From the NCBI GenBank assembly GCA_021818445.1, contig JAKAEB010000003.1, positions 1 through 64,000 of the forward strand: 64,000 nucleotides of DNA, given 5' to 3'. Positions 1-64,000 of the stretch are shown here, one piece after another. The notes beneath the pieces are model-generated. The model ran no database searches. It was not told where the DNA came from and was given only the letters and a program-made list of their open reading frames with translations. This DNA comes from Planctomycetota bacterium. GTDB taxonomy: Bacteria; Planctomycetota; Phycisphaerae; WQYP01. The translations under genes and the position numbers were made by a program. Every line of letters starts with the position of its first letter. Positions within the stretch are counted from its first letter, which is position 1.

Positions 1-78
1 TACAGCAGTCCGAATATCGGCTCAAACGCCAACACGCAGGATTTCATCACGCAGGTGCAATTGCAGGTGAAGTTCTAA
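1..78 (+). CDS. 3' end of a porin paralogue (partial; truncated by window start)
   Basis: Frame 1 reads YSSPNIGSNANTQDFITQVQLQVKF*, identical to the C-terminus of the full porin at 11532-13052. Confidence 0.9.
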   Translation, partial: YSSPNIGSNANTQDFITQVQLQVKF

Positions 79-129
79 TCTGACCACATCACGGCGAACC
101 ACGCCGTGACCAACATCAAAACTCTCCCA

Positions 130-157
130 GGGCGGGCCAGCATGGCCCGCCCTTTTT
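130..157 (+). terminator. Rho-independent terminator of porin copy A
   Basis: gggcgggcca-gca-tggcccgccc followed by TTTTT. Confidence 0.9.
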
Positions 158-368
158 CTTCGGTCAAATTCATCTTCAGAGGCCCTGCCGAGATGGTGGC
201 CGTTTCCAAAAGCAGCTTTGCTGATGCGTATATAGCCCATTTAGCTTGAGTTTTGCCAGAAATGCAGCGGTGAATATTTGCATCGCTGCCAAATTTTGCT
301 GCCTTATCATCCTTAACGCGATTACCATGTAATATCGCCAAGCGGACCATCTTGGATGGAGTTGAAGT

Positions 369-602
369 ATGCCATTGACAAAAACCATACATAAAGTGGG
401 AAACGGCAGCGCCTTACCGTTGGACAATACCATCATAGATATGGTAGGACTGCACGTTGGAGACCAGGTGCAGATTACCGTTGATGGACCGTAGTTGATC
501 GTCACGCCGACACAAGCCGGTATCGGCAAGGAAAGATTGGAAAAATCGCTCGCCACATTTCGTAGTCGCTATGCCCGTGCGCTGGCGGAACTTGCCAAGT
601 GA
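369..602 (+). pseudogene. AbrB/MazE-type antitoxin interrupted by an in-frame TAG
   Basis: MPLTKTIHKVGNGSALPLDNTIIDMVGLHVGDQVQITVDGP*LIVTPTQAGIGKERLEKSLATFRSRYARALAELAK*; TAG at 492-494, same frame continues to TGA 600-602, which overlaps the toxin GTG start. Confidence 0.75.
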
Positions 603-997
603 CGCGTAGTGCCATTCGATTTTCAACCATTGATGAGGTTGTAGCTATTCACGACGACGCACTTGATGGCCACGGGGGCCTGGCCGGAATTCGTGACCGC
701 AGACCGTTGAAATCGGCGTTCATGACCGCGCGGGCTTTGGGCAAATATCTGCACCGGGACATTCCGGCGAGGGCTGCGGCGTACGCACTCCGTATTTGTC
801 AGGCCCATGCCTTTTACGATGGCAACAAGCAGTCCGCGGTTTTATCAGGTTTTACTTTTCTCGATAACAATGGTTACGACCTGACCGCCTCGGATGACGA
901 CGTGATTACGCTGGGGCTCGGCGTCGCCTATGGCACCATCGACAAAGCCGATGCCACCATCTGGATACGAAATTTTTCCCGGCGTGCTGGTAAATAA
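599..997 (+). CDS. doc: Doc/Fic-family toxin-like protein
   Basis: IHDDALDGHGGLAGIRDRRPLKSA and the Fic/Doc active-site motif HAFYDGNKQSA; GTG start overlaps the antitoxin stop (GTGA). Confidence 0.85.
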   Translation: MTRSAIRFSTIDEVVAIHDDALDGHGGLAGIRDRRPLKSAFMTARALGKYLHRDIPARAAAYALRICQAHAFYDGNKQSAVLSGFTFLDNNGYDLTASDDDVITLGLGVAYGTIDKADATIWIRNFSRRAGK

Positions 998-1079
998 TAT
1001 TTAACAATCACCCGCCATTCATGCCGCGCTGATAAAGATTACCTGCACAGGCCGCATGGCCTTCCGAAGCTCAACACTT

Positions 1080-1346
1080 TTATGCCAGTCCGAAATGCGC
1101 CGCATTCTTTTTAATATAGTGATGCCATTCGGCTGGTACATTTTCTTCGGCAAAGATCGCCTTAACCGGACACTCGGCAACACATAGGCCGCAACCGATG
1201 CATTCGGCTGGATTGATATATAGCTGTTCAGCATTTTCGCATTCGGACTCATCCTTACGTGGGTGAATGCAATCGGCAGGGCATACAGCAACACATGCCG
1301 CATCTTTTGTTCCAATGCATGGCTCAGTTATTACGTAAGCACTCAT
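1080..1346 (-). CDS. Ferredoxin, two-cluster type (88 aa)
   Basis: Start at MSAYVITEPCIGTKD; motifs CVAVCPADC and CIGCGLCVAECP; close to the ferredoxin at 39639-39899. Confidence 0.9.
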   Translation of the reverse strand: MSAYVITEPCIGTKDAACVAVCPADCIHPRKDESECENAEQLYINPAECIGCGLCVAECPVKAIFAEENVPAEWHHYIKKNAAHFGLA

Positions 1347-1389
1347 GAAATAATCTCCAATTTCAGTTCGCTTCCAGTGATGCCGTTCG

Positions 1390-2352
1390 TCAATGTAAAA
1401 CGATTCCGTTTCGGAATTGATACCCCATCCCCTCCAACGCATTTTGCGCCGCTTTCCGGATATCCCCGTCCGGATCATCCAACATTTTCATAATGGAGTC
1501 CGGCGAGGATTTAATTTGCCCAAGCGCCATCACCGCAGCACGACGCACATCGGGCTGATCATGATCGAGAAGCGGTACCAACTTTGGGGCGGCGGGAATT
1601 CGCTTACGCGCCGCAACCATCGCCGCCTCTTTGACCACCTCCCAAGCGGGGTCGGACAGTGCGCGAACGATGCCGTCCGACGTGAGTTCAACAGAAAATT
1701 TATCCAACGCGATAACCGCTTCCTGGCGGACCTGCCAGTCGCTGTCATCGAGCATCCCGACGAGAATTTTTGCATTCATCTCGGAATGGACCAAGGCCAG
1801 AGCGCCAACGGCCAAACGCCGAACGTACGCGTCCTCATCTCCCAGCGCGGAAACCAGGACGGGTACCGCCTGCGGGTGCTGCATAAACCCCAAGGCCATA
1901 ACGACTTCGCGACGGACGTCGACATCCGGATCACCGGCCAGACTGGTCAAAAGCGGAATCGCCTCAACAATACGCAATTCCCGGAGACCAAAGACCGCTC
2001 CCGCCCGAATGCGCCCTTCGGGGCTCCTGGCGGCCTCCATCAACGGAGGGCCAGCGGCGGGATCGCGAAATTCACGCAATGCCGACTTGGCTGCCGCCCG
2101 GACGTCTGCGGAATCGTCCGTGAGGCATGTGACGATGAAGGGTATCGCCTCCGGATCACCGAGTTCCTCGAGATACCGCAGCGCCAGCCTTTTGATGGCG
2201 ACATCATCGTCAGATAGGGCCCGGCACAGAATGGCTAGATGGCGTCCATCAACTTGATCGTCAAGCTCGGTCATTGCAAGCCTTCGGACCGCCACATCAT
2301 CGCTGGAAAGCCGCACGTCGATATCGGAATATCCGCTGGTGTCAGTTGACAT
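1390..2352 (-). CDS. HEAT-repeat (PBS-lyase-like) protein
   Basis: Repeated units such as DPDVDVRREVVMALGFMQHPQAVPVLVSALGDEDAYVRRLAV. Confidence 0.9.
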   Translation of the reverse strand: MSTDTSGYSDIDVRLSSDDVAVRRLAMTELDDQVDGRHLAILCRALSDDDVAIKRLALRYLEELGDPEAIPFIVTCLTDDSADVRAAAKSALREFRDPAAGPPLMEAARSPEGRIRAGAVFGLRELRIVEAIPLLTSLAGDPDVDVRREVVMALGFMQHPQAVPVLVSALGDEDAYVRRLAVGALALVHSEMNAKILVGMLDDSDWQVRQEAVIALDKFSVELTSDGIVRALSDPAWEVVKEAAMVAARKRIPAAPKLVPLLDHDQPDVRRAAVMALGQIKSSPDSIMKMLDDPDGDIRKAAQNALEGMGYQFRNGIVLH

Positions 2353-2356
2353 GATA

Positions 2357-2584
2357 TCACCTCAAAAGATACGGTATGTTCACAGTTACTGCGTTGGCGG
2401 GACAATCAACCTGGCAGGGAGTGCAGTACCAGCACTCGTCACGTGCCATATATGCTTTACGTGTGTCCGGGTTGATGGCGAGCGCATCGAGCGGACAGAC
2501 TTCCACACATACGCGACATCCTTCGATGCACTTTGACTGATCGACAACAACGGGCAAATCAAAATGTTGGGTTGCCTGCGGCAT
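2357..2584 (-). CDS. 4Fe-4S ferredoxin (75 aa), AprB-like position
   Basis: Start at MPQATQHFDLP; CIEGCRVCVEVCP and CWYCTPCQVDCP. Confidence 0.85.
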   Translation of the reverse strand: MPQATQHFDLPVVVDQSKCIEGCRVCVEVCPLDALAINPDTRKAYMARDECWYCTPCQVDCPANAVTVNIPYLLR

Positions 2585-2656
2585 AGATATATCTCCTTCT
2601 AAAACGGAACGTCTCGCCATTGCGACTTCGTATCGCGCTGGCACATGGCAGTAAAT

Positions 2657-4384
2657 TCAGACGGCTTGAGTGATGGTCGATGACTCATCAATTCGGAGCC
2701 GACTGTAAGATTCGCGATCGTCCTTTTCCAGCGGCACCACATAAGGCGCAACCGGGCGTTTGATGAATTCCATATTGCCGTCGGGGGTGCGACGCAGATT
2801 TTGATGAACGAACCAGTTGGCGTTATCCGAAACCGGATACTCAACGCGGTAATGATAAAGCCCCCACCTGCTCTCGGTGCGGTTGAGGGAGGCTCGTGCC
2901 GCCATCTCCGCACAGTCACGGATAAAGTGCGCTTCCATCGCGCGCATTAAATCGTGCGGATTTCTGGCACCCATCTGGTCCAGATCGGCCTTGGCGCGAA
3001 TGAAATGCTCCAACCCAATCTCCATACGAGTCGTCAATTTGGGTGGTTGGAGGTAGTCATTTACCATCCGGCGCAACTTGTATTCAACTTGATGGTGCGG
3101 ATACCCATCGGGCTGCGACAACGGTCGGAGCACGCGGTCGCGTTCGGCTTCAACCTGAGCAGGATCGATCTTCGGTTCAGAGACGGTTTTTACGTACTCG
3201 ACGGCGTGTTGGGCGCAGATTTTTCCAAACGTAAATGCGCCGAGAAGGTAATTATGCGGTATTGACGCCATATCGCCAGCGGCATACAGGCCAGGCACCG
3301 TTGTCTCGCCGTTTTCATTAATCCAGACGCCTGATGCACTGTGGCCGCTGCAGAGACCTATTTCACTGATGTGCATTTCCACCATGTCATGACGGTAGCT
3401 TTTTCCTCGATTGGCGTGAAACAATCCGCGAGAAGGGCGTTCCGTCGTATGCATGATGCGCTCAATTTCCGAGATGGTTTCATCCGCCAGATGGTTCATT
3501 TTCAAGTAGACGGGGCCCTTGCCTGAATGGAGCTCGCGGTAAAACTCCATCATCATCTGACCGCTCCAATAGTCACATTGGATAAAGCGATGCCCCTGGG
3601 CGTTGACGGTATGACCGCCAAATGGGCCTGCCACATAGGCGCATGCCGGGCCGTTATAGTCTTTTATTAAAGGGTTAATTTGGAAACACTCGATGTTTGA
3701 AAGTTCGGCACCGGCATGGAACGCCATCGAGTAGCCATCGCCCGCATTGGTTGGCATCTCATAGGTGCCGTAGAGGTATCCCGATGCGGGAAGGCCAAGC
3801 CGACCACACGCGCCGCAGGCCAGGATAACCGCCTTAGCGCGGATGATGACGAATTCGCCGGTGCGGGTATTAAACCCCATAGCACCGGCAATACGACCTG
3901 CGTCCAGAATCAGGCGGGTTGCCATGATCCGGTTTTCAACGCGCACGCCGACGCGTCGTATCTTACGGCAGAGAATTTTCTTCAGGTCGTAGCCTTCGGG
4001 CATGGGAAGCACGTAGCGACCGTTGTGGTGAACTTTTTTCATGTCAAATTCGCCTGTGCTGGTCTTTTGAAATTTGACACCCCAGGAATCCAATTCCGAC
4101 ACCATCGCAGCACTGTTTTGCGCATATCTGAGCAGCGCCCGCTGGTTGACGATGCCATCATTGGCAAGCGTTATTTCCTTGACATAATCCTCCGGCTCCG
4201 CGTGTCCCGGCATGACCGCGTTGTTGAGACCATCCATGCCCATGGTGATCGCACCGCTGCGCCTTATGTTGGCTTTCTCCAGCAAAAGGACGGTGCGATC
4301 TGGCATCGCCTCCTTGGCCTTAATCGCCGCCACCGAACCGGCGCTGCCTCCACCGATAACTAAAATTTCAGTAATAATTTCCAT
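2657..4384 (-). CDS. FAD-dependent oxidoreductase of the fumarate reductase/succinate dehydrogenase/AprA superfamily
   Basis: MEIITEILVIGGGSAGSVAAIKAKE (dinucleotide-binding motif), C-terminal GLYAAGDMAS; directly upstream of a ferredoxin. AprA versus other members not resolvable by eye. Confidence 0.8.
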   Translation of the reverse strand: MEIITEILVIGGGSAGSVAAIKAKEAMPDRTVLLLEKANIRRSGAITMGMDGLNNAVMPGHAEPEDYVKEITLANDGIVNQRALLRYAQNSAAMVSELDSWGVKFQKTSTGEFDMKKVHHNGRYVLPMPEGYDLKKILCRKIRRVGVRVENRIMATRLILDAGRIAGAMGFNTRTGEFVIIRAKAVILACGACGRLGLPASGYLYGTYEMPTNAGDGYSMAFHAGAELSNIECFQINPLIKDYNGPACAYVAGPFGGHTVNAQGHRFIQCDYWSGQMMMEFYRELHSGKGPVYLKMNHLADETISEIERIMHTTERPSRGLFHANRGKSYRHDMVEMHISEIGLCSGHSASGVWINENGETTVPGLYAAGDMASIPHNYLLGAFTFGKICAQHAVEYVKTVSEPKIDPAQVEAERDRVLRPLSQPDGYPHHQVEYKLRRMVNDYLQPPKLTTRMEIGLEHFIRAKADLDQMGARNPHDLMRAMEAHFIRDCAEMAARASLNRTESRWGLYHYRVEYPVSDNANWFVHQNLRRTPDGNMEFIKRPVAPYVVPLEKDDRESYSRLRIDESSTITQAV

Positions 4385-4438
4385 GATCCATCCTTTTTTA
4401 TAAAAGTGCAGCACTAATGAACCTTATTGCGGGACGAG

Positions 4439-5587
4439 CTACAACACCCGCTCCGACGCTACGTAGCGGCGCGGCACTGCAAAACGGTCTTTGTAGACCC
4501 GCGGCGCTCTGAATCCTTCAATTTGCTCCTGCGGCCAGTCGGCCAACGACGGCGGAGGTGGGGGCGGTCCGCACCATACACCCGCGTTCCGTCGGCACTC
4601 GCGACGATCCACCACCCAGTCTGCATAGCTTTCAATCACAATATGGCCGCCGGGGGCATCGAGGTTGGCCGCCCTGCAACGGGCGTCGCGTTCAATCATT
4701 TTGTTTACGTAGTCTGTACTGACTGGCCGGGCAGGTCCGTCAAAGTCGTAGCCCGCTTCACGTAGTTCGTCACCCGCTAAGGCACAGAAGATGCCTTCAT
4801 CGATGCGGCTCATTTCATCGCGATATATGCCGACAAATCTCTCGTGCACCGGTTCGCCGAGAGATCGATGATCAATCGTCAGCGCTCGCTGAACCGCTAA
4901 ATCGCCCTTATAGAAGTCGAGCATTGTCGGCTCGTATTTCTCATCGATAAACTGGCATATTCGCTGGAGTGCCCCGACTGGATCAGTGGCAAGGGATTCG
5001 TAGCGAAGAGCGAGGAGGCGTTCCGGGGGGTAGTGCCGCATCGCTTCAAGCGACTCGCGCATGCATCTTTTCCACATCACGGCACCAGCCACAACATTGG
5101 TGGGCCCGAAGCAGGACCGCAACTGTGAGCAGACCACATCCCTGCCGTCCCGGTACATGAGCACCACTTTGGCGTCCGGAAAGTCTTGAAATATTTCCTT
5201 TAGATAAAAGAGACTGTGCGGCGTCTTTTCGCCCCAACGATCCTTGCCGGTATATCCTCGGTGCCAGTTCATAATTGCCGCGAATGCTCCCTTGAAGGAT
5301 ATTTCTTCAACATACGTCATGACCTCATCAAGAACGGTGCGAGGATTGACCGCTAAACCAAAAAAGGGACGCTTGATACCGAAAAGCATTTCTTCCAACA
5401 ACACATGAAAATTGCGACCCTCCGACAGCAGGCCATAGGTGTGGATATAACGTCTGAACCGCGGGTAAAACCAAGTGACCTCCGGAACTGACACGCGGGA
5501 GTGTGCACCAATCATCGCCATCAGCAATGTTGTGCCGGATCTCTCGCCACCAACTATGAACACCGGCTCTTTTGAACTGCTTCCCAT
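4439..5587 (-). CDS. Sulfotransferase-family protein
   Basis: EPVFIVGGERSGTTLLMAMI (PAPS 5'-phosphosulfate loop) and DAKVVLMYRDGRDVVCSQ (3'-phosphate-binding region). Confidence 0.85.
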   Translation of the reverse strand: MGSSSKEPVFIVGGERSGTTLLMAMIGAHSRVSVPEVTWFYPRFRRYIHTYGLLSEGRNFHVLLEEMLFGIKRPFFGLAVNPRTVLDEVMTYVEEISFKGAFAAIMNWHRGYTGKDRWGEKTPHSLFYLKEIFQDFPDAKVVLMYRDGRDVVCSQLRSCFGPTNVVAGAVMWKRCMRESLEAMRHYPPERLLALRYESLATDPVGALQRICQFIDEKYEPTMLDFYKGDLAVQRALTIDHRSLGEPVHERFVGIYRDEMSRIDEGIFCALAGDELREAGYDFDGPARPVSTDYVNKMIERDARCRAANLDAPGGHIVIESYADWVVDRRECRRNAGVWCGPPPPPPSLADWPQEQIEGFRAPRVYKDRFAVPRRYVASERVL

Positions 5588-5658
5588 ACCTGCTGTTGCA
5601 TCTCCTTATACTTGCCGGAGACTGGGTCATCACGGCTCACACGCATATCTGGATAAAC

Positions 5659-5673
5659 GCAATCGCTGTGCCA
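5659..5673 (-). promoter_or_regulatory. Candidate sigma-54 promoter for the sulfotransferase-flavoprotein-ferredoxin operon
   Basis: Minus strand TGGCACAGCGATTGC; GG and GC doublets exactly 12 nt apart; ~70 nt upstream of the start at 5587. Confidence 0.75.
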
Positions 5674-6283
5674 AATTGAGAATCATCTTCTCTTCGCTTT
5701 GCGCAGACCTGTTATATGAAATGGTTCTGGCGATGGTTAACGCCAAGCCGATGTTGCATTCCGGTCAAATGAACGTGCTGAAGGGCCAAACTGAGCACAG
5801 GTGCCGGGCGGTAACGAGTTATGAGCCACCCAAAACGATCTCCATACATAATGTAAATGGCGGCATGCCAATAGATTATGGATGGACATTTAACATGCGT
5901 GGGGAGTCCAAGGTGCTGAAAGACTGTACAACTGCTACCCCTGATATCACGGTGCCAATGTCACGCCGGGAATATTGGGACGTTGTTGCGGATCACCGAA
6001 GTATTGAGTCAAAAAGATTAGGTCATAGCCGGGCGATCCGAGATGGTGGAAATCGGCTCTCTCCATGAAAAAGTCGCACCTGCGAAAGATGATTCAGGCC
6101 CATCGAAGCAGGCCAATTGACAACGTCCGGGTGCCCCGATTCAAATCGCACTGGGCAGTATCTTAAAAAAGAAGAACCTGCTTCCAATATATGATCCAAG
6201 GCGAATTCAGTGCTTGAGCGGCCTGAGCCCCCCAAGCTTAGCCGGGACGTTTTCGTCGACCAATCGGGCTGGTTTTCATCTTA

Positions 6284-6298
6284 TGGCATCATTTTTGC
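6284..6298 (+). promoter_or_regulatory. Candidate sigma-54 promoter for the ABC transporter operon
   Basis: TGGCATCATTTTTGC with GG/GC spacing of 12 nt, ~64 nt upstream of the ATPase ORF. Confidence 0.75.
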
Positions 6299-6361
6299 GT
6301 TAGGGGATGGTGGTGAGCGCAGAAGCCTGTGCGTCTGGACACGCACTGAGAGGGATAACGT

Positions 6362-7264
6362 TTGTTGGAGTCAAAGATGATGGCACTAAGCGAGCCGCAA
6401 CTGGAGAGAGGCGCCGTGAGTATACGTAATGTGTCACTCCGGTTTAATGTCGGCGGATCGAGTGTGCTGGCCCTGAGCCGGTTATCGCTTGATATATCCC
6501 CCGGTGAATTCATTTGTGTGGTCGGCCCCTCAGGCTGTGGTAAATCAACCCTGCTCGGCGCGGTCGCCGGATTTATGAAGCCGTTCGAAGGGGAGGTGCT
6601 GGTAGATGGCGATCCAGTCCGAAAGCCCGGTGCGGACCGGGGAATGGTCTTTCAACAGCATGCCCTTTTCCCTTGGAAAACGGTCTTGGGCAATATTGAA
6701 TTTGGCCTGCGAATGGCGGGCGTCAAAGCCTCACAGCGCAGGAAGGTGAGCCTGCGGCTCTTGGAGATGGTCGGACTCGTCGGCTTTGAGGACTCGTTGC
6801 CGTCGCAGCTATCGGGCGGTATGCAGCAGCGTGTCGGAATCGCCAGAGCACTGGCAAACAATCCGGGCGTGCTGCTTATGGATGAGCCATTCGGATCCCT
6901 CGATGCCCTTACCCGTGTAAAGATGCAGGAACTACTTTTACAGCTATGGCAGGAGCTTCGTACGACTGTCATATTCGTAACGCATGATGTGGAGGAGGCG
7001 ATTTTCCTGGCAGATCGGGTGGTCATGCTGACGGCGCGTCCGGCCATGAAGAAGGGCATCATCGATATTGATCTTCCCCGACCGCGAAATAAGGAAATGA
7101 TCACGTCGAGAAAATTCAATGAATTTAAGAGCCAATGCCTTGAGATGCTCCACACGGAAAGCCAGCGTCCCATCCACTCTCCCGACCCCGACATGCTGAC
7201 GTTTGGTGTTGGTGGCGTCGCATGGCAGGCACCTGAAAGGCAAAAGGCGCACCACGCCCGTTGA
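6362..7264 (+). CDS. ABC transporter ATPase, SsuB/TauB/NrtD type
   Basis: GPSGCGKSTLL Walker A, LSGGMQQRVGIARAL signature, LLMDEPFGSLDALTR Walker B; start codon uncertain. Confidence 0.92.
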   Translation: MLESKMMALSEPQLERGAVSIRNVSLRFNVGGSSVLALSRLSLDISPGEFICVVGPSGCGKSTLLGAVAGFMKPFEGEVLVDGDPVRKPGADRGMVFQQHALFPWKTVLGNIEFGLRMAGVKASQRRKVSLRLLEMVGLVGFEDSLPSQLSGGMQQRVGIARALANNPGVLLMDEPFGSLDALTRVKMQELLLQLWQELRTTVIFVTHDVEEAIFLADRVVMLTARPAMKKGIIDIDLPRPRNKEMITSRKFNEFKSQCLEMLHTESQRPIHSPDPDMLTFGVGGVAWQAPERQKAHHAR

Positions 7265-7302
7265 AAGATTACTAACCGGTCATGTTTTTAAGGAATTAGA
7301 CC

Positions 7303-8670
7303 ATGAATGCACGCTATATTACATTTTTATTGGTTGGCTGCTGGCTTATGCTGGTGGCTGTCGCGGGGCATCTGGCGGCCCGCACCATCACTATCCGCCT
7401 TGGTTATCAGGATATGTGCACCGATACCTATCCGGCAGGCAATGTCATCATGGGATTGCACCTGCTGCGAAAATACCTACCCACCACGGGACGTTATGCC
7501 GGCGTGCACTATCGTATCGTGTGGCGTAACTACGATTCCGGTGCTCCGCTGACTAATATGATGATCGCCGGGAAGTTGGACTTCGGAACCATGGGTGATT
7601 ACCCGCTGGTGGTAAACGGTGCCAAGTTTCAGGCCACTGGAACCGAAAAGTCACTGCTGGTCACCATGACAGCATATAACCTCGACGGCGCAGGAAACGG
7701 CATCGTCGTGCCGACATCTTCAAAAATTACATCTGTCACCCAACTCGAGGGCAAAAAGCTATCGGTGCCCATAGGCAGTGCGGCTTGGGGGATGCTTTAC
7801 CTGCTGGCGAAGGATCGGCACATTCCGTTCTCACGATTTAACATCATTAATCAGGCCCCAATGGTGGGAATAGCCGCCATCGCCGAAAGACGTATCGCCG
7901 CCCATGCCGACTTTTGCCCCATGAGTGAATACATGGAGTTTAATGGCACGGGGCGGATGATTTTCTGCGGCTCGGAGACAAAAATTCCCTATTTGCATGG
8001 AGCGGTTGTGCGGGGGGCCTTTGCGAAGCGATATCCGGCGATTGTTACGGCGTATTGCGAGGCTGTCACCGCGGCCGATCAGTGGATTAAAAACAATCCG
8101 CTGCATGCATCGCGAATGCTGGCTAAATGGACAATGATCCCCCGGCAAGTACTCTACCTGTACTTCAGTCATGGAGGATACCTCATTCCCGATCCGACGA
8201 TCAAGCCGCAATGGCTCAAGACGCTGAGATTCGATCATTCAATTCTCGCCAAATACGCAGGCGCGCCACCTTTGAAAATGGCTGCCTGGGTCGATCCAGC
8301 CTATCTTAAAGCGGCCTACAAAAAATTGGGCCTGAACTACGAGAAGCAGGAAAAACGCTTGATCTCACCCATGCGGAATATTGGACGGCCGTCGGAAATA
8401 TGGGTTAATGGCGTTGGCATTAAAAAATTCAGCAGCGTTCCGAAGATGATTGAAGGTTATCTGGCGGCCACAAAGTCTGGAAAAAAGGTGAGCGCTGCCT
8501 ACGTATACGACCACGATACCGGAATTAAAATGTTTGCCCGTACGTCGTGGTTTGTCGAAAGCCCCACTGCCGTATACGCGTACATGACTTTGAATGAGGC
8601 AAAGAAAGCAGCCGCATCCGAGCACGGAAAGGTTTGCGGATTCGCCAAATTGCTATCGCCGGCTGAGTAA
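7303..8670 (+). CDS. ABC transporter substrate-binding protein, SsuA/NrtA/TauA-like
   Basis: N-terminal signal peptide, ITIRLGYQDMCTDTYPAGNVIMGL..., between ATPase and permease. Confidence 0.85.
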   Translation: MNARYITFLLVGCWLMLVAVAGHLAARTITIRLGYQDMCTDTYPAGNVIMGLHLLRKYLPTTGRYAGVHYRIVWRNYDSGAPLTNMMIAGKLDFGTMGDYPLVVNGAKFQATGTEKSLLVTMTAYNLDGAGNGIVVPTSSKITSVTQLEGKKLSVPIGSAAWGMLYLLAKDRHIPFSRFNIINQAPMVGIAAIAERRIAAHADFCPMSEYMEFNGTGRMIFCGSETKIPYLHGAVVRGAFAKRYPAIVTAYCEAVTAADQWIKNNPLHASRMLAKWTMIPRQVLYLYFSHGGYLIPDPTIKPQWLKTLRFDHSILAKYAGAPPLKMAAWVDPAYLKAAYKKLGLNYEKQEKRLISPMRNIGRPSEIWVNGVGIKKFSSVPKMIEGYLAATKSGKKVSAAYVYDHDTGIKMFARTSWFVESPTAVYAYMTLNEAKKAAASEHGKVCGFAKLLSPAE

Positions 8671-8710
8671 ACATCTTGGAAAAACGTTCCTTGGTCCAAA
8701 GGAGTATCCC

Positions 8711-9604
8711 ATGCGTACCGATTACACCAGTCAGTTGGAAACGATACTCGGTCATACCGACACTTTTGATCGAAAGGTACGGCGCAAGCCCGCGCTTTCG
8801 CCGCAGGCGGTCAATTTGCATATCAGACGCTGGCTTGCCGGAAAACTGATCGGATACGTCATAAGCCTTCTCTCTATTATTATATTTTTATGGGGATGGA
8901 ATACACTCTCTGTACACAAAATAAACTTTGGGCTGGATTTTGCGAACGTGCCATCTGCCCAGGCCGTGGCGAAGCACCTTGCACACGCAGCGGCGTCCAA
9001 GGCGTTTTACATCAATGTGCTGGTCAGCGTGAAACGTGTTTGGCTGGCATTTGCGGCTGCGTCGTTACTTGGGTGCGTTCTCGGTCTTTCTCTGGCCCGT
9101 ATCAGCATCATGAGGCATATATTTTTGCCGTTTGTTGAAATCTTCCGGCCCATACCCGCTATAGCCTGGATACCGCTGGCGATTTTGATGTTTCCAACGA
9201 CAGAATCAAGTATTCTGTTTATCGTATTTCTCGGCGCGATTTTTCCAGTCATACTCAATACGTATCAAGGTGCTACCGAAGTACCTAGCCAGTTGCTTAG
9301 AGCCGCGAGATCCCTGGGGGCGTCCCGGCTATCAGTGCTATGGCATGTCATCATTCCGTCATCTCTCCCCAACATCGCGACGGGACTCTCGGTCGGCATG
9401 GGAATCGCATGGTTCTCTCTTCTGACGGCTGAGATGATTGGTGGGCAGAATGGGATTGGTAATTACACGTGGGAGTCTTATCAGCTTATTAAGTATCCTG
9501 ACATTATTGTTGGTATGATCACCATCGGAGTGCTAAGCACTGTTTCCAGCGGGCTTATTAACCTGATGTGCAAACCATTACTGCGGTGGTCGGGGCATCG
9601 TTGA
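8711..9604 (+). CDS. ABC transporter permease, SsuC/TauC-like
   Basis: Hydrophobic segments and EAA-type loop PSQLLRAARSLGASRLSVLWHVIIPSSLPNIATGL; ATG at 8711. Confidence 0.92.
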   Translation: MRTDYTSQLETILGHTDTFDRKVRRKPALSPQAVNLHIRRWLAGKLIGYVISLLSIIIFLWGWNTLSVHKINFGLDFANVPSAQAVAKHLAHAAASKAFYINVLVSVKRVWLAFAAASLLGCVLGLSLARISIMRHIFLPFVEIFRPIPAIAWIPLAILMFPTTESSILFIVFLGAIFPVILNTYQGATEVPSQLLRAARSLGASRLSVLWHVIIPSSLPNIATGLSVGMGIAWFSLLTAEMIGGQNGIGNYTWESYQLIKYPDIIVGMITIGVLSTVSSGLINLMCKPLLRWSGHR

Positions 9605-9673
9605 AGCGGTTTCTGAATCAGCGAAACCGTCTGGGCGTTACCGAAGACTCCTTCCACTCCCTGCGATGGAGAT

Positions 9674-10585
9674 TTACAGGTGGTCAGTTCGGTGTTCCCT
9701 TCTATTGAGCGTACCGACGAGCGTGTTATGGAACGCCCGAATAGCTGCCGATTCGGTTCGCCCCCGTAACATGAGGCGCTGAATGGGACGCTCAAGTGGA
9801 AAATCCTTGACGTTTGCCATGCAAAGTTGGCCCCGTTGAATTTCCGCATCAACCACAAGATTGGACAAAACACTCAAGCCCAGCCCAAGTGAGACAGCGC
9901 GTTTCACGGCCTCGGTGTCATTGAGCGCAAGAATGCAATTGACATTTAAATTGCGTGACGCAAGAAATCTATCAAAGATTGCTCGCATGCCTGATCCGAC
10001 CTCACGGAGAACAAACGGGTAATCACGTAGCTGCTCTATACTTAATCCCTGCTTCAGGGCCGCTGGATGACCGGGCGGCGTAATGACGATCAACTTGTCG
10101 GTCAGGACCGGCTTAGCCTCGATATCTCGATGTTCAATAAAGCCCCCCGTGTAAGCCAGATCACACTGCCGATCAAGCAGAACATCCTGTATATCCTTGT
10201 CGTTTTTTAACTTCAGATCCACCTCGATGTTTGGATACCTATCGTGAAAATGCAACAGTATCTCGGGAAATTTATAGACGCCGATTGTACTGCTGGCACC
10301 CACCACTACCCGCCCCCTTGCAAGTCCGCGAAACTCCGCCAACGATCGCTCAGCTTCAGACTCCAATCCGAATATTCGCTTCGCATAATCCGCGAGCACT
10401 TCGCCCTCGCGTGTTAATTCCAAGCCTCGGGCTTGGCGCTGGAGCAAACTCACCCCCAAAGCGCTTTCCAGCAGCCGTAACTCCTTGGATACCGCCGGCT
10501 GGCTGAGTTTAAGCCGATGTGCCGCCCGTGTAATACTCTTCTCCTCGGCAACAGCTATAAAAATTCGTAAATGGTTCAAGTTCAT
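9674..10585 (-). CDS. LysR-family transcriptional regulator
   Basis: MNLNHLRIFIAVAEEKSITRAAHRLKLSQPAVSKELRLLESALGVSLLQR. Confidence 0.92.
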   Translation of the reverse strand: MNLNHLRIFIAVAEEKSITRAAHRLKLSQPAVSKELRLLESALGVSLLQRQARGLELTREGEVLADYAKRIFGLESEAERSLAEFRGLARGRVVVGASSTIGVYKFPEILLHFHDRYPNIEVDLKLKNDKDIQDVLLDRQCDLAYTGGFIEHRDIEAKPVLTDKLIVITPPGHPAALKQGLSIEQLRDYPFVLREVGSGMRAIFDRFLASRNLNVNCILALNDTEAVKRAVSLGLGLSVLSNLVVDAEIQRGQLCMANVKDFPLERPIQRLMLRGRTESAAIRAFHNTLVGTLNRREHRTDHL

Positions 10586-11345
10586 TGCCCGATGCCCTTT
10601 TTCCGAAAAACTGAATCTAACTGTCCATAATAACTACCGCATCGCACGCGGCCACAGACGACAACACAACCTTTACGGCCCGGCGGCCGCAGATCAAGCG
10701 ATCGATCGTATTGGCGGGCCCCATCGCAATGCAACTACCCAACGATGAGCAAATCCCCGCTCCGGTGAGATACCGCCCCCCACTCCTGAAATCTTCTTGA
10801 TTTCACATCTTTATTACATGCCCCACTTAAGTGCGTCCCTGCAAATCTCGCCCGGTAAGCACGGCAAATGGATTTTAAGGATAGCCGCAGTACCGCCCAG
10901 TTTCAAAAATCTGGTTTGTGCCGGGCGTTTACCGGTCTGCTTCCCCCTCCAGCTTGTCGATCGCCCATGAAATGGTTGACCAGACAAGCAAGAAGTTAGC
11001 TTGCTTGCGTCGAGCATACGATAAATTAATAGGATATTACTATCAACCCAACCATAATAAAATTCGGTATTGCCAAAAGTTATGCACTGCGCGCAAACAC
11101 CAATTGATCGTCTGCAGTGATGTTTATTTGGACGAAATCCCCGACCACAATAAAGCTGAACCGAGCGGGAATTCGCACGTTTGAGCATCCACACTCGCTG
11201 CTCATCAGCGGCAGAACTATGTTAATTCAGTGCGATTGCACCGCAGCATACCTGTAAACGCCCTCGTGGCCGGAGGTACGATGCCTTCAATCGTCATGGG
11301 CGACGACCGACTTCCGTCAGCAAATTTCTGACCCAAACATCTGAG

Positions 11346-11360
11346 TGGCACAAACTTTGC
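11346..11360 (+). promoter_or_regulatory. Candidate sigma-54 promoter for the porin
   Basis: TGGCACAAACTTTGC, GG/GC spacing 12 nt, ~170 nt upstream of ATG 11532. Confidence 0.7.
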
Positions 11361-11531
11361 GTTCCACCTCGCTGCATGAGACCGCTCAGGTAATGGGCGC
11401 TTTCATGACGTTGCCGACTTCCGGCGTTTCGCGCGGCTGACCTGTGGTTGGCAGCATGGCGGTTTTGGGACCGGACAGACCTGTTAACAAGTGTTTATGA
11501 CGCTGTTTGTTTTTTTTTGAGGAGTTTTTTC

Positions 11532-13052
11532 ATGATTAAATGGGCACCGAAATCATCAAGAAAATGGATGTTGATGGGTATTGCAACCATAGGCACCTCT
11601 TTCGCGCCCGCTTTCGCCGGGATCCCGTCTCCCGGCATGAAGGCCAGTGCATTGACCGTTACCCAACTGGAGGCCGAGATCAATGCCCTGCAGAGTCAGG
11701 TCAAGGCATTGCAAAGTGGGCAGAAGAGTGTGCAGCAGTCGGAAGAATCAGCCGCTGAAGTGCGGCAGATCGTCAAGCAGGTGCTTTCCGATGCCAAAAC
11801 CCGCTCGCAATACATGGGTAACGCCCTTGAAGCCGGTTACAACAATGGCTTCTTTATCCAGAGCGCCAACAAAGAATTCAATTTGACCATCAATGGCTAC
11901 CTGCAATACCGCTACACATGGTCGCAGGCCCAGCGGGGCGACAATGTAACGGCCACGGGCAGCCCCATTCCGTCATCCGACACCGGCAACACCAATGGCT
12001 TTGATGCCCGCCGGGCGCGGTTGATCCTTTCCGGTTATGCCTTCAAAAATATCATCTATTCAATTTCAGGTGATTTTGCCAGCGGCAGCGGATTGGGCAA
12101 CAGCTTTCAGATTCTGGACACCTGGATCGGTTATGAATTTAATCCGGGTTTTATGATCCGCACCGGTTCCATGCTGGTGCCATTCACCCATGTGGAATAC
12201 TACAGCTCAGGTACAGAATTTCCGGAATTTGCCGCTGCTGAAGCACCCTTTGACCCGGTGCGGTCGTTGGCATTGGATGTTTCCGGCAACTTGGATCACA
12301 ACAAGTTCTTTTATGATGCCCAGGTGAACAACGGCTCCAAGGCCAACAATCTCGATGGCAGCGCCAATGTGAGTACCAGTACCAATCTGGATAACCGCAT
12401 GGGCTTTTATGCCCGCGTGCAGTACGCCGGGGCCGGTACCAATGCCGATTTCACCGATTCGCCGGATGTGTCATGGCACAAGCACCTGGTCTGGGCCGTT
12501 GGTGCCGCCGCAGGTTATGAAGAGCAGAATTCGTCGGCCGGTGTCTATCCCGCTCCGCAAGGCTCGTTGGCACTTGCGGGGTTGGCCACTCCCAATAACG
12601 GCTATCTTGGTGGGGTAACTGCCAGCGGATCGCTGTATCGCGCTACCGTTGACGCCCACATGAAGTATCGCGGCCTGGCATTGAATGGTGCCATTTACTA
12701 TCAACAATACAATGCCGCCACACCCGGTGCCGGTGGCAGCACCGCCCTGCTTTACAAAACCTATGGAACCGGCAGCGTATGGCAGCTTGGTGCCTATGGC
12801 GAAGCGGGCTACTTTATTGTGCCGCACAAGTGGGAACTGGCCGCCCGCATTGGCGACCTGACCACCGATGGGCAAGGCAAGCAGTCGATGGAATACACGG
12901 CTGGCGTGAATTACTACATCTTTGGCGAAAATGCCAAACTGCAGGCTGCCTTCACTTATCTGCCCAATGCGGCGTACAGCAGTCCGAATATCGGCTCAAA
13001 CGCCAACACGCAGGATTTCATCACGCAGGTGCAATTGCAGGTGAAGTTCTAA
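11532..13052 (+). CDS. Outer-membrane porin, OprO/OprP (phosphate-selective) type
   Basis: Signal peptide, coiled-coil LEAEINALQSQVKALQ, FNLTINGYLQYRY, FDARRARLILSGYAFKNIIYSISGDF, C-terminal F; 13-A/T leader and GAGG upstream. Confidence 0.85.
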   Translation: MIKWAPKSSRKWMLMGIATIGTSFAPAFAGIPSPGMKASALTVTQLEAEINALQSQVKALQSGQKSVQQSEESAAEVRQIVKQVLSDAKTRSQYMGNALEAGYNNGFFIQSANKEFNLTINGYLQYRYTWSQAQRGDNVTATGSPIPSSDTGNTNGFDARRARLILSGYAFKNIIYSISGDFASGSGLGNSFQILDTWIGYEFNPGFMIRTGSMLVPFTHVEYYSSGTEFPEFAAAEAPFDPVRSLALDVSGNLDHNKFFYDAQVNNGSKANNLDGSANVSTSTNLDNRMGFYARVQYAGAGTNADFTDSPDVSWHKHLVWAVGAAAGYEEQNSSAGVYPAPQGSLALAGLATPNNGYLGGVTASGSLYRATVDAHMKYRGLALNGAIYYQQYNAATPGAGGSTALLYKTYGTGSVWQLGAYGEAGYFIVPHKWELAARIGDLTTDGQGKQSMEYTAGVNYYIFGENAKLQAAFTYLPNAAYSSPNIGSNANTQDFITQVQLQVKF

Positions 13053-13134
13053 TCTGACCACATCACGGCGAACCACACCGTGACCAACATCAAAACTCTC
13101 CCAGGGCGGGCCAGCATGGCCCGCCCTTTTTCTT
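12975..13134. repeat. Direct repeat copy B (porin 3' end plus terminator)
   Basis: 159/160 identical to 1-160. Confidence 0.97.
13104..13131 (+). terminator. Rho-independent terminator of porin copy B
   Basis: gggcgggcca-gca-tggcccgccc TTTTT. Confidence 0.9.
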
Positions 13135-13211
13135 ACATCATTTGCCGGGGGTGTTTCCAAAGGTGGACCATTGCCCTCGGACTTACACGTTTGCGCTAAA
13201 TGTTAGTGCGG

Positions 13212-13252
13212 CAAAAAGAAAAAAAAGCTGGTGATCGATACCGACCACCAGC
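13212..13252 (-). terminator. Minus-strand terminator with no assigned minus-strand gene
   Basis: Minus strand GCTGGTGgtCGgtatCGatCACCAGC followed by TTTTTTTT. Confidence 0.65.
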
Positions 13253-13712
13253 CTTCGTGGGGGAGAAGGAAGGAACTTACATCTTCCAAGGGCCGTGGGA
13301 AACCCTCGCAAGACACCCTCTGATACGTTTGAGCGAAGGACGAGGTTCAGCAAATCTTCAAAATTTGAATTCCTCCCTGCTTGCCGCCGGTTCACTACCG
13401 CAATCACAGTCCCAGAATAGGGATGATGTCAAATAAAAGGGCGGTTTTTCGAATGTGCCGTCTGAGATAGTGCTTATTGGGCTTATCAGACGATGAAGAC
13501 GCGAAATCCGTTTTAGTTTTACTGCATTGGCACCGGCCAGCTACCGATAGATATGGCGGGAACGAGAGAGCCAATTTAGTCAACTCATCGCAGCGATGCC
13601 TATCTGCTCCGCGATGAACGGTGGTGAATAAAAATGTGGTTTTTCTCCGGGGCGGATGCCGTGACATTCGTGCAGCCCAACCCGGAAGACTGTTGAAAGG
13701 GAAAGGTTTCTT

Positions 13713-14465
13713 ATGCGTTCCAAATGCCTGAAAACGAGCCGGGGTTTTACTCTGATTGAACTTCTGGTGGTCATTTCCATCGTGGCGGTGATGATCTCAT
13801 TACTGCTGCCCGCGCTGGCCTCAAGCCGCAACCTGGCACAGAGGACTAATTGTTCCGCCCAGTTGCACTCTTTAGGTCAGGCGTTCGCCGTCTACGCGGA
13901 TACGTACGAAAATCAGTACCCAGCCAACTCAGAATACGGACTTCCGTTTGAATATATGATCAACGGATACAACAATGTCACGCGGAATTGGAATCCCGCG
14001 GGCTTCAGCCTGCTGTACACCTCGGGCGTTATGACAGTACCGCAGATGTTCTACTGCCCGCAATCCGGTTACTACGGCGCTGACAGCGCATCATACGGTT
14101 CATACCTGCCAACGCTGGTAGACAAGGGATACACCATCAACTGGGCTAATATTGCGTACAGCTATTGTTACTACTACGCACCCTCGGGGCAGAGAAATTA
14201 TTGGGGCCAGGACCTTGACGCACCGCAAATCCAGTTCAGCAACGGTCCCGATGATTCAAACAACACCATATTGGCGGGCGATACGACGATGGCAATATTC
14301 AATTCCTTTGCGTGGCCCAACCCGGCGGCATCCAACCATATGACTTCCGGCACCACACCAGATGGCGGCAACGAACTCTATAACGACGGATCCGTCCGCT
14401 GGCACAACTTCAGCCAGATGCATGCTGGCTATACATGGCTGGGCATTTTCAACTTCTACCAATAA
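13713..14465 (+). CDS. Type II secretion / prepilin-like protein with N-terminal cleavage-methylation motif
   Basis: RGFTLIELLVVISIVAVMISLLLPAL; C-terminal ELYNDGSVRWHNFSQ (H-X9-DG-type region). Confidence 0.92.
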   Translation: MRSKCLKTSRGFTLIELLVVISIVAVMISLLLPALASSRNLAQRTNCSAQLHSLGQAFAVYADTYENQYPANSEYGLPFEYMINGYNNVTRNWNPAGFSLLYTSGVMTVPQMFYCPQSGYYGADSASYGSYLPTLVDKGYTINWANIAYSYCYYYAPSGQRNYWGQDLDAPQIQFSNGPDDSNNTILAGDTTMAIFNSFAWPNPAASNHMTSGTTPDGGNELYNDGSVRWHNFSQMHAGYTWLGIFNFYQ

Positions 14466-14961
14466 TTGGTTGCAGATTTAAACAGTGGCAGGCATGGGCA
14501 CCGGTCGCCAGTTAAGCGTGACCGGTGCTTTTTATTTCCTGTTTACGGCCCCGCAACCGACCAAGCTCACGGCGCACCGGATCACGGACAGGGTTTGCAC
14601 CTACCCGGAAAAAACGGCCATAACTGTCCATTACAACAATGGCTGGAACCATTCGTGATTCAACACGACCTACGAGATAACACTTCTGCCCGGGGGGACC
14701 GATCCAGATGGCGCGGATGTACATGCCAGATAAACGACCGGAATTATCGGGTTCGATCACATTTTTGGCGAACATAAATATTAAATTTAGCTTCAAGCGC
14801 GACGTGAAACGGCGGCCCATTCATAACCGGATAGAGCGCCGGGTTATAACTCATATCTTTGTGGCGTTCATGAGATATTGCCTGATAGACACGCGCAACA
14901 ACCGAGCGCGATTGGAACGTATCATGACACCATTTTTTAGCACCGACGTGCGAAGGCTGGG

Positions 14962-17900
14962 TTAAAAGCCTATGGCCACACCCGCCATAACGGTTTGGGC
15001 AAATTGCCGATGATCGCCAATCTGCGTTTGATAATTGACGAATAGCGATGTGTTTTTGGCCAGATAGCCACCGATGCCCAACCCGAGCAGTGCGGAGTTT
15101 CGCGACGGACTTGGGGCATTGTATAAAAAGGAGCCTGGCCCAATTTGGCTAAAACTCGCCACCAATGACCCGCGCCGACCGATATATTCGTGCTGCCAGA
15201 AAGCATTAAAGCTAACCACCAACGGCAGCGGCAAAAGCTTCTTGTTCAAATGCCAGTGCCCTTGAAAACCCAGCAACGTGCGGAATGAATCAATGCTCTG
15301 CTTGGACACACTTAGTGCGTAAGGGCTGCCCGTCTCGCCAAAACCGCCCACATTCATGTGCGTGTAGGCGATTCCCCCCGATGGGCCAATATCGAGTCCG
15401 GAAATCGGATGGATGTAATAGTCGGCCATAAGCGAGGCATCGTACTGATTGCTTACGGGTTCACCTGTGGCTGTGCCGGTATAGCCCGGTACCACAATGT
15501 TGCGGTTAATTTTGTAGGTATTGAAGGTGTACTGCGTCAGGCCGTCAATCTGCAGCCTGCCGAGTTTGTAGCCGGCAAATAACCCCGGCGCGTAGCTGTT
15601 GGCGGCCTCGCGACTGCCCAGGTTATCCAGTGTGCCACCGGTATAAGCGTAGTTGAATATCCCGCCAACCAACAGGTGCTTCGTGAGCCGATAATCCAGC
15701 CCCGCCATCACGCTGCCAGTGGTAAAGTGCTGTGTCGGATAACCGCCCTGTGGTGCCGAGTCCAAGGCAATTTGGCCAGTTAAAAAGCCTGACCAGCGCG
15801 TTCCCAACCGTGAAGGTGGCATGGCGGCTGCATCCAATTCCTGCATGGATTGGCCCAGCAAGGCCTGATGGTCCGCCTCCTGCATGGCGGAGGCAAGATT
15901 CAACGCAAATGGGTCGCTCTGGCTGGTTTTAAGCAAAGCGAGGCCGGAGGCGTCAAACCCGCCGCCATGGTAGGCATCATATACCTGACCATCAATCGCT
16001 ATGCCCTCAAAAATCATGTTATCAATCGCCGGTTGAGTTAATTGGGCGTAATCCTGCGGGGTAAGGCCTTGAAGGTAATTTGCAAGCGAGGTTCCGGAAA
16101 GAAAGCTCAGTTCCGTGATGCTATTAATTACTTGTGATGGAATCTGCCCCTGATTGGATAGTTGGGTGAAATAATCAGCAACCTGGATTTGGTTATCCGA
16201 TAGTCCCGTAGTATTAAATAATTGAGGTAATCCCGAGGATTGGATTACGATCTGGTAACCGTTGCCGACGACTTCATTCTGCGCAAATGAAACGTGGCTT
16301 GCATTTGATGTAACAATGGCAAAACTGCCGGACACATTGCCGGTGGTTTTGACCACGGTATAAGCCTGGCCGTTGATGGGTGCATCGTTAATGAAGCGTA
16401 TATTGAGTTTGCCAGCCAGCGTTGCTGGACCGCTGCCCAGCGAAACATAATCGTAATTGCCCGATGCGGGCGATCCGAAGATGGCAAGATCCAAGTTGGA
16501 GGTCGAATCGAGCGTCAGACTGGAGGCATTGATCACGACCGGCGTGGGTCCGTCGAACATGTAGTTGCTCGTGGCCAAGGTACCGGCGTTGATGATGGCA
16601 CCGCTGCCGAAGGCGCTGTCGCCACCAGCCACCACGGTGGCACCCGCATCAATCATCGTGCCGCCGGTGTAGGTATTGTCGCCATTTAGAACCAGCGTGC
16701 CGGCACCGCTGGCCGTCAGCGTGCTGCTTACGATCGGGCCGGCAGAAATTTCAGGCCCTGCGGAAAGTTGTAATGGGCCGGCCAACAGCAAGGTAGAGAT
16801 GGTACCATTGAGCGTCATGGTATCGCCCGCCGATACGGCAACTTGTACGCTATTACTTCCCGCCCCGACATAGATGGGACGGCTCATACTGAAATTGCCA
16901 TTGGTGGCCAACGTAGATCCACTGAGTAAGATTAACCGGCCGCTGGCCGCACCAAGATTGTCATCTGCCGATATGGAGAGTGTCGTACCGGGATATACGG
17001 TGGTGTCGCCGGTGTAGGTGTTGTTTCCGGATAAAACGACGCTACCGCCACCGACTGAACTTTCAAGATACAGTGCACCACTTCCTGAAATCGCGTTGGC
17101 CAGAGTTACATCATTCCCGTTGGCATCGATGGTTCCACCACCGCTGCCGAGAACAAAGGCGTTGTTGAAAGTCATGTCAGTAAGTGCGGCGTTCTGAATG
17201 GTAGCGTTATTAAGTTTCATTGTGGCACCACTGCCAAGCCCGCCCGCGGAGTTGTAGAAACTTGCCCGCGAGACATTTGTGATCTCCAAAGTTCCTGCCG
17301 CAAAGCCGCTGTTATTACCGCCCAACTCATACGGCCCATCTTGGAGTACCAAGATCGCATTAGGGTCGCTGTTGGAGATGCCCCCATTGATTGCGGTCGT
17401 AGCGCCACCGCCGTCAATTAGCTGGGCGGTTGTCGCGGTGCTGTCCGCGATCGAAACGCTGCCGAGTTCGTCGGTGTGGCCGTTAAGTCCGAACAGCAGT
17501 TGTCCTTGGGTCGCATTGCCCGTAAAAATAATATTATTTTGGCCCGGGTTCTCAATGTATAGAGTTGAACTATCAGCGATATTGAATTGGATGTCGGAAT
17601 TTATGAAGGAGGCGTCATTTGTAAGGCTTCCACCGCCGTCAATGGTGAGGGTGGTGGGGGATGTGGTCAGAGAATTAATTGATCCAAACCTTATTGTGTT
17701 ACTAAAACCGCCGGTGTCAAAGGTGCCGCCGCCAGCACCAACCGAGATGGTATTGGAGATACTAAGACCGCCGCCCGCCTGAAGCGTTCCACCGTTAAAG
17801 CTCAGTGTACCGGTACCCATTGCCGACGCAGAATTGATGGCGAGTGTGCCGGAATTTAGATTGACGCCGCCGGTGAAGCTTTCGGTGCCGTTTAGCACGA

Positions 17901-19389
17901 GCGTTCCAGAACCGTCCAGCGCCAATGATCCGCCGGTACCGCTCCCGATACCACCGTCCTGAATGGCACCGCTAAAGGTGTCGGTCTGTCCTGAAGCGAT
18001 ATCCACCGTCAACGCCTTGCCGCCCAGCGCAACCGTACCGCCAGTACCGGAGAGGCCTTCGATCGTGGCCCCGTTACTGGCCTGCGAAATGTCGAAGGTG
18101 CCACCGGTTGAAAGGTTGACACCTGAGGAGTTGGCCAGGGAGCCGCCCCCTGAAAGGGCAAGCGTTCCGCCCGTAATGGTGGTCGTACCGGTGTAGGAGT
18201 TGTTGTTGGATAGTGTCGTGGTGCCACCGTTAACGGTCAGATTTAGATTACCGAAAAGCTGGCCTGAAACGGTGTTGGTTCCGCCATCAAGGACGAGATT
18301 TATAGCCCCACCCGAGCCGCCGCTACCGCCGCTGCTTCCGGGCAAGGTCCCTGTGGTGCTGCCGATATCGCCGGCGATAACCGAACTGTAACTGTATCCG
18401 CCGGATCCTGGTGAAACCGTGAGCGTTTCAGCGGATGAACCCGAATTGTAGATGTTGCTACCGGCCCCCAAATTTAAACCGGCAACCGTCTGCGACGATC
18501 CGGAGAGATCGGCATTGTAATCGGTTCCACTGCCGCTGACGGGAATTAATGCAACATTAACTTGGCCGGCAGGCGTACCCGCGTTCCAGTTGCCGCCGAC
18601 AGACCAGAAATTGGTCCCGGTTCCTTTGCTGTCGTTGGAATCGTTATTGAAGGTATTGACGAGCAGCTGGATTTGCAGACCGTTGAGGTCACCCTCGCCC
18701 ACGCCGGGCTGCGTTGTCTGGGTAATCGTTATGACGCCCGACGCGTTGCTCGTCGGGGTGAGCAAAACATAATTATCGCCCTCGATGAAACTACTCGCGG
18801 CGGAACCTTGACCGTTCCCCGTCGCATCGGCAGACACCCCATTAGCCGTTATAACGGTCGCGCGACTGGTGCCACTGGCGTCATATGATGCGGCGTAAAC
18901 GTAAAGATTGTAGGTCGTTTTGGCGGCCAGACCACTGATATCGATGTTGACGCTGGTACCACCGGTGTTGGGTTTTTCATCGAGATACTGCGTCATCAGT
19001 CCGGGCGCGATGGGATTAGTTGGGTTCGTGCCGGAGTTTGCGGCTTGGTAGGCCGAGTATGAAAGTGTCAAACCCGAACTAGCCCCGGTCGTAGTGTTCA
19101 AGGAGATGCCGCTGCCGGCAACGCTGGCTCCAGCGCCGGACACCCCAATATTATTCCATTGGTCGCTGCTGCCGCCGACAACAGCCGCACCCGACTCGGT
19201 TGCCGGCGTGGTGGCCGAGGAATCATAAAAATTCACGTCCACAAGTGACGGGACCAAGGGGGTCCCCAATGCGATGCCTGCCACCGACAATGCCACCGCG
19301 GCTGCCAGAAGGTGCCGATTACGCCAGCACGCTCTTGGCAAAGTTCGGCTGATGGCAACATCCGAGGCGTTCAGATTCCGATCAAGCAT
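14962..19389 (-). CDS. Autotransporter with PATR/passenger-associated beta repeats and C-terminal beta-barrel
   Basis: Repeated GGTLALSGGGSL/NNSYTGTTTITGGT/NTYTGDTTVYPGTTLSI units; C-terminal LGLGIGGYLAKNTSLFVNYQTQIGDHRQFAQTVMAGVAIGF; GAAAGGAAT upstream of ATG. Confidence 0.9.
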   Translation of the reverse strand: MLDRNLNASDVAISRTLPRACWRNRHLLAAAVALSVAGIALGTPLVPSLVDVNFYDSSATTPATESGAAVVGGSSDQWNNIGVSGAGASVAGSGISLNTTTGASSGLTLSYSAYQAANSGTNPTNPIAPGLMTQYLDEKPNTGGTSVNIDISGLAAKTTYNLYVYAASYDASGTSRATVITANGVSADATGNGQGSAASSFIEGDNYVLLTPTSNASGVITITQTTQPGVGEGDLNGLQIQLLVNTFNNDSNDSKGTGTNFWSVGGNWNAGTPAGQVNVALIPVSGSGTDYNADLSGSSQTVAGLNLGAGSNIYNSGSSAETLTVSPGSGGYSYSSVIAGDIGSTTGTLPGSSGGSGGSGGAINLVLDGGTNTVSGQLFGNLNLTVNGGTTTLSNNNSYTGTTTITGGTLALSGGGSLANSSGVNLSTGGTFDISQASNGATIEGLSGTGGTVALGGKALTVDIASGQTDTFSGAIQDGGIGSGTGGSLALDGSGTLVLNGTESFTGGVNLNSGTLAINSASAMGTGTLSFNGGTLQAGGGLSISNTISVGAGGGTFDTGGFSNTIRFGSINSLTTSPTTLTIDGGGSLTNDASFINSDIQFNIADSSTLYIENPGQNNIIFTGNATQGQLLFGLNGHTDELGSVSIADSTATTAQLIDGGGATTAINGGISNSDPNAILVLQDGPYELGGNNSGFAAGTLEITNVSRASFYNSAGGLGSGATMKLNNATIQNAALTDMTFNNAFVLGSGGGTIDANGNDVTLANAISGSGALYLESSVGGGSVVLSGNNTYTGDTTVYPGTTLSISADDNLGAASGRLILLSGSTLATNGNFSMSRPIYVGAGSNSVQVAVSAGDTMTLNGTISTLLLAGPLQLSAGPEISAGPIVSSTLTASGAGTLVLNGDNTYTGGTMIDAGATVVAGGDSAFGSGAIINAGTLATSNYMFDGPTPVVINASSLTLDSTSNLDLAIFGSPASGNYDYVSLGSGPATLAGKLNIRFINDAPINGQAYTVVKTTGNVSGSFAIVTSNASHVSFAQNEVVGNGYQIVIQSSGLPQLFNTTGLSDNQIQVADYFTQLSNQGQIPSQVINSITELSFLSGTSLANYLQGLTPQDYAQLTQPAIDNMIFEGIAIDGQVYDAYHGGGFDASGLALLKTSQSDPFALNLASAMQEADHQALLGQSMQELDAAAMPPSRLGTRWSGFLTGQIALDSAPQGGYPTQHFTTGSVMAGLDYRLTKHLLVGGIFNYAYTGGTLDNLGSREAANSYAPGLFAGYKLGRLQIDGLTQYTFNTYKINRNIVVPGYTGTATGEPVSNQYDASLMADYYIHPISGLDIGPSGGIAYTHMNVGGFGETGSPYALSVSKQSIDSFRTLLGFQGHWHLNKKLLPLPLVVSFNAFWQHEYIGRRGSLVASFSQIGPGSFLYNAPSPSRNSALLGLGIGGYLAKNTSLFVNYQTQIGDHRQFAQTVMAGVAIGF

Positions 19390-19669
19390 TTCAATTCCTT
19401 TCGAAATGGTCCGGATTAAACGGCGAATAGAAAACTGCTGGCGAACTTACCCCGCAAAGAGACACCCTTGGCGGCGCGCCCTTATTGCAAAACTTTCGGC
19501 CCCCTTAAACATACACCGGTTTCGATGCGGCGATCTTCCGCAATCGGTTATGGTCGATACCAGGACTTCCCCGCATTTCAGGAAACGCGGGAAGATTTTA
19601 TCGGCCCACGCGCAATTATTAACACATACCCATTTGAAATGCAAGTTTTAACAGAACGACCTGTCAGGA

Positions 19670-20770
19670 TTATTTGCCGGCCGGTTCGATATGCGAGTGA
19701 ACTTCCGCCATGTTTGGCAGGCGGGCCTTAATTCGGGATTCAAGCTCGGTTACTTTGGAATGCGCCTCGGCCACCGACCAATTGGCCGGCACATCCACAT
19801 GAAAACTCAAGTAGAGACGTCCATAAATGTTTTGCACATTGATGGCGTGAACCGATACCTTCATCCCCTCGGCAAGGGAACGTACCACGGATGATGGATC
19901 GTCAAAATTGGGGCCCGGTTCCACATGCACCATCACATCTATGCTTTCATCCACGGCGTCGGCGGCCAATTCCACACTGGTGGCGATGCGGTGGCTCTCT
20001 TCAAGCGATATGTCCGCCGGTACCACAATGGTGGCATCCACAAACCGCTGCGAACCGGACTGCCGGGCCCGAACCCGCGGTACTTCACTTACCCCCGGCA
20101 CACGGCGGATGGCTTCCTGCAGTTGGCTTTCAAGACCGGCGGGTGCGCGATCCATTAATACATCGACACTTTGTTTGGCCAGACGCAGGGCCGCCGCGAG
20201 GATGATCAGGGCGATCAGCAGTGCCCCGACAGGATCGACCCACAACTGATGGGTTAACTGGTCGAGAAGCAGTGACAGCAGCACCACGAGTGCGCTGACA
20301 ACATCAAGTGCAAAATGCAGCAGATTGGCACGCAGGGCGCTGCTGCGCCGGGTAGCGTATGACCGCACCAGGCGAAGTGCTCGATAACTGGTGATGATTA
20401 ACACCACCCCCATCAGCGCGATGGCGACGTAGGCAGCCGGAGAATTGGCCGATTGCCGTGGATGCATCAGGCGAATGACTGCCGCGTAGCCAATCCCCAT
20501 GGCGGTGAGTATGAGAATGAGGCTTTCGCCAAAGGCGGAGAGATTTTCAATCTTGCCGTGACCGTAATTGTGGGTGGCATCGGCGGGCAAGTCGCTGACC
20601 TTTACAGCGATAAGGGTAATGATGGCGGCGACAACGTCGGCGGTGCTGTGAATGGCGTCGGAAATGAGCGCCAGTGATCCAATAAGGATGCCGAGCAGCA
20701 GTTTACTGGAACTGATAATGATTCCAGCAAGCAGAGAGCCAACGGCCAGGCGTTGTCGTTCGTTTGCCAC
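19670..20770 (-). CDS. Cation diffusion facilitator family transporter
   Basis: ALISDAIHSTADVVAAIITLIAVKVSDLPADATHNYGHGKIENLSAF. Confidence 0.95.
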   Translation of the reverse strand: MANERQRLAVGSLLAGIIISSSKLLLGILIGSLALISDAIHSTADVVAAIITLIAVKVSDLPADATHNYGHGKIENLSAFGESLILILTAMGIGYAAVIRLMHPRQSANSPAAYVAIALMGVVLIITSYRALRLVRSYATRRSSALRANLLHFALDVVSALVVLLSLLLDQLTHQLWVDPVGALLIALIILAAALRLAKQSVDVLMDRAPAGLESQLQEAIRRVPGVSEVPRVRARQSGSQRFVDATIVVPADISLEESHRIATSVELAADAVDESIDVMVHVEPGPNFDDPSSVVRSLAEGMKVSVHAINVQNIYGRLYLSFHVDVPANWSVAEAHSKVTELESRIKARLPNMAEVHSHIEPAGK

Positions 20771-20995
20771 GTGCGCATCCCCAAACCATTAAGGCGCGGT
20801 ATATCCCGGCATGTTGAGCCGATAACCACGCGGGTGATGAGATTACAATAGCTTGCGTTGATTGCCGCAAGGGCTGCAATTCGACAGGGCCCATGGTGGA
20901 GGCCAATGCTGCGAATGGCGGGCAGAAAATTTGACCGCCGTGCTGCTGGAGCACGGCGGTCGGTGAGCGAGAGATTTCCCATTGAAGTTATGCCA

Positions 20996-21499
20996 TCAGC
21001 GACTGTAAATCCAACCTTGCGGATTGGCAGCGCCGGGCGGCACGCTGGCGAAACAGGGGGCGCGCCACGTGATGGTTTGAGTGGGCAAATACCGGATGCT
21101 GGAACCAAAACCATCTTTCACATTGACCACCCCACGGAACGACCGGCCGTCCGGCAGATGAATCGTGCCGCGAACGACTTCGCCGGGGCGGATGTAGTGC
21201 ATGATGTTCGGATCAGTCACGGAGGGCGTCTGGTAAGGGCGTGTCATGCGCGCAATCTGGTAATCCACCAGAAACTGGTGCAGCGCGGTTCCGTGGCCGT
21301 GCAATGGGGGCATATGGTGAAAGTCGTGCTGATATTCCATCAGCCCTTCCTGAAGGGTGGCCAGGGTAATACGGGTGGTAATCAAATCCCTTTTGGCGGC
21401 GGCCTGCACCTTGAACCATGCCAAGACGCCTATGAGGATTACCGCCCCCGCAAGAACTACGGGAATATCCGATGAGCGAAACTGGAAATTGGTACGCAT
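20996..21499 (-). CDS. Single-TM pseudopilin-like protein without a GFTLIE motif
   Basis: MRTNFQFRSSDIPVVLAGAVILIGVLAWF then GspG-like helix and VNVKDGFGSSIRYLPTQ, similar to VCVLDGFGNPIQYMPSG in the next gene. Confidence 0.6.
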   Translation of the reverse strand: MRTNFQFRSSDIPVVLAGAVILIGVLAWFKVQAAAKRDLITTRITLATLQEGLMEYQHDFHHMPPLHGHGTALHQFLVDYQIARMTRPYQTPSVTDPNIMHYIRPGEVVRGTIHLPDGRSFRGVVNVKDGFGSSIRYLPTQTITWRAPCFASVPPGAANPQGWIYSR

Positions 21500-21692
21500 G
21501 GCCCTCTCCTTTTCAAAACAACCTGTGGATCGGACTGAACAAATCCAATCGCTTCCTCTATGACTGATGATAGTGGAGGCAGCCTGAATAGAAAGGAAAA
21601 CTTTAGTATTTTTACTTTGGGTTGCCGCCGATAAAGCGTGCCTGCCGCCAGCGGGCAAATCGGGGCGCTTTTATCGCCACGCGAAATGGTTA

Positions 21693-22418
21693 TCACTGGT
21701 TGTAGCTGTAGATGTAATCTGCCGGGCCGAAGGTCGAGGTGGTTTGGGTGTTGGCCTGCGCCGCGGAAAACACCGGTCCAAAGCTGTAAAAATAAGGGGC
21801 ATGATCGGTACTGGGCTGCCAACCCGTCGTACCATTCTGAAACGTCTGACTGCTGACGATCACGGACGGGAGAGCCGCCAAGTTCTGGCTTGCGTAGTTG
21901 CCTTGGTTTAGCCACGCGGTGGAACTGGTGGCGTAGGAGTTACCGGAAGGGTTGGCATACAAGGGTGCGTTCGCCTGCGTGACACCGGATGGCATGTACT
22001 GGATGGGATTACCAAAACCATCCAATACACAAATTACGCCGGTCATGGTGCCCGACCCACCCGGGCCGGGAAAGGTACCAGTGATTACAAGATTGGAAGG
22101 TAAGGCGGTGAGCACATCCGGCGTTTGTTTCCATGTACTGTTAGGCCCCGGCGTGGCGTGGTCCAGTTGGTAATCCTGTAAAAACTGACCCATATTTTGG
22201 GGTACTTGGCCACCACTTTTATGAATGTACCAACCTAGGGCGGCTTGCAGGTTTTTAAGTTCGGTTTTGGTCAAATTGGCTGAGGAACTGTTTTCCACCT
22301 GCGTGCCCACGGCCAAACCAATACCGATAAGAATGGTGATGATCAGCAGCACGACCAGCATTTCCACCAAGGTAAACGCCGGGTATTTACGAATTCTTTT
22401 TGATCTTGAAAGTGTCAT
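21693..22418 (-). CDS. Pseudopilin (prepilin-type N-terminal cleavage/methylation domain)
   Basis: YPAFTLVEMLVVLLIITILIGIGLAVG. Confidence 0.92.
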   Translation of the reverse strand: MTLSRSKRIRKYPAFTLVEMLVVLLIITILIGIGLAVGTQVENSSSANLTKTELKNLQAALGWYIHKSGGQVPQNMGQFLQDYQLDHATPGPNSTWKQTPDVLTALPSNLVITGTFPGPGGSGTMTGVICVLDGFGNPIQYMPSGVTQANAPLYANPSGNSYATSSTAWLNQGNYASQNLAALPSVIVSSQTFQNGTTGWQPSTDHAPYFYSFGPVFSAAQANTQTTSTFGPADYIYSYNQ

Positions 22419-22511
22419 GGGCGTTCCTCATCTTCCGCGTCTACGCATCCCGCACCTTCTCTCCACCTTTAGTGTACCGCTGGACAGGCGGCCTTGGGTA
22501 GCCGACACCGA

Positions 22512-24080
22512 CTACTCCTGCACCTGATTTTGGCGGTCCAGCGCGGCAATCATGCCGGGGATGTCGTGTTCGGCCGCCTCGGTAAGCTGGGCATCCCATC
22601 CCAGCGAGGCCAGTGCTTGCGTAGTGACCGGTCCTATCGAGAGTTTGGGGAGATGGCGAACCTTCTCACGCAGGTCCGGCGGCAGCAGATTAAATAGATT
22701 ATTGGCGGTTGATGCACTGGTGAAAGTTATCAAGCTGATTCGATCTTCAGAAAGTGCGGTCAAGGCTTCGGCTGGCAATGCGGAGGGTGGACGAGTTTGA
22801 TACATGGCAACATCTTCCACTTGGGCACCGGCCTGCTCCAAACCGGTTCGCAGCGCCGGTCGGGCAATCTGCGCCCTTAGCAGCATCACCCGCAACCCTG
22901 TCACATCGCCGAGATGCGATTGGATGGCTTGCGAAAGTTTATCGCTGGTAAATTCCTCCGGCATTAAATCTGCAATAATGCCTATTTGACGCAGTGCCGC
23001 CGCAGTGGACGGGCCAACGGCCACCACTCGCTGTGGCAGTGCCCGGGCATCGCGCCCCGCCTGCATTAGATAGTCCCATGCGGCATGCACCCCGTTCACG
23101 CTGGTAAAAATGGCCATATCCGCGTGCGACAGGCGGCCAATTGCCTGGATCACTGCGGCAGAATCTGATGGTGGTGCCAATTCGATGGTTGGAGCTTCAA
23201 TGACCATGGCACCAAGCTCAATGAGGCGGCGCGACAATTCACCGGCCTGCTGACGCGTGCGGGTTACCAGCACCGTTTTGCCAAAAAGCGGTCGCTGTTC
23301 AAACCAATTCAGTTCCTCGCTTAAACCGGCCACCTGGCCGAGGATCGTTATTGCCGGCGGCGCGATTTGGGCACAAAAATCGGCACTGCAGAGTTGCTTG
23401 AGATGAGCGCGGTAAGTTTTTTGATTGGGGTGGGTGGCGCGATGAATGATGGCCGCAGGTGTTTGACCGTCCATCCCGGCGGCAATGAGTTTGGTGGCGA
23501 GTGTGGGTAACGTTTTTACGCCCATGTAGAAAACCAATGTGCCGTTTAGTTTTGCCAAGGCGTCAAAATTAAGCCCGACGGCTACATTGGAATCTTGTTG
23601 ATGGCCGGTGATCAGGGTGACAGAACTGGTAAAGTCGCGATGAGTGACCGGAATTCCGGCGTAAGCAGGCCCTGCAATGCCGCTGGTGATGCCGGGAATG
23701 ACTTGAAATGGCACTTTGTGCGCAAAAAGATACTGTCCTTCCTCCCCGCCGCGTCCGAATACGTACGGATCTCCCCCTTTTAGCCGAACGATATTCCCCC
23801 AAGGAGAATGGACTTTCGCAAAGGCGGCTTGCTGCTGCCATTTGGTAACCAATAATTCGTTTATTTCATCCTGCGTGAGGGTATGACGATTGGCCTGCTT
23901 ACCGACGTAGATCAATTCCGCCGACGGCGGGGCGTGGCGGAGTAGTTCGGGATTAGCCAATGCGTCATAAATAATTACACGACATGAAGTTATTGCATCT
24001 TTACCCGCCAGAGTCAGCAGTCCGGGATCGCCGGGGCCGGCCCCCACAAGGAAAACCATCGGATAGGTAGACAAAGGCAT
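22512..24080 (-). CDS. cobA-hemD: Uroporphyrinogen-III C-methyltransferase fused to uroporphyrinogen-III synthase
   Basis: FLVGAGPGDPGLLTLAGKDAI, RLKGGDPYVFGRGGEE, then HemD-like KTVLVTRTRQQAGELSRRLIELGA. Confidence 0.95.
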   Translation of the reverse strand: MPLSTYPMVFLVGAGPGDPGLLTLAGKDAITSCRVIIYDALANPELLRHAPPSAELIYVGKQANRHTLTQDEINELLVTKWQQQAAFAKVHSPWGNIVRLKGGDPYVFGRGGEEGQYLFAHKVPFQVIPGITSGIAGPAYAGIPVTHRDFTSSVTLITGHQQDSNVAVGLNFDALAKLNGTLVFYMGVKTLPTLATKLIAAGMDGQTPAAIIHRATHPNQKTYRAHLKQLCSADFCAQIAPPAITILGQVAGLSEELNWFEQRPLFGKTVLVTRTRQQAGELSRRLIELGAMVIEAPTIELAPPSDSAAVIQAIGRLSHADMAIFTSVNGVHAAWDYLMQAGRDARALPQRVVAVGPSTAAALRQIGIIADLMPEEFTSDKLSQAIQSHLGDVTGLRVMLLRAQIARPALRTGLEQAGAQVEDVAMYQTRPPSALPAEALTALSEDRISLITFTSASTANNLFNLLPPDLREKVRHLPKLSIGPVTTQALASLGWDAQLTEAAEHDIPGMIAALDRQNQVQE

Positions 24081-24249
24081 TCTCCGTAGACACTTCCAGG
24101 GCTTGGACGCCCCAGTAGATTATGCCACAAATTGGAAGGTGATGGGAGGCGGAAGAAATATTTAGATAAATTTGAGATTTGGTTAAAGAGTGTTCAAAAG
24201 TAAGCCGATAGTAATGTTGGTCGCAGTTGCAGTTTCCTCCCATAACCGA

Positions 24250-24286
24250 GATAGCCCGCTGTGCGTTGCAGCGGGCTATCTTTTTT
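24250..24286 (+). terminator. Strong plus-strand terminator with no plus-strand CDS upstream
   Basis: GATAGCCCGCTG-TGCGTTG-CAGCGGGCTATC (12 bp perfect) then TTTTTT. Confidence 0.85.
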
Positions 24287-24320
24287 ATGGCCCTCAAAAC
24301 TGGCTCGATCCATCCAACTT

Positions 24321-25001
24321 TTACAAACTACACGATTCGCCCGCCTTTAACACCACGGGCGTTAAGCCTTTAAGGCGGATGTCATCGGCAAAGGCCTCCG
24401 GATTTTGGGCAATTGGCGGAAAGGTGTTGTAGTGTACGGGCATCACGAGCGGAGCACCGATCATTTCCGCGGCCAGAACGGCGTGACCGGGGCCCATCGT
24501 GAAATGATCGCCCATGCATAGGATTGCCATATCCGGCTTCCAAAGGCGGCCGATCAAAGCCATATCACTGAACAACGCCGTATCGCCTGAATAGTAGATT
24601 TTTTTACCGGCAATCTCAATCACCATTCCGCTGGCCACCCCCCCTGCGGTACCGTCGGGAAAGGTGCTGGTGTGAAAGGCGACGGTAAGCGACAGCCTGC
24701 CAAATGGCGTTTGACATGTCCCGCCCGTATTAAGCCCCACCGCGTTGAACCCCTTACCGGCATAGTACTGTGACATCTCGAAATTGCAGTAAATGGTTGC
24801 CTTATTCTGTCTGGCGATGGACTCCACATCTGCCACATGATCAAAGTGGGCATGCGAAAGTAGTATGTGCTCGGCCTTGACGGCCGCCGGCTTGATATCG
24901 GAAAGGGGATTTTGATCCAGAAAAGGATCTACAATAAGTCGATGATTTCCGCTGTGAACTTCAAATGTTGAGTGTCCATGATATAAAACGGTTACTGCCA
25001 T
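24321..25001 (-). CDS. UPF0173 metal-dependent hydrolase (metallo-beta-lactamase fold)
   Basis: MAVTVLYHGHSTFEVHSGNHRLIVDPFLDQNP, LLSHAHFDHV, YSGDTALFSDM. Confidence 0.95.
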   Translation of the reverse strand: MAVTVLYHGHSTFEVHSGNHRLIVDPFLDQNPLSDIKPAAVKAEHILLSHAHFDHVADVESIARQNKATIYCNFEMSQYYAGKGFNAVGLNTGGTCQTPFGRLSLTVAFHTSTFPDGTAGGVASGMVIEIAGKKIYYSGDTALFSDMALIGRLWKPDMAILCMGDHFTMGPGHAVLAAEMIGAPLVMPVHYNTFPPIAQNPEAFADDIRLKGLTPVVLKAGESCSL

Positions 25002-25103
25002 TGAATAACTCCTTAAAATGGATCCCAATTTGCAACGGTCAGATTGTAGGCGTGGAGATGCGAGGATCAAGCCGGTTCGGTAAAGCCAAAACGATCGGCG
25101 CTG

Positions 25104-26321
25104 CTACGGACTTTTGGATTTGGCGTGCGGTGCGTCGGCCGATGGTGGTTTGATCAGTGCCGCCAGTGGGTTTACATCTGGATTGGGCAGGGCGAAGCGC
25201 TCTATTAGATGGGCGATGGTAATTTTGGCCAGCGCCCGATGCACCCGATCCCAGCGTGTGGACTTTGCCCGGCGGAAGGCGACTAAGTCATGGAGGGCGG
25301 CGTAAAACGATCGATCACGAAGTATGCTTCGTCCCAATCCATGACACGCGCTAATGATCAGTTGCGCCCGTTGATATTGCTGCATAGGCGTCGGATGCCT
25401 CGCAAGCAGCAAGGCCCCAAGCTGATGGACCGCGGTGTGCGGCCAGTGCCGCATCACCCGATGAATAAGTCTTTTATCGGGTTGTACAAATGCAGCATGG
25501 AGCAGGACATACATGGCGGCCTGGGCGTTCTGATTGACCAATGGAAATTGCGTGCCGATAAAATTTATTTCAGCGATACTTTGCCGCGTTAAGGCCCGCA
25601 AGGTACCCATTTGGCTCATGAGCAGCGCATTGTGCCGGACCCGATTGGTTTCATGAATGGGCAGCATCGCCACCACTTTTTCGGCGGCGGTGTACTGCCC
25701 GGCACGCAGCAGATCCATGGAAAGTTGCACATTGGCCTTTTCAGCCACCACTGCCATTTGCGATCGTATGGCAAATGGTGTCGCCCCCAGCCAGGCCAGC
25801 TCATGGGCCATGGTCCACACCGGTGCGGCTAGCACTGGATTTTTAATATCCGATGGCGACAACCGCCGGAGATAAAGATGCAGCGCCTTAACAGCGACAG
25901 GCGAGCCACTGGTATGCTGAAACGTTTCGGCGAATGCCCGCAAGGCCAGCAGCCGAGCATAGCCGTTATGGTGCGATCGAGCGGCCCGCGCCAGAAGTTG
26001 CCGGGCAAAAATGTTTCGCTGGGAATCCAGTTGCATGAGAAGCCGTCGTTGGGCGGGGCCATAGGCATGAATAAAGCGCTGCCAATCTGCAGCAGAATAT
26101 ACCGCCGGAAAACCGTGGAACCGCCGTGCCGGATGTTTTTGCACCGTATTGAGATCGGGCCAAAGTGCCGATGCCCGCCATTGCGGAGGCAGAAGCGACT
26201 TGGCAGCGGCAGTCAGCGGCGCAGCAACGGCGTTTGGCACGCCGCCGATGACCAGCGTCGCCAGCGCGGCCCAAAAGACCCGTCTCAAAAATCCCTTTCT
26301 GTATACGGTCATCACATCCAT
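25104..26321 (-). CDS. Secreted protein of unknown function
   Basis: Long ORF with signal-peptide-like N-terminus (FLRRVFWAALATLVIGGVPNAVA); no family recognised. Confidence 0.6.
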   Translation of the reverse strand: MDVMTVYRKGFLRRVFWAALATLVIGGVPNAVAAPLTAAAKSLLPPQWRASALWPDLNTVQKHPARRFHGFPAVYSAADWQRFIHAYGPAQRRLLMQLDSQRNIFARQLLARAARSHHNGYARLLALRAFAETFQHTSGSPVAVKALHLYLRRLSPSDIKNPVLAAPVWTMAHELAWLGATPFAIRSQMAVVAEKANVQLSMDLLRAGQYTAAEKVVAMLPIHETNRVRHNALLMSQMGTLRALTRQSIAEINFIGTQFPLVNQNAQAAMYVLLHAAFVQPDKRLIHRVMRHWPHTAVHQLGALLLARHPTPMQQYQRAQLIISACHGLGRSILRDRSFYAALHDLVAFRRAKSTRWDRVHRALAKITIAHLIERFALPNPDVNPLAALIKPPSADAPHAKSKSP

Positions 26322-26460
26322 GTCACCTCACCGTTTATGCCTCAGTATACCGCAGAGGGCGGGTTGCACGCAGGCGGCGAATTTTTGGGAAGAACGCCAG
26401 CCACCACTCGCAATGACGCGCTATAATTCCGAGCGATGTTTATACTCGGCAGGAGCCACG

Positions 26461-27603
26461 ATGCATTACCAATATGGCGAATTTGATGGCGAGGCATTCC
26501 CCACTCCGGATAGCCTGTGGCCCTATGACAAAGTATTTGATTTCATTCTGGCCTACGGCGATGATGCGCTGGACGCATTGAATGACCTCGGCGAGGAGCA
26601 GGCCCAATTACTTGACCAGCTCATGCAGGATGGCCTGCTGGAGAAAGCTGCCGGGCGCTATCGTCTGACCCCTCGGGCGGTTAATCAAATGCAGCGGCGG
26701 GCTTTGATGGAGATTTTTGCCAATTTGCCCCGGACCGGTCGCGACGGTCATCCGACCACCCATGCGGGTGCCGGGGCGGATCGTCTGGAGGGGACGCGGC
26801 CCTATCAATTTGGGGACCCGGTAAGCGAATTAGATTTGCATCAGTCGCTGCGCAATGCGTTGGCCGACCATGCCAAAACCCCGGGTACACCCATGCTACC
26901 CATTGAATTCAGCGAGAATCATCTGGAGATGCATCTGCATGAAGGCACCACCAATTGTGCCCTTTGCATATTGATTGATATGTCGGGAAGCATGATGCGG
27001 TACGGCCGGTTTATCGCAGCCAAAAAGGTGGCGATGGGACTCAGTGCCCTGGTGCAGCAGCGATTTCCGCAGGATACAGTCGACATTGTCGGCTTTTACT
27101 CCACCGCCAAGATGATCCGCCACAGTGAATTGCCCCTGCTTATGCCCAAGCCGGTCAGCACGCATGAATATTCGATTCAAGTTCGTATCCCGCTGAAGGA
27201 GGCGGACAAAACCCACCAGCACTTCACCAATCTGCAAATGGGTATGCAACTGGGCCGTCAGGTGCTCAATCGTCGCAGTGCGGCACAAAAGATCATGTTC
27301 ATCATCACGGATGGACAACCGACCGCCCACCTGGAAGGACAGATGCTTAACCTGATTTACCCACCAAGCAAGAAGACCGCGATGGCCACTTTGCGTGAAG
27401 CGCTGCTTTGCGTGCGAAGTGATATTCGAGTGGCCAGCTTTGCCTTAATAGAAGATTATTGGGATATGGAGTGGGTACAATTTACCGATCAACTGACCCG
27501 TCTGGCACGCGGAGTGGCGTTTTACTGCACGGGCAGTGATCTGGCCAGTTGTGTCATGGAAAGCTATCTGAGCGGCCGCCGGAAAAAAGCATATCTGTCC
27601 TGA
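26461..27603 (+). CDS. VWA-domain protein
   Basis: CALCILIDMSGSMMRYGRFIAAKKVAMGLSALV (MIDAS DxSxS); ATG at 26461 MHYQYGEFDGE. Confidence 0.88.
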   Translation: MHYQYGEFDGEAFPTPDSLWPYDKVFDFILAYGDDALDALNDLGEEQAQLLDQLMQDGLLEKAAGRYRLTPRAVNQMQRRALMEIFANLPRTGRDGHPTTHAGAGADRLEGTRPYQFGDPVSELDLHQSLRNALADHAKTPGTPMLPIEFSENHLEMHLHEGTTNCALCILIDMSGSMMRYGRFIAAKKVAMGLSALVQQRFPQDTVDIVGFYSTAKMIRHSELPLLMPKPVSTHEYSIQVRIPLKEADKTHQHFTNLQMGMQLGRQVLNRRSAAQKIMFIITDGQPTAHLEGQMLNLIYPPSKKTAMATLREALLCVRSDIRVASFALIEDYWDMEWVQFTDQLTRLARGVAFYCTGSDLASCVMESYLSGRRKKAYLS

Positions 27604-27767
27604 GCCGACGGCGCATCGAAACACCTACGGCATGCGTGGCGGCGAATAAAGCGAGTTTGCACCGCCATGCACGCGCAAATAGCACCAGCATATTTTCATT
27701 AGATTGAAGCGCGCCGGGACAAGCCCGGCGGCTCGCTGGTTGTCGCTTTGTTATATTGTTTTTATAA

Positions 27768-28024
27768 TTCTCTCTGTGGCTCTGCGCCTCTGTGCGAGAT
27801 AATAGTGACTCTCTCCCTGATATAGGCATTCATGCCGCTGGTATGGTTATATTTATTGACGTGCCACTTGCGTATCTTATTATTTGTATGTTTTTAATGT
27901 TCTCTGTGTCTTTGTGGCTCTGCGCGAAATCATAACACTTCCCTGTGCGAGTTAAGGTATCATGCCGATGGCATGGTGAAAGTTGTTTTTTTAGCGCGCA
28001 GAGAAAAGAGCCACAGAGGCCGCG
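27768..28024. repeat. Degenerate intergenic repeat cluster (CTCTGTGGCTCTGCG-type) with direct and inverted copies
   Basis: ttctctctgtggctctgcgcctctgtgcgaga (27768), ttctctgtgtctttgtggctctgcgcgaaatc (~27900), inverted gcgcgcagagaaaagagccacagaggc (~27994); each direct copy followed by a CATGCCG(A/C)TGG(T/C)ATGG block. Confidence 0.75.
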
Positions 28025-28090
28025 TCATAGAATCAAATGCGATTCATTGGCCGAATTTTGACAATTAAGCGACACCGGGCAAGCCCAGGG

Positions 28091-28882
28091 CTATTTGGCC
28101 GCCCCGGCGGCAATCAATGCGTTACCAAACAGGCGGACGGCGTTGGCGGTGGTTGATTCCGCCACGCTTTTCAGCGTGACGCCACGCAGCTTGGCGATGT
28201 ATTCTGCCGTGTGCACAACAAAGCTCGGCTCATTAATTTTGATGCTGCGTTTGGGGACCGGCGAAAGGTAGGGTGCGTCGGTTTCAACCAGGAGGCGATC
28301 AATGGGAACGCTTTTGCAGGCATTTGCCACATCGGTTGCGTTTTTGTAGGTTACGATGCCGGTAAAACCGATATAGGCCCCCAATGCCAGCCATGATTCA
28401 ACTTCCGCCGTGCTGCCGGTAAAGCAATGCACGACAAAGGCCGTCGGCCGATACCGGCGAACCACGGCCAGCGCATCGTCGTGGGCATCGCGCACATGTA
28501 AAATGACCGGCAAATTTAATTTCGCAGCCAGCGACAACTGCAATTCAAAAACATGATGCTGTACCTCGTGTGATCCTTCCGCGTGGTGATAATCCAGGCC
28601 GCACTCACCAACCGCCAGAAGTTTGGGTTGTTGAGCAAAGTGTGCCCGCATTGCCGCGATAAAATCGGGTGCCACTTCATGGGCGTGATGTGGATGAATG
28701 CCCAACGCGCCAAAGACGGCCGGAGAATCCTGCAATTGTTTTCTTACTTGGATGTGGTCGGCGGCATCGGTTCCGATTGTGATCAGGCGGCTTACGCCAG
28801 CGGCGACAGCGCGGTCAATAACCGTGTCGGCTTGCTCAACCAAACCCGGATAGGTGAGATGACAGTGGGTATCAATCAGCAT
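28091..28882 (-). CDS. tatD: TatD-family hydrolase
   Basis: MLIDTHCHLTYPGL, GIHPHHA, VGECGLDYHHAEGS, LLVETDAPYLSPVP. Confidence 0.96.
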   Translation of the reverse strand: MLIDTHCHLTYPGLVEQADTVIDRAVAAGVSRLITIGTDAADHIQVRKQLQDSPAVFGALGIHPHHAHEVAPDFIAAMRAHFAQQPKLLAVGECGLDYHHAEGSHEVQHHVFELQLSLAAKLNLPVILHVRDAHDDALAVVRRYRPTAFVVHCFTGSTAEVESWLALGAYIGFTGIVTYKNATDVANACKSVPIDRLLVETDAPYLSPVPKRSIKINEPSFVVHTAEYIAKLRGVTLKSVAESTTANAVRLFGNALIAAGAAK

Positions 28883-29162
28883 GCCGCAATATTACCGTCA
28901 TCGGCCAATGGTCGCACCAGCAGTCAAACGCCTTGTGGCAGGACGATGAGCGCAGCATCACGAAATGACCGCTACGGGCTTATCAGAAACTTAGCCAATC
29001 GTTAATCGAGATGTATTGCTGGGGGGATAGACTCCAGTTGCGATGCGAGAGTTACGCTCCCGGGTGTTGCCCGGGTGAAACGCGAAGCCCGTCGCCATGG
29101 GTGCCGGAAATGTCATTTGGTACCGCATGTTTGAACATGTCCATCACACCTCTCTTCCGCCG

Positions 29163-29196
29163 GGAGCTGTCGGGATGCCGACAGTTCCTTTTTTTT
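29163..29196 (+). terminator. Terminator in the leader upstream of the alpha/beta hydrolase
   Basis: GGAGCTGTCGG-GATG-CCGACAGTTCC (11 bp with one GU) followed by TTTTTTTT, ~70 nt before ATG 29265. Confidence 0.85.
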
Positions 29197-29264
29197 CATA
29201 AACGGATACATTACGGATCGTGCGGTTCATAGGGGTCCAGCCGCAGGCATGGAGATGAACGTTG

Positions 29265-30191
29265 ATGCCAAAATATGCTGCTTTAATTGGCGTGATCATA
29301 GGCTTGGCGACAACTGTGTCCGCACACACGGTTATCCCGGTGTGGCCGCACCTGAAGGTGCCACCGGCCCAGCGTAAGGTGATCAAGCAAATTCAGGGGT
29401 CCAACGGGCTGGTGGAAATCCGACCTATTTTATGGCCGACTTTGACAGAATTTCCGGCACCTGCAAAACGGCGTAACGGTTGTGCGATAGTAATTTGTCC
29501 CGGCGGCGGCTACTACCTCGAGGCCATGGCCCTTGAGGGATATCGCGTGGCAAAGCGGTTCAACCAGGCCGGTATTTCGTGCTATGTGCTGCGGTATCGC
29601 CTGCCGGAGGGCAAATTGCCGCCGAGCGGTGTCCCGTGGCCGCTGCAGGATGTTCGCCGGGCCATCCAGATTGTAAAAGCGCACGCCAAGGCATGGCACA
29701 TTAATCCGCACGATGTGGGTGTGATGGGTTTTTCGGCTGGTGGGTCGGTCGCATCATTGGCCGGGGTACATTGGATTCCGGCCAATCCGCAGTCTCCCGA
29801 TCCGAACAACCATTTCAGTTCGCGACCGTCGTTTATGGTGCTGGGCTACCCCGTTATATCAATGATGCCGGGCATTACGCATCCCGGTTCGCATAATAAT
29901 CTTCTGGGCCGGCACCCGGCACTGCTTACGGAACAGTATTTTTCCAGTGAATTGAACGTTAATGCATTAACGCCTCCTTCATTTATTTTTTATGCCCATG
30001 ATGATACGACCGTGCCCCATCAGAATGAAAAACTTTTTTATGCGGCATTGCGTCGGTTTGGCATCCCCGCCAAATTGGTGCGGTTTAAGCACGGCAAGCA
30101 CGGTTTTGGGCTCGGCCGCCCCGGTACGGATTCCGTCAAATGGCCAGGGCTGTGCCTTAAATGGTTACGCAAGATGAAATTTATACCATGA
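29265..30191 (+). CDS. Secreted alpha/beta hydrolase (esterase/acetyl-xylan-esterase-like)
   Basis: Signal peptide; CAIVICPGGGYYLEAMALEGYRVAKRF; VGVMGFSAGGSVASL nucleophile elbow; YAHDDTTVP; GKHGFGLG. Confidence 0.88.
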   Translation: MPKYAALIGVIIGLATTVSAHTVIPVWPHLKVPPAQRKVIKQIQGSNGLVEIRPILWPTLTEFPAPAKRRNGCAIVICPGGGYYLEAMALEGYRVAKRFNQAGISCYVLRYRLPEGKLPPSGVPWPLQDVRRAIQIVKAHAKAWHINPHDVGVMGFSAGGSVASLAGVHWIPANPQSPDPNNHFSSRPSFMVLGYPVISMMPGITHPGSHNNLLGRHPALLTEQYFSSELNVNALTPPSFIFYAHDDTTVPHQNEKLFYAALRRFGIPAKLVRFKHGKHGFGLGRPGTDSVKWPGLCLKWLRKMKFIP

Positions 30192-30233
30192 CCGCCCTTC
30201 ACCTTCGGTCAACATGGTGCAGGACGGGCGAAT

Positions 30234-31196
30234 ATGATTGTGGCAGGTATAGACGAAGCTGGATACGGACCACTTTTGGGGCCGCTGGTGGTCAGTACGG
30301 TAGCCATTGAATGCCCGCAGGCCATTTCCGACCGGATACCCGATGTGGCAGACATGCTGAATCCGGCAGTGGCGGTTCAACCACCGATCCCGCATGGGGC
30401 CCTTTTTGTAACCGACAGCAAAGTGGTGCATCGATCGCAAAATGGTCTCCACCACCTTGAAGCGGCCACACTGATTGCCGTTGAATTGGCAGGCGGCGGG
30501 GCTACGCCAATGCGTCTTGACGACTTGGCCAAGGCTTTGGGATGGACGGGCGACGCCCGTTTGCCATGGTACGACTGGAGCCACGCAGTCAGCCCGTTGT
30601 GGGCGTCCGCCGATGCCATCAGTATTACGCGATCCATGCTTTGGGGAAGGATGGCGTCGCGCGGCGTGCGGATGGCGTTGGCGCGGTCGGTGCTGATGGA
30701 CGAAGCCAACTTTAACCATCAGGTAAGTAAGACCCTGAACAAGGCGGCGGTACTGAGTTCCTGCGGGATGCAGTTGCTCAGGCAAATAGCCGACCAGAGT
30801 GCTGGCGAGACGTGGGTGGTGGTGGATAAAAATGGTGCCCGCGACCGCTATCTGGATTTATTAATGCGCACATTTCCTGATGTCATCTGGCGAGTGTGCA
30901 CCGAATCTTCTGCCATCAGCCGTTATGAATGGCATCGACCAGGAGGGCTTTTTCGGGTGGATTTTCAGCAAAAGGGCGAATTGGCGTGTATGGCCACGGC
31001 CTGGGCGAGCATGATCTGCAAATATCTGCGTGAGCGGGCCATGGAGCAATTCAATGACTGGTGGGCAACTCAAACCGGAGGAAATGTCAGTCCAACAGCC
31101 GGGTATTACACCGACGCTCAGCGCTGGTTATCTGAGATGGCACCGTATCTGGAGCGTTACGGTCCTCCGCAGGAACAGTGGGTACGCACCAGGTAA
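30234..31196 (+). CDS. Divergent RNase HII-like protein
   Basis: MIVAGIDEAGYGPLLGPLVVSTV resembles GIDEAGRGPLAGPVV; TDSKVV; VVDKNGARDRY. Confidence 0.65.
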   Translation: MIVAGIDEAGYGPLLGPLVVSTVAIECPQAISDRIPDVADMLNPAVAVQPPIPHGALFVTDSKVVHRSQNGLHHLEAATLIAVELAGGGATPMRLDDLAKALGWTGDARLPWYDWSHAVSPLWASADAISITRSMLWGRMASRGVRMALARSVLMDEANFNHQVSKTLNKAAVLSSCGMQLLRQIADQSAGETWVVVDKNGARDRYLDLLMRTFPDVIWRVCTESSAISRYEWHRPGGLFRVDFQQKGELACMATAWASMICKYLRERAMEQFNDWWATQTGGNVSPTAGYYTDAQRWLSEMAPYLERYGPPQEQWVRTR

Positions 31197-31241
31197 GCCG
31201 AAACCGTCTGATTGAAAACAGCTTTGCCCAGTGGGTGAAAG

Positions 31242-32168
31242 CTAAACCTGACTTTCAGGGGCGGAAGAGGGATTGGCATCACTGATGGCACGACCGGGGC
31301 GTTGTGGCTCTACAACCTTCCACGCCAAGCCGAGGCCGCGCATGATACAAATGGTTATGTAGGTGATGTCAAATTCAAACCAGCGCATGCCGTGGGCGGC
31401 AGAGCGCTGTTGGGCGTGGTGATTGTTGTGCCAACCCTCGCCGAAGGAAAACAATGCCACCCACCAGTTGTTGCGCGAGTCATCATCCGTTTTGAAGTTG
31501 CGGTAACCCCACGTGTGAGCTGCCGAGTTAACAAACCAAGTTGCATGATAAAGGAGAACGACGCGCAGGCAGACGCCCCAAAGCACCCAGGAGAGGCCCC
31601 CCATCCAGTTTCCCAGCCACAACCAGCCGCCGGCAAAGAGGCCTGCTGCGAGAATAAACTGCGGAACGTACCAATAGCGATCGATAAAGCAAAGTACCGG
31701 GTCGCGCTGAATGTCTTTAGTCAGATTGCGGGGGTCAAATCCGCTGCGCGAGCGATGCACGATCCAGAGGAGATGCGACCATGAAAAACCATCGCGTGGC
31801 GAATGCGGGTCCTCAATGTCGTCAGACTCGGTATGGTGCTGACGATGCGTGCCAACCCATTGAATAGGCCCCCCCTGCCACGAGAGGCACGCAAAGATAG
31901 TCAGCATGTATTCGATCGGTTTGTAGGTGGCGAAACTGCGATGGGTAAGCAGCCGATGGTAGCCCAAGGTGACCCCCAAGCCACCGGTAATCCATGCCAC
32001 AATGAAGAAGACCACAAACGATGACAGATGGATCATGGATGGCAGAAACGCCAAGGTCGCAGCGATATGCAGTGCGACAAATACGCTGAAATAGAACCAG
32101 TGAAAGGGAACGCGTTGTCCATCCCGAAGTTCCCGATCACGAAAGTGTCTGATTTTTGCTGATGCCAT
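31242..32168 (-). CDS. Membrane fatty acid desaturase (acyl-CoA delta-9 type)
   Basis: HRLLTHRSF, GTHRQHHTESD, GEGWHNNHHAQQRSA histidine boxes. Confidence 0.95.
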   Translation of the reverse strand: MASAKIRHFRDRELRDGQRVPFHWFYFSVFVALHIAATLAFLPSMIHLSSFVVFFIVAWITGGLGVTLGYHRLLTHRSFATYKPIEYMLTIFACLSWQGGPIQWVGTHRQHHTESDDIEDPHSPRDGFSWSHLLWIVHRSRSGFDPRNLTKDIQRDPVLCFIDRYWYVPQFILAAGLFAGGWLWLGNWMGGLSWVLWGVCLRVVLLYHATWFVNSAAHTWGYRNFKTDDDSRNNWWVALFSFGEGWHNNHHAQQRSAAHGMRWFEFDITYITICIMRGLGLAWKVVEPQRPGRAISDANPSSAPESQV

Positions 32169-32604
32169 GTTTATCCAAAATAAAGCCGGTGCCTGCTGAG
32201 TTCAGGAGCCTCTCCAAGTCTTCAGACCGACCAGCGCCACAAGCCGCCGTCATCGTCTGGGGGGAAACCTCCGCCGTATTATATCCGTAACGGCCAATTA
32301 AATCTGGTTTTTGCGGATGGGCGAAAAAACTGGTGCGCAATCGGGCCAGATTCACGTGGACAGCACTGGGCTGCGCGTTGATGTGGCCAGTCTTTCGTGA
32401 GCAGGCATTGCCGAATTCTTTGGCATTCCCCCGCCATGGCTTGCCGCTGCGTGAGAATTCGGCTAGCTTTTTGTGAGATTTTTGGTCTGTGCGCTTGTTG
32501 GTACCCCAGGGGTAGCCACAGCGCTGGGGGCGAAACGCCAGTAGTCGGCTGGCACCGCCCGTCAGAGATGGAAATTCTCGAACGGAAGAAGAGGCGTATA
32601 ACCA

Positions 32605-34596
32605 GTGACTCGTATTGCCCCTGTAACCTCCGCTCCCAAAGAGATTAGTGAACGCATTGATAACCCTCACGACAGCGTGGCTGCATCGCCTGACCATTCA
32701 CCGGTCGAAACAGAACCTGAACTTGAGGCAAGCATTAACCTTGCCACGCGGCACTTGCTATCCAAACACAACCACAAGGGGTATTGGGTAGGCGAGTTGC
32801 AGGGCGACAGCATATTGGAATCTGAATACGTTCTGATGAAATTTATTCTGGGCCAGGAGAGTGACGCCTGCCTCCCCCTGATTGCAAACTATCTTAGATC
32901 AATTCAACTGCCGGATGGTGGCTGGAGCATGTTCCCCGGAGGGAACAGTGATCTGGCGGGTACAGCCAAGGGTTATTTTGCCCTGAAACTACTGGGGGAT
33001 TCGCCCGATGCGCCGCACATGCGGGCGGCGCGGGATGTGGTACGGCGGCTGGGCGGGGCAGAAAACTGTAACAGCTTTACCAAATTCTTTTTTGCCGCGC
33101 TCGGTCAGGTCAGTTATGCGGCCTGTCCGAGCATCCCGCCGGAAATTATCCTCATTCCCAAATGGATTTACTTCAACCTTTACGCTGTCTCCGCGTGGAG
33201 CCGCACCATGATTTTGCCACTGGCCATTGTCAGTGCATACCGCCCGGTACGAACGCTGCCGGGCGAATTGGGCATCAGCGAATTGTTTAATGATGAATCC
33301 AAGGCGCGCACGGCGGCGGGAAAACTTAAGGGTCTGCCGCGCAGTTGGCGCGAGATGTTTCTGCTGCTGGACTTATCACTTAAGCGTTATGAGAAGACGG
33401 CAGTCACGCCGCTGCGGCCTCTGGCAATCCGCGAGGCGGAAAAATGGCTGCTGGAGCACATGGAAGGGTGCGATGGCCTGGGAGCCATCTTCCCGCCCAT
33501 GGTGTACATACTTATTGTGCTGCGGATATTGGGCTATGCCGACGACCACCCGGTAGTGGTTAAAGCGCAAAAAGACCTGAAAGATTTGTTTATCGAGGAA
33601 GGCGAGACCATCCGGATACAACCTTGCTGGTCACCGGTGTGGGACACAGGTATCGCCATGCACGCATTGGCGGAAGCCGGGCTGACGCACGATCATCCGA
33701 CGGCGCAATCCACCACACGCTGGCTGCTGGAGAAAGAATGCCGCACCGCCAGCGACTGGGCCAAAAACTGCCCAGGGGTGGAGCCATCCGGCTGGTTTTT
33801 TGAATTTAATAACCCGCATTACCCCGATGTGGACGATACGGCCATGGTGACCATGGCACTTAAGCGGCTGGGCGGGCCGGTGGCCGAGCAGGCTGTCCGC
33901 CGAGGTATTAATTGGTTGCTGGCCATGCAGAATGACGACGGCGGTTGGGCGGCGTTTGATCGCACGCGCAACCGTCCGATTTTAGAGCATGTGCCGTTTG
34001 CGGATCATAATGCGATTCAAGACCCTTCATGCCCGGATATTGCCGGTCGTGTGCTGGAATGTCTGGGGCATAACGGGTTTAAAAGCGACCATCCGGCGGT
34101 GCGCAAGGCGGTGCGGTTTTTGCAGGAAACACAGGAGCCTGAGGGGTGCTGGTTCGGTCGCTGGGGCGTCAACTACATCTACGGTACATGGCAGGTTTTG
34201 ACGGGATTGCGGGCGGTCGGCGAGCCGATGGATCAGCGGTTTGTGCGCCGCGCCGCCGACTGGCTGCGTTCGTGTCATAAGCCGGACGGAAGTTGGGGCG
34301 AATCATGCCAGACCTACGACAACCCGGAACTTAAAGGTCGCGGTCCGAGCACACCATCGCAAACCGCTTGGGGTGCCATGGGCTTGATGGCGGCCGCCGG
34401 TCCGCATGACCCACATGTGAAGGCGGCCATCCGCTGGCTCATGGAAAACCAGAATCCGCAGGGTGACTGGGATGAACCGTGGTTTACCGGCACCGGATTT
34501 CCGCGCGTCTTTTATCTCAAATATCACCTGTACCGGCTTTATTTTCCGCTGATGGCGCTGGCGCGGCATCGGCGGCTCTTGCAATCGGGGCGATAG
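32605..34596 (+). CDS. shc: Squalene-hopene cyclase
   Basis: DVDDTAM catalytic motif, multiple QW motifs (QNDDGGWAAFDRT, QEPEGCWFGRWGVNYIYGTW, KPDGSWGESCQTYD). Confidence 0.96.
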   Translation: MTRIAPVTSAPKEISERIDNPHDSVAASPDHSPVETEPELEASINLATRHLLSKHNHKGYWVGELQGDSILESEYVLMKFILGQESDACLPLIANYLRSIQLPDGGWSMFPGGNSDLAGTAKGYFALKLLGDSPDAPHMRAARDVVRRLGGAENCNSFTKFFFAALGQVSYAACPSIPPEIILIPKWIYFNLYAVSAWSRTMILPLAIVSAYRPVRTLPGELGISELFNDESKARTAAGKLKGLPRSWREMFLLLDLSLKRYEKTAVTPLRPLAIREAEKWLLEHMEGCDGLGAIFPPMVYILIVLRILGYADDHPVVVKAQKDLKDLFIEEGETIRIQPCWSPVWDTGIAMHALAEAGLTHDHPTAQSTTRWLLEKECRTASDWAKNCPGVEPSGWFFEFNNPHYPDVDDTAMVTMALKRLGGPVAEQAVRRGINWLLAMQNDDGGWAAFDRTRNRPILEHVPFADHNAIQDPSCPDIAGRVLECLGHNGFKSDHPAVRKAVRFLQETQEPEGCWFGRWGVNYIYGTWQVLTGLRAVGEPMDQRFVRRAADWLRSCHKPDGSWGESCQTYDNPELKGRGPSTPSQTAWGAMGLMAAAGPHDPHVKAAIRWLMENQNPQGDWDEPWFTGTGFPRVFYLKYHLYRLYFPLMALARHRRLLQSGR

Positions 34597-34671
34597 ACGC
34601 GCATCATCTGCGATACGCAGGTGATTGAGAGACCGCTTGGTTTGTATAGTATGGGACGCGGTGACATGCCG

Positions 34672-35058
34672 ATGAAATCGAACCATCTTTTGACTGCTGC
34701 GATAGCCCTGCTGGGATTCGGCCTAGTGCTTAATGCCTTTGTGAACATCCTCGACCGCCATGGAACCTGGCCAGATCAGGTTGCCTGGGGCAAAGGTTTG
34801 CAAGTTGTGCCATCGGGTGCGTTCGGCAACGCTGACATTCAGGCCTTTCCCGTGCAGTTGGGGCGCAATATATACGGTTTCGTGCTACTCGATCCAAGCC
34901 GTCATGCTATGGCGGTGTATCGCCTCAATGGTGCCGTATCACGATTGCGGCTGATGGCGGCCCGTAATTATCGGTACGATCTCCGGCTGAAGGATTTTAA
35001 TAATTCTTCGCCCACGCCGGTGCAGGTGAAGAAATTGCTGGGCGCAGGTGCCCATTGA
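34672..35058 (+). CDS. Small membrane-anchored protein of unknown function
   Basis: MKSNHLLTAAIALLGFGLVLNAFVNILDRHG; plausible short CDS downstream of shc. Confidence 0.5.
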   Translation: MKSNHLLTAAIALLGFGLVLNAFVNILDRHGTWPDQVAWGKGLQVVPSGAFGNADIQAFPVQLGRNIYGFVLLDPSRHAMAVYRLNGAVSRLRLMAARNYRYDLRLKDFNNSSPTPVQVKKLLGAGAH

Positions 35059-35321
35059 TGATGCTCTGCGGGAAGGTCGATGCCGACGGGCCAGCTATTG
35101 GGGCGATTGGTGCGGAGCGTCGGATCAGCCATGTGCCCTGCAAGAATGGGGCGTGGGTAAAGGAAAATAACCGCGGCGGTTGTGATATGGATAGATTTTG
35201 GCGATTGGGACGTGACAAGGGGTGGCCCTTGCGTTTAGAATATAGGTAGGTGTCGGCTGCATTGAATTGCAGACGGCCGGGCAACGTCATCAAGTTGGCG
35301 CGTATTGTTGAGGAGTTGGCT

Positions 35322-36287
35322 GTGGCGAAGATGTTCTACAGTTCCGATGAAGCGGTCCAAAAGCTGGGCGTTGACAATAATCGGCTAAAAGAGTTGATCG
35401 AACAAAATCGGCTGCGTGAATTTCGCGACGGCCAGCGATCCATATATAAAGTTGATCAGGTGGACAAGCTGGCTGCGGAACTCAAAGGCGGCAGCGGTGC
35501 CGGCAATTTGGATACCGGCCCCATTGATTTGATGCCCAATGCTTCGGGCGGCCCGATCTCCTTGGCCGATTCCGGCGATACGGGGGCTTCGGCGGGTGGG
35601 TCGAAGATGGACAGTAAATCAGGTACCGGGTTTGCCGCATCCAGCAAATCGGGCAGTGGGATGCCGGCGCAGGGCACTAAGGCTGGCGACAAGGGTGCGT
35701 CGTCGATAAAAGTGTTTGATTCGTCTGAAATTAAGCCGGCAGATTCCAGTGCCCAAACCCAGATATCGTCCGCACTTGATGAATCTATTTCTCCATCTGG
35801 TTTGGATTCGGTCGGCAGCGGATCGGGCCTGCTCGACCTGACACGTGAAAGCGACAACACCAGTCTGGGTGCTGAACTGCTTGAAGAAATTTATCCCGGC
35901 GATGGTGGTGCGGGAGGCAGCCAAGCGGGTGTAGGGTCCGCCTCGGGCATTTTTGATCAAACAGCGGCAGGAAGCAAGGCTGGCGAGACGGGCCTCGGAG
36001 CGCCCCCACCGATGGCTGAACCAGCACCCGTTCCTGTGGCGTCATCCTACATACCGGCGATTGAGGCCCCGGATCCCATGGCGGGATTGTTCGGTGGCTT
36101 TGCGTTTGCCTCGGTTTTGGCCATGCTGCTGGCATTGGTAACGGTGGCAGCCAACTTGGATGGGTTTGTGCCATCCTTCGTCCACACGTTAGGTAAAAGC
36201 TTACTGATGCTTATCGGATTGTTGATTTTGGTCACCGCGTTGGTGGCGATCGCCGGCTACTTTGGTGGCCGCGCATCGAATCGGTAG
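35322..36287 (+). CDS. Helix-turn-helix (MerR/excisionase-like) domain protein with Ser/Gly-rich linker and C-terminal TM helices
   Basis: (M)AKMFYSSDEAVQKLGVDNNRLKELIEQNRLREFRDGQRSIYKVDQVDKL, low-complexity middle, two C-terminal hydrophobic segments; GTG start preceded by GAGGAG. Confidence 0.75.
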   Translation: MAKMFYSSDEAVQKLGVDNNRLKELIEQNRLREFRDGQRSIYKVDQVDKLAAELKGGSGAGNLDTGPIDLMPNASGGPISLADSGDTGASAGGSKMDSKSGTGFAASSKSGSGMPAQGTKAGDKGASSIKVFDSSEIKPADSSAQTQISSALDESISPSGLDSVGSGSGLLDLTRESDNTSLGAELLEEIYPGDGGAGGSQAGVGSASGIFDQTAAGSKAGETGLGAPPPMAEPAPVPVASSYIPAIEAPDPMAGLFGGFAFASVLAMLLALVTVAANLDGFVPSFVHTLGKSLLMLIGLLILVTALVAIAGYFGGRASNR

Positions 36288-36492
36288 AATTGAAGGCGCT
36301 ATCCGCGCCCGGCTCTCATGGATGAGATACCCGGAAGTCGCGGTCTTCATATAAAGCACGGAGGCGAATATCCATCCCCGACCTGCATGCTCTTTACATA
36401 CAGGTAAATTTCGCTCAAACTGCTATGAATGGCGAGAGGATAATTCGTCCTCCCGCAAGTAATATCAGGAGTTCAGAACGATGGAACGATCA

Positions 36493-37398
36493 ATGAAAAC
36501 ACTACTGGCAAAAACAGTTGTAGCTGCCACCTTGACGGGCATTTTGCTCGGGCTTGGTGGATGTGTATCGGAAGATCAATATCAGCGTCTGCAAACGGCG
36601 TACGATCAGAGCCAGGCACAGTTGGCGGCCGCCCAGGCTCAACTCGCCAGGCTGAAGCATCAGATGAGCAGCATCGAGGCGCAGATCGCTGAAGATAACC
36701 GAGTTCTTAATGCCCAGCATGGTGGCACGGCGGCGCTGCTTAAAGAGCGTAATGCGCTTGAAGCCCGGTTGGCCCAATTACAGGCCAAGTACAAAAAACT
36801 GCTGGCCCTGGCCGGACAGGCCCCGCAGTTGCCTCAATCGGTTAATAACGCGTTATCGCGTCTGGCGGATGAATATCCAAACCTGCTGGCGTTTAATAAA
36901 AAATTAGGCCTTCTGCGGCTGAAGAGCGATCTGCTCTTCGCACTTGGATCGACCAAAGTGCGGCCGCAGGCGCGCGAGGCATTGAAGGACTTTGCCAAAA
37001 TCCTGAATATGCGGGCCATCGCAGATAATGAAATCCGTATTGTTGGCAACACGGATGATGTGCCTATCCGGCGCAACAACGCCAGCATCATGAATCCTAC
37101 CAACTGGTATTTATCCACCAATCGGGCTATTTCGGTGATGTATGTGCTCAAGCATTACGGTGTAATAGACCGCCGGATGCAGGTCGCCGGTTGGGGCAAA
37201 ACCCATCCCATCGCAGCCAATGCCCCCGGTCATCGGGGCAATCCTCTCAACCGTCGGGTGGACATTTTCATTACACCCATCAAAATTAAATACAACCCTT
37301 ATGTACCGGCGTCAGAGCAGGTGGTTTCGTCCGGCAATAATACAGATTTAACGCCAGCATCCAGTACGCCGATGATGACCGGTGGCAATGGCCAGTAA
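36493..37398 (+). CDS. OmpA/MotB-family lipoprotein
   Basis: Lipobox LGLGGC; coiled coil; NEIRIVGNTDDVPI...NWYLSTNRAISVMYVLKHYGV. Confidence 0.9.
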   Translation: MKTLLAKTVVAATLTGILLGLGGCVSEDQYQRLQTAYDQSQAQLAAAQAQLARLKHQMSSIEAQIAEDNRVLNAQHGGTAALLKERNALEARLAQLQAKYKKLLALAGQAPQLPQSVNNALSRLADEYPNLLAFNKKLGLLRLKSDLLFALGSTKVRPQAREALKDFAKILNMRAIADNEIRIVGNTDDVPIRRNNASIMNPTNWYLSTNRAISVMYVLKHYGVIDRRMQVAGWGKTHPIAANAPGHRGNPLNRRVDIFITPIKIKYNPYVPASEQVVSSGNNTDLTPASSTPMMTGGNGQ

Positions 37399-38122
37399 TT
37401 CTCCGCCGGATGGATCGCCATCGAGGAGTCAACAGCCCGGTGGATCGAGAGCCGCCGAAGTGGCGGACGGGGGTGGCGGGATGGCGACGGACGGTGCGCC
37501 CCAAGAGGATATGACGTCCCAACGTCCGGCGAGCCTGTCGCATCACTTCCTGTTCATGCGGAAGTTTTTCAAACATCGGAGAAAAATTGCATCTATCTGG
37601 CCGTCAAGCCGATTCATGGCGCGGGCGTGCATATCACAGGTAAATTTTTCGCAGGCAAAACTGGTTGTAGAACTTGGGGCCGGTACTGGTGCCATCACGC
37701 AGGCGGTGCTCGCTTCGCTCAATCCCCGGACGCGATTCATATCGATCGAAAGAGATGCGGATTTTTTTCAGGTACTGCAGGAACGCTTTGCCGGCGGTGT
37801 GGGGCGTCAGATTGAATTGCTGCATGGAGATGTGTCGCATTTGACCGATCTGCTGCGCGGGTGCGGGGTGCAGGATGGCAGTGTAGATGCGTTTATAAGC
37901 GGACTGGGCACCCCCAGCCTGCCACCGGCGGCGCGCTCCGGGATATTGACCGCTTTGCAGTGGGCCGCCAAACCTGAATGCGTTTTCAGTAACATCACCG
38001 AAATACCGCTTTACTATCTGCCTTTCTATCGTCGGCACTTTGGCAGCGTTCGTTTTGAATTTGTGCCATTGAATATTCCCCCCGGCGGTGTGTACCACTG
38101 TCGGCATGCGATAAGAGTTTAG
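37382..38122 (+). CDS. SAM-dependent (phospholipid N-methyltransferase-like) methyltransferase
   Basis: KLVVELGAGTGAITQAVL; ISGLGTPSLPP; PGGVYHCR; overlaps the preceding CDS end. Confidence 0.8.
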   Translation: MAMASNSPPDGSPSRSQQPGGSRAAEVADGGGGMATDGAPQEDMTSQRPASLSHHFLFMRKFFKHRRKIASIWPSSRFMARACISQVNFSQAKLVVELGAGTGAITQAVLASLNPRTRFISIERDADFFQVLQERFAGGVGRQIELLHGDVSHLTDLLRGCGVQDGSVDAFISGLGTPSLPPAARSGILTALQWAAKPECVFSNITEIPLYYLPFYRRHFGSVRFEFVPLNIPPGGVYHCRHAIRV

Positions 38123-38331
38123 GAGTCTGTCGAAGTAATAGCAGAGCTGCGATGTAACCGGAAATATCCCGGATGCCGGGCGTCGGGCCGACGGCGACTC
38201 TGGCATGAGTTCGGGAACGCCGCCGACGCCATAAGGTAGCCCAAACGGGGAAATTCGTATAACTTTATGCCCAATCCGCGTATAGGCCGACAAGACCGGG
38301 AGTGGCGGAGTACAGCATTTGAGGGTTCAGT

Positions 38332-38829
38332 GTGAACTTTACACTTGTAGATCGTATCGCCGAGTTGGTACCCGGCAAATCCATTCGGACCATTAAGCAA
38401 GTTTCGATGGCGGAAGAATATCTGGCCGATCATTTTCCCGGCTTTCCCGTTTTGCCGGGGGTAATGATGCTGGAATCGGCCGTGGAGGCAGCCTCCTGGC
38501 TGGTGTATGAGCATACGCAATTTGCCAAAAGCCTCGTGGTACTTAAAGAGGCCCGGCAGATTCGTTATGGCAATTTTGTCGCGCCGGGTGAAACACTGGT
38601 AATTACGGCCGAGGCGGTACGGATTGAGCCGCTGGAGAGTGAATTTAAAATTCGTGGGATGGTGGGGAATGCCACCGCCATACAGGGCAAAATGATATTG
38701 TCGCATGTGAATTTGTCCGACACTGATACCGCCATGACCATGGTAGACGACAAGATCATTCAGCGTCGGAAGGCACGATGGGCTATTCTGCAGCGATCAC
38801 CATCGACGGCCCCTCAAGCCGAGGCGTAA
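38332..38829 (+). CDS. FabZ-like 3-hydroxyacyl-ACP dehydratase (hotdog fold)
   Basis: DHFPGFPVLPGVMMLESAVEAASWLV; GTG start. Confidence 0.85.
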   Translation: MNFTLVDRIAELVPGKSIRTIKQVSMAEEYLADHFPGFPVLPGVMMLESAVEAASWLVYEHTQFAKSLVVLKEARQIRYGNFVAPGETLVITAEAVRIEPLESEFKIRGMVGNATAIQGKMILSHVNLSDTDTAMTMVDDKIIQRRKARWAILQRSPSTAPQAEA

Positions 38830-38948
38830 CTGCCGGCTTGAAACGTTTGGGCATTGCGTTGAATGAAATATGCTTTTATTCTTGATTAGTGGCGGGCAGC
38901 CATAGAGCCCGCCGGATATGAAGTAATACCAGGAAGGATGAAACTGTA

Positions 38949-39395
38949 ATGGCAATGACCTATGACGAGGTATTGGTAAAGGTAAAAGAGGTACTAACCA
39001 GCGCTTTGGCGGTGGATGATGATCAGGTGGAACCCAAAGCCAAGCTCAACGCCGACTTGGGTGCAGAGTCCATTGACTATCTGGATATTACCTTTCAATT
39101 GGAAAAGGCATTTAAGATCAAAATCCCGCAAAATGATCTTATCCCGCAAAATTTATTCACCGATCCGCGCTTTGTGAATAACGGCATGGTGACGGCCGAT
39201 GGTTTGGCTGAACTTCATCGCTTAATGCCCTTTGCCGATTTGAGCGAATTTGACAAAAATCCGAATATCAATTCCTTTCGCGACGTGTTCACCGTTGACA
39301 CGCTGGTGCGGTATGTGATGTTGAAGGTCAATGGCAGTCTGGATGGGGTACCGCCAGCGGCCACGGGCAATTCTGACCCGGAGGCGGCAGGATAG
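38949..39395 (+). CDS. Acyl carrier protein, extended (148 aa)
   Basis: LNADLGAESIDYLDITFQLEKAFKIKIP; long insertion before the last helix and C-terminal tail. Confidence 0.85.
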   Translation: MAMTYDEVLVKVKEVLTSALAVDDDQVEPKAKLNADLGAESIDYLDITFQLEKAFKIKIPQNDLIPQNLFTDPRFVNNGMVTADGLAELHRLMPFADLSEFDKNPNINSFRDVFTVDTLVRYVMLKVNGSLDGVPPAATGNSDPEAAG

Positions 39396-39638
39396 GTTAT
39401 CCGCATTGACGGCAATTGTGCCCCTGGGCATCGGAACGCCTTGCGGTGTCCACGGTAGTTGCATACCGAGGCAGGTAAATTATAATGCATGGCTCGGCCT
39501 TTTCGACCGATGGGCGGCCCATATGGGGCGGCAAGGTGGGCATCGGTTGGGCCGATGATGCACCGGCTATTGCAGGTAAACTGAGCAATAGATGGCGAAC
39601 ATCGATAGAAAATGCCTTATTTAGGAGTCTTTGGCACT

Positions 39639-39899
39639 ATGCCTCATATTATCACCGAGCCATGTATTGGCACTAAGGATACATCCTGCGTTGCGGTGTG
39701 CCCTGTTGATTGCATCCACCCTAAAAAAGATGAATCCACTTTTGGCGAAGCCACTCAGCTTTACATCGATCCGGACACGTGTATCGATTGTGGCTTGTGC
39801 GTGGATGAATGCCCGGTCAAAGCGATATTTCCAGAGGATGATGTCCCCGCAGAATGGAAAAAATTTATCCAGATTAACGCGGACCATTACAAGAGCTGA
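39639..39899 (+). CDS. Ferredoxin, two-cluster type
   Basis: MPHIITEPCIGTKDTSCVAVCPVDCIHPKKDE...CIDCGLCVDECP; TAGGAG RBS. Confidence 0.95.
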   Translation: MPHIITEPCIGTKDTSCVAVCPVDCIHPKKDESTFGEATQLYIDPDTCIDCGLCVDECPVKAIFPEDDVPAEWKKFIQINADHYKS

Positions 39900-40031
39900 C
39901 GAACTTTGTTGTGCGCGGTGCCGGATGTACCCGGCACTTTGAAGTGTTTTATTCGATCATGTAACTTCGATGGAAGTCAACCGCAGCGGGAGCGCAGCCG
40001 CTCGTGATCGCAACATAAGGAATGACCCAAA

Positions 40032-40289
40032 ATGGCCCAGACACGCAAACCCCGTTTTCAGACTTTTTCGCGTCCGAAAACCCGAATTGCCAAAATCAGC
40101 AGCACCGGCAAGGTGTATGTGGACTACAAAGACACGGAAACACTCAAACGGATGCTGACCCTGAACGGGAAGATTCAGGGCCGAGGACGCACCGGCGCAG
40201 CGGCATTTGAGCAGCGAATGATCACTGATGCCATCAAACGTGCGCGTTTCATGGCATTGCTGCCGTTCACTGGCGATCCGCACTTTTAA
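40032..40289 (+). CDS. rpsR: 30S ribosomal protein S18
   Basis: VDYKDTETLKRMLTLNGKIQGRGRTGAAAFEQRMITDAIKRARFMALLPF matches the S18 core pattern. Confidence 0.9.
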   Translation: MAQTRKPRFQTFSRPKTRIAKISSTGKVYVDYKDTETLKRMLTLNGKIQGRGRTGAAAFEQRMITDAIKRARFMALLPFTGDPHF

Positions 40290-40356
40290 TTGGTGGATTT
40301 CCCCAGCCATACGAGGAGTGCCATCCCCGTATAGCACGATCATAAAGAATAAATAC

Positions 40357-40389
40357 GCGGCACGCTCAGGCGGTGCCGCTTTTTTTTTT
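40357..40389 (+). terminator. Terminator after rpsR
   Basis: gcggcac-gctcaggcg-gtgccgc followed by ~10 T. Confidence 0.9.
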
Positions 40390-40448
40390 AACGTGAGCTC
40401 GGGATATGGAATTCCGTAGCTTTGTTTATTCAAATTGTTATATTCATC

Positions 40449-40518
40449 GTGGCATAGACATTCCTGTCTGTGGCGCTGTATTCCGACCTAAATCACAGGC
40501 AAGAATGCCTTTGTCACC
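40449..40518. repeat. Imperfect inverted repeat pair (REP-like)
   Basis: gtggcatagacattcctgtctgtgg ... atcacaggcaagaatgcctttgtcacc; reverse complement of the second resembles the first. Confidence 0.65.
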
Positions 40519-40839
40519 TTGGTTAACGTGTATTCGGGATAAGAAATTACGATTGTTACTGATTTTCGGCGACTTTCCCGCACCTGTGCGATGGATCGTA
40601 GAAAATAGATCGCGTATTTTTGATGCGGGGCACGCTATGGCGAGTTGTTTTTGACGCGTGTGCGCCATACTCGCGGCAAAATGGGGTGGCGGGTGTGAAA
40701 TGGCTCTCACCGCGTCCGCATCGCCATCGGTACCGCTGGCATCGTGCGATGTGCTTCGGCGATAGATGTAACGCCTCGAAGAAAACGCAAATTACAACGT
40801 CTCTTATCCCAAACTCCCGTATGCGGAAATGGCATCCGA

Positions 40840-43785
40840 CTACCAATCAAGCGGCCTAAGCCATGAATCCCGCAGCGCATCAACCGATTCGTCCATCAGT
40901 ACGGACGCATGGAGTGATTTAATATTTAGCATGGGAGTGCTGACCAATTCCCCGATATCCGCCAGGGGAATATTTCCCAGCACATCTTTGAGTTTGGGAA
41001 TATGGGTTTCAGGTACTTCAAGAAGATAGCGGCTCGGCGATTCGGAAAACAGCAGGACATGATCCTCGCGTGCATCATCGGAACTTGGCACCCGCGAAAG
41101 ATCCACCTTGGCCCCCAAGCCACCGGCAAATAACATTTCGGCTAACGCCACCGCCAGGCCGCCTTCGGACAGGTCGTGTGCGGAGCGGACCAATCCAAGC
41201 GAAATGGCCTTGGCCACCGACCGATGAATGTTGGGGGCTTGCGATAAATCCACACTGGGGACGCGACGCCCCAAATGGTTTTGCAGCATAAGATAATGTG
41301 AACCACCCAACTCGCGCCGCGTCGGCCCAACCAGCACCAGTCGGTGGCCAGGCGCTTTGGCGTCCATTGTGATGCACTTGGAAACATCATCAACCAGACC
41401 GACCGCACTGATCAGCAACGTATAGGGAATGCAAATACGCGTGCCGTCTTCGGTGATAAATTCATTGGATAGCGAATCTTTTCCCGAGACAAACGGCGTG
41501 CGGTACGCCATCGCACCGTCGTAGCACGCCTGGCAGGCCCGCACCAGCGCGCCCAGATGGATGCGGTCGGTACATTTCGGCCAGCAGAAATTATCGAGCA
41601 GCGCAATGCGATCCGGATTGCCACCGACGCAGACAATATTGCGGATGGCTTCGTCCATACTGTTAAGCGCCATCTGATAGGGATTCAAATCGCCGAAACG
41701 CGGCTGGCAACCTACGGCTAACGCGGCACCACAGCGGGAATCTGATACGGGCATGATAACGGTGGCATCGCCGGGACCGTTTTGCTGGGGGCCAACCAAT
41801 GGCTTAATTACGGTGCCCCCCTGCACTTCATGATCGTACTGGCGAATGATCCAGTGTTTGCTGGCGATGGTAGGTGTAGCCAGAAGTTGATGGAGCGTTT
41901 CGCCAAGGTTGGCGGGCGGCGGTATGCGCACGGCCGGGTAAGTGGGGTCTTCCCACAGGGCTTTTCGCACTGGTTTGGGCAGACCCTCATGGATAAAGTG
42001 CATATCCATATCACCCACCAGATGGCCCTTGTAAAAAAGCGTCAGGCGTCCGCTACCATCAAATTCGCCGATATCCACAGCGTCAACGTCATACTGCCGG
42101 GCCAGAGTTTGCAAAGCTGCGAGTTTGGATGGTGGCACTGCCAGGATCATTCTTTCCTGGGCCTCGGATATCCAAATTTCGGCATAGCTGAGGCCGTCAT
42201 ATTTCAGGGGAGCCTTATCCAATTGCACGGCGGCCCCGGTGTCGGCCCCCATTTCTCCAACGGCACTTGAGAGTCCGCCGGCCCCGCAGTCGGTAATGGC
42301 ATTAAAAAGTGATCCATCGGCGGCATCGCGGGCTTGGATAATGACATCCACCATTTTCTTTTCGGTAATGGCGTTGCCAATCTGCACGGCATGGCTGAAT
42401 TGTTCGCCATGTTTATCGGTAAGTACATCACTGGAAAAGGTGGCACCATGAATGCCATCGCGCCCCGTTTTGCCACCAAGCACCACAATACGATCGCCCT
42501 TGCGAGCCGATCCCTTCTGTGCTTGATTGCGCGGTAGCAGGCCGACACATCCGCAGAAAACCAGCGGATTGCCAATGTAGCGACGGTCAAAAAACACGGC
42601 ACCATTCACCGTGGGAACGCCCATACGGTTACCGTAATCTCGAACCCCCGCCACCACCCGCCGCGTGGTGCGTCGGGGATGTATGACGCCGGCAGGCACC
42701 TGCCCTTCCGGCGTGTTGGGGTCGGCAAAGCAGAATATGTCGGTGGCGGCAATCGGCAGCGCACCGCCCCCTGTGCCAATCACATCGCGTATGCAGCCAC
42801 CGATGCCTGTGGCCGCCCCACCGTAAGGTTCAATGGCAGAAGGTCGATTGTGCGTCTCCACCTTCATGCACAAGGCGTACTGATCGTCAAAGGCAATCAC
42901 ACCGGCATTATCCTTAAACACACTGAGCGTCCAGGGGAGATTAAGTTCCGACGTGGCGCGGAAGATCGTGGATTTAACCAGATTATCAATGCGCATTGAC
43001 ACGTCGCCGGGGGCGTGATGATCGTGTCCCTCGTGCTGGTCGGCACTGGGATGATGGGTAAATTCAATAATTGCCTTGAGCGTTTTATGTACGCAATGTT
43101 CGCTCCACGTCTGGGCCAGCGTTTCAAGCTCGGCGTCGGTCGGTTCGCGCCCCACTTGCTGAAAATATTTCTGAATGGCGGACATTTCCGCCACGTCCAG
43201 AAAAAGATGCCCGGAACGCGATAAATTCTGCAATTCTTCGCGTGACAGATGACGAATGGGCACTTCCACACGTGCAAATTCATACGGCTTACCGACGGGA
43301 AACGCGTCGGGAAGCAGTGGTACCGTGTGCAATTCTTCAATGCTTTCGTTGGCCAGCACGCGCCGTCCCAGCATCATCGCCGTATCGGTGGTAACGTTTC
43401 CGAGCAGTAGAAATCGGCGACCGGTTCGCACCTGCACGGCACCCGGTGCGCACCGCAGCTTGTCGGCAATCGCTGCTTGGGCGCTGGCGGCGACGGGGTC
43501 CATCACGCCCGGTTTGAGATGCACCTCTAAAAGCCGTCCCGAGGCGTGAGGTTCGACCCCGACTACATACCGTTCCGAAACGGGATCGCACAGGACCTGA
43601 GCAGCAATTTGCTCCACACGCTGAGATGTGAGAGTGGAGGCGTCACCTTGGAGCAGAAATATCCGACCCGACGCAACCGAATATATTTCATCGAAACCCA
43701 AGTGGCGAATTTCATTTAATATCGCCTCACCCGCTGCATCTTCCGCCGGGTTCAGGGGATAAACCTCAACACGATAAACGGCCAT
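40840..43785 (-). CDS. purL: Phosphoribosylformylglycinamidine synthase with N-terminal tandem PurS-like domains
   Basis: AQTWSEHCVHKTLK, KVETHNRPSAIEPYGGAATGIGGCIRDV, TDCGAGGLSSAVGEMG; about 170 aa of PurS-like sequence precede the PurL core. Confidence 0.93.
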   Translation of the reverse strand: MAVYRVEVYPLNPAEDAAGEAILNEIRHLGFDEIYSVASGRIFLLQGDASTLTSQRVEQIAAQVLCDPVSERYVVGVEPHASGRLLEVHLKPGVMDPVAASAQAAIADKLRCAPGAVQVRTGRRFLLLGNVTTDTAMMLGRRVLANESIEELHTVPLLPDAFPVGKPYEFARVEVPIRHLSREELQNLSRSGHLFLDVAEMSAIQKYFQQVGREPTDAELETLAQTWSEHCVHKTLKAIIEFTHHPSADQHEGHDHHAPGDVSMRIDNLVKSTIFRATSELNLPWTLSVFKDNAGVIAFDDQYALCMKVETHNRPSAIEPYGGAATGIGGCIRDVIGTGGGALPIAATDIFCFADPNTPEGQVPAGVIHPRRTTRRVVAGVRDYGNRMGVPTVNGAVFFDRRYIGNPLVFCGCVGLLPRNQAQKGSARKGDRIVVLGGKTGRDGIHGATFSSDVLTDKHGEQFSHAVQIGNAITEKKMVDVIIQARDAADGSLFNAITDCGAGGLSSAVGEMGADTGAAVQLDKAPLKYDGLSYAEIWISEAQERMILAVPPSKLAALQTLARQYDVDAVDIGEFDGSGRLTLFYKGHLVGDMDMHFIHEGLPKPVRKALWEDPTYPAVRIPPPANLGETLHQLLATPTIASKHWIIRQYDHEVQGGTVIKPLVGPQQNGPGDATVIMPVSDSRCGAALAVGCQPRFGDLNPYQMALNSMDEAIRNIVCVGGNPDRIALLDNFCWPKCTDRIHLGALVRACQACYDGAMAYRTPFVSGKDSLSNEFITEDGTRICIPYTLLISAVGLVDDVSKCITMDAKAPGHRLVLVGPTRRELGGSHYLMLQNHLGRRVPSVDLSQAPNIHRSVAKAISLGLVRSAHDLSEGGLAVALAEMLFAGGLGAKVDLSRVPSSDDAREDHVLLFSESPSRYLLEVPETHIPKLKDVLGNIPLADIGELVSTPMLNIKSLHASVLMDESVDALRDSWLRPLDW

Positions 43786-43873
43786 GACACTCCTTCAACT
43801 CGGCACGCCTGCACACACTTCGGATTATGCACTGATTTGGGCAATTTTGCAGCCGTCGGCGACGATGTGCGCC

Positions 43874-44308
43874 CTATTTCCGTTTTGTGTGATCGCCAGG
43901 TGCAATGCTGTGGGCATTTTTGTGATAGCGCAACTGGGGCCGCCCATCGCGCGGCCAGACAACCGCTATCACATCCAGCCGCATCGGATAGTGGCCCAGA
44001 CGCCGGGTACGAGTAAACCATTGCGCGGAGCGGCGGATGGCGGCAATTTTTTCCTTTCCGAGCGTCAACTCCGGCGGGCCGAAATCTTCAGTTTCGCGCG
44101 TGCGCACCTCGATAAAAACCAGATCACCTTTATCAAACGCTACCAAATCCAGTTCCCCATTCGGACAAAGTACGCGGCGGGCAACGACGCGCATGCGGAG
44201 CTTGCGACGGGCATAGCGGGCAGCCAATATTTCACCGGCCAAGCCAAAAGCATCCTTACCTTCCGGTCGACGCGGCATGGCGATTCGGCGAAGCAGATTT
44301 CTGAACAT
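43874..44308 (-). CDS. yraN: YraN/UPF0102 family protein
   Basis: GEILAARYARRKLRMRVVARRVLCPNGELDLVAFDKGDLVFIEVRTRE. Confidence 0.93.
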   Translation of the reverse strand: MFRNLLRRIAMPRRPEGKDAFGLAGEILAARYARRKLRMRVVARRVLCPNGELDLVAFDKGDLVFIEVRTRETEDFGPPELTLGKEKIAAIRRSAQWFTRTRRLGHYPMRLDVIAVVWPRDGRPQLRYHKNAHSIAPGDHTKRK

Positions 44309-44335
44309 GTGCTCCCTCGCACAAGGCGGCAGGCG

Positions 44336-45355
44336 TCAATTCAGCCCCATGGCCTGGGGAAAGCCAGCGACAAGATTCATATTTTCAATGGCCTGGCCGG
44401 CCGCCCCTTTGACCATGTTGTCCAACGCACTGATGATGACCCATCGGTTGCCATATTGGTAAATAGCCATATCAATATAATTTGTATTGATGACATATTT
44501 TGTGCTGGGTGGCGCGCCCGTGCGAATGCGTACAAATGGGCTTGAACCATAGGCACTGCGCCACGCCTGCAAAGCCAGATCGATGGTCGCAAGCACCGTC
44601 GGCTTGGTGTAAATGGTGGCTAAGATGCCTCGATCCATCGGCACGAGATGCGGCACAAAGGTGATGCCCACCTCTTTTCCGCTGCCTAATTTGATGCCCT
44701 CGGCAATTTCCGGTGCATGGCGATGTGTGCCTATGGCGTAGGCTTCAAATGACTCGTTCCGCTCCGGGAAGTGATGCTGGGGTACTGGATTGCGGCCAGC
44801 ACCCGATATACCCGAGGCGGCGTTTACGATGATATCCTGCGAATCAATCAGGCCGGCCTTGACCAATGGTGCAAGCGGCAGAATGGCGGACGTTGTGTAA
44901 CAGCCCGGATTGGCAATCAATTTCGCGCTGGCAATCTGCCGGGCAAATAAATCCGGCAAGCCATAGACCGCGTGCGCCAAATTTTCCGCGTCCGTGTGGG
45001 GGTGTTTGTACCACTTTTCATACAACCGCGTATCTTTAAGACGGTAGTCGGCGGATAAATCAATCACGCGCAGGCCCACCGATAGCAATTCCGGTGCATA
45101 CTGCATGGCTGTGGCATGCGGCACGCAAAGAAAGGCGATATCGGCTTTCTGCGCAATCACTTTTGGCTCGAAAGGTTCAATAGGTAAATCAATCCGCCCG
45201 AGCAATTCTGGAAATATTTCGCTAATTGGCTGTTCAGTTTTGCGGCTCGCCAGTACCGTCACCTTTACTTGCGGATGCCGTAATAACCACCGCAGCAGTT
45301 CAAGGGACGTGTAACCTGTAGCGCCCACAATGGCAGCGCGTAATCGATCGGGCAT
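44336..45355 (-). CDS. argC: N-acetyl-gamma-glutamyl-phosphate reductase
   Basis: RAAIVGATGYTSLELLRWLLRHP; IANPGCYTTSAILPLAPL; HRHAPEI. Confidence 0.96.
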   Translation of the reverse strand: MPDRLRAAIVGATGYTSLELLRWLLRHPQVKVTVLASRKTEQPISEIFPELLGRIDLPIEPFEPKVIAQKADIAFLCVPHATAMQYAPELLSVGLRVIDLSADYRLKDTRLYEKWYKHPHTDAENLAHAVYGLPDLFARQIASAKLIANPGCYTTSAILPLAPLVKAGLIDSQDIIVNAASGISGAGRNPVPQHHFPERNESFEAYAIGTHRHAPEIAEGIKLGSGKEVGITFVPHLVPMDRGILATIYTKPTVLATIDLALQAWRSAYGSSPFVRIRTGAPPSTKYVINTNYIDMAIYQYGNRWVIISALDNMVKGAAGQAIENMNLVAGFPQAMGLN

Positions 45356-45475
45356 AATGACCTCATTACATCACACACGAAATGCACCCATGCATTCGTT
45401 TTGGCATCAACACCAGGAGCCTGTGGAGCCTGTGCAAATAATAGCCACGCTTCTGGATCGTGGATGACCAAGTTC

Positions 45476-46033
45476 CTAAATCATTTTATCAACCATTTTG
45501 GTCAGGCGGGATAAAAAGGCGGGTTGCTGGTCGATCGCCTTACCCAATATTTTATGAAAAACCGTAAAAAACTGCAGTAACTCGGCCATTTTATCCACAT
45601 AAGCGGTGTGGGCGGCGGCGTCTTCGGGCGGTACCGGTGTTTTGTCGGCAGCCTCGATGCACTTGCTGATGCGATCGAGCAGAGGATCAAGTTCACGCCG
45701 TTTGCGCTCGCGCATGATGTTTTGGAACATGACCCACACATCTTCTTCGGAGGTAAAAAAGTCACGTCGGTCGCCGGCTATGCTGGTACGCCGGACAATG
45801 CCCCAGTTGATCAACTCGCGCAGATTCATGCTTGCATTGCCGCGCGAAATCTGCAGCGTTTCCATAATGTCTTCGGCGGTTAAGGGCCGTGGTGCCACCA
45901 TCAGCAGGGCATGCACCTTCGCCATGGTACGGTTAATGCCCCAATGCTGCGCCATTTGTCCCCACAGATCGACAAATTGCATGCGAGGCGCTTCGAGTGC
46001 GTCTTTTAATGTTTTATTCAGTGAATCCGTCAT
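45476..46033 (-). CDS. GbsR/MarR-like transcriptional regulator
   Basis: WGINRTMAKVHALLMVAPRPLTAEDIMETLQISRGNASMNLRELINWGIVRR. Confidence 0.88.
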   Translation of the reverse strand: MTDSLNKTLKDALEAPRMQFVDLWGQMAQHWGINRTMAKVHALLMVAPRPLTAEDIMETLQISRGNASMNLRELINWGIVRRTSIAGDRRDFFTSEEDVWVMFQNIMRERKRRELDPLLDRISKCIEAADKTPVPPEDAAAHTAYVDKMAELLQFFTVFHKILGKAIDQQPAFLSRLTKMVDKMI

Positions 46034-46155
46034 GGCAGCTATAATCCGACCAACACCTGTTTATTTACCGCCGTATTGTGCCGTGAAAACAAATTAATTT
46101 CTACGGTCATACCAATTTATGCCGCCTGATTCACATGCGTAAATGGTGCCCGCCA

Positions 46156-47526
46156 TTATTTTTCAGGCGATGTCAACGGTACGATTGCACCCGCCGGTAG
46201 CAATTGCGGCAGTTTCCACATCATCACCAGGGCGGCACCCCACAACACGAGCGCCGCATAGGTGACAAGCCCCAAACCGCGCAGAATATAGAATGGCGGC
46301 GGCAAAACCGTAAGGATGTGCGACACCGCAAAAAACAGCAGCACCAAACCCAGCGGCCAGCCAATCGGCAATTTTTGGTCTTTCTCCCATTTAACCGCCA
46401 ACAGCGTCGTTACCAGCGGCAACACCATACAGTAGTAATGCGGATGGCAAATGGGGACAATTGGCATCATGATGGTAATCAGTGCACCGAGGAACAAATT
46501 GCGGTGCAGCGGCGTATGCTGTCGCGATTTTGCCTCCACCCACAGGGTTATCAAAACAAGGAGGATACTGATGGACCAGTGGGTAATTTTCATCCATTCC
46601 GCGGGTGGCGGGGCGGGCTGGCCAAAATGTACAGTATGGTCGATCATCGCCTCGAACGAGTTGGAATCGGTCTTATTGACATCCAACAATTCCCGATCAC
46701 GCGATGTATTGTGGTTAAGCCCCAAGGCCGGCTCAATTACCACCTGCATAAAGCGCGATTCCGCCGTGTAGGCATGATGCGGCCCCATGACGATGGCTGG
46801 GATCACAATCACGCCCAGCAACAGGGCTGTCGCCGCCCCCACCAGCATCCGAAACCGCAAACGCCATAACGCATAAAGCAGCAGGAAGGCGGGAAATACT
46901 TTAATGGCAGCGGTAAGCCCCAACCAAAAACCACCCAGAATTTGCTTGCGATACGCTAAAGCCGCCCCCGCCAGACAAAACAACATCAACAACACAGAGT
47001 TGATCTGTCCGCGCGCCAACGCGCGGTCTAGGGCTGGCAAACAAACCAATATCGGTAACACACGCAGTGCCCACCAACGTCGGCAAAAGCGATTCTGCAT
47101 CTGCACCATAGGATCAGAGCTGGTCTTTTCAAACGCGTGGGCTATGAAACACGCGCCGAGCCATATGACCGCGATATTGATCACATACCAAAGACCCACG
47201 CTTACCGCATACGGTAACAAACCATTGCGGGATTGACCCGCCGGCGCATCGGCCAATGGCCAGAGCGCCACGGCCAATAACGGCGGATAGTTATAATGCC
47301 AGCCATTTGTATCGGTAACGTTGTAAGGGTCTTTGTGCACCCGAATGGCCCAGGCAGCACGGAAGTAGGTATCGACGTCGGTCATGCGGCGTTTGAGAAA
47401 GGCGGATCGCACCTCCGTCACTACGCCGAAGATAATCACGCCCAGCAGCAGTGCAACCAAACCCACGCGCTCAAGGCGGTTGAGATAACCGAAGGCACCG
47501 GTCGTATTCAGGGGTTCAGCGGCCAA
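46156..47526 (-). CDS. DUF2029/GT87-like polytopic glycosyltransferase
   Basis: DVDTYFRAAWAIRVHKDPYN...YPPLLAVALWPL; LARGQINSVLLMLFCLAGAALAYRKQILGGFWLGLTAAIKVFPAFLLLY. Confidence 0.85.
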   Translation of the reverse strand: MAAEPLNTTGAFGYLNRLERVGLVALLLGVIIFGVVTEVRSAFLKRRMTDVDTYFRAAWAIRVHKDPYNVTDTNGWHYNYPPLLAVALWPLADAPAGQSRNGLLPYAVSVGLWYVINIAVIWLGACFIAHAFEKTSSDPMVQMQNRFCRRWWALRVLPILVCLPALDRALARGQINSVLLMLFCLAGAALAYRKQILGGFWLGLTAAIKVFPAFLLLYALWRLRFRMLVGAATALLLGVIVIPAIVMGPHHAYTAESRFMQVVIEPALGLNHNTSRDRELLDVNKTDSNSFEAMIDHTVHFGQPAPPPAEWMKITHWSISILLVLITLWVEAKSRQHTPLHRNLFLGALITIMMPIVPICHPHYYCMVLPLVTTLLAVKWEKDQKLPIGWPLGLVLLFFAVSHILTVLPPPFYILRGLGLVTYAALVLWGAALVMMWKLPQLLPAGAIVPLTSPEK

Positions 47527-47852
47527 TAATTTCTACCTTCCACCATTGGTCCCGGTTCTTCCGCCGGGATCGCAGCGTACACTTTCACCGCAGTGGCGGT
47601 TTTGAGCAACCCATCACGCATTGTAAGCCACTGCAAAACCGGTCTAAAAAGTTAAAACCGGCCGTAAATCAAAAACCATATTACCAGATTGCCTATTTAT
47701 GCATCACTAACACTACGGGCGGCGCTTGAAGTAGGCGTGGAATGAAATGAGTGCACCAAATCGGGGATGGAATTGGTATGAAAGTCCAATAATTGGGCGT
47801 CGGATATGCCGAAACAAACGGCGACGAGGCCGCGACCAAAATCTTATCCGTT

Positions 47853-47867
47853 TGGCATGCCACTTGC
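47853..47867 (+). promoter_or_regulatory. Candidate sigma-54 promoter of a nitrate-type leader
   Basis: TGGCATGCCACTTGC, GG/GC spacing 12 nt. Confidence 0.75.
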
Positions 47868-47881
47868 ATCTATACATATGT

Positions 47882-47901
47882 CGTCGTCAACGGCGACAAC
47901 G
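47882..47901 (+). promoter_or_regulatory. Candidate ANTAR-target (NasT-type) hairpin
   Basis: CGTCGTC-AACGGC-GACAACG: hexaloop with A1 and G4, 6 of 7 stem positions paired; begins ~4 nt after the predicted sigma-54 start site. Confidence 0.5.
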
Positions 47902-47984
47902 CAGGTGGCCGATGCGGAGGTAAAAGCATGGCAACCTGCAGCGGGCTGGAGTTGGTGCCCCTGCCCGCTTGGCTTGAATTTTAG

Positions 47985-48052
47985 TTTGCGTCCGTGAGCA
48001 GTCCGCTGCGAGTGGTGAGCGGTGCATTGAACTTGGAAATGACGGACGCAAA
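47985..48052 (+). ncRNA. Structured leader element of unknown class
   Basis: 11-bp perfect outer stem TTTGCGTCCGT/ACGGACGCAAA enclosing 46 nt with two short inner stems. Confidence 0.5.
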
Positions 48053-48078
48053 AACGATCTCGTTTCCTCCTCCGCCAG

Positions 48079-48122
48079 GCCGTGTGGACTTACCCTCCTC
48101 CACACGGCTTTTTTATTTTATT
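48079..48122 (+). terminator. Terminator/attenuator at the end of the leader
   Basis: GCCGTGTGGA-cttaccctcc-TCCACACGGC followed by TTTTTTATTTTATT. Confidence 0.88.
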
Positions 48123-48397
48123 AATTTTGCGAGTTGTCGGATTGTGCCAGCGACACCGGGACGGAACGATCCAAAAGCGCGAAGGGTCAATGGCCGCCGC
48201 GATCCGAGATTGTCAGCGTGGCGATTCCACACGAAGGAGGCGAAGACACTTTTATTCAAAAGAATCGCGATGGGCAAGAGCTGCGCTATGCATGGGGCCA
48301 TGGACGTGTGCGTTATATACCCACCGGCTTGCCGGCGGTTGGTACGTTGGCCGATGGCGGACGGGCCGCGATGGGCGGTGGCCGATTTTGCATGGGC

Positions 48398-48424
48398 ATA
48401 GACACCGGGCAAGCCCGGTGCTAT
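48398..48424. repeat. REP-like palindrome
   Basis: ATAGaCACCGGGC-AA-GCCCGGTGCTAT; related copies at 28071-28094 and ~27711-27734. Confidence 0.65.
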
Positions 48425-49035
48425 GTATCTCGGCGGATGAGAACCGCAATATTTGCGATAGAAAAAAAATTGAATCGCGGAGAGACATGGATAATACATT
48501 GCTTACATATTGGCTATTTTCCGACAGTTGAGCCGTCGAGCTCAAACTATGAGTGTTATGAAAGGCGCATTCACCTGCATATATCCGCCAAGAAAATATC
48601 CAGCGGGTGATGGCAAACTACTGGGATCGGCAAAAAAGCTTCTGTTTGTACGAGCATAATAGGATCGCATTCTGGCTACCATTCGCTCCGACGATTCGGA
48701 AAGACGACCAAATCAACTTCGAAGCCACGCGAAGTACTGTGGCCGCCATCGTGACAGGCCCTCATCGCGCGGCGATCACTGTGGACGCGGAATGCGAGAC
48801 TAAATGCCATACACCTCTACGAAACAGCGGACGTGCCCGGGAATGCGATTCTCCTGAGGGTTTGCAAATCTCGTGGAAGTTATTGCTGCGGGTGCGATGG
48901 CAGCGTGCCCACGGGTTTAAGGAAACATTACCAATCCGTGGTGCGGAAGGATCGGCATGCAGTTTGCACGCCAGAACAAACCGAGGCTATGGTCGGCCCC
49001 GTCGGGCCGCGACATTCCCCGAAAGGAGATCCGCA

Positions 49036-50193
49036 TTGCGATTTGGCTTTATCCGACTCATCGACGCGGCGGCCTTGATTGCCGCCCACGCAAAGGGCTT
49101 CTTCCGTGATCAGGGACTCGACGCATCGCTGGAACGGCAAATTGGCTGGATGAATGTTCGCGACAAACTCGGGTACGGCACACTGGATGCCTGCCACTCT
49201 CTGATTGGCATGCCCATCATGACGCAATTGGGAAGATCGGGCTTTGGTCGGCCCATGGTGGCGGTGATGGAGCTTGGGGCGGGCGGCAACAGTGTGGTCA
49301 TATCCCGGCGGCTTGCAGAAATTGGTATTGACTCAGCGGCGGCGCTTAGTCAATTGATCCATTCAGGCCTGTATCGACGCCAATTGGTTTGCGCCCATGT
49401 TTCAACCTTTTCCATGCACCATTACCTGCTGCGGGAATGGCTGGCCGATGCGGGTATCAATCCGGATCGGGATGTGCAGTTGACACAACTTACGCCGATG
49501 CAGGTAGCCGAGCATATGGCCAACCGCTACGTGGATATTTTCTGCGTTGGTGAACCATGGGGATTGATGGCCCAGCAGCAGGGGTGGGGCAAGGTGATCT
49601 GCGCCACGACTGACATTCTGCCGCACCATCCGGAAAAGGTACTCGCGGTAACGGAGAGTTTTATTGAAAGCCACCGGGAGGATGTGGTCAAAGCGATTGC
49701 GGCGTTGCTGCGGGCATGCGAATATTGCGCAAATCCCGCCAATCGCGAGGAACTTGCGGAACTTTTATCGCAAGAGGCCTACCTCGACATGGAGCCAGAA
49801 TTGATATTATCGAGCCTCAACTCCGGCCCCGCCGATATGGGGTCCGGTGCCACCATTAAAAGCCGACCTGATGATTGGACCTTCCGCGATTGGGGAGTGC
49901 GGTATGCGGCTCCGTCGGGTACGCATTTTGTATGGTTTTTGAAGCAGATGCAGCGCTGGGGAGAAGTTGACCCCAAAGCTGATCTCCAGCAACTTGCCCA
50001 ACGCTGCGTCCGCAGTGATTTGTACACGGAAGCGGCGGCGATGCTTAATGTCGCTCCTCCGACGAGTGACTTTCCGGTCATGCCGTTGCGACGGGGTGTA
50101 CTCAATCCGTTTGCTGTCGAAACGCGGCCAACAAATCCCCCATCCGGGCCGAAAAGCACGTTACGCCCGCCCTCACGCGCATTACAGGAATGA
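49036..50193 (+). CDS. NasS/NrtA-CmpA-like cytoplasmic nitrate/nitrite sensor candidate
   Basis: TTG start after GAAAGGAG: (M)RFGFIRLIDAAALIAAHAKGFFRDQGLDASLERQIGWMNVRDKLGYGTLDACHSL; no signal peptide. The ORF-track start at 48607 is probably upstream of the real one. Confidence 0.75.
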   Translation: MRFGFIRLIDAAALIAAHAKGFFRDQGLDASLERQIGWMNVRDKLGYGTLDACHSLIGMPIMTQLGRSGFGRPMVAVMELGAGGNSVVISRRLAEIGIDSAAALSQLIHSGLYRRQLVCAHVSTFSMHHYLLREWLADAGINPDRDVQLTQLTPMQVAEHMANRYVDIFCVGEPWGLMAQQQGWGKVICATTDILPHHPEKVLAVTESFIESHREDVVKAIAALLRACEYCANPANREELAELLSQEAYLDMEPELILSSLNSGPADMGSGATIKSRPDDWTFRDWGVRYAAPSGTHFVWFLKQMQRWGEVDPKADLQQLAQRCVRSDLYTEAAAMLNVAPPTSDFPVMPLRRGVLNPFAVETRPTNPPSGPKSTLRPPSRALQE

Positions 50194-50617
50194 CGAAAGG
50201 AACACGCTATATCCGGCACCAAAAAGGTATCGGCCGTCTCGACCGCGATGGAAGCGGAGGCAGACCCGTCATCCGGGACGGCCTCCTCGGCAAGGGTTAA
50301 AACACGGTCGCCGTGCACTCATAAATCCTCGTGCACCATTCCGTAAGCTGAGGGCAATGGGGCGTGGAGGCGATAACAATTCTTTGCGCAGTACGCGGGT
50401 GGCCACGGGATTTTCATAAAATGGTAAATTCCGACGGAACTTGCAGTTGGATGCTCTTCTGGAGATAATTCTGTTGTCGACGGATGCTGCCACCTGCGGG
50501 TTTGGCTGCATCTGGTTTTCGGAAGAAAACGGCGGCCCAGTCAGGCGCCGGTGTTATTCGCTGCGTGGCGGACGCCGAGCTAACCGATTTTTGGCAGCCG
50601 ATGATGTGAGGATTTTT

Positions 50618-52519
50618 ATGTCTACGATCACCTCCCCCGGCGGGGCGGCCAAGCCTTTTGGTTCCGCCAAGAACAAGACACACGAAAAAACTGAAAAGCG
50701 AGCGTCTGAATCGCGTTCAGAAGCGCAAGGTGGAGATGCGTCGGTCGATAGCGGCACCGGGCTGCCGGTGTTGGGATCGCCGACCGGCCGCACGAATCGG
50801 TACATCGGTAAAACCGGTGCCGAGATCATGCTTCAGATGCTGGTGGAGCACGGCGTAACCGATGCGTTTGGCTACCCGGGTGGAGCGATTTTGCCCACCT
50901 TTGATCAACTGTACAAAAAGCAACTCAATTTTGTTCTGGTGCGCCATGAACAGGGTGCCGGGCATATGGCCGATGGCTACGCCCGTGCCACCGGCAAGCC
51001 GGGCATTGTGATTGTGACCAGCGGCCCGGGAGCCACCAACACGGTCACTCCGCTGGCTACAGCGTACATGGATTCAATTCCGATGATCGTATTTTCGGGT
51101 CAGGTGCGCACGTACATGATCGGTAATGACGCCTTTCAAGAGGCGGATGTGACAGGCATTACCCGGCCGGTGACCAAGCGGAATTATCTGGTCAAAAGCG
51201 TCAATGATCTGCCGCGGATTATTAATGAGGCGTTTATCATCGCCACGACGGGGCGTCCCGGGCCTGTGCTTATTGACCTGCCGGTGGATGTAACGACATC
51301 CAAGGTGGAGCAGGCAATTGACGATACGCCCTACCTGCCGGGCTATAAGCTTTACCGCTCCGGTCATAGCCGCATGATAAAGCAGGCGATGGACGTGATT
51401 AACCGTTCCGACCGTCCTGTGCTTTACGTGGGTGGCGGTGCCATACTGAGCGACGCGTGGAAAGAGGTGCGTGATTTTGCCAAAAAGGCGAACATACCAT
51501 GCACCACCACGCTTCTGGGCATGGGGGCGTTTGATGAACACGACCCGCTGAGCCTGCACATGCTGGGCATGCACGGCAGCGCCTACGCCAACTATGCGGT
51601 GCAGGAATCGGACTGCCTTATTGCTGTTGGTGCGCGCTTTGATGACCGGGTGACCGGAAACCTGAAGCTTTTTGCGCCCAAGGCGAAAATTATTCATGTG
51701 GATGTTGATCCATCGAGCATCAGCAAAAATGTGAAGGTGGACGTACCGGTGGTGGGTGACGCCAAATTGTGTCTTGCTGAGATGATTGATCTGGCGGAAT
51801 CAAAGCCGCGGCAAGAATGGTTTGAGCAAATCGCGGGATGGAAGCAGCAGTATCCTTTCAGCTATCGGGATGATTCTGACCTGCCCAAGCCACAGGCAAT
51901 TATTGAAGCGATCAATCAGGTAACGCAAGGCAAAGCCTACTTTACAACGGGTGTGGGACAGCATCAGATGTGGGCGGCACAATTTATCCGATGGCGCTTT
52001 CCACGCAGCATGATTACCAGCGGCGGGCTGGGAACCATGGGCTATGGCCTGCCGGCGGCGATTGGTGCCCAAGTGGGCCGCCCGAACGATTTGGTCATTG
52101 ATATTGACGGCGATGCGTCATACATCATGACGGCCATGGAATTGGCCACCATGCGGCAATTCAACCTGCCGGTGAAGGTCGCCATCTTGAATAACCGGTT
52201 TCAAGGCATGGTGCGGCAGTGGCAGCAGTTGTTTTATGGCAGTCGGTTTTCTAACAGCGAAATGGTCAATCCTGATTTTGCGGCGATGGCGGAAAGTTTT
52301 GGCATTCGCGGTATGCGGTGCGAACGCAAAGAGGATGTGCTTAAGACCGTTGAGGAAATGATCAAGCATCCCGGGCCGTGCGTCGTGGACTTCCTGTGTG
52401 AAACTGCCGAAAACGTCTATCCGATGGTGCCGTCTGGCAAAGGGCTGCATGAAATGGAACTGGGCGTTGTGGCCAGTGCGCCGCCGAACAGCGGGCGTGA
52501 CTTGGGCACATTGGCGTAA
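50618..52519 (+). CDS. ilvB: Acetolactate synthase large subunit
   Basis: FGYPGGAILPTFDQLY, RHEQGAGHMADGYARATGKPG, ThDP motif DIDGDASYIMTAMELATMRQFNLPVKVAILNN. Confidence 0.97.
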   Translation: MSTITSPGGAAKPFGSAKNKTHEKTEKRASESRSEAQGGDASVDSGTGLPVLGSPTGRTNRYIGKTGAEIMLQMLVEHGVTDAFGYPGGAILPTFDQLYKKQLNFVLVRHEQGAGHMADGYARATGKPGIVIVTSGPGATNTVTPLATAYMDSIPMIVFSGQVRTYMIGNDAFQEADVTGITRPVTKRNYLVKSVNDLPRIINEAFIIATTGRPGPVLIDLPVDVTTSKVEQAIDDTPYLPGYKLYRSGHSRMIKQAMDVINRSDRPVLYVGGGAILSDAWKEVRDFAKKANIPCTTTLLGMGAFDEHDPLSLHMLGMHGSAYANYAVQESDCLIAVGARFDDRVTGNLKLFAPKAKIIHVDVDPSSISKNVKVDVPVVGDAKLCLAEMIDLAESKPRQEWFEQIAGWKQQYPFSYRDDSDLPKPQAIIEAINQVTQGKAYFTTGVGQHQMWAAQFIRWRFPRSMITSGGLGTMGYGLPAAIGAQVGRPNDLVIDIDGDASYIMTAMELATMRQFNLPVKVAILNNRFQGMVRQWQQLFYGSRFSNSEMVNPDFAAMAESFGIRGMRCERKEDVLKTVEEMIKHPGPCVVDFLCETAENVYPMVPSGKGLHEMELGVVASAPPNSGRDLGTLA

Positions 52520-52590
52520 AACACGTTGGCTGGAATCAGCCGATGGCAGGATCATTTAACTCGAGAATCATCAGGAACGGAGGTCGCTGT

Positions 52591-53223
52591 ATGCGGCATG
52601 TCATAACAGCATTAGTGATGAATGAACCCGGCGTGCTGGCGCACGTGGCCAATATGTTTTCGGCCCGCGGATTTAATATAGATTCATTGGTGGTGGGCCG
52701 GACGGAAGACCCGCTGCTTTCCCGCATGACGATTGTGGTGGTTGCCGACGACCGCACTCTGGATCAGGTGCGTAAGCAATTGGCCAAGATCGTCACGGTG
52801 GTAAAGGTACGCGATTACCGTGAGACGCCGTTTGTGGCCCGTGATTTGATGCTGGTGAAACTCAGTGCGTCGCCGCGTACGCGGAGCGAGATTATTGAAC
52901 TTGCCAGTCTGTTCCGGGGCCACGTACTGGACGTGGGGCACAATTCGCTTACGGTGGAACTTTCCGGTGAAGAGGACAAACTCGATGCCTTCATCGATCT
53001 GGTACGCCCGTACGGCATACGTGAATTGGCCCGAACCGGGATGATTGCCATGGCCCGTGGTGGCCATGCCATGTCGTTGGCGGGCGAGGAATCTGACGGG
53101 ACTACTGGCAACCCCGCGCCGGGGCCTGCCTCACCGCTGGCGAATGTCGGAAGTCGATCGGGGCGAATGCCCACCAAACGAATGCCGACGCAGGAAGAGT
53201 TGGAGGCGACGCCACCCGGCTGA
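52591..53223 (+). CDS. ilvN: Acetolactate synthase small (regulatory) subunit
   Basis: MRHVITALVMNEPGVLAHVANMFSARGFNIDSLVVGRTEDPLLSRMTIVV (ACT domain). Confidence 0.96.
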   Translation: MRHVITALVMNEPGVLAHVANMFSARGFNIDSLVVGRTEDPLLSRMTIVVVADDRTLDQVRKQLAKIVTVVKVRDYRETPFVARDLMLVKLSASPRTRSEIIELASLFRGHVLDVGHNSLTVELSGEEDKLDAFIDLVRPYGIRELARTGMIAMARGGHAMSLAGEESDGTTGNPAPGPASPLANVGSRSGRMPTKRMPTQEELEATPPG

Positions 53224-53382
53224 GAAAAGCACACACGCTTACTCACCCCTTGGGTGAGAAATGACCGTAGATAGTCGCCAATTTGAAGGCACCGGAACCA
53301 GTCGCTTGAGGCGGCATTTGAATTGGCCTACACTTTCGTTGGTTGTGCAATTTTATGTGACCATTGGCATAGGAAAATAGCA

Positions 53383-53940
53383 ATGCTGGATATCATTCGA
53401 GGCAAGGCGTATGTGCTGGGCGATAACATCGATACCGACCAGATCATTCCCGCCAAGTTTTTAAGTTATAACCCCTCCGATCCCGCCGAGCGGAAATATT
53501 TCGGCATGTATGCAATGGATGGTGTACCCGCCGGGCAGATGGGCCTGCCGGACGGCAATATCCGTTTCGTCCAACCCAATGAGTTCAAAAGCGAATTCAG
53601 CATTGTCATCGGAGGCAAAAATTTCGGCTGCGGATCATCACGCGAGCACGCCCCTTTGGCCATTGCCGAGGCAGGGGTACGCGTTGTTATTGCAGAATTT
53701 TATGCCCGCATTTTTTTTCGCAACTGTGTGAACGGCGGCTATTTGGTACCGTACGAAACACCGGAGCGACTGGTAGATTTAACGCACACGGGCGATGAAT
53801 TGGTGGTTGATATCAAGCGGAATCTGCTTTCCAATGTAACCCGCCGCACCGAACACAAGTTGAATGCGTTGGGCGATGTAGCACCGATTATTGAGGCCGG
53901 CGGAGTATTTGAATACGCCAAGCTGGCCGGCATGATTTGA
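53383..53940 (+). CDS. leuD: 3-isopropylmalate dehydratase small subunit
   Basis: GKAYVLGDNIDTDQIIPAKFL; FGCGSSREHAPLAI; YARIFFRNCVNGGYL. Confidence 0.94.
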   Translation: MLDIIRGKAYVLGDNIDTDQIIPAKFLSYNPSDPAERKYFGMYAMDGVPAGQMGLPDGNIRFVQPNEFKSEFSIVIGGKNFGCGSSREHAPLAIAEAGVRVVIAEFYARIFFRNCVNGGYLVPYETPERLVDLTHTGDELVVDIKRNLLSNVTRRTEHKLNALGDVAPIIEAGGVFEYAKLAGMI

Positions 53941-53984
53941 TATCCGAACGAGTACATAATGCTTTCCCTGGAAAAAGTGGTGAT

Positions 53985-55262
53985 ATGAAAATTTTATTGG
54001 TCGGCTCCGGCGCAAGAGAGCATGCCCTCGCATGGAAACTGCGTCAAAGCCCCCTGTGCACCGAACTGTTTATAGCCCCCGGTAACCCGGGCATGGCTCA
54101 ATTCGGCCGGTGTGTGGATATTCGCGGCGATGCAATCGCCGACCTGACGCGATTTGCCGTTGATAACGCCATGGACCTGGTCGTGATTGGACCTGAGGAC
54201 CCGTTGGCATTGGGACTGGTGGATGCCTTGGCGGCGAAAAAGATACGCTCCTTCGGTCCGAGCCTCGCGGGTGCCCAACTGGAGGCGGATAAAACATTTT
54301 CCAAAAAGATGATGCGCGAAGCTCTGATCCCTTCTGCGGAGGGGAGAAGTTTCAAATCCATGCGTGATGCAATCACTTACGTTGAATCGCGCAACGATGC
54401 CATGGTGGTTAAAGCGGCTGGATTGGCGCGCGGCAAAGGCGTGGTTATTTGTAAAGACCCCGTTGAGGCGCTGGATGCAGTCCGCAACATCATGGAGAAA
54501 AAGGTGTTCGGGGCGGCTGGATCGACCATCGTTATTGAGGAAAAATTGGAGGGGCCGGAATTGTCGCTCCTCGCTTTTATCGACGGCCACACGGCATACA
54601 TTTTAGAATCCGCCCAGGATCACAAACGTATCGGCGAAAACGATACGGGACCCAACACCGGCGGGATGGGCGCTTTCAGCCCCGCGCCGCGAATGACCGA
54701 TGAATTGAGCCGCAAGGCTGAATCGGAAATCATTGTGCCATTGCTCGATGCCCTGGCCCGCCATGAAATTGATTATCGCGGAGTCATTTACGCGGGACTT
54801 ATGCTCACACCGGCGGGCCCAAAGACGCTGGAATTTAATTGCCGCTTTGGCGACCCGGAAGCCCAGGTGCTGATGATGCGTCTCAAAAGCGATCTTGTTG
54901 AAGCTATGATTGCCTGCATTGATCGTAAGCTGGATCAGGTCACGCTTGAATGGGATCAGCGGCATGCCGTATGCGTGGTGCTTGCGAGCGCAGGTTACGG
55001 CTGGGAAAGTGACGATAAAGTTGTTAAAGGCATACCCATTGAGGGTGTGCAGGAAGCCGCCGCTATGCGGGACGTAATGGTATTTCATGGCGGCACCGCG
55101 ATGAGGGATGGCCAACTGGTGACCAATGGCGGACGGGTGCTTAGCGTGTGCGCTTTGGGCGACTCGCTGACCGATGCACGGGAAAAAGCCTATGCCGCTG
55201 TGGGTAAAATTTCATTTAAGGGCATGCAATTTCGCCGCGATATTGGCGGCAACGCTGGCTGA
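53985..55262 (+). CDS. purD: Phosphoribosylamine-glycine ligase
   Basis: MKILLVGSGAREHALAWKL; GPEDPLALGLVDAL; DPEAQVLMMRLKSDL. Confidence 0.97.
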   Translation: MKILLVGSGAREHALAWKLRQSPLCTELFIAPGNPGMAQFGRCVDIRGDAIADLTRFAVDNAMDLVVIGPEDPLALGLVDALAAKKIRSFGPSLAGAQLEADKTFSKKMMREALIPSAEGRSFKSMRDAITYVESRNDAMVVKAAGLARGKGVVICKDPVEALDAVRNIMEKKVFGAAGSTIVIEEKLEGPELSLLAFIDGHTAYILESAQDHKRIGENDTGPNTGGMGAFSPAPRMTDELSRKAESEIIVPLLDALARHEIDYRGVIYAGLMLTPAGPKTLEFNCRFGDPEAQVLMMRLKSDLVEAMIACIDRKLDQVTLEWDQRHAVCVVLASAGYGWESDDKVVKGIPIEGVQEAAAMRDVMVFHGGTAMRDGQLVTNGGRVLSVCALGDSLTDAREKAYAAVGKISFKGMQFRRDIGGNAG

Positions 55263-55336
55263 TGGCCATTCGGATCGAACGACCATCCGCTGTCTGGAGC
55301 CTCCCATATGCCGTCAACTCCACCGGCCAACATTCA

Positions 55337-56851
55337 TCAGTGTGTCGTAGCATACACCAGAATGTTTGCACCTAACTTTAATGCCGACTGAGTTCCATAG
55401 GCTTTGGCATACGGATTGGGCAAATCCTCCCAACCATTGGAAAGCGAAAAACGACTGTAAATAACGGCCGGTGCGCCATCAATCATAATCGCCTGCAGCA
55501 CCGGGTTGTGCAGACCGGGGTCGGCGGCGGCCACAACCGGCGAATAATTTACATGCTGTAGATTAAACAGGTCGTGATAAATGGGACTGGACTGCGGCAG
55601 GATGTGCATCTTATGGTGCGGCAGCACCTTGGCAATTTCCCCGTGGAAAGCTTCATCGAAAGCGGCGGATCCCATGGCGTCATCCACGAGCAGTACGCCA
55701 CCGGCATGGAGATAGTTGTGCAAATTCTGCACCTGTTGGGGCGTCCATGAAAAATTGCGCAGCCCAGTCATGTACAAAATGGGGTATTGCCCGATTTTGG
55801 CACTCGCCAATGTCACCTTCACACGTTTGAATTGAACGCTTAGAGTAGTTTTCTGGTCGATGAATTTCATCAAATTGGGCAGACCGTGCGGCGTAGGGTT
55901 CCAGTCGCCGTTGTTGACAATCTGCGCAAAGACCAGTTGATCGCGCGTCGGAATGCGCGATTGCTGATAGATTTTTTGAATTTGAAACGCCCGCGCGTAG
56001 CGATAATCGGCCAGCACATAGGTGAGGATGTTGGCTCCGAGTTGCAGGGCGTCATGCTGATCATAGAGCGTACCACCCTTGATCGGGCGTTGGGCAGCGT
56101 TCCATCCCCAGCTCATATCCACGGGCGAAAAGATGATGGCCGCCCGGCAACCAAGATACATGGCATCGAGGTAGGGGGGGATTTTTTTCCAGGGTCCCAG
56201 GCCCACCCGCACCCGCATGGAGGTAATTTTATTAAGGCAATGGTAGAGGGGATCATCGAGGGGAAGCGGCGCAAAAGGACGGTTGGGGAACAATTCGTGT
56301 TCCAAAGCGACGAAACTTTTATTAAATGCCGGACGTCCGCAACTGGCATTGCCCACAATGGTACCGCCGGCCATGACGTAACCACGCAGCCGGGCCAGCA
56401 CGGCCGTGCTGAATTTGGGCAGTGGCGTCCATCCGGTGATGTAGAGGATGGGCAGTTGAGTGGGACTGTAGCTGAATCGCATCGGGTCTACCTGCACGTA
56501 GCGGTAGTGTTGACCAAGGGCGACGTTCGTCCAGTTCATTAATGTTTCAATATCAATGGTTTCAGTGGGATAATTCACCACGCGGTGCCCGCTGATCACG
56601 TTAAGGTTCAGCATACCGATGAGTGCCGGCGGGGCGGGTTTGCGATGGTGTTCACTCCGCCGGACGGGTGTGGCGGGCAAAGGCAGAGGAGCGGTAGATT
56701 CTCCGCCCGACATGCGCACATGATTGGCTTTGGGTGGAATCCATGCCTTGGGATTGACAAACTTGGCCCATGCCACGGAGGCCGTCAGAGCTGTTAACAG
56801 TGCGAACGCACCGCACACGACGACCATTTTTATCTGCCGCTGTCCACTCAT
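55337..56851 (-). CDS. Secreted protein with two DUF4159-like domains
   Basis: Duplicated pattern PILYITGW/PILYMTGLR...LRGYVMAGGTIVGNASCG/LHNYLHAGGVLLVDDAMG...FNKSF/FDEAF. Confidence 0.8.
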   Translation of the reverse strand: MSGQRQIKMVVVCGAFALLTALTASVAWAKFVNPKAWIPPKANHVRMSGGESTAPLPLPATPVRRSEHHRKPAPPALIGMLNLNVISGHRVVNYPTETIDIETLMNWTNVALGQHYRYVQVDPMRFSYSPTQLPILYITGWTPLPKFSTAVLARLRGYVMAGGTIVGNASCGRPAFNKSFVALEHELFPNRPFAPLPLDDPLYHCLNKITSMRVRVGLGPWKKIPPYLDAMYLGCRAAIIFSPVDMSWGWNAAQRPIKGGTLYDQHDALQLGANILTYVLADYRYARAFQIQKIYQQSRIPTRDQLVFAQIVNNGDWNPTPHGLPNLMKFIDQKTTLSVQFKRVKVTLASAKIGQYPILYMTGLRNFSWTPQQVQNLHNYLHAGGVLLVDDAMGSAAFDEAFHGEIAKVLPHHKMHILPQSSPIYHDLFNLQHVNYSPVVAAADPGLHNPVLQAIMIDGAPAVIYSRFSLSNGWEDLPNPYAKAYGTQSALKLGANILVYATTH

Positions 56852-57254
56852 ATGCCTTTACCCCAATCGCACCCGTTTACCCGTTACACCCACCGTGAGG
56901 GGATGGCGTTGGTAGCGCCGCCCCCCGACGCGAGAGCGCGAAGCGTTCTCTTACGTCAATATAACGTCAGAAAGGATGATTTGGTGCAATATTCCGGCAA
57001 AATTTGCGCAGGCCGTACCGGCGACCACCAAGGCCCCGCGTCATGCACGCACGACCGGTGCCACCGGACGCATGTAATGGTTCCGATAACCTTTGGCTAC
57101 AAGCATCTGCGGCATGCAGCTTTATCGGCGGCGGACGCGGAACCCAGTTGGCCCGCCGAGGGGCCGGTCGGCTGACAGGCCGGGCGCGTGTGCAACACCG
57201 CTGCCGGCCGATGGCTAGGGGTCACATCGGTGCGGTCAATATGCAAATCGGCAT

Positions 57255-60200
57255 CTAGCGTCCAGAGATCGATGGCGGAGCATCTGCACTCGAAGCCGCC
57301 CAGCGACGATCAGGACTGCTGCCCAACGTAAAGTGCAATTGAGCGCCGCTGGTAAGCAGTTTTACGGGTATGAATGCTTTACTCCAGGCGTGGCCGTTAA
57401 CAGTCAGTCCATGGATGTAAGGCTTAGCCGACGGATGGCGGCTGGTTCGGATGACGATCTGCTTGCCGCCGTAGGGTGCTGATAAATGGATCGTTATGCT
57501 GCGGAACGATGGGCTGTTGATTTCCACCACGGGCTTGCCGGGGTCCATCATATAGAAACCCATCATGGTCATGGCGCACCAGGATGACATTTCGCCGCAA
57601 TCATCATTGCCAGGCACGCCATCGAAAGAAAGGGTGTAATTTTGCCGGAGGACTTTGCGAATGGCCGCCTGAGAACGCCATGGCTTGCCCGAGAAATCAA
57701 ATTCAAACGGCGCTTCCAAGTCGGTCTCGTTGTAGGGGTTGTAATATTGATTCTTCCAGCCGGGCTGCTTGTAGCTGAAGAATTTTTCCAGCCGCCGATT
57801 GAATCGCGCCTGCCCCACCGCATGTACCAGCCATGCCATATCACAGGGGGCCAGCCACTGGTAATGCCAGCCGCTTCCTTCAATAAAGCTCGGCCAGGTC
57901 TGCATGGGAGTGAAGGGGCGTTTCCACTGACCGTTGGATAATCTGGGCCGGAAGAAATGATCGTTATGGTCGAAAACATTGCGGAAATACTCGGCCCGAT
58001 GCAGGAAAAGTTCTCGAGATTGAGGCTTATCCAATCGCTTCGCCAAGTGATACAGGGCGGCGTAGGCGACGCAATCTTCCTGAATTTGCGATACGGACCC
58101 GTAACCCTCGTAGTTATCCGGATCAAAATGCAATTTATTAATCCAGTTGATGTTGCTCTCACCTTGATACGGGTGACCGGGTGGTGGTGCCGTGGTAGCG
58201 TCCTTCACCATCCCGCGCCACGCTGCCCGCATGTCAAAGCCGTGAATGCCCTCATCCCACGCCTGGCACATTACGGTGGTAAGCGGACTGCCGCACATCA
58301 CATTGGTGTAATAATGCGATTGCGGCCAACGACCGATCCATCCCCCCTGCTTGTACATCAGCACAATGGACTGGCACATATCAGCCAGCCTGCGCGGAGC
58401 AATAAGGCCGAGCAGAGGCATTTCGCTGCGATAGATATCCCAGCCGCTGTAATCCATGTAATCATCATGGCCTGTCGGCATCTGGTGCACGCGGTTGTCA
58501 AAGCCCATGTACTGACCGTTGACGTCGTTGGAAATGTTCGGCATAAGCATGGAGTGATACAGAGCTGTATAAAACACGGTGTGCTCGGCCCGCGTCCCGC
58601 CGTGCACCTTTACGACTGAAAGCACATGATTCCATCGGGCAAAGGCCGCCGTGCGAAGCGCCTGGAAGCTTTTGCCGGATACCTCGGCATGCAGATTCTT
58701 TTGCGCGTTGGCCACGCTGACATATGAAATGCCAACTTCGGCATTTACCACGCGCTGCACATTTGATCGCGGCCACGACACATACGCCCCGATCCACTGA
58801 TGATGGTTGGTCTGTGTAGCAGTGCGGCTACCGGCGTGCAAGGTGCCATGCCCCTTCATTCCACTGTGTGGCCCGGCCCATGTGCCGAAGGTTTTGAATG
58901 GCTCGGAGAAGTGCATCACAAAATAGACGCGGTAGGTTTGCCCGTTGCCGCAAAAACAGTGATTGGCGTCGTAGCCGGTAATTTCGTCGTTCCCCACGAT
59001 CCGCACATGGGCGGCATGGGTGTAATTGAGCGTTTCACTGATGGGAACCAGCACATTGGCGCGCCGTCCGCCGGGAAACGTGAATTGCGCCACGCCGCAG
59101 CGTGTGGTGGCGGTCAGGGCCGCCCGGACACCCCAGCGGAGCAGGTCTACGCGGTAATAGCCGGCCGCGGCCCGTTCGTGGGCGTGCGAATATCGAGACT
59201 CGAAATTTTTAATACGTGTGTGAATGCCACCTGTGGTGGCGGTAAAAAATACGTCGCCATCGTTATTACATCCCGGCCCGCTCATATGCGTCATGGCAAA
59301 TCCGAGAATGTGGGATTGGTTACTGTGGTAGCCAAAGCCGGTTACCTCGGTGTTGGGGCTGAGCTGCACCATTCCGAAGGGCATGGATGGCCCGGGGAAT
59401 AAATTAATACCACCACCCGGGCCGTTACCGGTACCCAAAAGCGGCTGGACAAAATCAACGGGCGGAGAATTCCGCCACGGCGTAGCGGACTGGCTGATGA
59501 AATAAAACTGGCTTATGTGCTGGATGGCCGCCCCACCGCCACTGGCGGCCGTAAAGCCGACATAGGCCTTGTTTGATTTCACTGCGCCGGGAATATCGAT
59601 AAGTTGACGGGTGGAAAAGGTTTTGCCCGTCTTCAGGTCTTTGAGATGCTCGGTGATGTATACGCCGTTGTATTGAATTTTAACACGGATCGGATCACCA
59701 CTACCAAGCTGCACGGCACCCGTGCTTTCATATTGACCTGCGACCCCTTGCGTATGAGCGCAAAGCCCCGGTCCGTTACCTGGATATAAATTAAATTCCA
59801 CCGCACCGCTGTGCAGAATCGGTGGTGTGCGGTTTTGGCTTCCGTACCCCAGGCCGCCACCATCGCCCCCCAACGCCCGAACACCACGCGGATCATTCTG
59901 AAACACCAGCGCCATGCCGTCGGCCAGCATGCCTGCATGCCCCGGTTTGGCCTGATACGTAAAGCCCACCTGAAAAGCCTGAATATTTTGTCGCTTGCGA
60001 GAGAAAATACTCGCTGCGCGAAACGTGCCGCCATTGGTCAGCGTGATGCCGCCGTTCATCACACGCGGCGCGGGTTCATGGTGGCTATTGGCGGGTGCAA
60101 AAGACCCGAAACCGTTAATGTCCGCCGAGGCCGCCCCCGTGCTGGCGAGCAGCGTCCCGAGAGCCACCACCGCCATTCGCCTGAATACTCGTGTACCCAT
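57255..60200 (-). CDS. GH92-family alpha-mannosidase with N-terminal L-type-lectin-like domain
   Basis: Lectin-like MLADGMALVFQNDPRGVRALGGDGGGLGYG; GH92-like FVQPLLGTGNGPGGGINLFPGPSMPFGMVQLSPNT, GNDDCGEMSSWCAMTMMGFYMMDPG. Confidence 0.92.
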   Translation of the reverse strand: MGTRVFRRMAVVALGTLLASTGAASADINGFGSFAPANSHHEPAPRVMNGGITLTNGGTFRAASIFSRKRQNIQAFQVGFTYQAKPGHAGMLADGMALVFQNDPRGVRALGGDGGGLGYGSQNRTPPILHSGAVEFNLYPGNGPGLCAHTQGVAGQYESTGAVQLGSGDPIRVKIQYNGVYITEHLKDLKTGKTFSTRQLIDIPGAVKSNKAYVGFTAASGGGAAIQHISQFYFISQSATPWRNSPPVDFVQPLLGTGNGPGGGINLFPGPSMPFGMVQLSPNTEVTGFGYHSNQSHILGFAMTHMSGPGCNNDGDVFFTATTGGIHTRIKNFESRYSHAHERAAAGYYRVDLLRWGVRAALTATTRCGVAQFTFPGGRRANVLVPISETLNYTHAAHVRIVGNDEITGYDANHCFCGNGQTYRVYFVMHFSEPFKTFGTWAGPHSGMKGHGTLHAGSRTATQTNHHQWIGAYVSWPRSNVQRVVNAEVGISYVSVANAQKNLHAEVSGKSFQALRTAAFARWNHVLSVVKVHGGTRAEHTVFYTALYHSMLMPNISNDVNGQYMGFDNRVHQMPTGHDDYMDYSGWDIYRSEMPLLGLIAPRRLADMCQSIVLMYKQGGWIGRWPQSHYYTNVMCGSPLTTVMCQAWDEGIHGFDMRAAWRGMVKDATTAPPPGHPYQGESNINWINKLHFDPDNYEGYGSVSQIQEDCVAYAALYHLAKRLDKPQSRELFLHRAEYFRNVFDHNDHFFRPRLSNGQWKRPFTPMQTWPSFIEGSGWHYQWLAPCDMAWLVHAVGQARFNRRLEKFFSYKQPGWKNQYYNPYNETDLEAPFEFDFSGKPWRSQAAIRKVLRQNYTLSFDGVPGNDDCGEMSSWCAMTMMGFYMMDPGKPVVEINSPSFRSITIHLSAPYGGKQIVIRTSRHPSAKPYIHGLTVNGHAWSKAFIPVKLLTSGAQLHFTLGSSPDRRWAASSADAPPSISGR

Positions 60201-60520
60201 CTTCAACACCCTTTCCATTTTTTGCGGTTGAACACCGCGAGCGAGAAAATTGAAATCTTTCGGCACCACCTGCCGCCATATCACCGAGAACGGTTGAACC
60301 GTTTCGGTATTTCAAGACTGCTACATATTGTGCCAGAAAAAGAAATAATGCAACTTATCCGGGCTGCCATATCAAGTATGCTCGGCCGCGTAGCCGCAAA
60401 ACCCGACCATCTGGCTGTCAAAATTTCAGCCGCGTGGCACACGGATAGCCTCCAGCTATGAATGGTCGTGGTGCGATGCCCATCAACATATTTCCTTGCA
60501 AATCGGACTAAAATGTCGTA

Positions 60521-60536
60521 ACCTAAAAAGTTAGGT
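60521..60536. promoter_or_regulatory. Candidate BlaI operator
   Basis: ACCTAA-AAAG-TTAGGT palindrome 15 nt upstream of the blaI start, overlapping a possible -10. Confidence 0.55.
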
Positions 60537-60551
60537 GATGAGGAATTTGCG

Positions 60552-60926
60552 ATGGCATATGGCCAAAAGCCTTCAGATAGGGAACTCAACATCCTCAAAG
60601 TGCTTTGGGAACGCGGGCCAAGCACCGTGCGACAGGTGACGGACGTCATTTGTGAAAAGGAAAATCTTGCCCAAAATACGATTCAGACTTTTCTCCGCTT
60701 AATGGAAGACAAAGGGCTCGTAACCCATGAGGAATGTGGCCGCGCTTTTGTCTACCGCGCCGTTTACCAGCGATCACAGGTGGTAAAGGGATTCGTCGCA
60801 TCTATCTTCGACGGGGCCATCGATCAACTGGTGGTACATGCCGTGGATGGTGGAAAATTAACGGACGATCAACTCGCCAAAATTGAGGCTAAAATTCGCG
60901 CCCTCCGGCAGGAGGCAAGAGAATGA
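60552..60926 (+). CDS. blaI: BlaI/MecI/CopY-family transcriptional regulator
   Basis: LSDRELNILKVLWERGPSTVRQV-like N-terminus, NTIQTFLRLMEDKGLVTHEECGRAFVYRA. Confidence 0.95.
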   Translation: MAYGQKPSDRELNILKVLWERGPSTVRQVTDVICEKENLAQNTIQTFLRLMEDKGLVTHEECGRAFVYRAVYQRSQVVKGFVASIFDGAIDQLVVHAVDGGKLTDDQLAKIEAKIRALRQEARE

Positions 60927-62884
60927 CTAGTATTGCTCTCTGGCTGGCAGATTGGTTGTTTTCTGGCATGCTGATTCTGGCGGCTGGTGCGATGGCGGTT
61001 GCGTTCTGCCCGCATGTGGTACTTCGTGAACGCATAGCGGAATTCGCATTAGTGGCGGCTGTGCTGGTTGCCATTCCAACTGCGGTTCCGCACGCCCACC
61101 GCTTTTCGCTGGGGTTAATCCCCACATCCGCACGTGCGGCAAAGACTCTGCACATCGGGTTGGTGCCGTGGAACTCGGCTGGGAAACATTCGCCAGCCGC
61201 ACAAACGGCTGATTCAACCCACCCAACGATCAGCCATCCCGGCCAACTTCCTATTTCCTCCCATGCCATTTCCCACTGGCAGAATTGGCTTCCGTGGGCA
61301 TATGCCGCCGGTGTGATGTTTATGCTTGGCCGACTGATTGTCGGCGTCTTCCTGCTGCGGAGAATTACAAAAAACGCCCGGCGCATCGATCTGCCTCTGC
61401 CTGCGGATTTGCAGTCGCAATCTCGGCACGCGCGGATTGACATCGCGGTCTCTCCCGCCGTTGTATCGCCCATGGCAACGGGGTGGCGGGTGCCCGTTAT
61501 TTTGCTGCCGATGGGTTTTGCCGCCCTCCCCGAGATCAATTCTATCGTGGCGCATGAATTGGCCCACGTTCGTCGGCAGGATGTGCGATGGCGGTATCTG
61601 ATAGCGCTGGCCAATGCCATATTATTTGTTAATCCGCTGGCCTATTACCTTGCAAGCCAGGCAAGGCTTTCGCAGGAGATCATGGCGGATCGATCTGCGG
61701 CGAATTCCGGGCGTGGTTCCATCGCGTACGCGGAAATGCTTCTGTCCTTGCTCAAGGCTGCGCAGCCCGGCACAAAAATGGTGCGGACTACCACTATGCT
61801 GCTTGGAGGCAGATCAGACATGCTGCGGCGGTTGGAGTACATAGCAGCGGGAAAATCGACTGGACCTGCCGCACTTGGGCGTCCGCTGATATTGGGCCTG
61901 ATGACGACGGCCGCAGCGGCCAGTGCAGCAGCATCTGCCGTCACGCTGCAACATTCACGCGATGTGCATACCATCACAAAGACAACGCCATTCGGCGATT
62001 CGCCTCTGTGGCGCAGCGCCGACCAGATGCGGCTCGCTGCCTTGCGATACCTGAGCCGCCGACAAGAACCGGATGGGGCATGGCTGGGACGGTATGGCCC
62101 GGCGGTGACGGCATTGGTTATCCGCGCCTTCCTGAAGGCGGGCGAACCGTCAACGGCACCACAGGTTGCCCGTGGCCTTCAATTTATTCAAACCTGCCGT
62201 CAGGTCAATGGGGGATATTATTTGTTTGATGAGCCGGCCTACAACACCGCGATCGTCATTCGGACGCTTTCGATGCTTCACGGTAGAACCTATGCCCGCC
62301 GCTGTAGCAAAGCCATGGCATTCTTGCAGTCGATCGCCCGACCGCAATTCGTCACCAGCCAGGGGTTAAGGCATTGGTTTTACGCCCGTGGCGACGGCAT
62401 GCAAAGTCCGCCATTACACGTCACTTCGCCATCCCGGTCGCCGGCTATTGATGCACAGGGTGCTGGAGAGCTTGATCCGCATGAACGGGCGGGCAATGTG
62501 CGCGTGGGCGGCTATGGGTCGATCACCTATGCGCAACTGAAAAGTATGGTTTATGCGGACCTTTCACCGCACGATCCGCGGGTTGCCAAACTTTTGCGAT
62601 GGCTGCGTGAGGACACCATGATCCAAACGGATCCCGCTGCGCACGGCGGGAAGGGGTTATTTTATTTTTGCCTTGTTTATGCGCGCGTGATGCATGCCAT
62701 GGAAGATGCCAAAGCCCGTGCCAAAATCCACGCCTGGCGACCGCGTCTGGTTGCCTTGATGCGGAAGCTGCGTCGGCCCGGTGGATATTGGAGAAATACG
62801 GCATCGCCCCAATGGCTGGAGGGCAATCGTATCATGGCCACGACTTATGCCGCCCTGATTTTAGATAATATTCTTACCCGTTGA
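60923..62884 (+). CDS. BlaR1-type M56 metalloprotease fused to a squalene-cyclase/prenyltransferase-like repeat domain
   Basis: HELAHVRRQDVRW (HExxH), RLSQEIMADRSA, then after a TM helix AALRYLSRRQEPDGAWLGRYGPAVTALVIRAFLKAG...QVNGGYYLF; ATGA overlap with blaI. Confidence 0.88.
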   Translation: MTSIALWLADWLFSGMLILAAGAMAVAFCPHVVLRERIAEFALVAAVLVAIPTAVPHAHRFSLGLIPTSARAAKTLHIGLVPWNSAGKHSPAAQTADSTHPTISHPGQLPISSHAISHWQNWLPWAYAAGVMFMLGRLIVGVFLLRRITKNARRIDLPLPADLQSQSRHARIDIAVSPAVVSPMATGWRVPVILLPMGFAALPEINSIVAHELAHVRRQDVRWRYLIALANAILFVNPLAYYLASQARLSQEIMADRSAANSGRGSIAYAEMLLSLLKAAQPGTKMVRTTTMLLGGRSDMLRRLEYIAAGKSTGPAALGRPLILGLMTTAAAASAAASAVTLQHSRDVHTITKTTPFGDSPLWRSADQMRLAALRYLSRRQEPDGAWLGRYGPAVTALVIRAFLKAGEPSTAPQVARGLQFIQTCRQVNGGYYLFDEPAYNTAIVIRTLSMLHGRTYARRCSKAMAFLQSIARPQFVTSQGLRHWFYARGDGMQSPPLHVTSPSRSPAIDAQGAGELDPHERAGNVRVGGYGSITYAQLKSMVYADLSPHDPRVAKLLRWLREDTMIQTDPAAHGGKGLFYFCLVYARVMHAMEDAKARAKIHAWRPRLVALMRKLRRPGGYWRNTASPQWLEGNRIMATTYAALILDNILTR

Positions 62885-62916
62885 TATCTATGTTCCATGT
62901 TAGAGGAGTCAGACAC

Positions 62917-64000
62917 ATGACCGGACGATTTAATACGATAATCAGACATGCCCTGCTTGTCGCCGTGGCTGGCGGACTGATGGCCGCGCATTGTGTGCAA
63001 GCTAAACCGCTTTACCAGACCGACCGACCGCTGGGCAAAGGATTGCATTATCTGCTGGAGCACCAGAACCCGAATGGCAGTTGGGTGCCACAGGTCGGTC
63101 CCGCCGTTACTGCCTTGGTGGTAAAGGCCCTGATTCAAGCCGGTTACACCCCCCACTTCAAACCGATTGCCAAGGCGATGACATTTATAGAATCGACGCG
63201 TGGCCCGGACGGGGGTTTTTCTGAACAGGTACTGCCCAACTACAACACCTGCATCGTCCTGAGCACGCTTGCCATTATGCCGGGCCACACCTACCAAAAG
63301 CAGATCAAGGCGGCGCAGCATTTTTTAATATCCCTGCAGCGTGTTGCCCCGATGAAGGAAGCCAACGGTAAAGTAATCACCAAAAACAGTTCATGGTACG
63401 GAGGAGTTGGTTACGGAACGGGGCGTCCGGATTTGTCCAACACGTCTTTCTTCATACAAGCGTTGCATGATTCGGGCGTGCCGGCATCCAACCCCGCCAT
63501 GAAACGGGCTTTGGTTTTTGTGGAGCGGTGCCAGGAGAACAGCGAAACCAATCCTGAACCATTTGCCAAGGGATTGCACAACGGCGGTTTTATCTACACC
63601 GCCGCCAACGGAGGCGAATCGCAATTCGGCGACACCGACCACCTCAGCGGCCGGGCCACCTTGACGCCCTACGGCACCATGACCTATGCCGGGCTTAAAA
63701 GCATGATTTATGCAGGTCTTACCAAGCGCAGCCCGCAGGTACGCGCCGCCTTGGGATGGATACGATCGCACTGGACGCTGAATTACAACCCGGGTACCGG
63801 TGGCAGCCGCATGGGATTGTTTTATTATTATCTGATGTTTGCCCGTACCTTCCGGGCACTGCGGGTCTCCACCATCACCGATATCAATGGTGTGAAGCAC
63901 AACTGGCGGCACGAGATACGCGGGAAACTTATCAGTCTGCAAAATAAAAATGGATCGTGGTTCAATAAATGGAGCGACCGCTGGTTGGAAAAAGTTGCGC
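62917..64000 (+). CDS. Secreted squalene-cyclase/prenyltransferase-like repeat protein (3' truncated by window end)
   Basis: ATG 62917 after GAGGAG: MTGRFNTIIRHALLVAVAGGLMAAHCVQAKPLYQTDRPLGKGLHYLLEHQNPNGSWVPQVGPAVTALVVKALIQAG...; open to the edge, so absent from the ORF track. Confidence 0.88.
   Translation, partial: MTGRFNTIIRHALLVAVAGGLMAAHCVQAKPLYQTDRPLGKGLHYLLEHQNPNGSWVPQVGPAVTALVVKALIQAGYTPHFKPIAKAMTFIESTRGPDGGFSEQVLPNYNTCIVLSTLAIMPGHTYQKQIKAAQHFLISLQRVAPMKEANGKVITKNSSWYGGVGYGTGRPDLSNTSFFIQALHDSGVPASNPAMKRALVFVERCQENSETNPEPFAKGLHNGGFIYTAANGGESQFGDTDHLSGRATLTPYGTMTYAGLKSMIYAGLTKRSPQVRAALGWIRSHWTLNYNPGTGGSRMGLFYYYLMFARTFRALRVSTITDINGVKHNWRHEIRGKLISLQNKNGSWFNKWSDRWLEKVA

Follow-up and report, generated by a model that had tools for sequence, protein, structure and literature searches.

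BlaR1-type switches are best known as regulators of antibiotic resistance. The planctomycete locus characterized here possesses the same BlaI-family repressor and the same adjacent M56 membrane protease with an HExxH...E motif as the BlaR1-BlaI and MecR1-MecI systems of staphylococci and bacilli, together with a similar transmembrane layout and a C-terminal extracytoplasmic sensor. In BlaR1 and MecR1, the sensor domain is related to an enzyme family, the class D beta-lactamases (PMC9834060). The planctomycete sensor is likewise related to an enzyme family, yet it is an alpha/alpha toroid; the predicted operator is CCTAR-N4-YTAGG, and the putative regulon consists of a toroid protein, an inositol-phosphate synthase and porins, with no beta-lactamase gene seen in the operon. 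Compared with CopY/TcrY-type repressors, the BlaI protein matches CopY_TcrY at 58 bits, below the cut-off of 122, and differs in its linked M56 protease and in that no copper genes were recognized nearby. The switch is thus of the BlaR1 type, with a new sensor and a testable regulon, and its architecture is otherwise of a known kind. A literature search, which covered few subscription journals, returned no account of an M56 protein bearing a toroid sensor.

The window analyzed is a stretch of 64,000 nucleotides, corresponding to bases 1-64000 of the 113568 on contig 43 of a 3.7-Mb genome (G000). The features of the locus are as follows:

60521-60536, no strand assigned: predicted operator palindrome ACCTAA-AAAG-TTAGGT (ACCTAAaaagTTAGGT), 15 bp upstream of the blaI start codon
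60552-60926, plus strand: BlaI-family repressor, 124 aa (Penicillinase_R, PF03965, 87.8 bits against a cut-off of 22.6)
60923-62884, plus strand: M56 protease fused to the putative extracytoplasmic toroid sensor (Tor1), 653 aa (Peptidase_M56 and SQHop_cyclase_C matches)
61151-61159, plus strand: His-Ile-Gly motif of the extracytoplasmic TM2-TM3 loop, aa 77-79, conserved in the fusions
61553-61567, plus strand: HELAH zinc motif of the M56 protease, aa 211-215
61676-61678, plus strand: third ligand E252, the glutamate of QEIMADR
61877-61948, plus strand: last transmembrane segment, aa 319-342, before the toroid (hydropathy peak at 322-340; helix 319-349 in a low-confidence model)
62006-62875, plus strand: toroid sensor domain Tor1, aa 362-651 (from BLASTP to Tor2 and alignments)
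62917-64000 in the window, ending at contig position 64053, plus strand: secreted toroid protein Tor2, 378 aa, with a signal-peptide-like N-terminus
Contig 64189-65724, downstream of the Tor2 gene: OprO/P-type porin
Contig 65721-66881, downstream of the Tor2 gene: Ino1-like inositol-phosphate synthase (MIPS)

The genes for BlaI, the M56-toroid fusion and the secreted toroid form one unit that continues beyond the end of the window. The start of the fusion gene overlaps the blaI stop codon (ATGA), and the Tor2 gene, which begins at the ATG at 62917, is cut by the window. The downstream MIPS has the match expected of a full-length Ino1 protein (1gr0, E 8e-106 over 10-375) and also matches PF01658, while it scores 387 bits against TIGR03450, under that family's mycothiol-specific cut-off of 638. 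Upstream of blaI, a large divergent reading frame (57255-60284, minus strand) reads like a secreted glycoside hydrolase.

The original prediction had described the second gene product as an M56 protease with HELAH and QEIMADR motifs, preceded by BlaI and followed by a transmembrane helix and squalene-cyclase/prenyltransferase-like repeats, and the profile and hydropathy analyses bear out this order. Peptidase_M56 (PF05569, 91.1 bits) covers aa 84-307, and SQHop_cyclase_C (30 bits) covers aa 367-432 of the same 653-aa frame. The HExxH motif and its downstream glutamate are both present, and H211, E212, H215 and E252 are unchanged across 12 aligned orthologues. Hydropathy places hydrophobic segments at about aa 16-34, 38-56, 127-145, 226-244 and 322-340, the last of which precedes the toroid; the resulting layout of TM1, TM2, a loop of about 65 residues, TM3, a protease with a hydrophobic stretch, TM4 and toroid is the plan of BlaR1. 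BlaR1 is also the top solved relative of the M56 half (8exs, E 1e-22), and the fusion scores 55 bits against blaR1_generic, where the cut-off is 400. A penicillin-binding fold in the C-terminus, which would have spoken against the original prediction, was not found: neither the fusion nor Tor2 has a transpeptidase or beta-lactamase Pfam match or a K[TS]G motif, and both SxxK strings fall in the M56 part and not in the toroid. The TM2-TM3 loop is variable save for the His-Ile-Gly motif (H77 in 12 of 14 fusions, I78 and G79 in 13 of 14). As part of the corresponding BlaR1 loop, EL1, is predicted to lie within the sensor groove (PMC9834060), this motif may, by analogy, act as a tethered plug.

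The next gene was said to encode a signal-peptide-bearing protein of the same repeat family. Indeed, Tor1 and Tor2 align by BLASTP over 347 columns at 30% identity (E 1e-42), and the two similar segments singled out beforehand both lie within this alignment. An AlphaFold2 model of the 361 Tor2 residues inside the window (mean pLDDT 89.3, pTM 0.87) contains eleven toroid helices, in keeping with the ring of about 12 antiparallel helices that characterizes an alpha/alpha toroid. The model of the fusion is poor (P0001, mean pLDDT 62, although over 90 for most of aa 370-470), and the fold of Tor1 therefore rests on its homology to Tor2. A helical hairpin bearing an RPD.SN motif, which is invariant in 31 Tor2 sequences, is missing from Tor1, and about 55 residues predicted to be disordered (aa 475-531, pLDDT under 50) stand where Tor2 has its RPDLSN hairpin. 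Many of the residues that do not vary in either set of toroids are nevertheless retained in Tor1, among them Y440, T442, Y536, K540, S541, W605, E633 and Y642.

Tor2 resembles squalene-hopene cyclases, MstE, drimenyl-diphosphate synthase and the C3d/C5 TED in its fold and in weak profile matches (SQHop_cyclase_C, 41.6 bits), but unlike these proteins it is a secreted single toroid. Its PDB matches are a mixture of terpenoid cyclases, complement thioester domains and sugar-acting toroids, with TM-scores of about 0.5 or below, so that the fold is clear but the chemistry is not. A motif scan of both proteins revealed no thioester and, as had been noticed by eye, no DxDD, and Tor2 scores 27-48 bits, far below the cut-offs of 323-851 at which it would be assigned to the squalene-hopene or terpene cyclase families. 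The toroid thus belongs with the helical-hairpin repeats of the terpenoid-cyclase/prenyltransferase superfamily, as had been proposed, while nothing points to the isoprenoid chemistry that those names might suggest. The secreted toroid of one relative (G014, L050:1586-2788) carries LILALSGCNR near its N-terminus, a possible lipobox, and some Tor2 proteins may therefore be lipoproteins.

The fusion is present in 15 genomes of the family, namely that of the window and 14 others with orthologues. A profile search of 343 genomes drawn from the phylum, in which three candidates were scored per genome, returned no full-length fusion beyond the window's own genome, and a single-sequence scan of the genome-contig collection with the fusion protein gave no match. 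The close relatives are uncultured Phycisphaerales/Planctomycetota, several of them apparently from acid mines, judging from isolate names only. The usual order of the fusion locus is blaI, fusion, Tor2, in some cases a porin, and MIPS; in G007, G009 and G011, Tor2 and MIPS are located elsewhere. Nine further family genomes (G001, G010, G013, G015, G017, G018, G020, G026 and G027) possess Tor2 with MIPS but without the fusion, G018 being counted because its Tor2 match adjoins MIPS, although the Tor2 frame was displaced in ORF picking. The switch is thus dispensable, as family members that lack it still retain both Tor2 and MIPS.

Relatives of Tor2 occur across Planctomycetota without the fusion, and the genome collection contains at least 590 stretches that match it. 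Tor2 is thus a member of a family of secreted planctomycete toroids, which in 66 inspected loci outside the family of the fusion genomes are linked to neither the M56 fusion nor MIPS. There is likewise no consistent functional partner in those surroundings, the commonest neighbor being an upstream protein with the look of a glycosyltransferase (12 of 65 loci). The secreted toroid is older than the switch and a gene in its own right. The original prediction had cast it as a partner of the sensor; it is indeed linked and apparently co-regulated, but at least nine family genomes, and others across the phylum, have it and lack the fusion, which shows that it is not merely that. When 57 toroids were placed in a tree, a branch with support of 100/98 separated the 15 sensor toroids from all others, and sequence comparison thus indicates a single origin for the sensor. 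The fused toroids also change more quickly than the secreted ones. In the pair G000 and G003, identity is 62-63% for the fusion protein and 85% for Tor2.

The palindrome at 60521-60536 was proposed as the BlaI binding site, and its conservation is consistent with that role. The window contains one copy of CCTARNNNNYTAGG where 0.08 are expected, and the palindrome is the sole perfect match in the window's genome. It generalizes to CCTAR-N4-YTAGG, found just upstream of blaI in 14 of the 15 fusion genomes, the fifteenth, G011, having ACTTAAgagtTTAAGT at blaI; as the pattern was chosen after these sites had been seen, they do not constitute independent evidence. Genome-wide, the motif is present in all 14 fusion genomes searched (1-3 copies each) and in none of six relatives without the fusion, for which an exact test gives 1/38760, a statistic that ignores kinship.

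The absence of the motif from the non-fusion genomes is independent of the choice of pattern, as are the sites at genes that have been split off from the locus. Against a background of 250-bp windows with a median site score of -4.1 and 5% at 3.0, sites with the motif or a variant of it lie upstream of the split-off Tor2 genes of G007 (22.2), G009 (19.2) and G011 (14.0) and of the split-off MIPS genes of G009 (18.9) and G011 (13.7); the MIPS of G007 has a weaker site (14.0) at the 3' end of the porin gene. In contrast, the highest score in non-fusion genomes is 2.0 for Tor2 and 0.3 for MIPS genes. OprB porins with a site were found in G002, G004, G005, G019, G023 and G024. We read these sites as those of a small inositol/porin/toroid regulon under BlaI control, with BlaI binding predicted from sequence. 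The genes beyond position 64000 accordingly point to common regulation of the locus, and not to the unrelated regulation that further sequence might have revealed. In G000, only the blaI site is convincing, so that any BlaI control of the porin and MIPS farther down would rely on read-through. Further palindromes at G000:C80, G008:C130, G019:C56 and G023:C277 were rejected as regulon members, as they look like chance occurrences; about half of the extra exact palindromes, at unrelated genes, are probably due to chance. An OprB porin copy in the genome of the window (G000:C121:111-1202) contains one in-frame TGA.

Together, these observations make it probable that the locus encodes a transmembrane proteolytic derepression switch of the BlaR1/BlaI type, in which a toroid sensor controls a regulon. 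BlaI would repress its own operon and the small regulon through the CCTAR-N4-YTAGG palindromes, and the M56 membrane protein would display the toroid outside the cytoplasm. By analogy with BlaR1, binding of a ligand to the toroid would most likely activate the cytoplasmic zinc protease and lead to inactivation of BlaI, upon which the operon, the secreted toroid protein, the Ino1-like synthase and the porin would be expressed. The proposal of a proteolytic switch with a non-beta-lactam toroid sensor and a linked secreted paralogue thus appears well supported, both by the shared operon and by the common predicted operator where the genes are split.

If the M56 protein were a vestigial protease, or one unrelated to the switch, BlaI would be a simple repressor answering another input; this is highly improbable, given that the catalytic residues are all invariant in orthologues down to 30% identity and that blaI and the M56 gene lie side by side wherever the contig of a fusion locus contains the two. 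It is also conceivable that the M56 protease answers membrane or envelope stress and that the toroid, as an appendage with a structural or regulatory role, does not sense the ligand. A BlaR1 homologue of M. tuberculosis has no sensor domain (PMC9834060), and other M56 proteins of the phylum bear varied C-terminal domains, such as carboxypeptidase-regulatory-like and GspD N0 domains. Yet the many Tor2-invariant residues kept by Tor1 suggest that binding has been retained, and we consider a mere appendage quite improbable.

The toroid might alternatively bind secreted Tor2 itself, such that the circuit measures the level or occupancy of Tor2 as feedback and there is no free ligand. While the Tor2 gene belongs to the same operon in most fusion genomes, and the loss of one hairpin from a paralogous sensor might expose a face to which a partner could dock, Tor2 is conserved across the phylum where no such sensor exists, and the combination of a fast-evolving Tor1 with a slow-evolving Tor2 is atypical of a tight pair. 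Direct binding of Tor2 is therefore an unlikely explanation. The sensor is a degenerate copy of the secreted toroid, and a ligand-sensing switch would hence most likely respond to whatever ligand is bound or processed by Tor2, which is the simplest guess. The link to inositol-phosphate synthesis and porins points weakly to a phosphorylated or carbohydrate compound. The fuller proposal, that the sensor was recruited from the secreted protein that it regulates, lost the RPD.SN hairpin but kept much of the likely ligand pocket, and senses the Tor2 ligand in a circuit coupled to myo-inositol-phosphate synthesis, is a serious possibility that we put forward tentatively.

Comparison alone thus points to a particular operator sequence, delimits a small regulon and traces the sensor to its source protein, and it renders testable the general question of whether the sensor of a BlaI/M56 system is drawn from the very protein whose substrate the system detects. 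Inositol phosphate and porins also provide a first functional handle on the secreted toroid family found across Planctomycetota. If true, the recruited-sensor reading would offer a route to the ligand of this large, unstudied family, and we know of no earlier BlaI/M56 regulon for inositol metabolism.

Some minor observations concern neighboring genes and additional operator copies. A squalene-hopene cyclase gene lies in the window 27 kb upstream (33631-34575; PF13243, 457.6 bits); a connection to the switch was considered but found no support, as there is no exact operator match there and a three-mismatch match at 33575 is within chance. In G002, a second operator copy (L109, 2462) precedes a gene for a 180-aa AraC-type HTH protein (2488-3030), and beside it a 399-aa frame (L109:1237-2436) that partly resembles an out-of-frame copy of blaI suggests a partial duplication. 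Finally, a perfect operator-like palindrome in G009:C62 (L102:2830) lies upstream of an esterase-like gene (BD-FAE), which may be either a member of the regulon or a chance occurrence.
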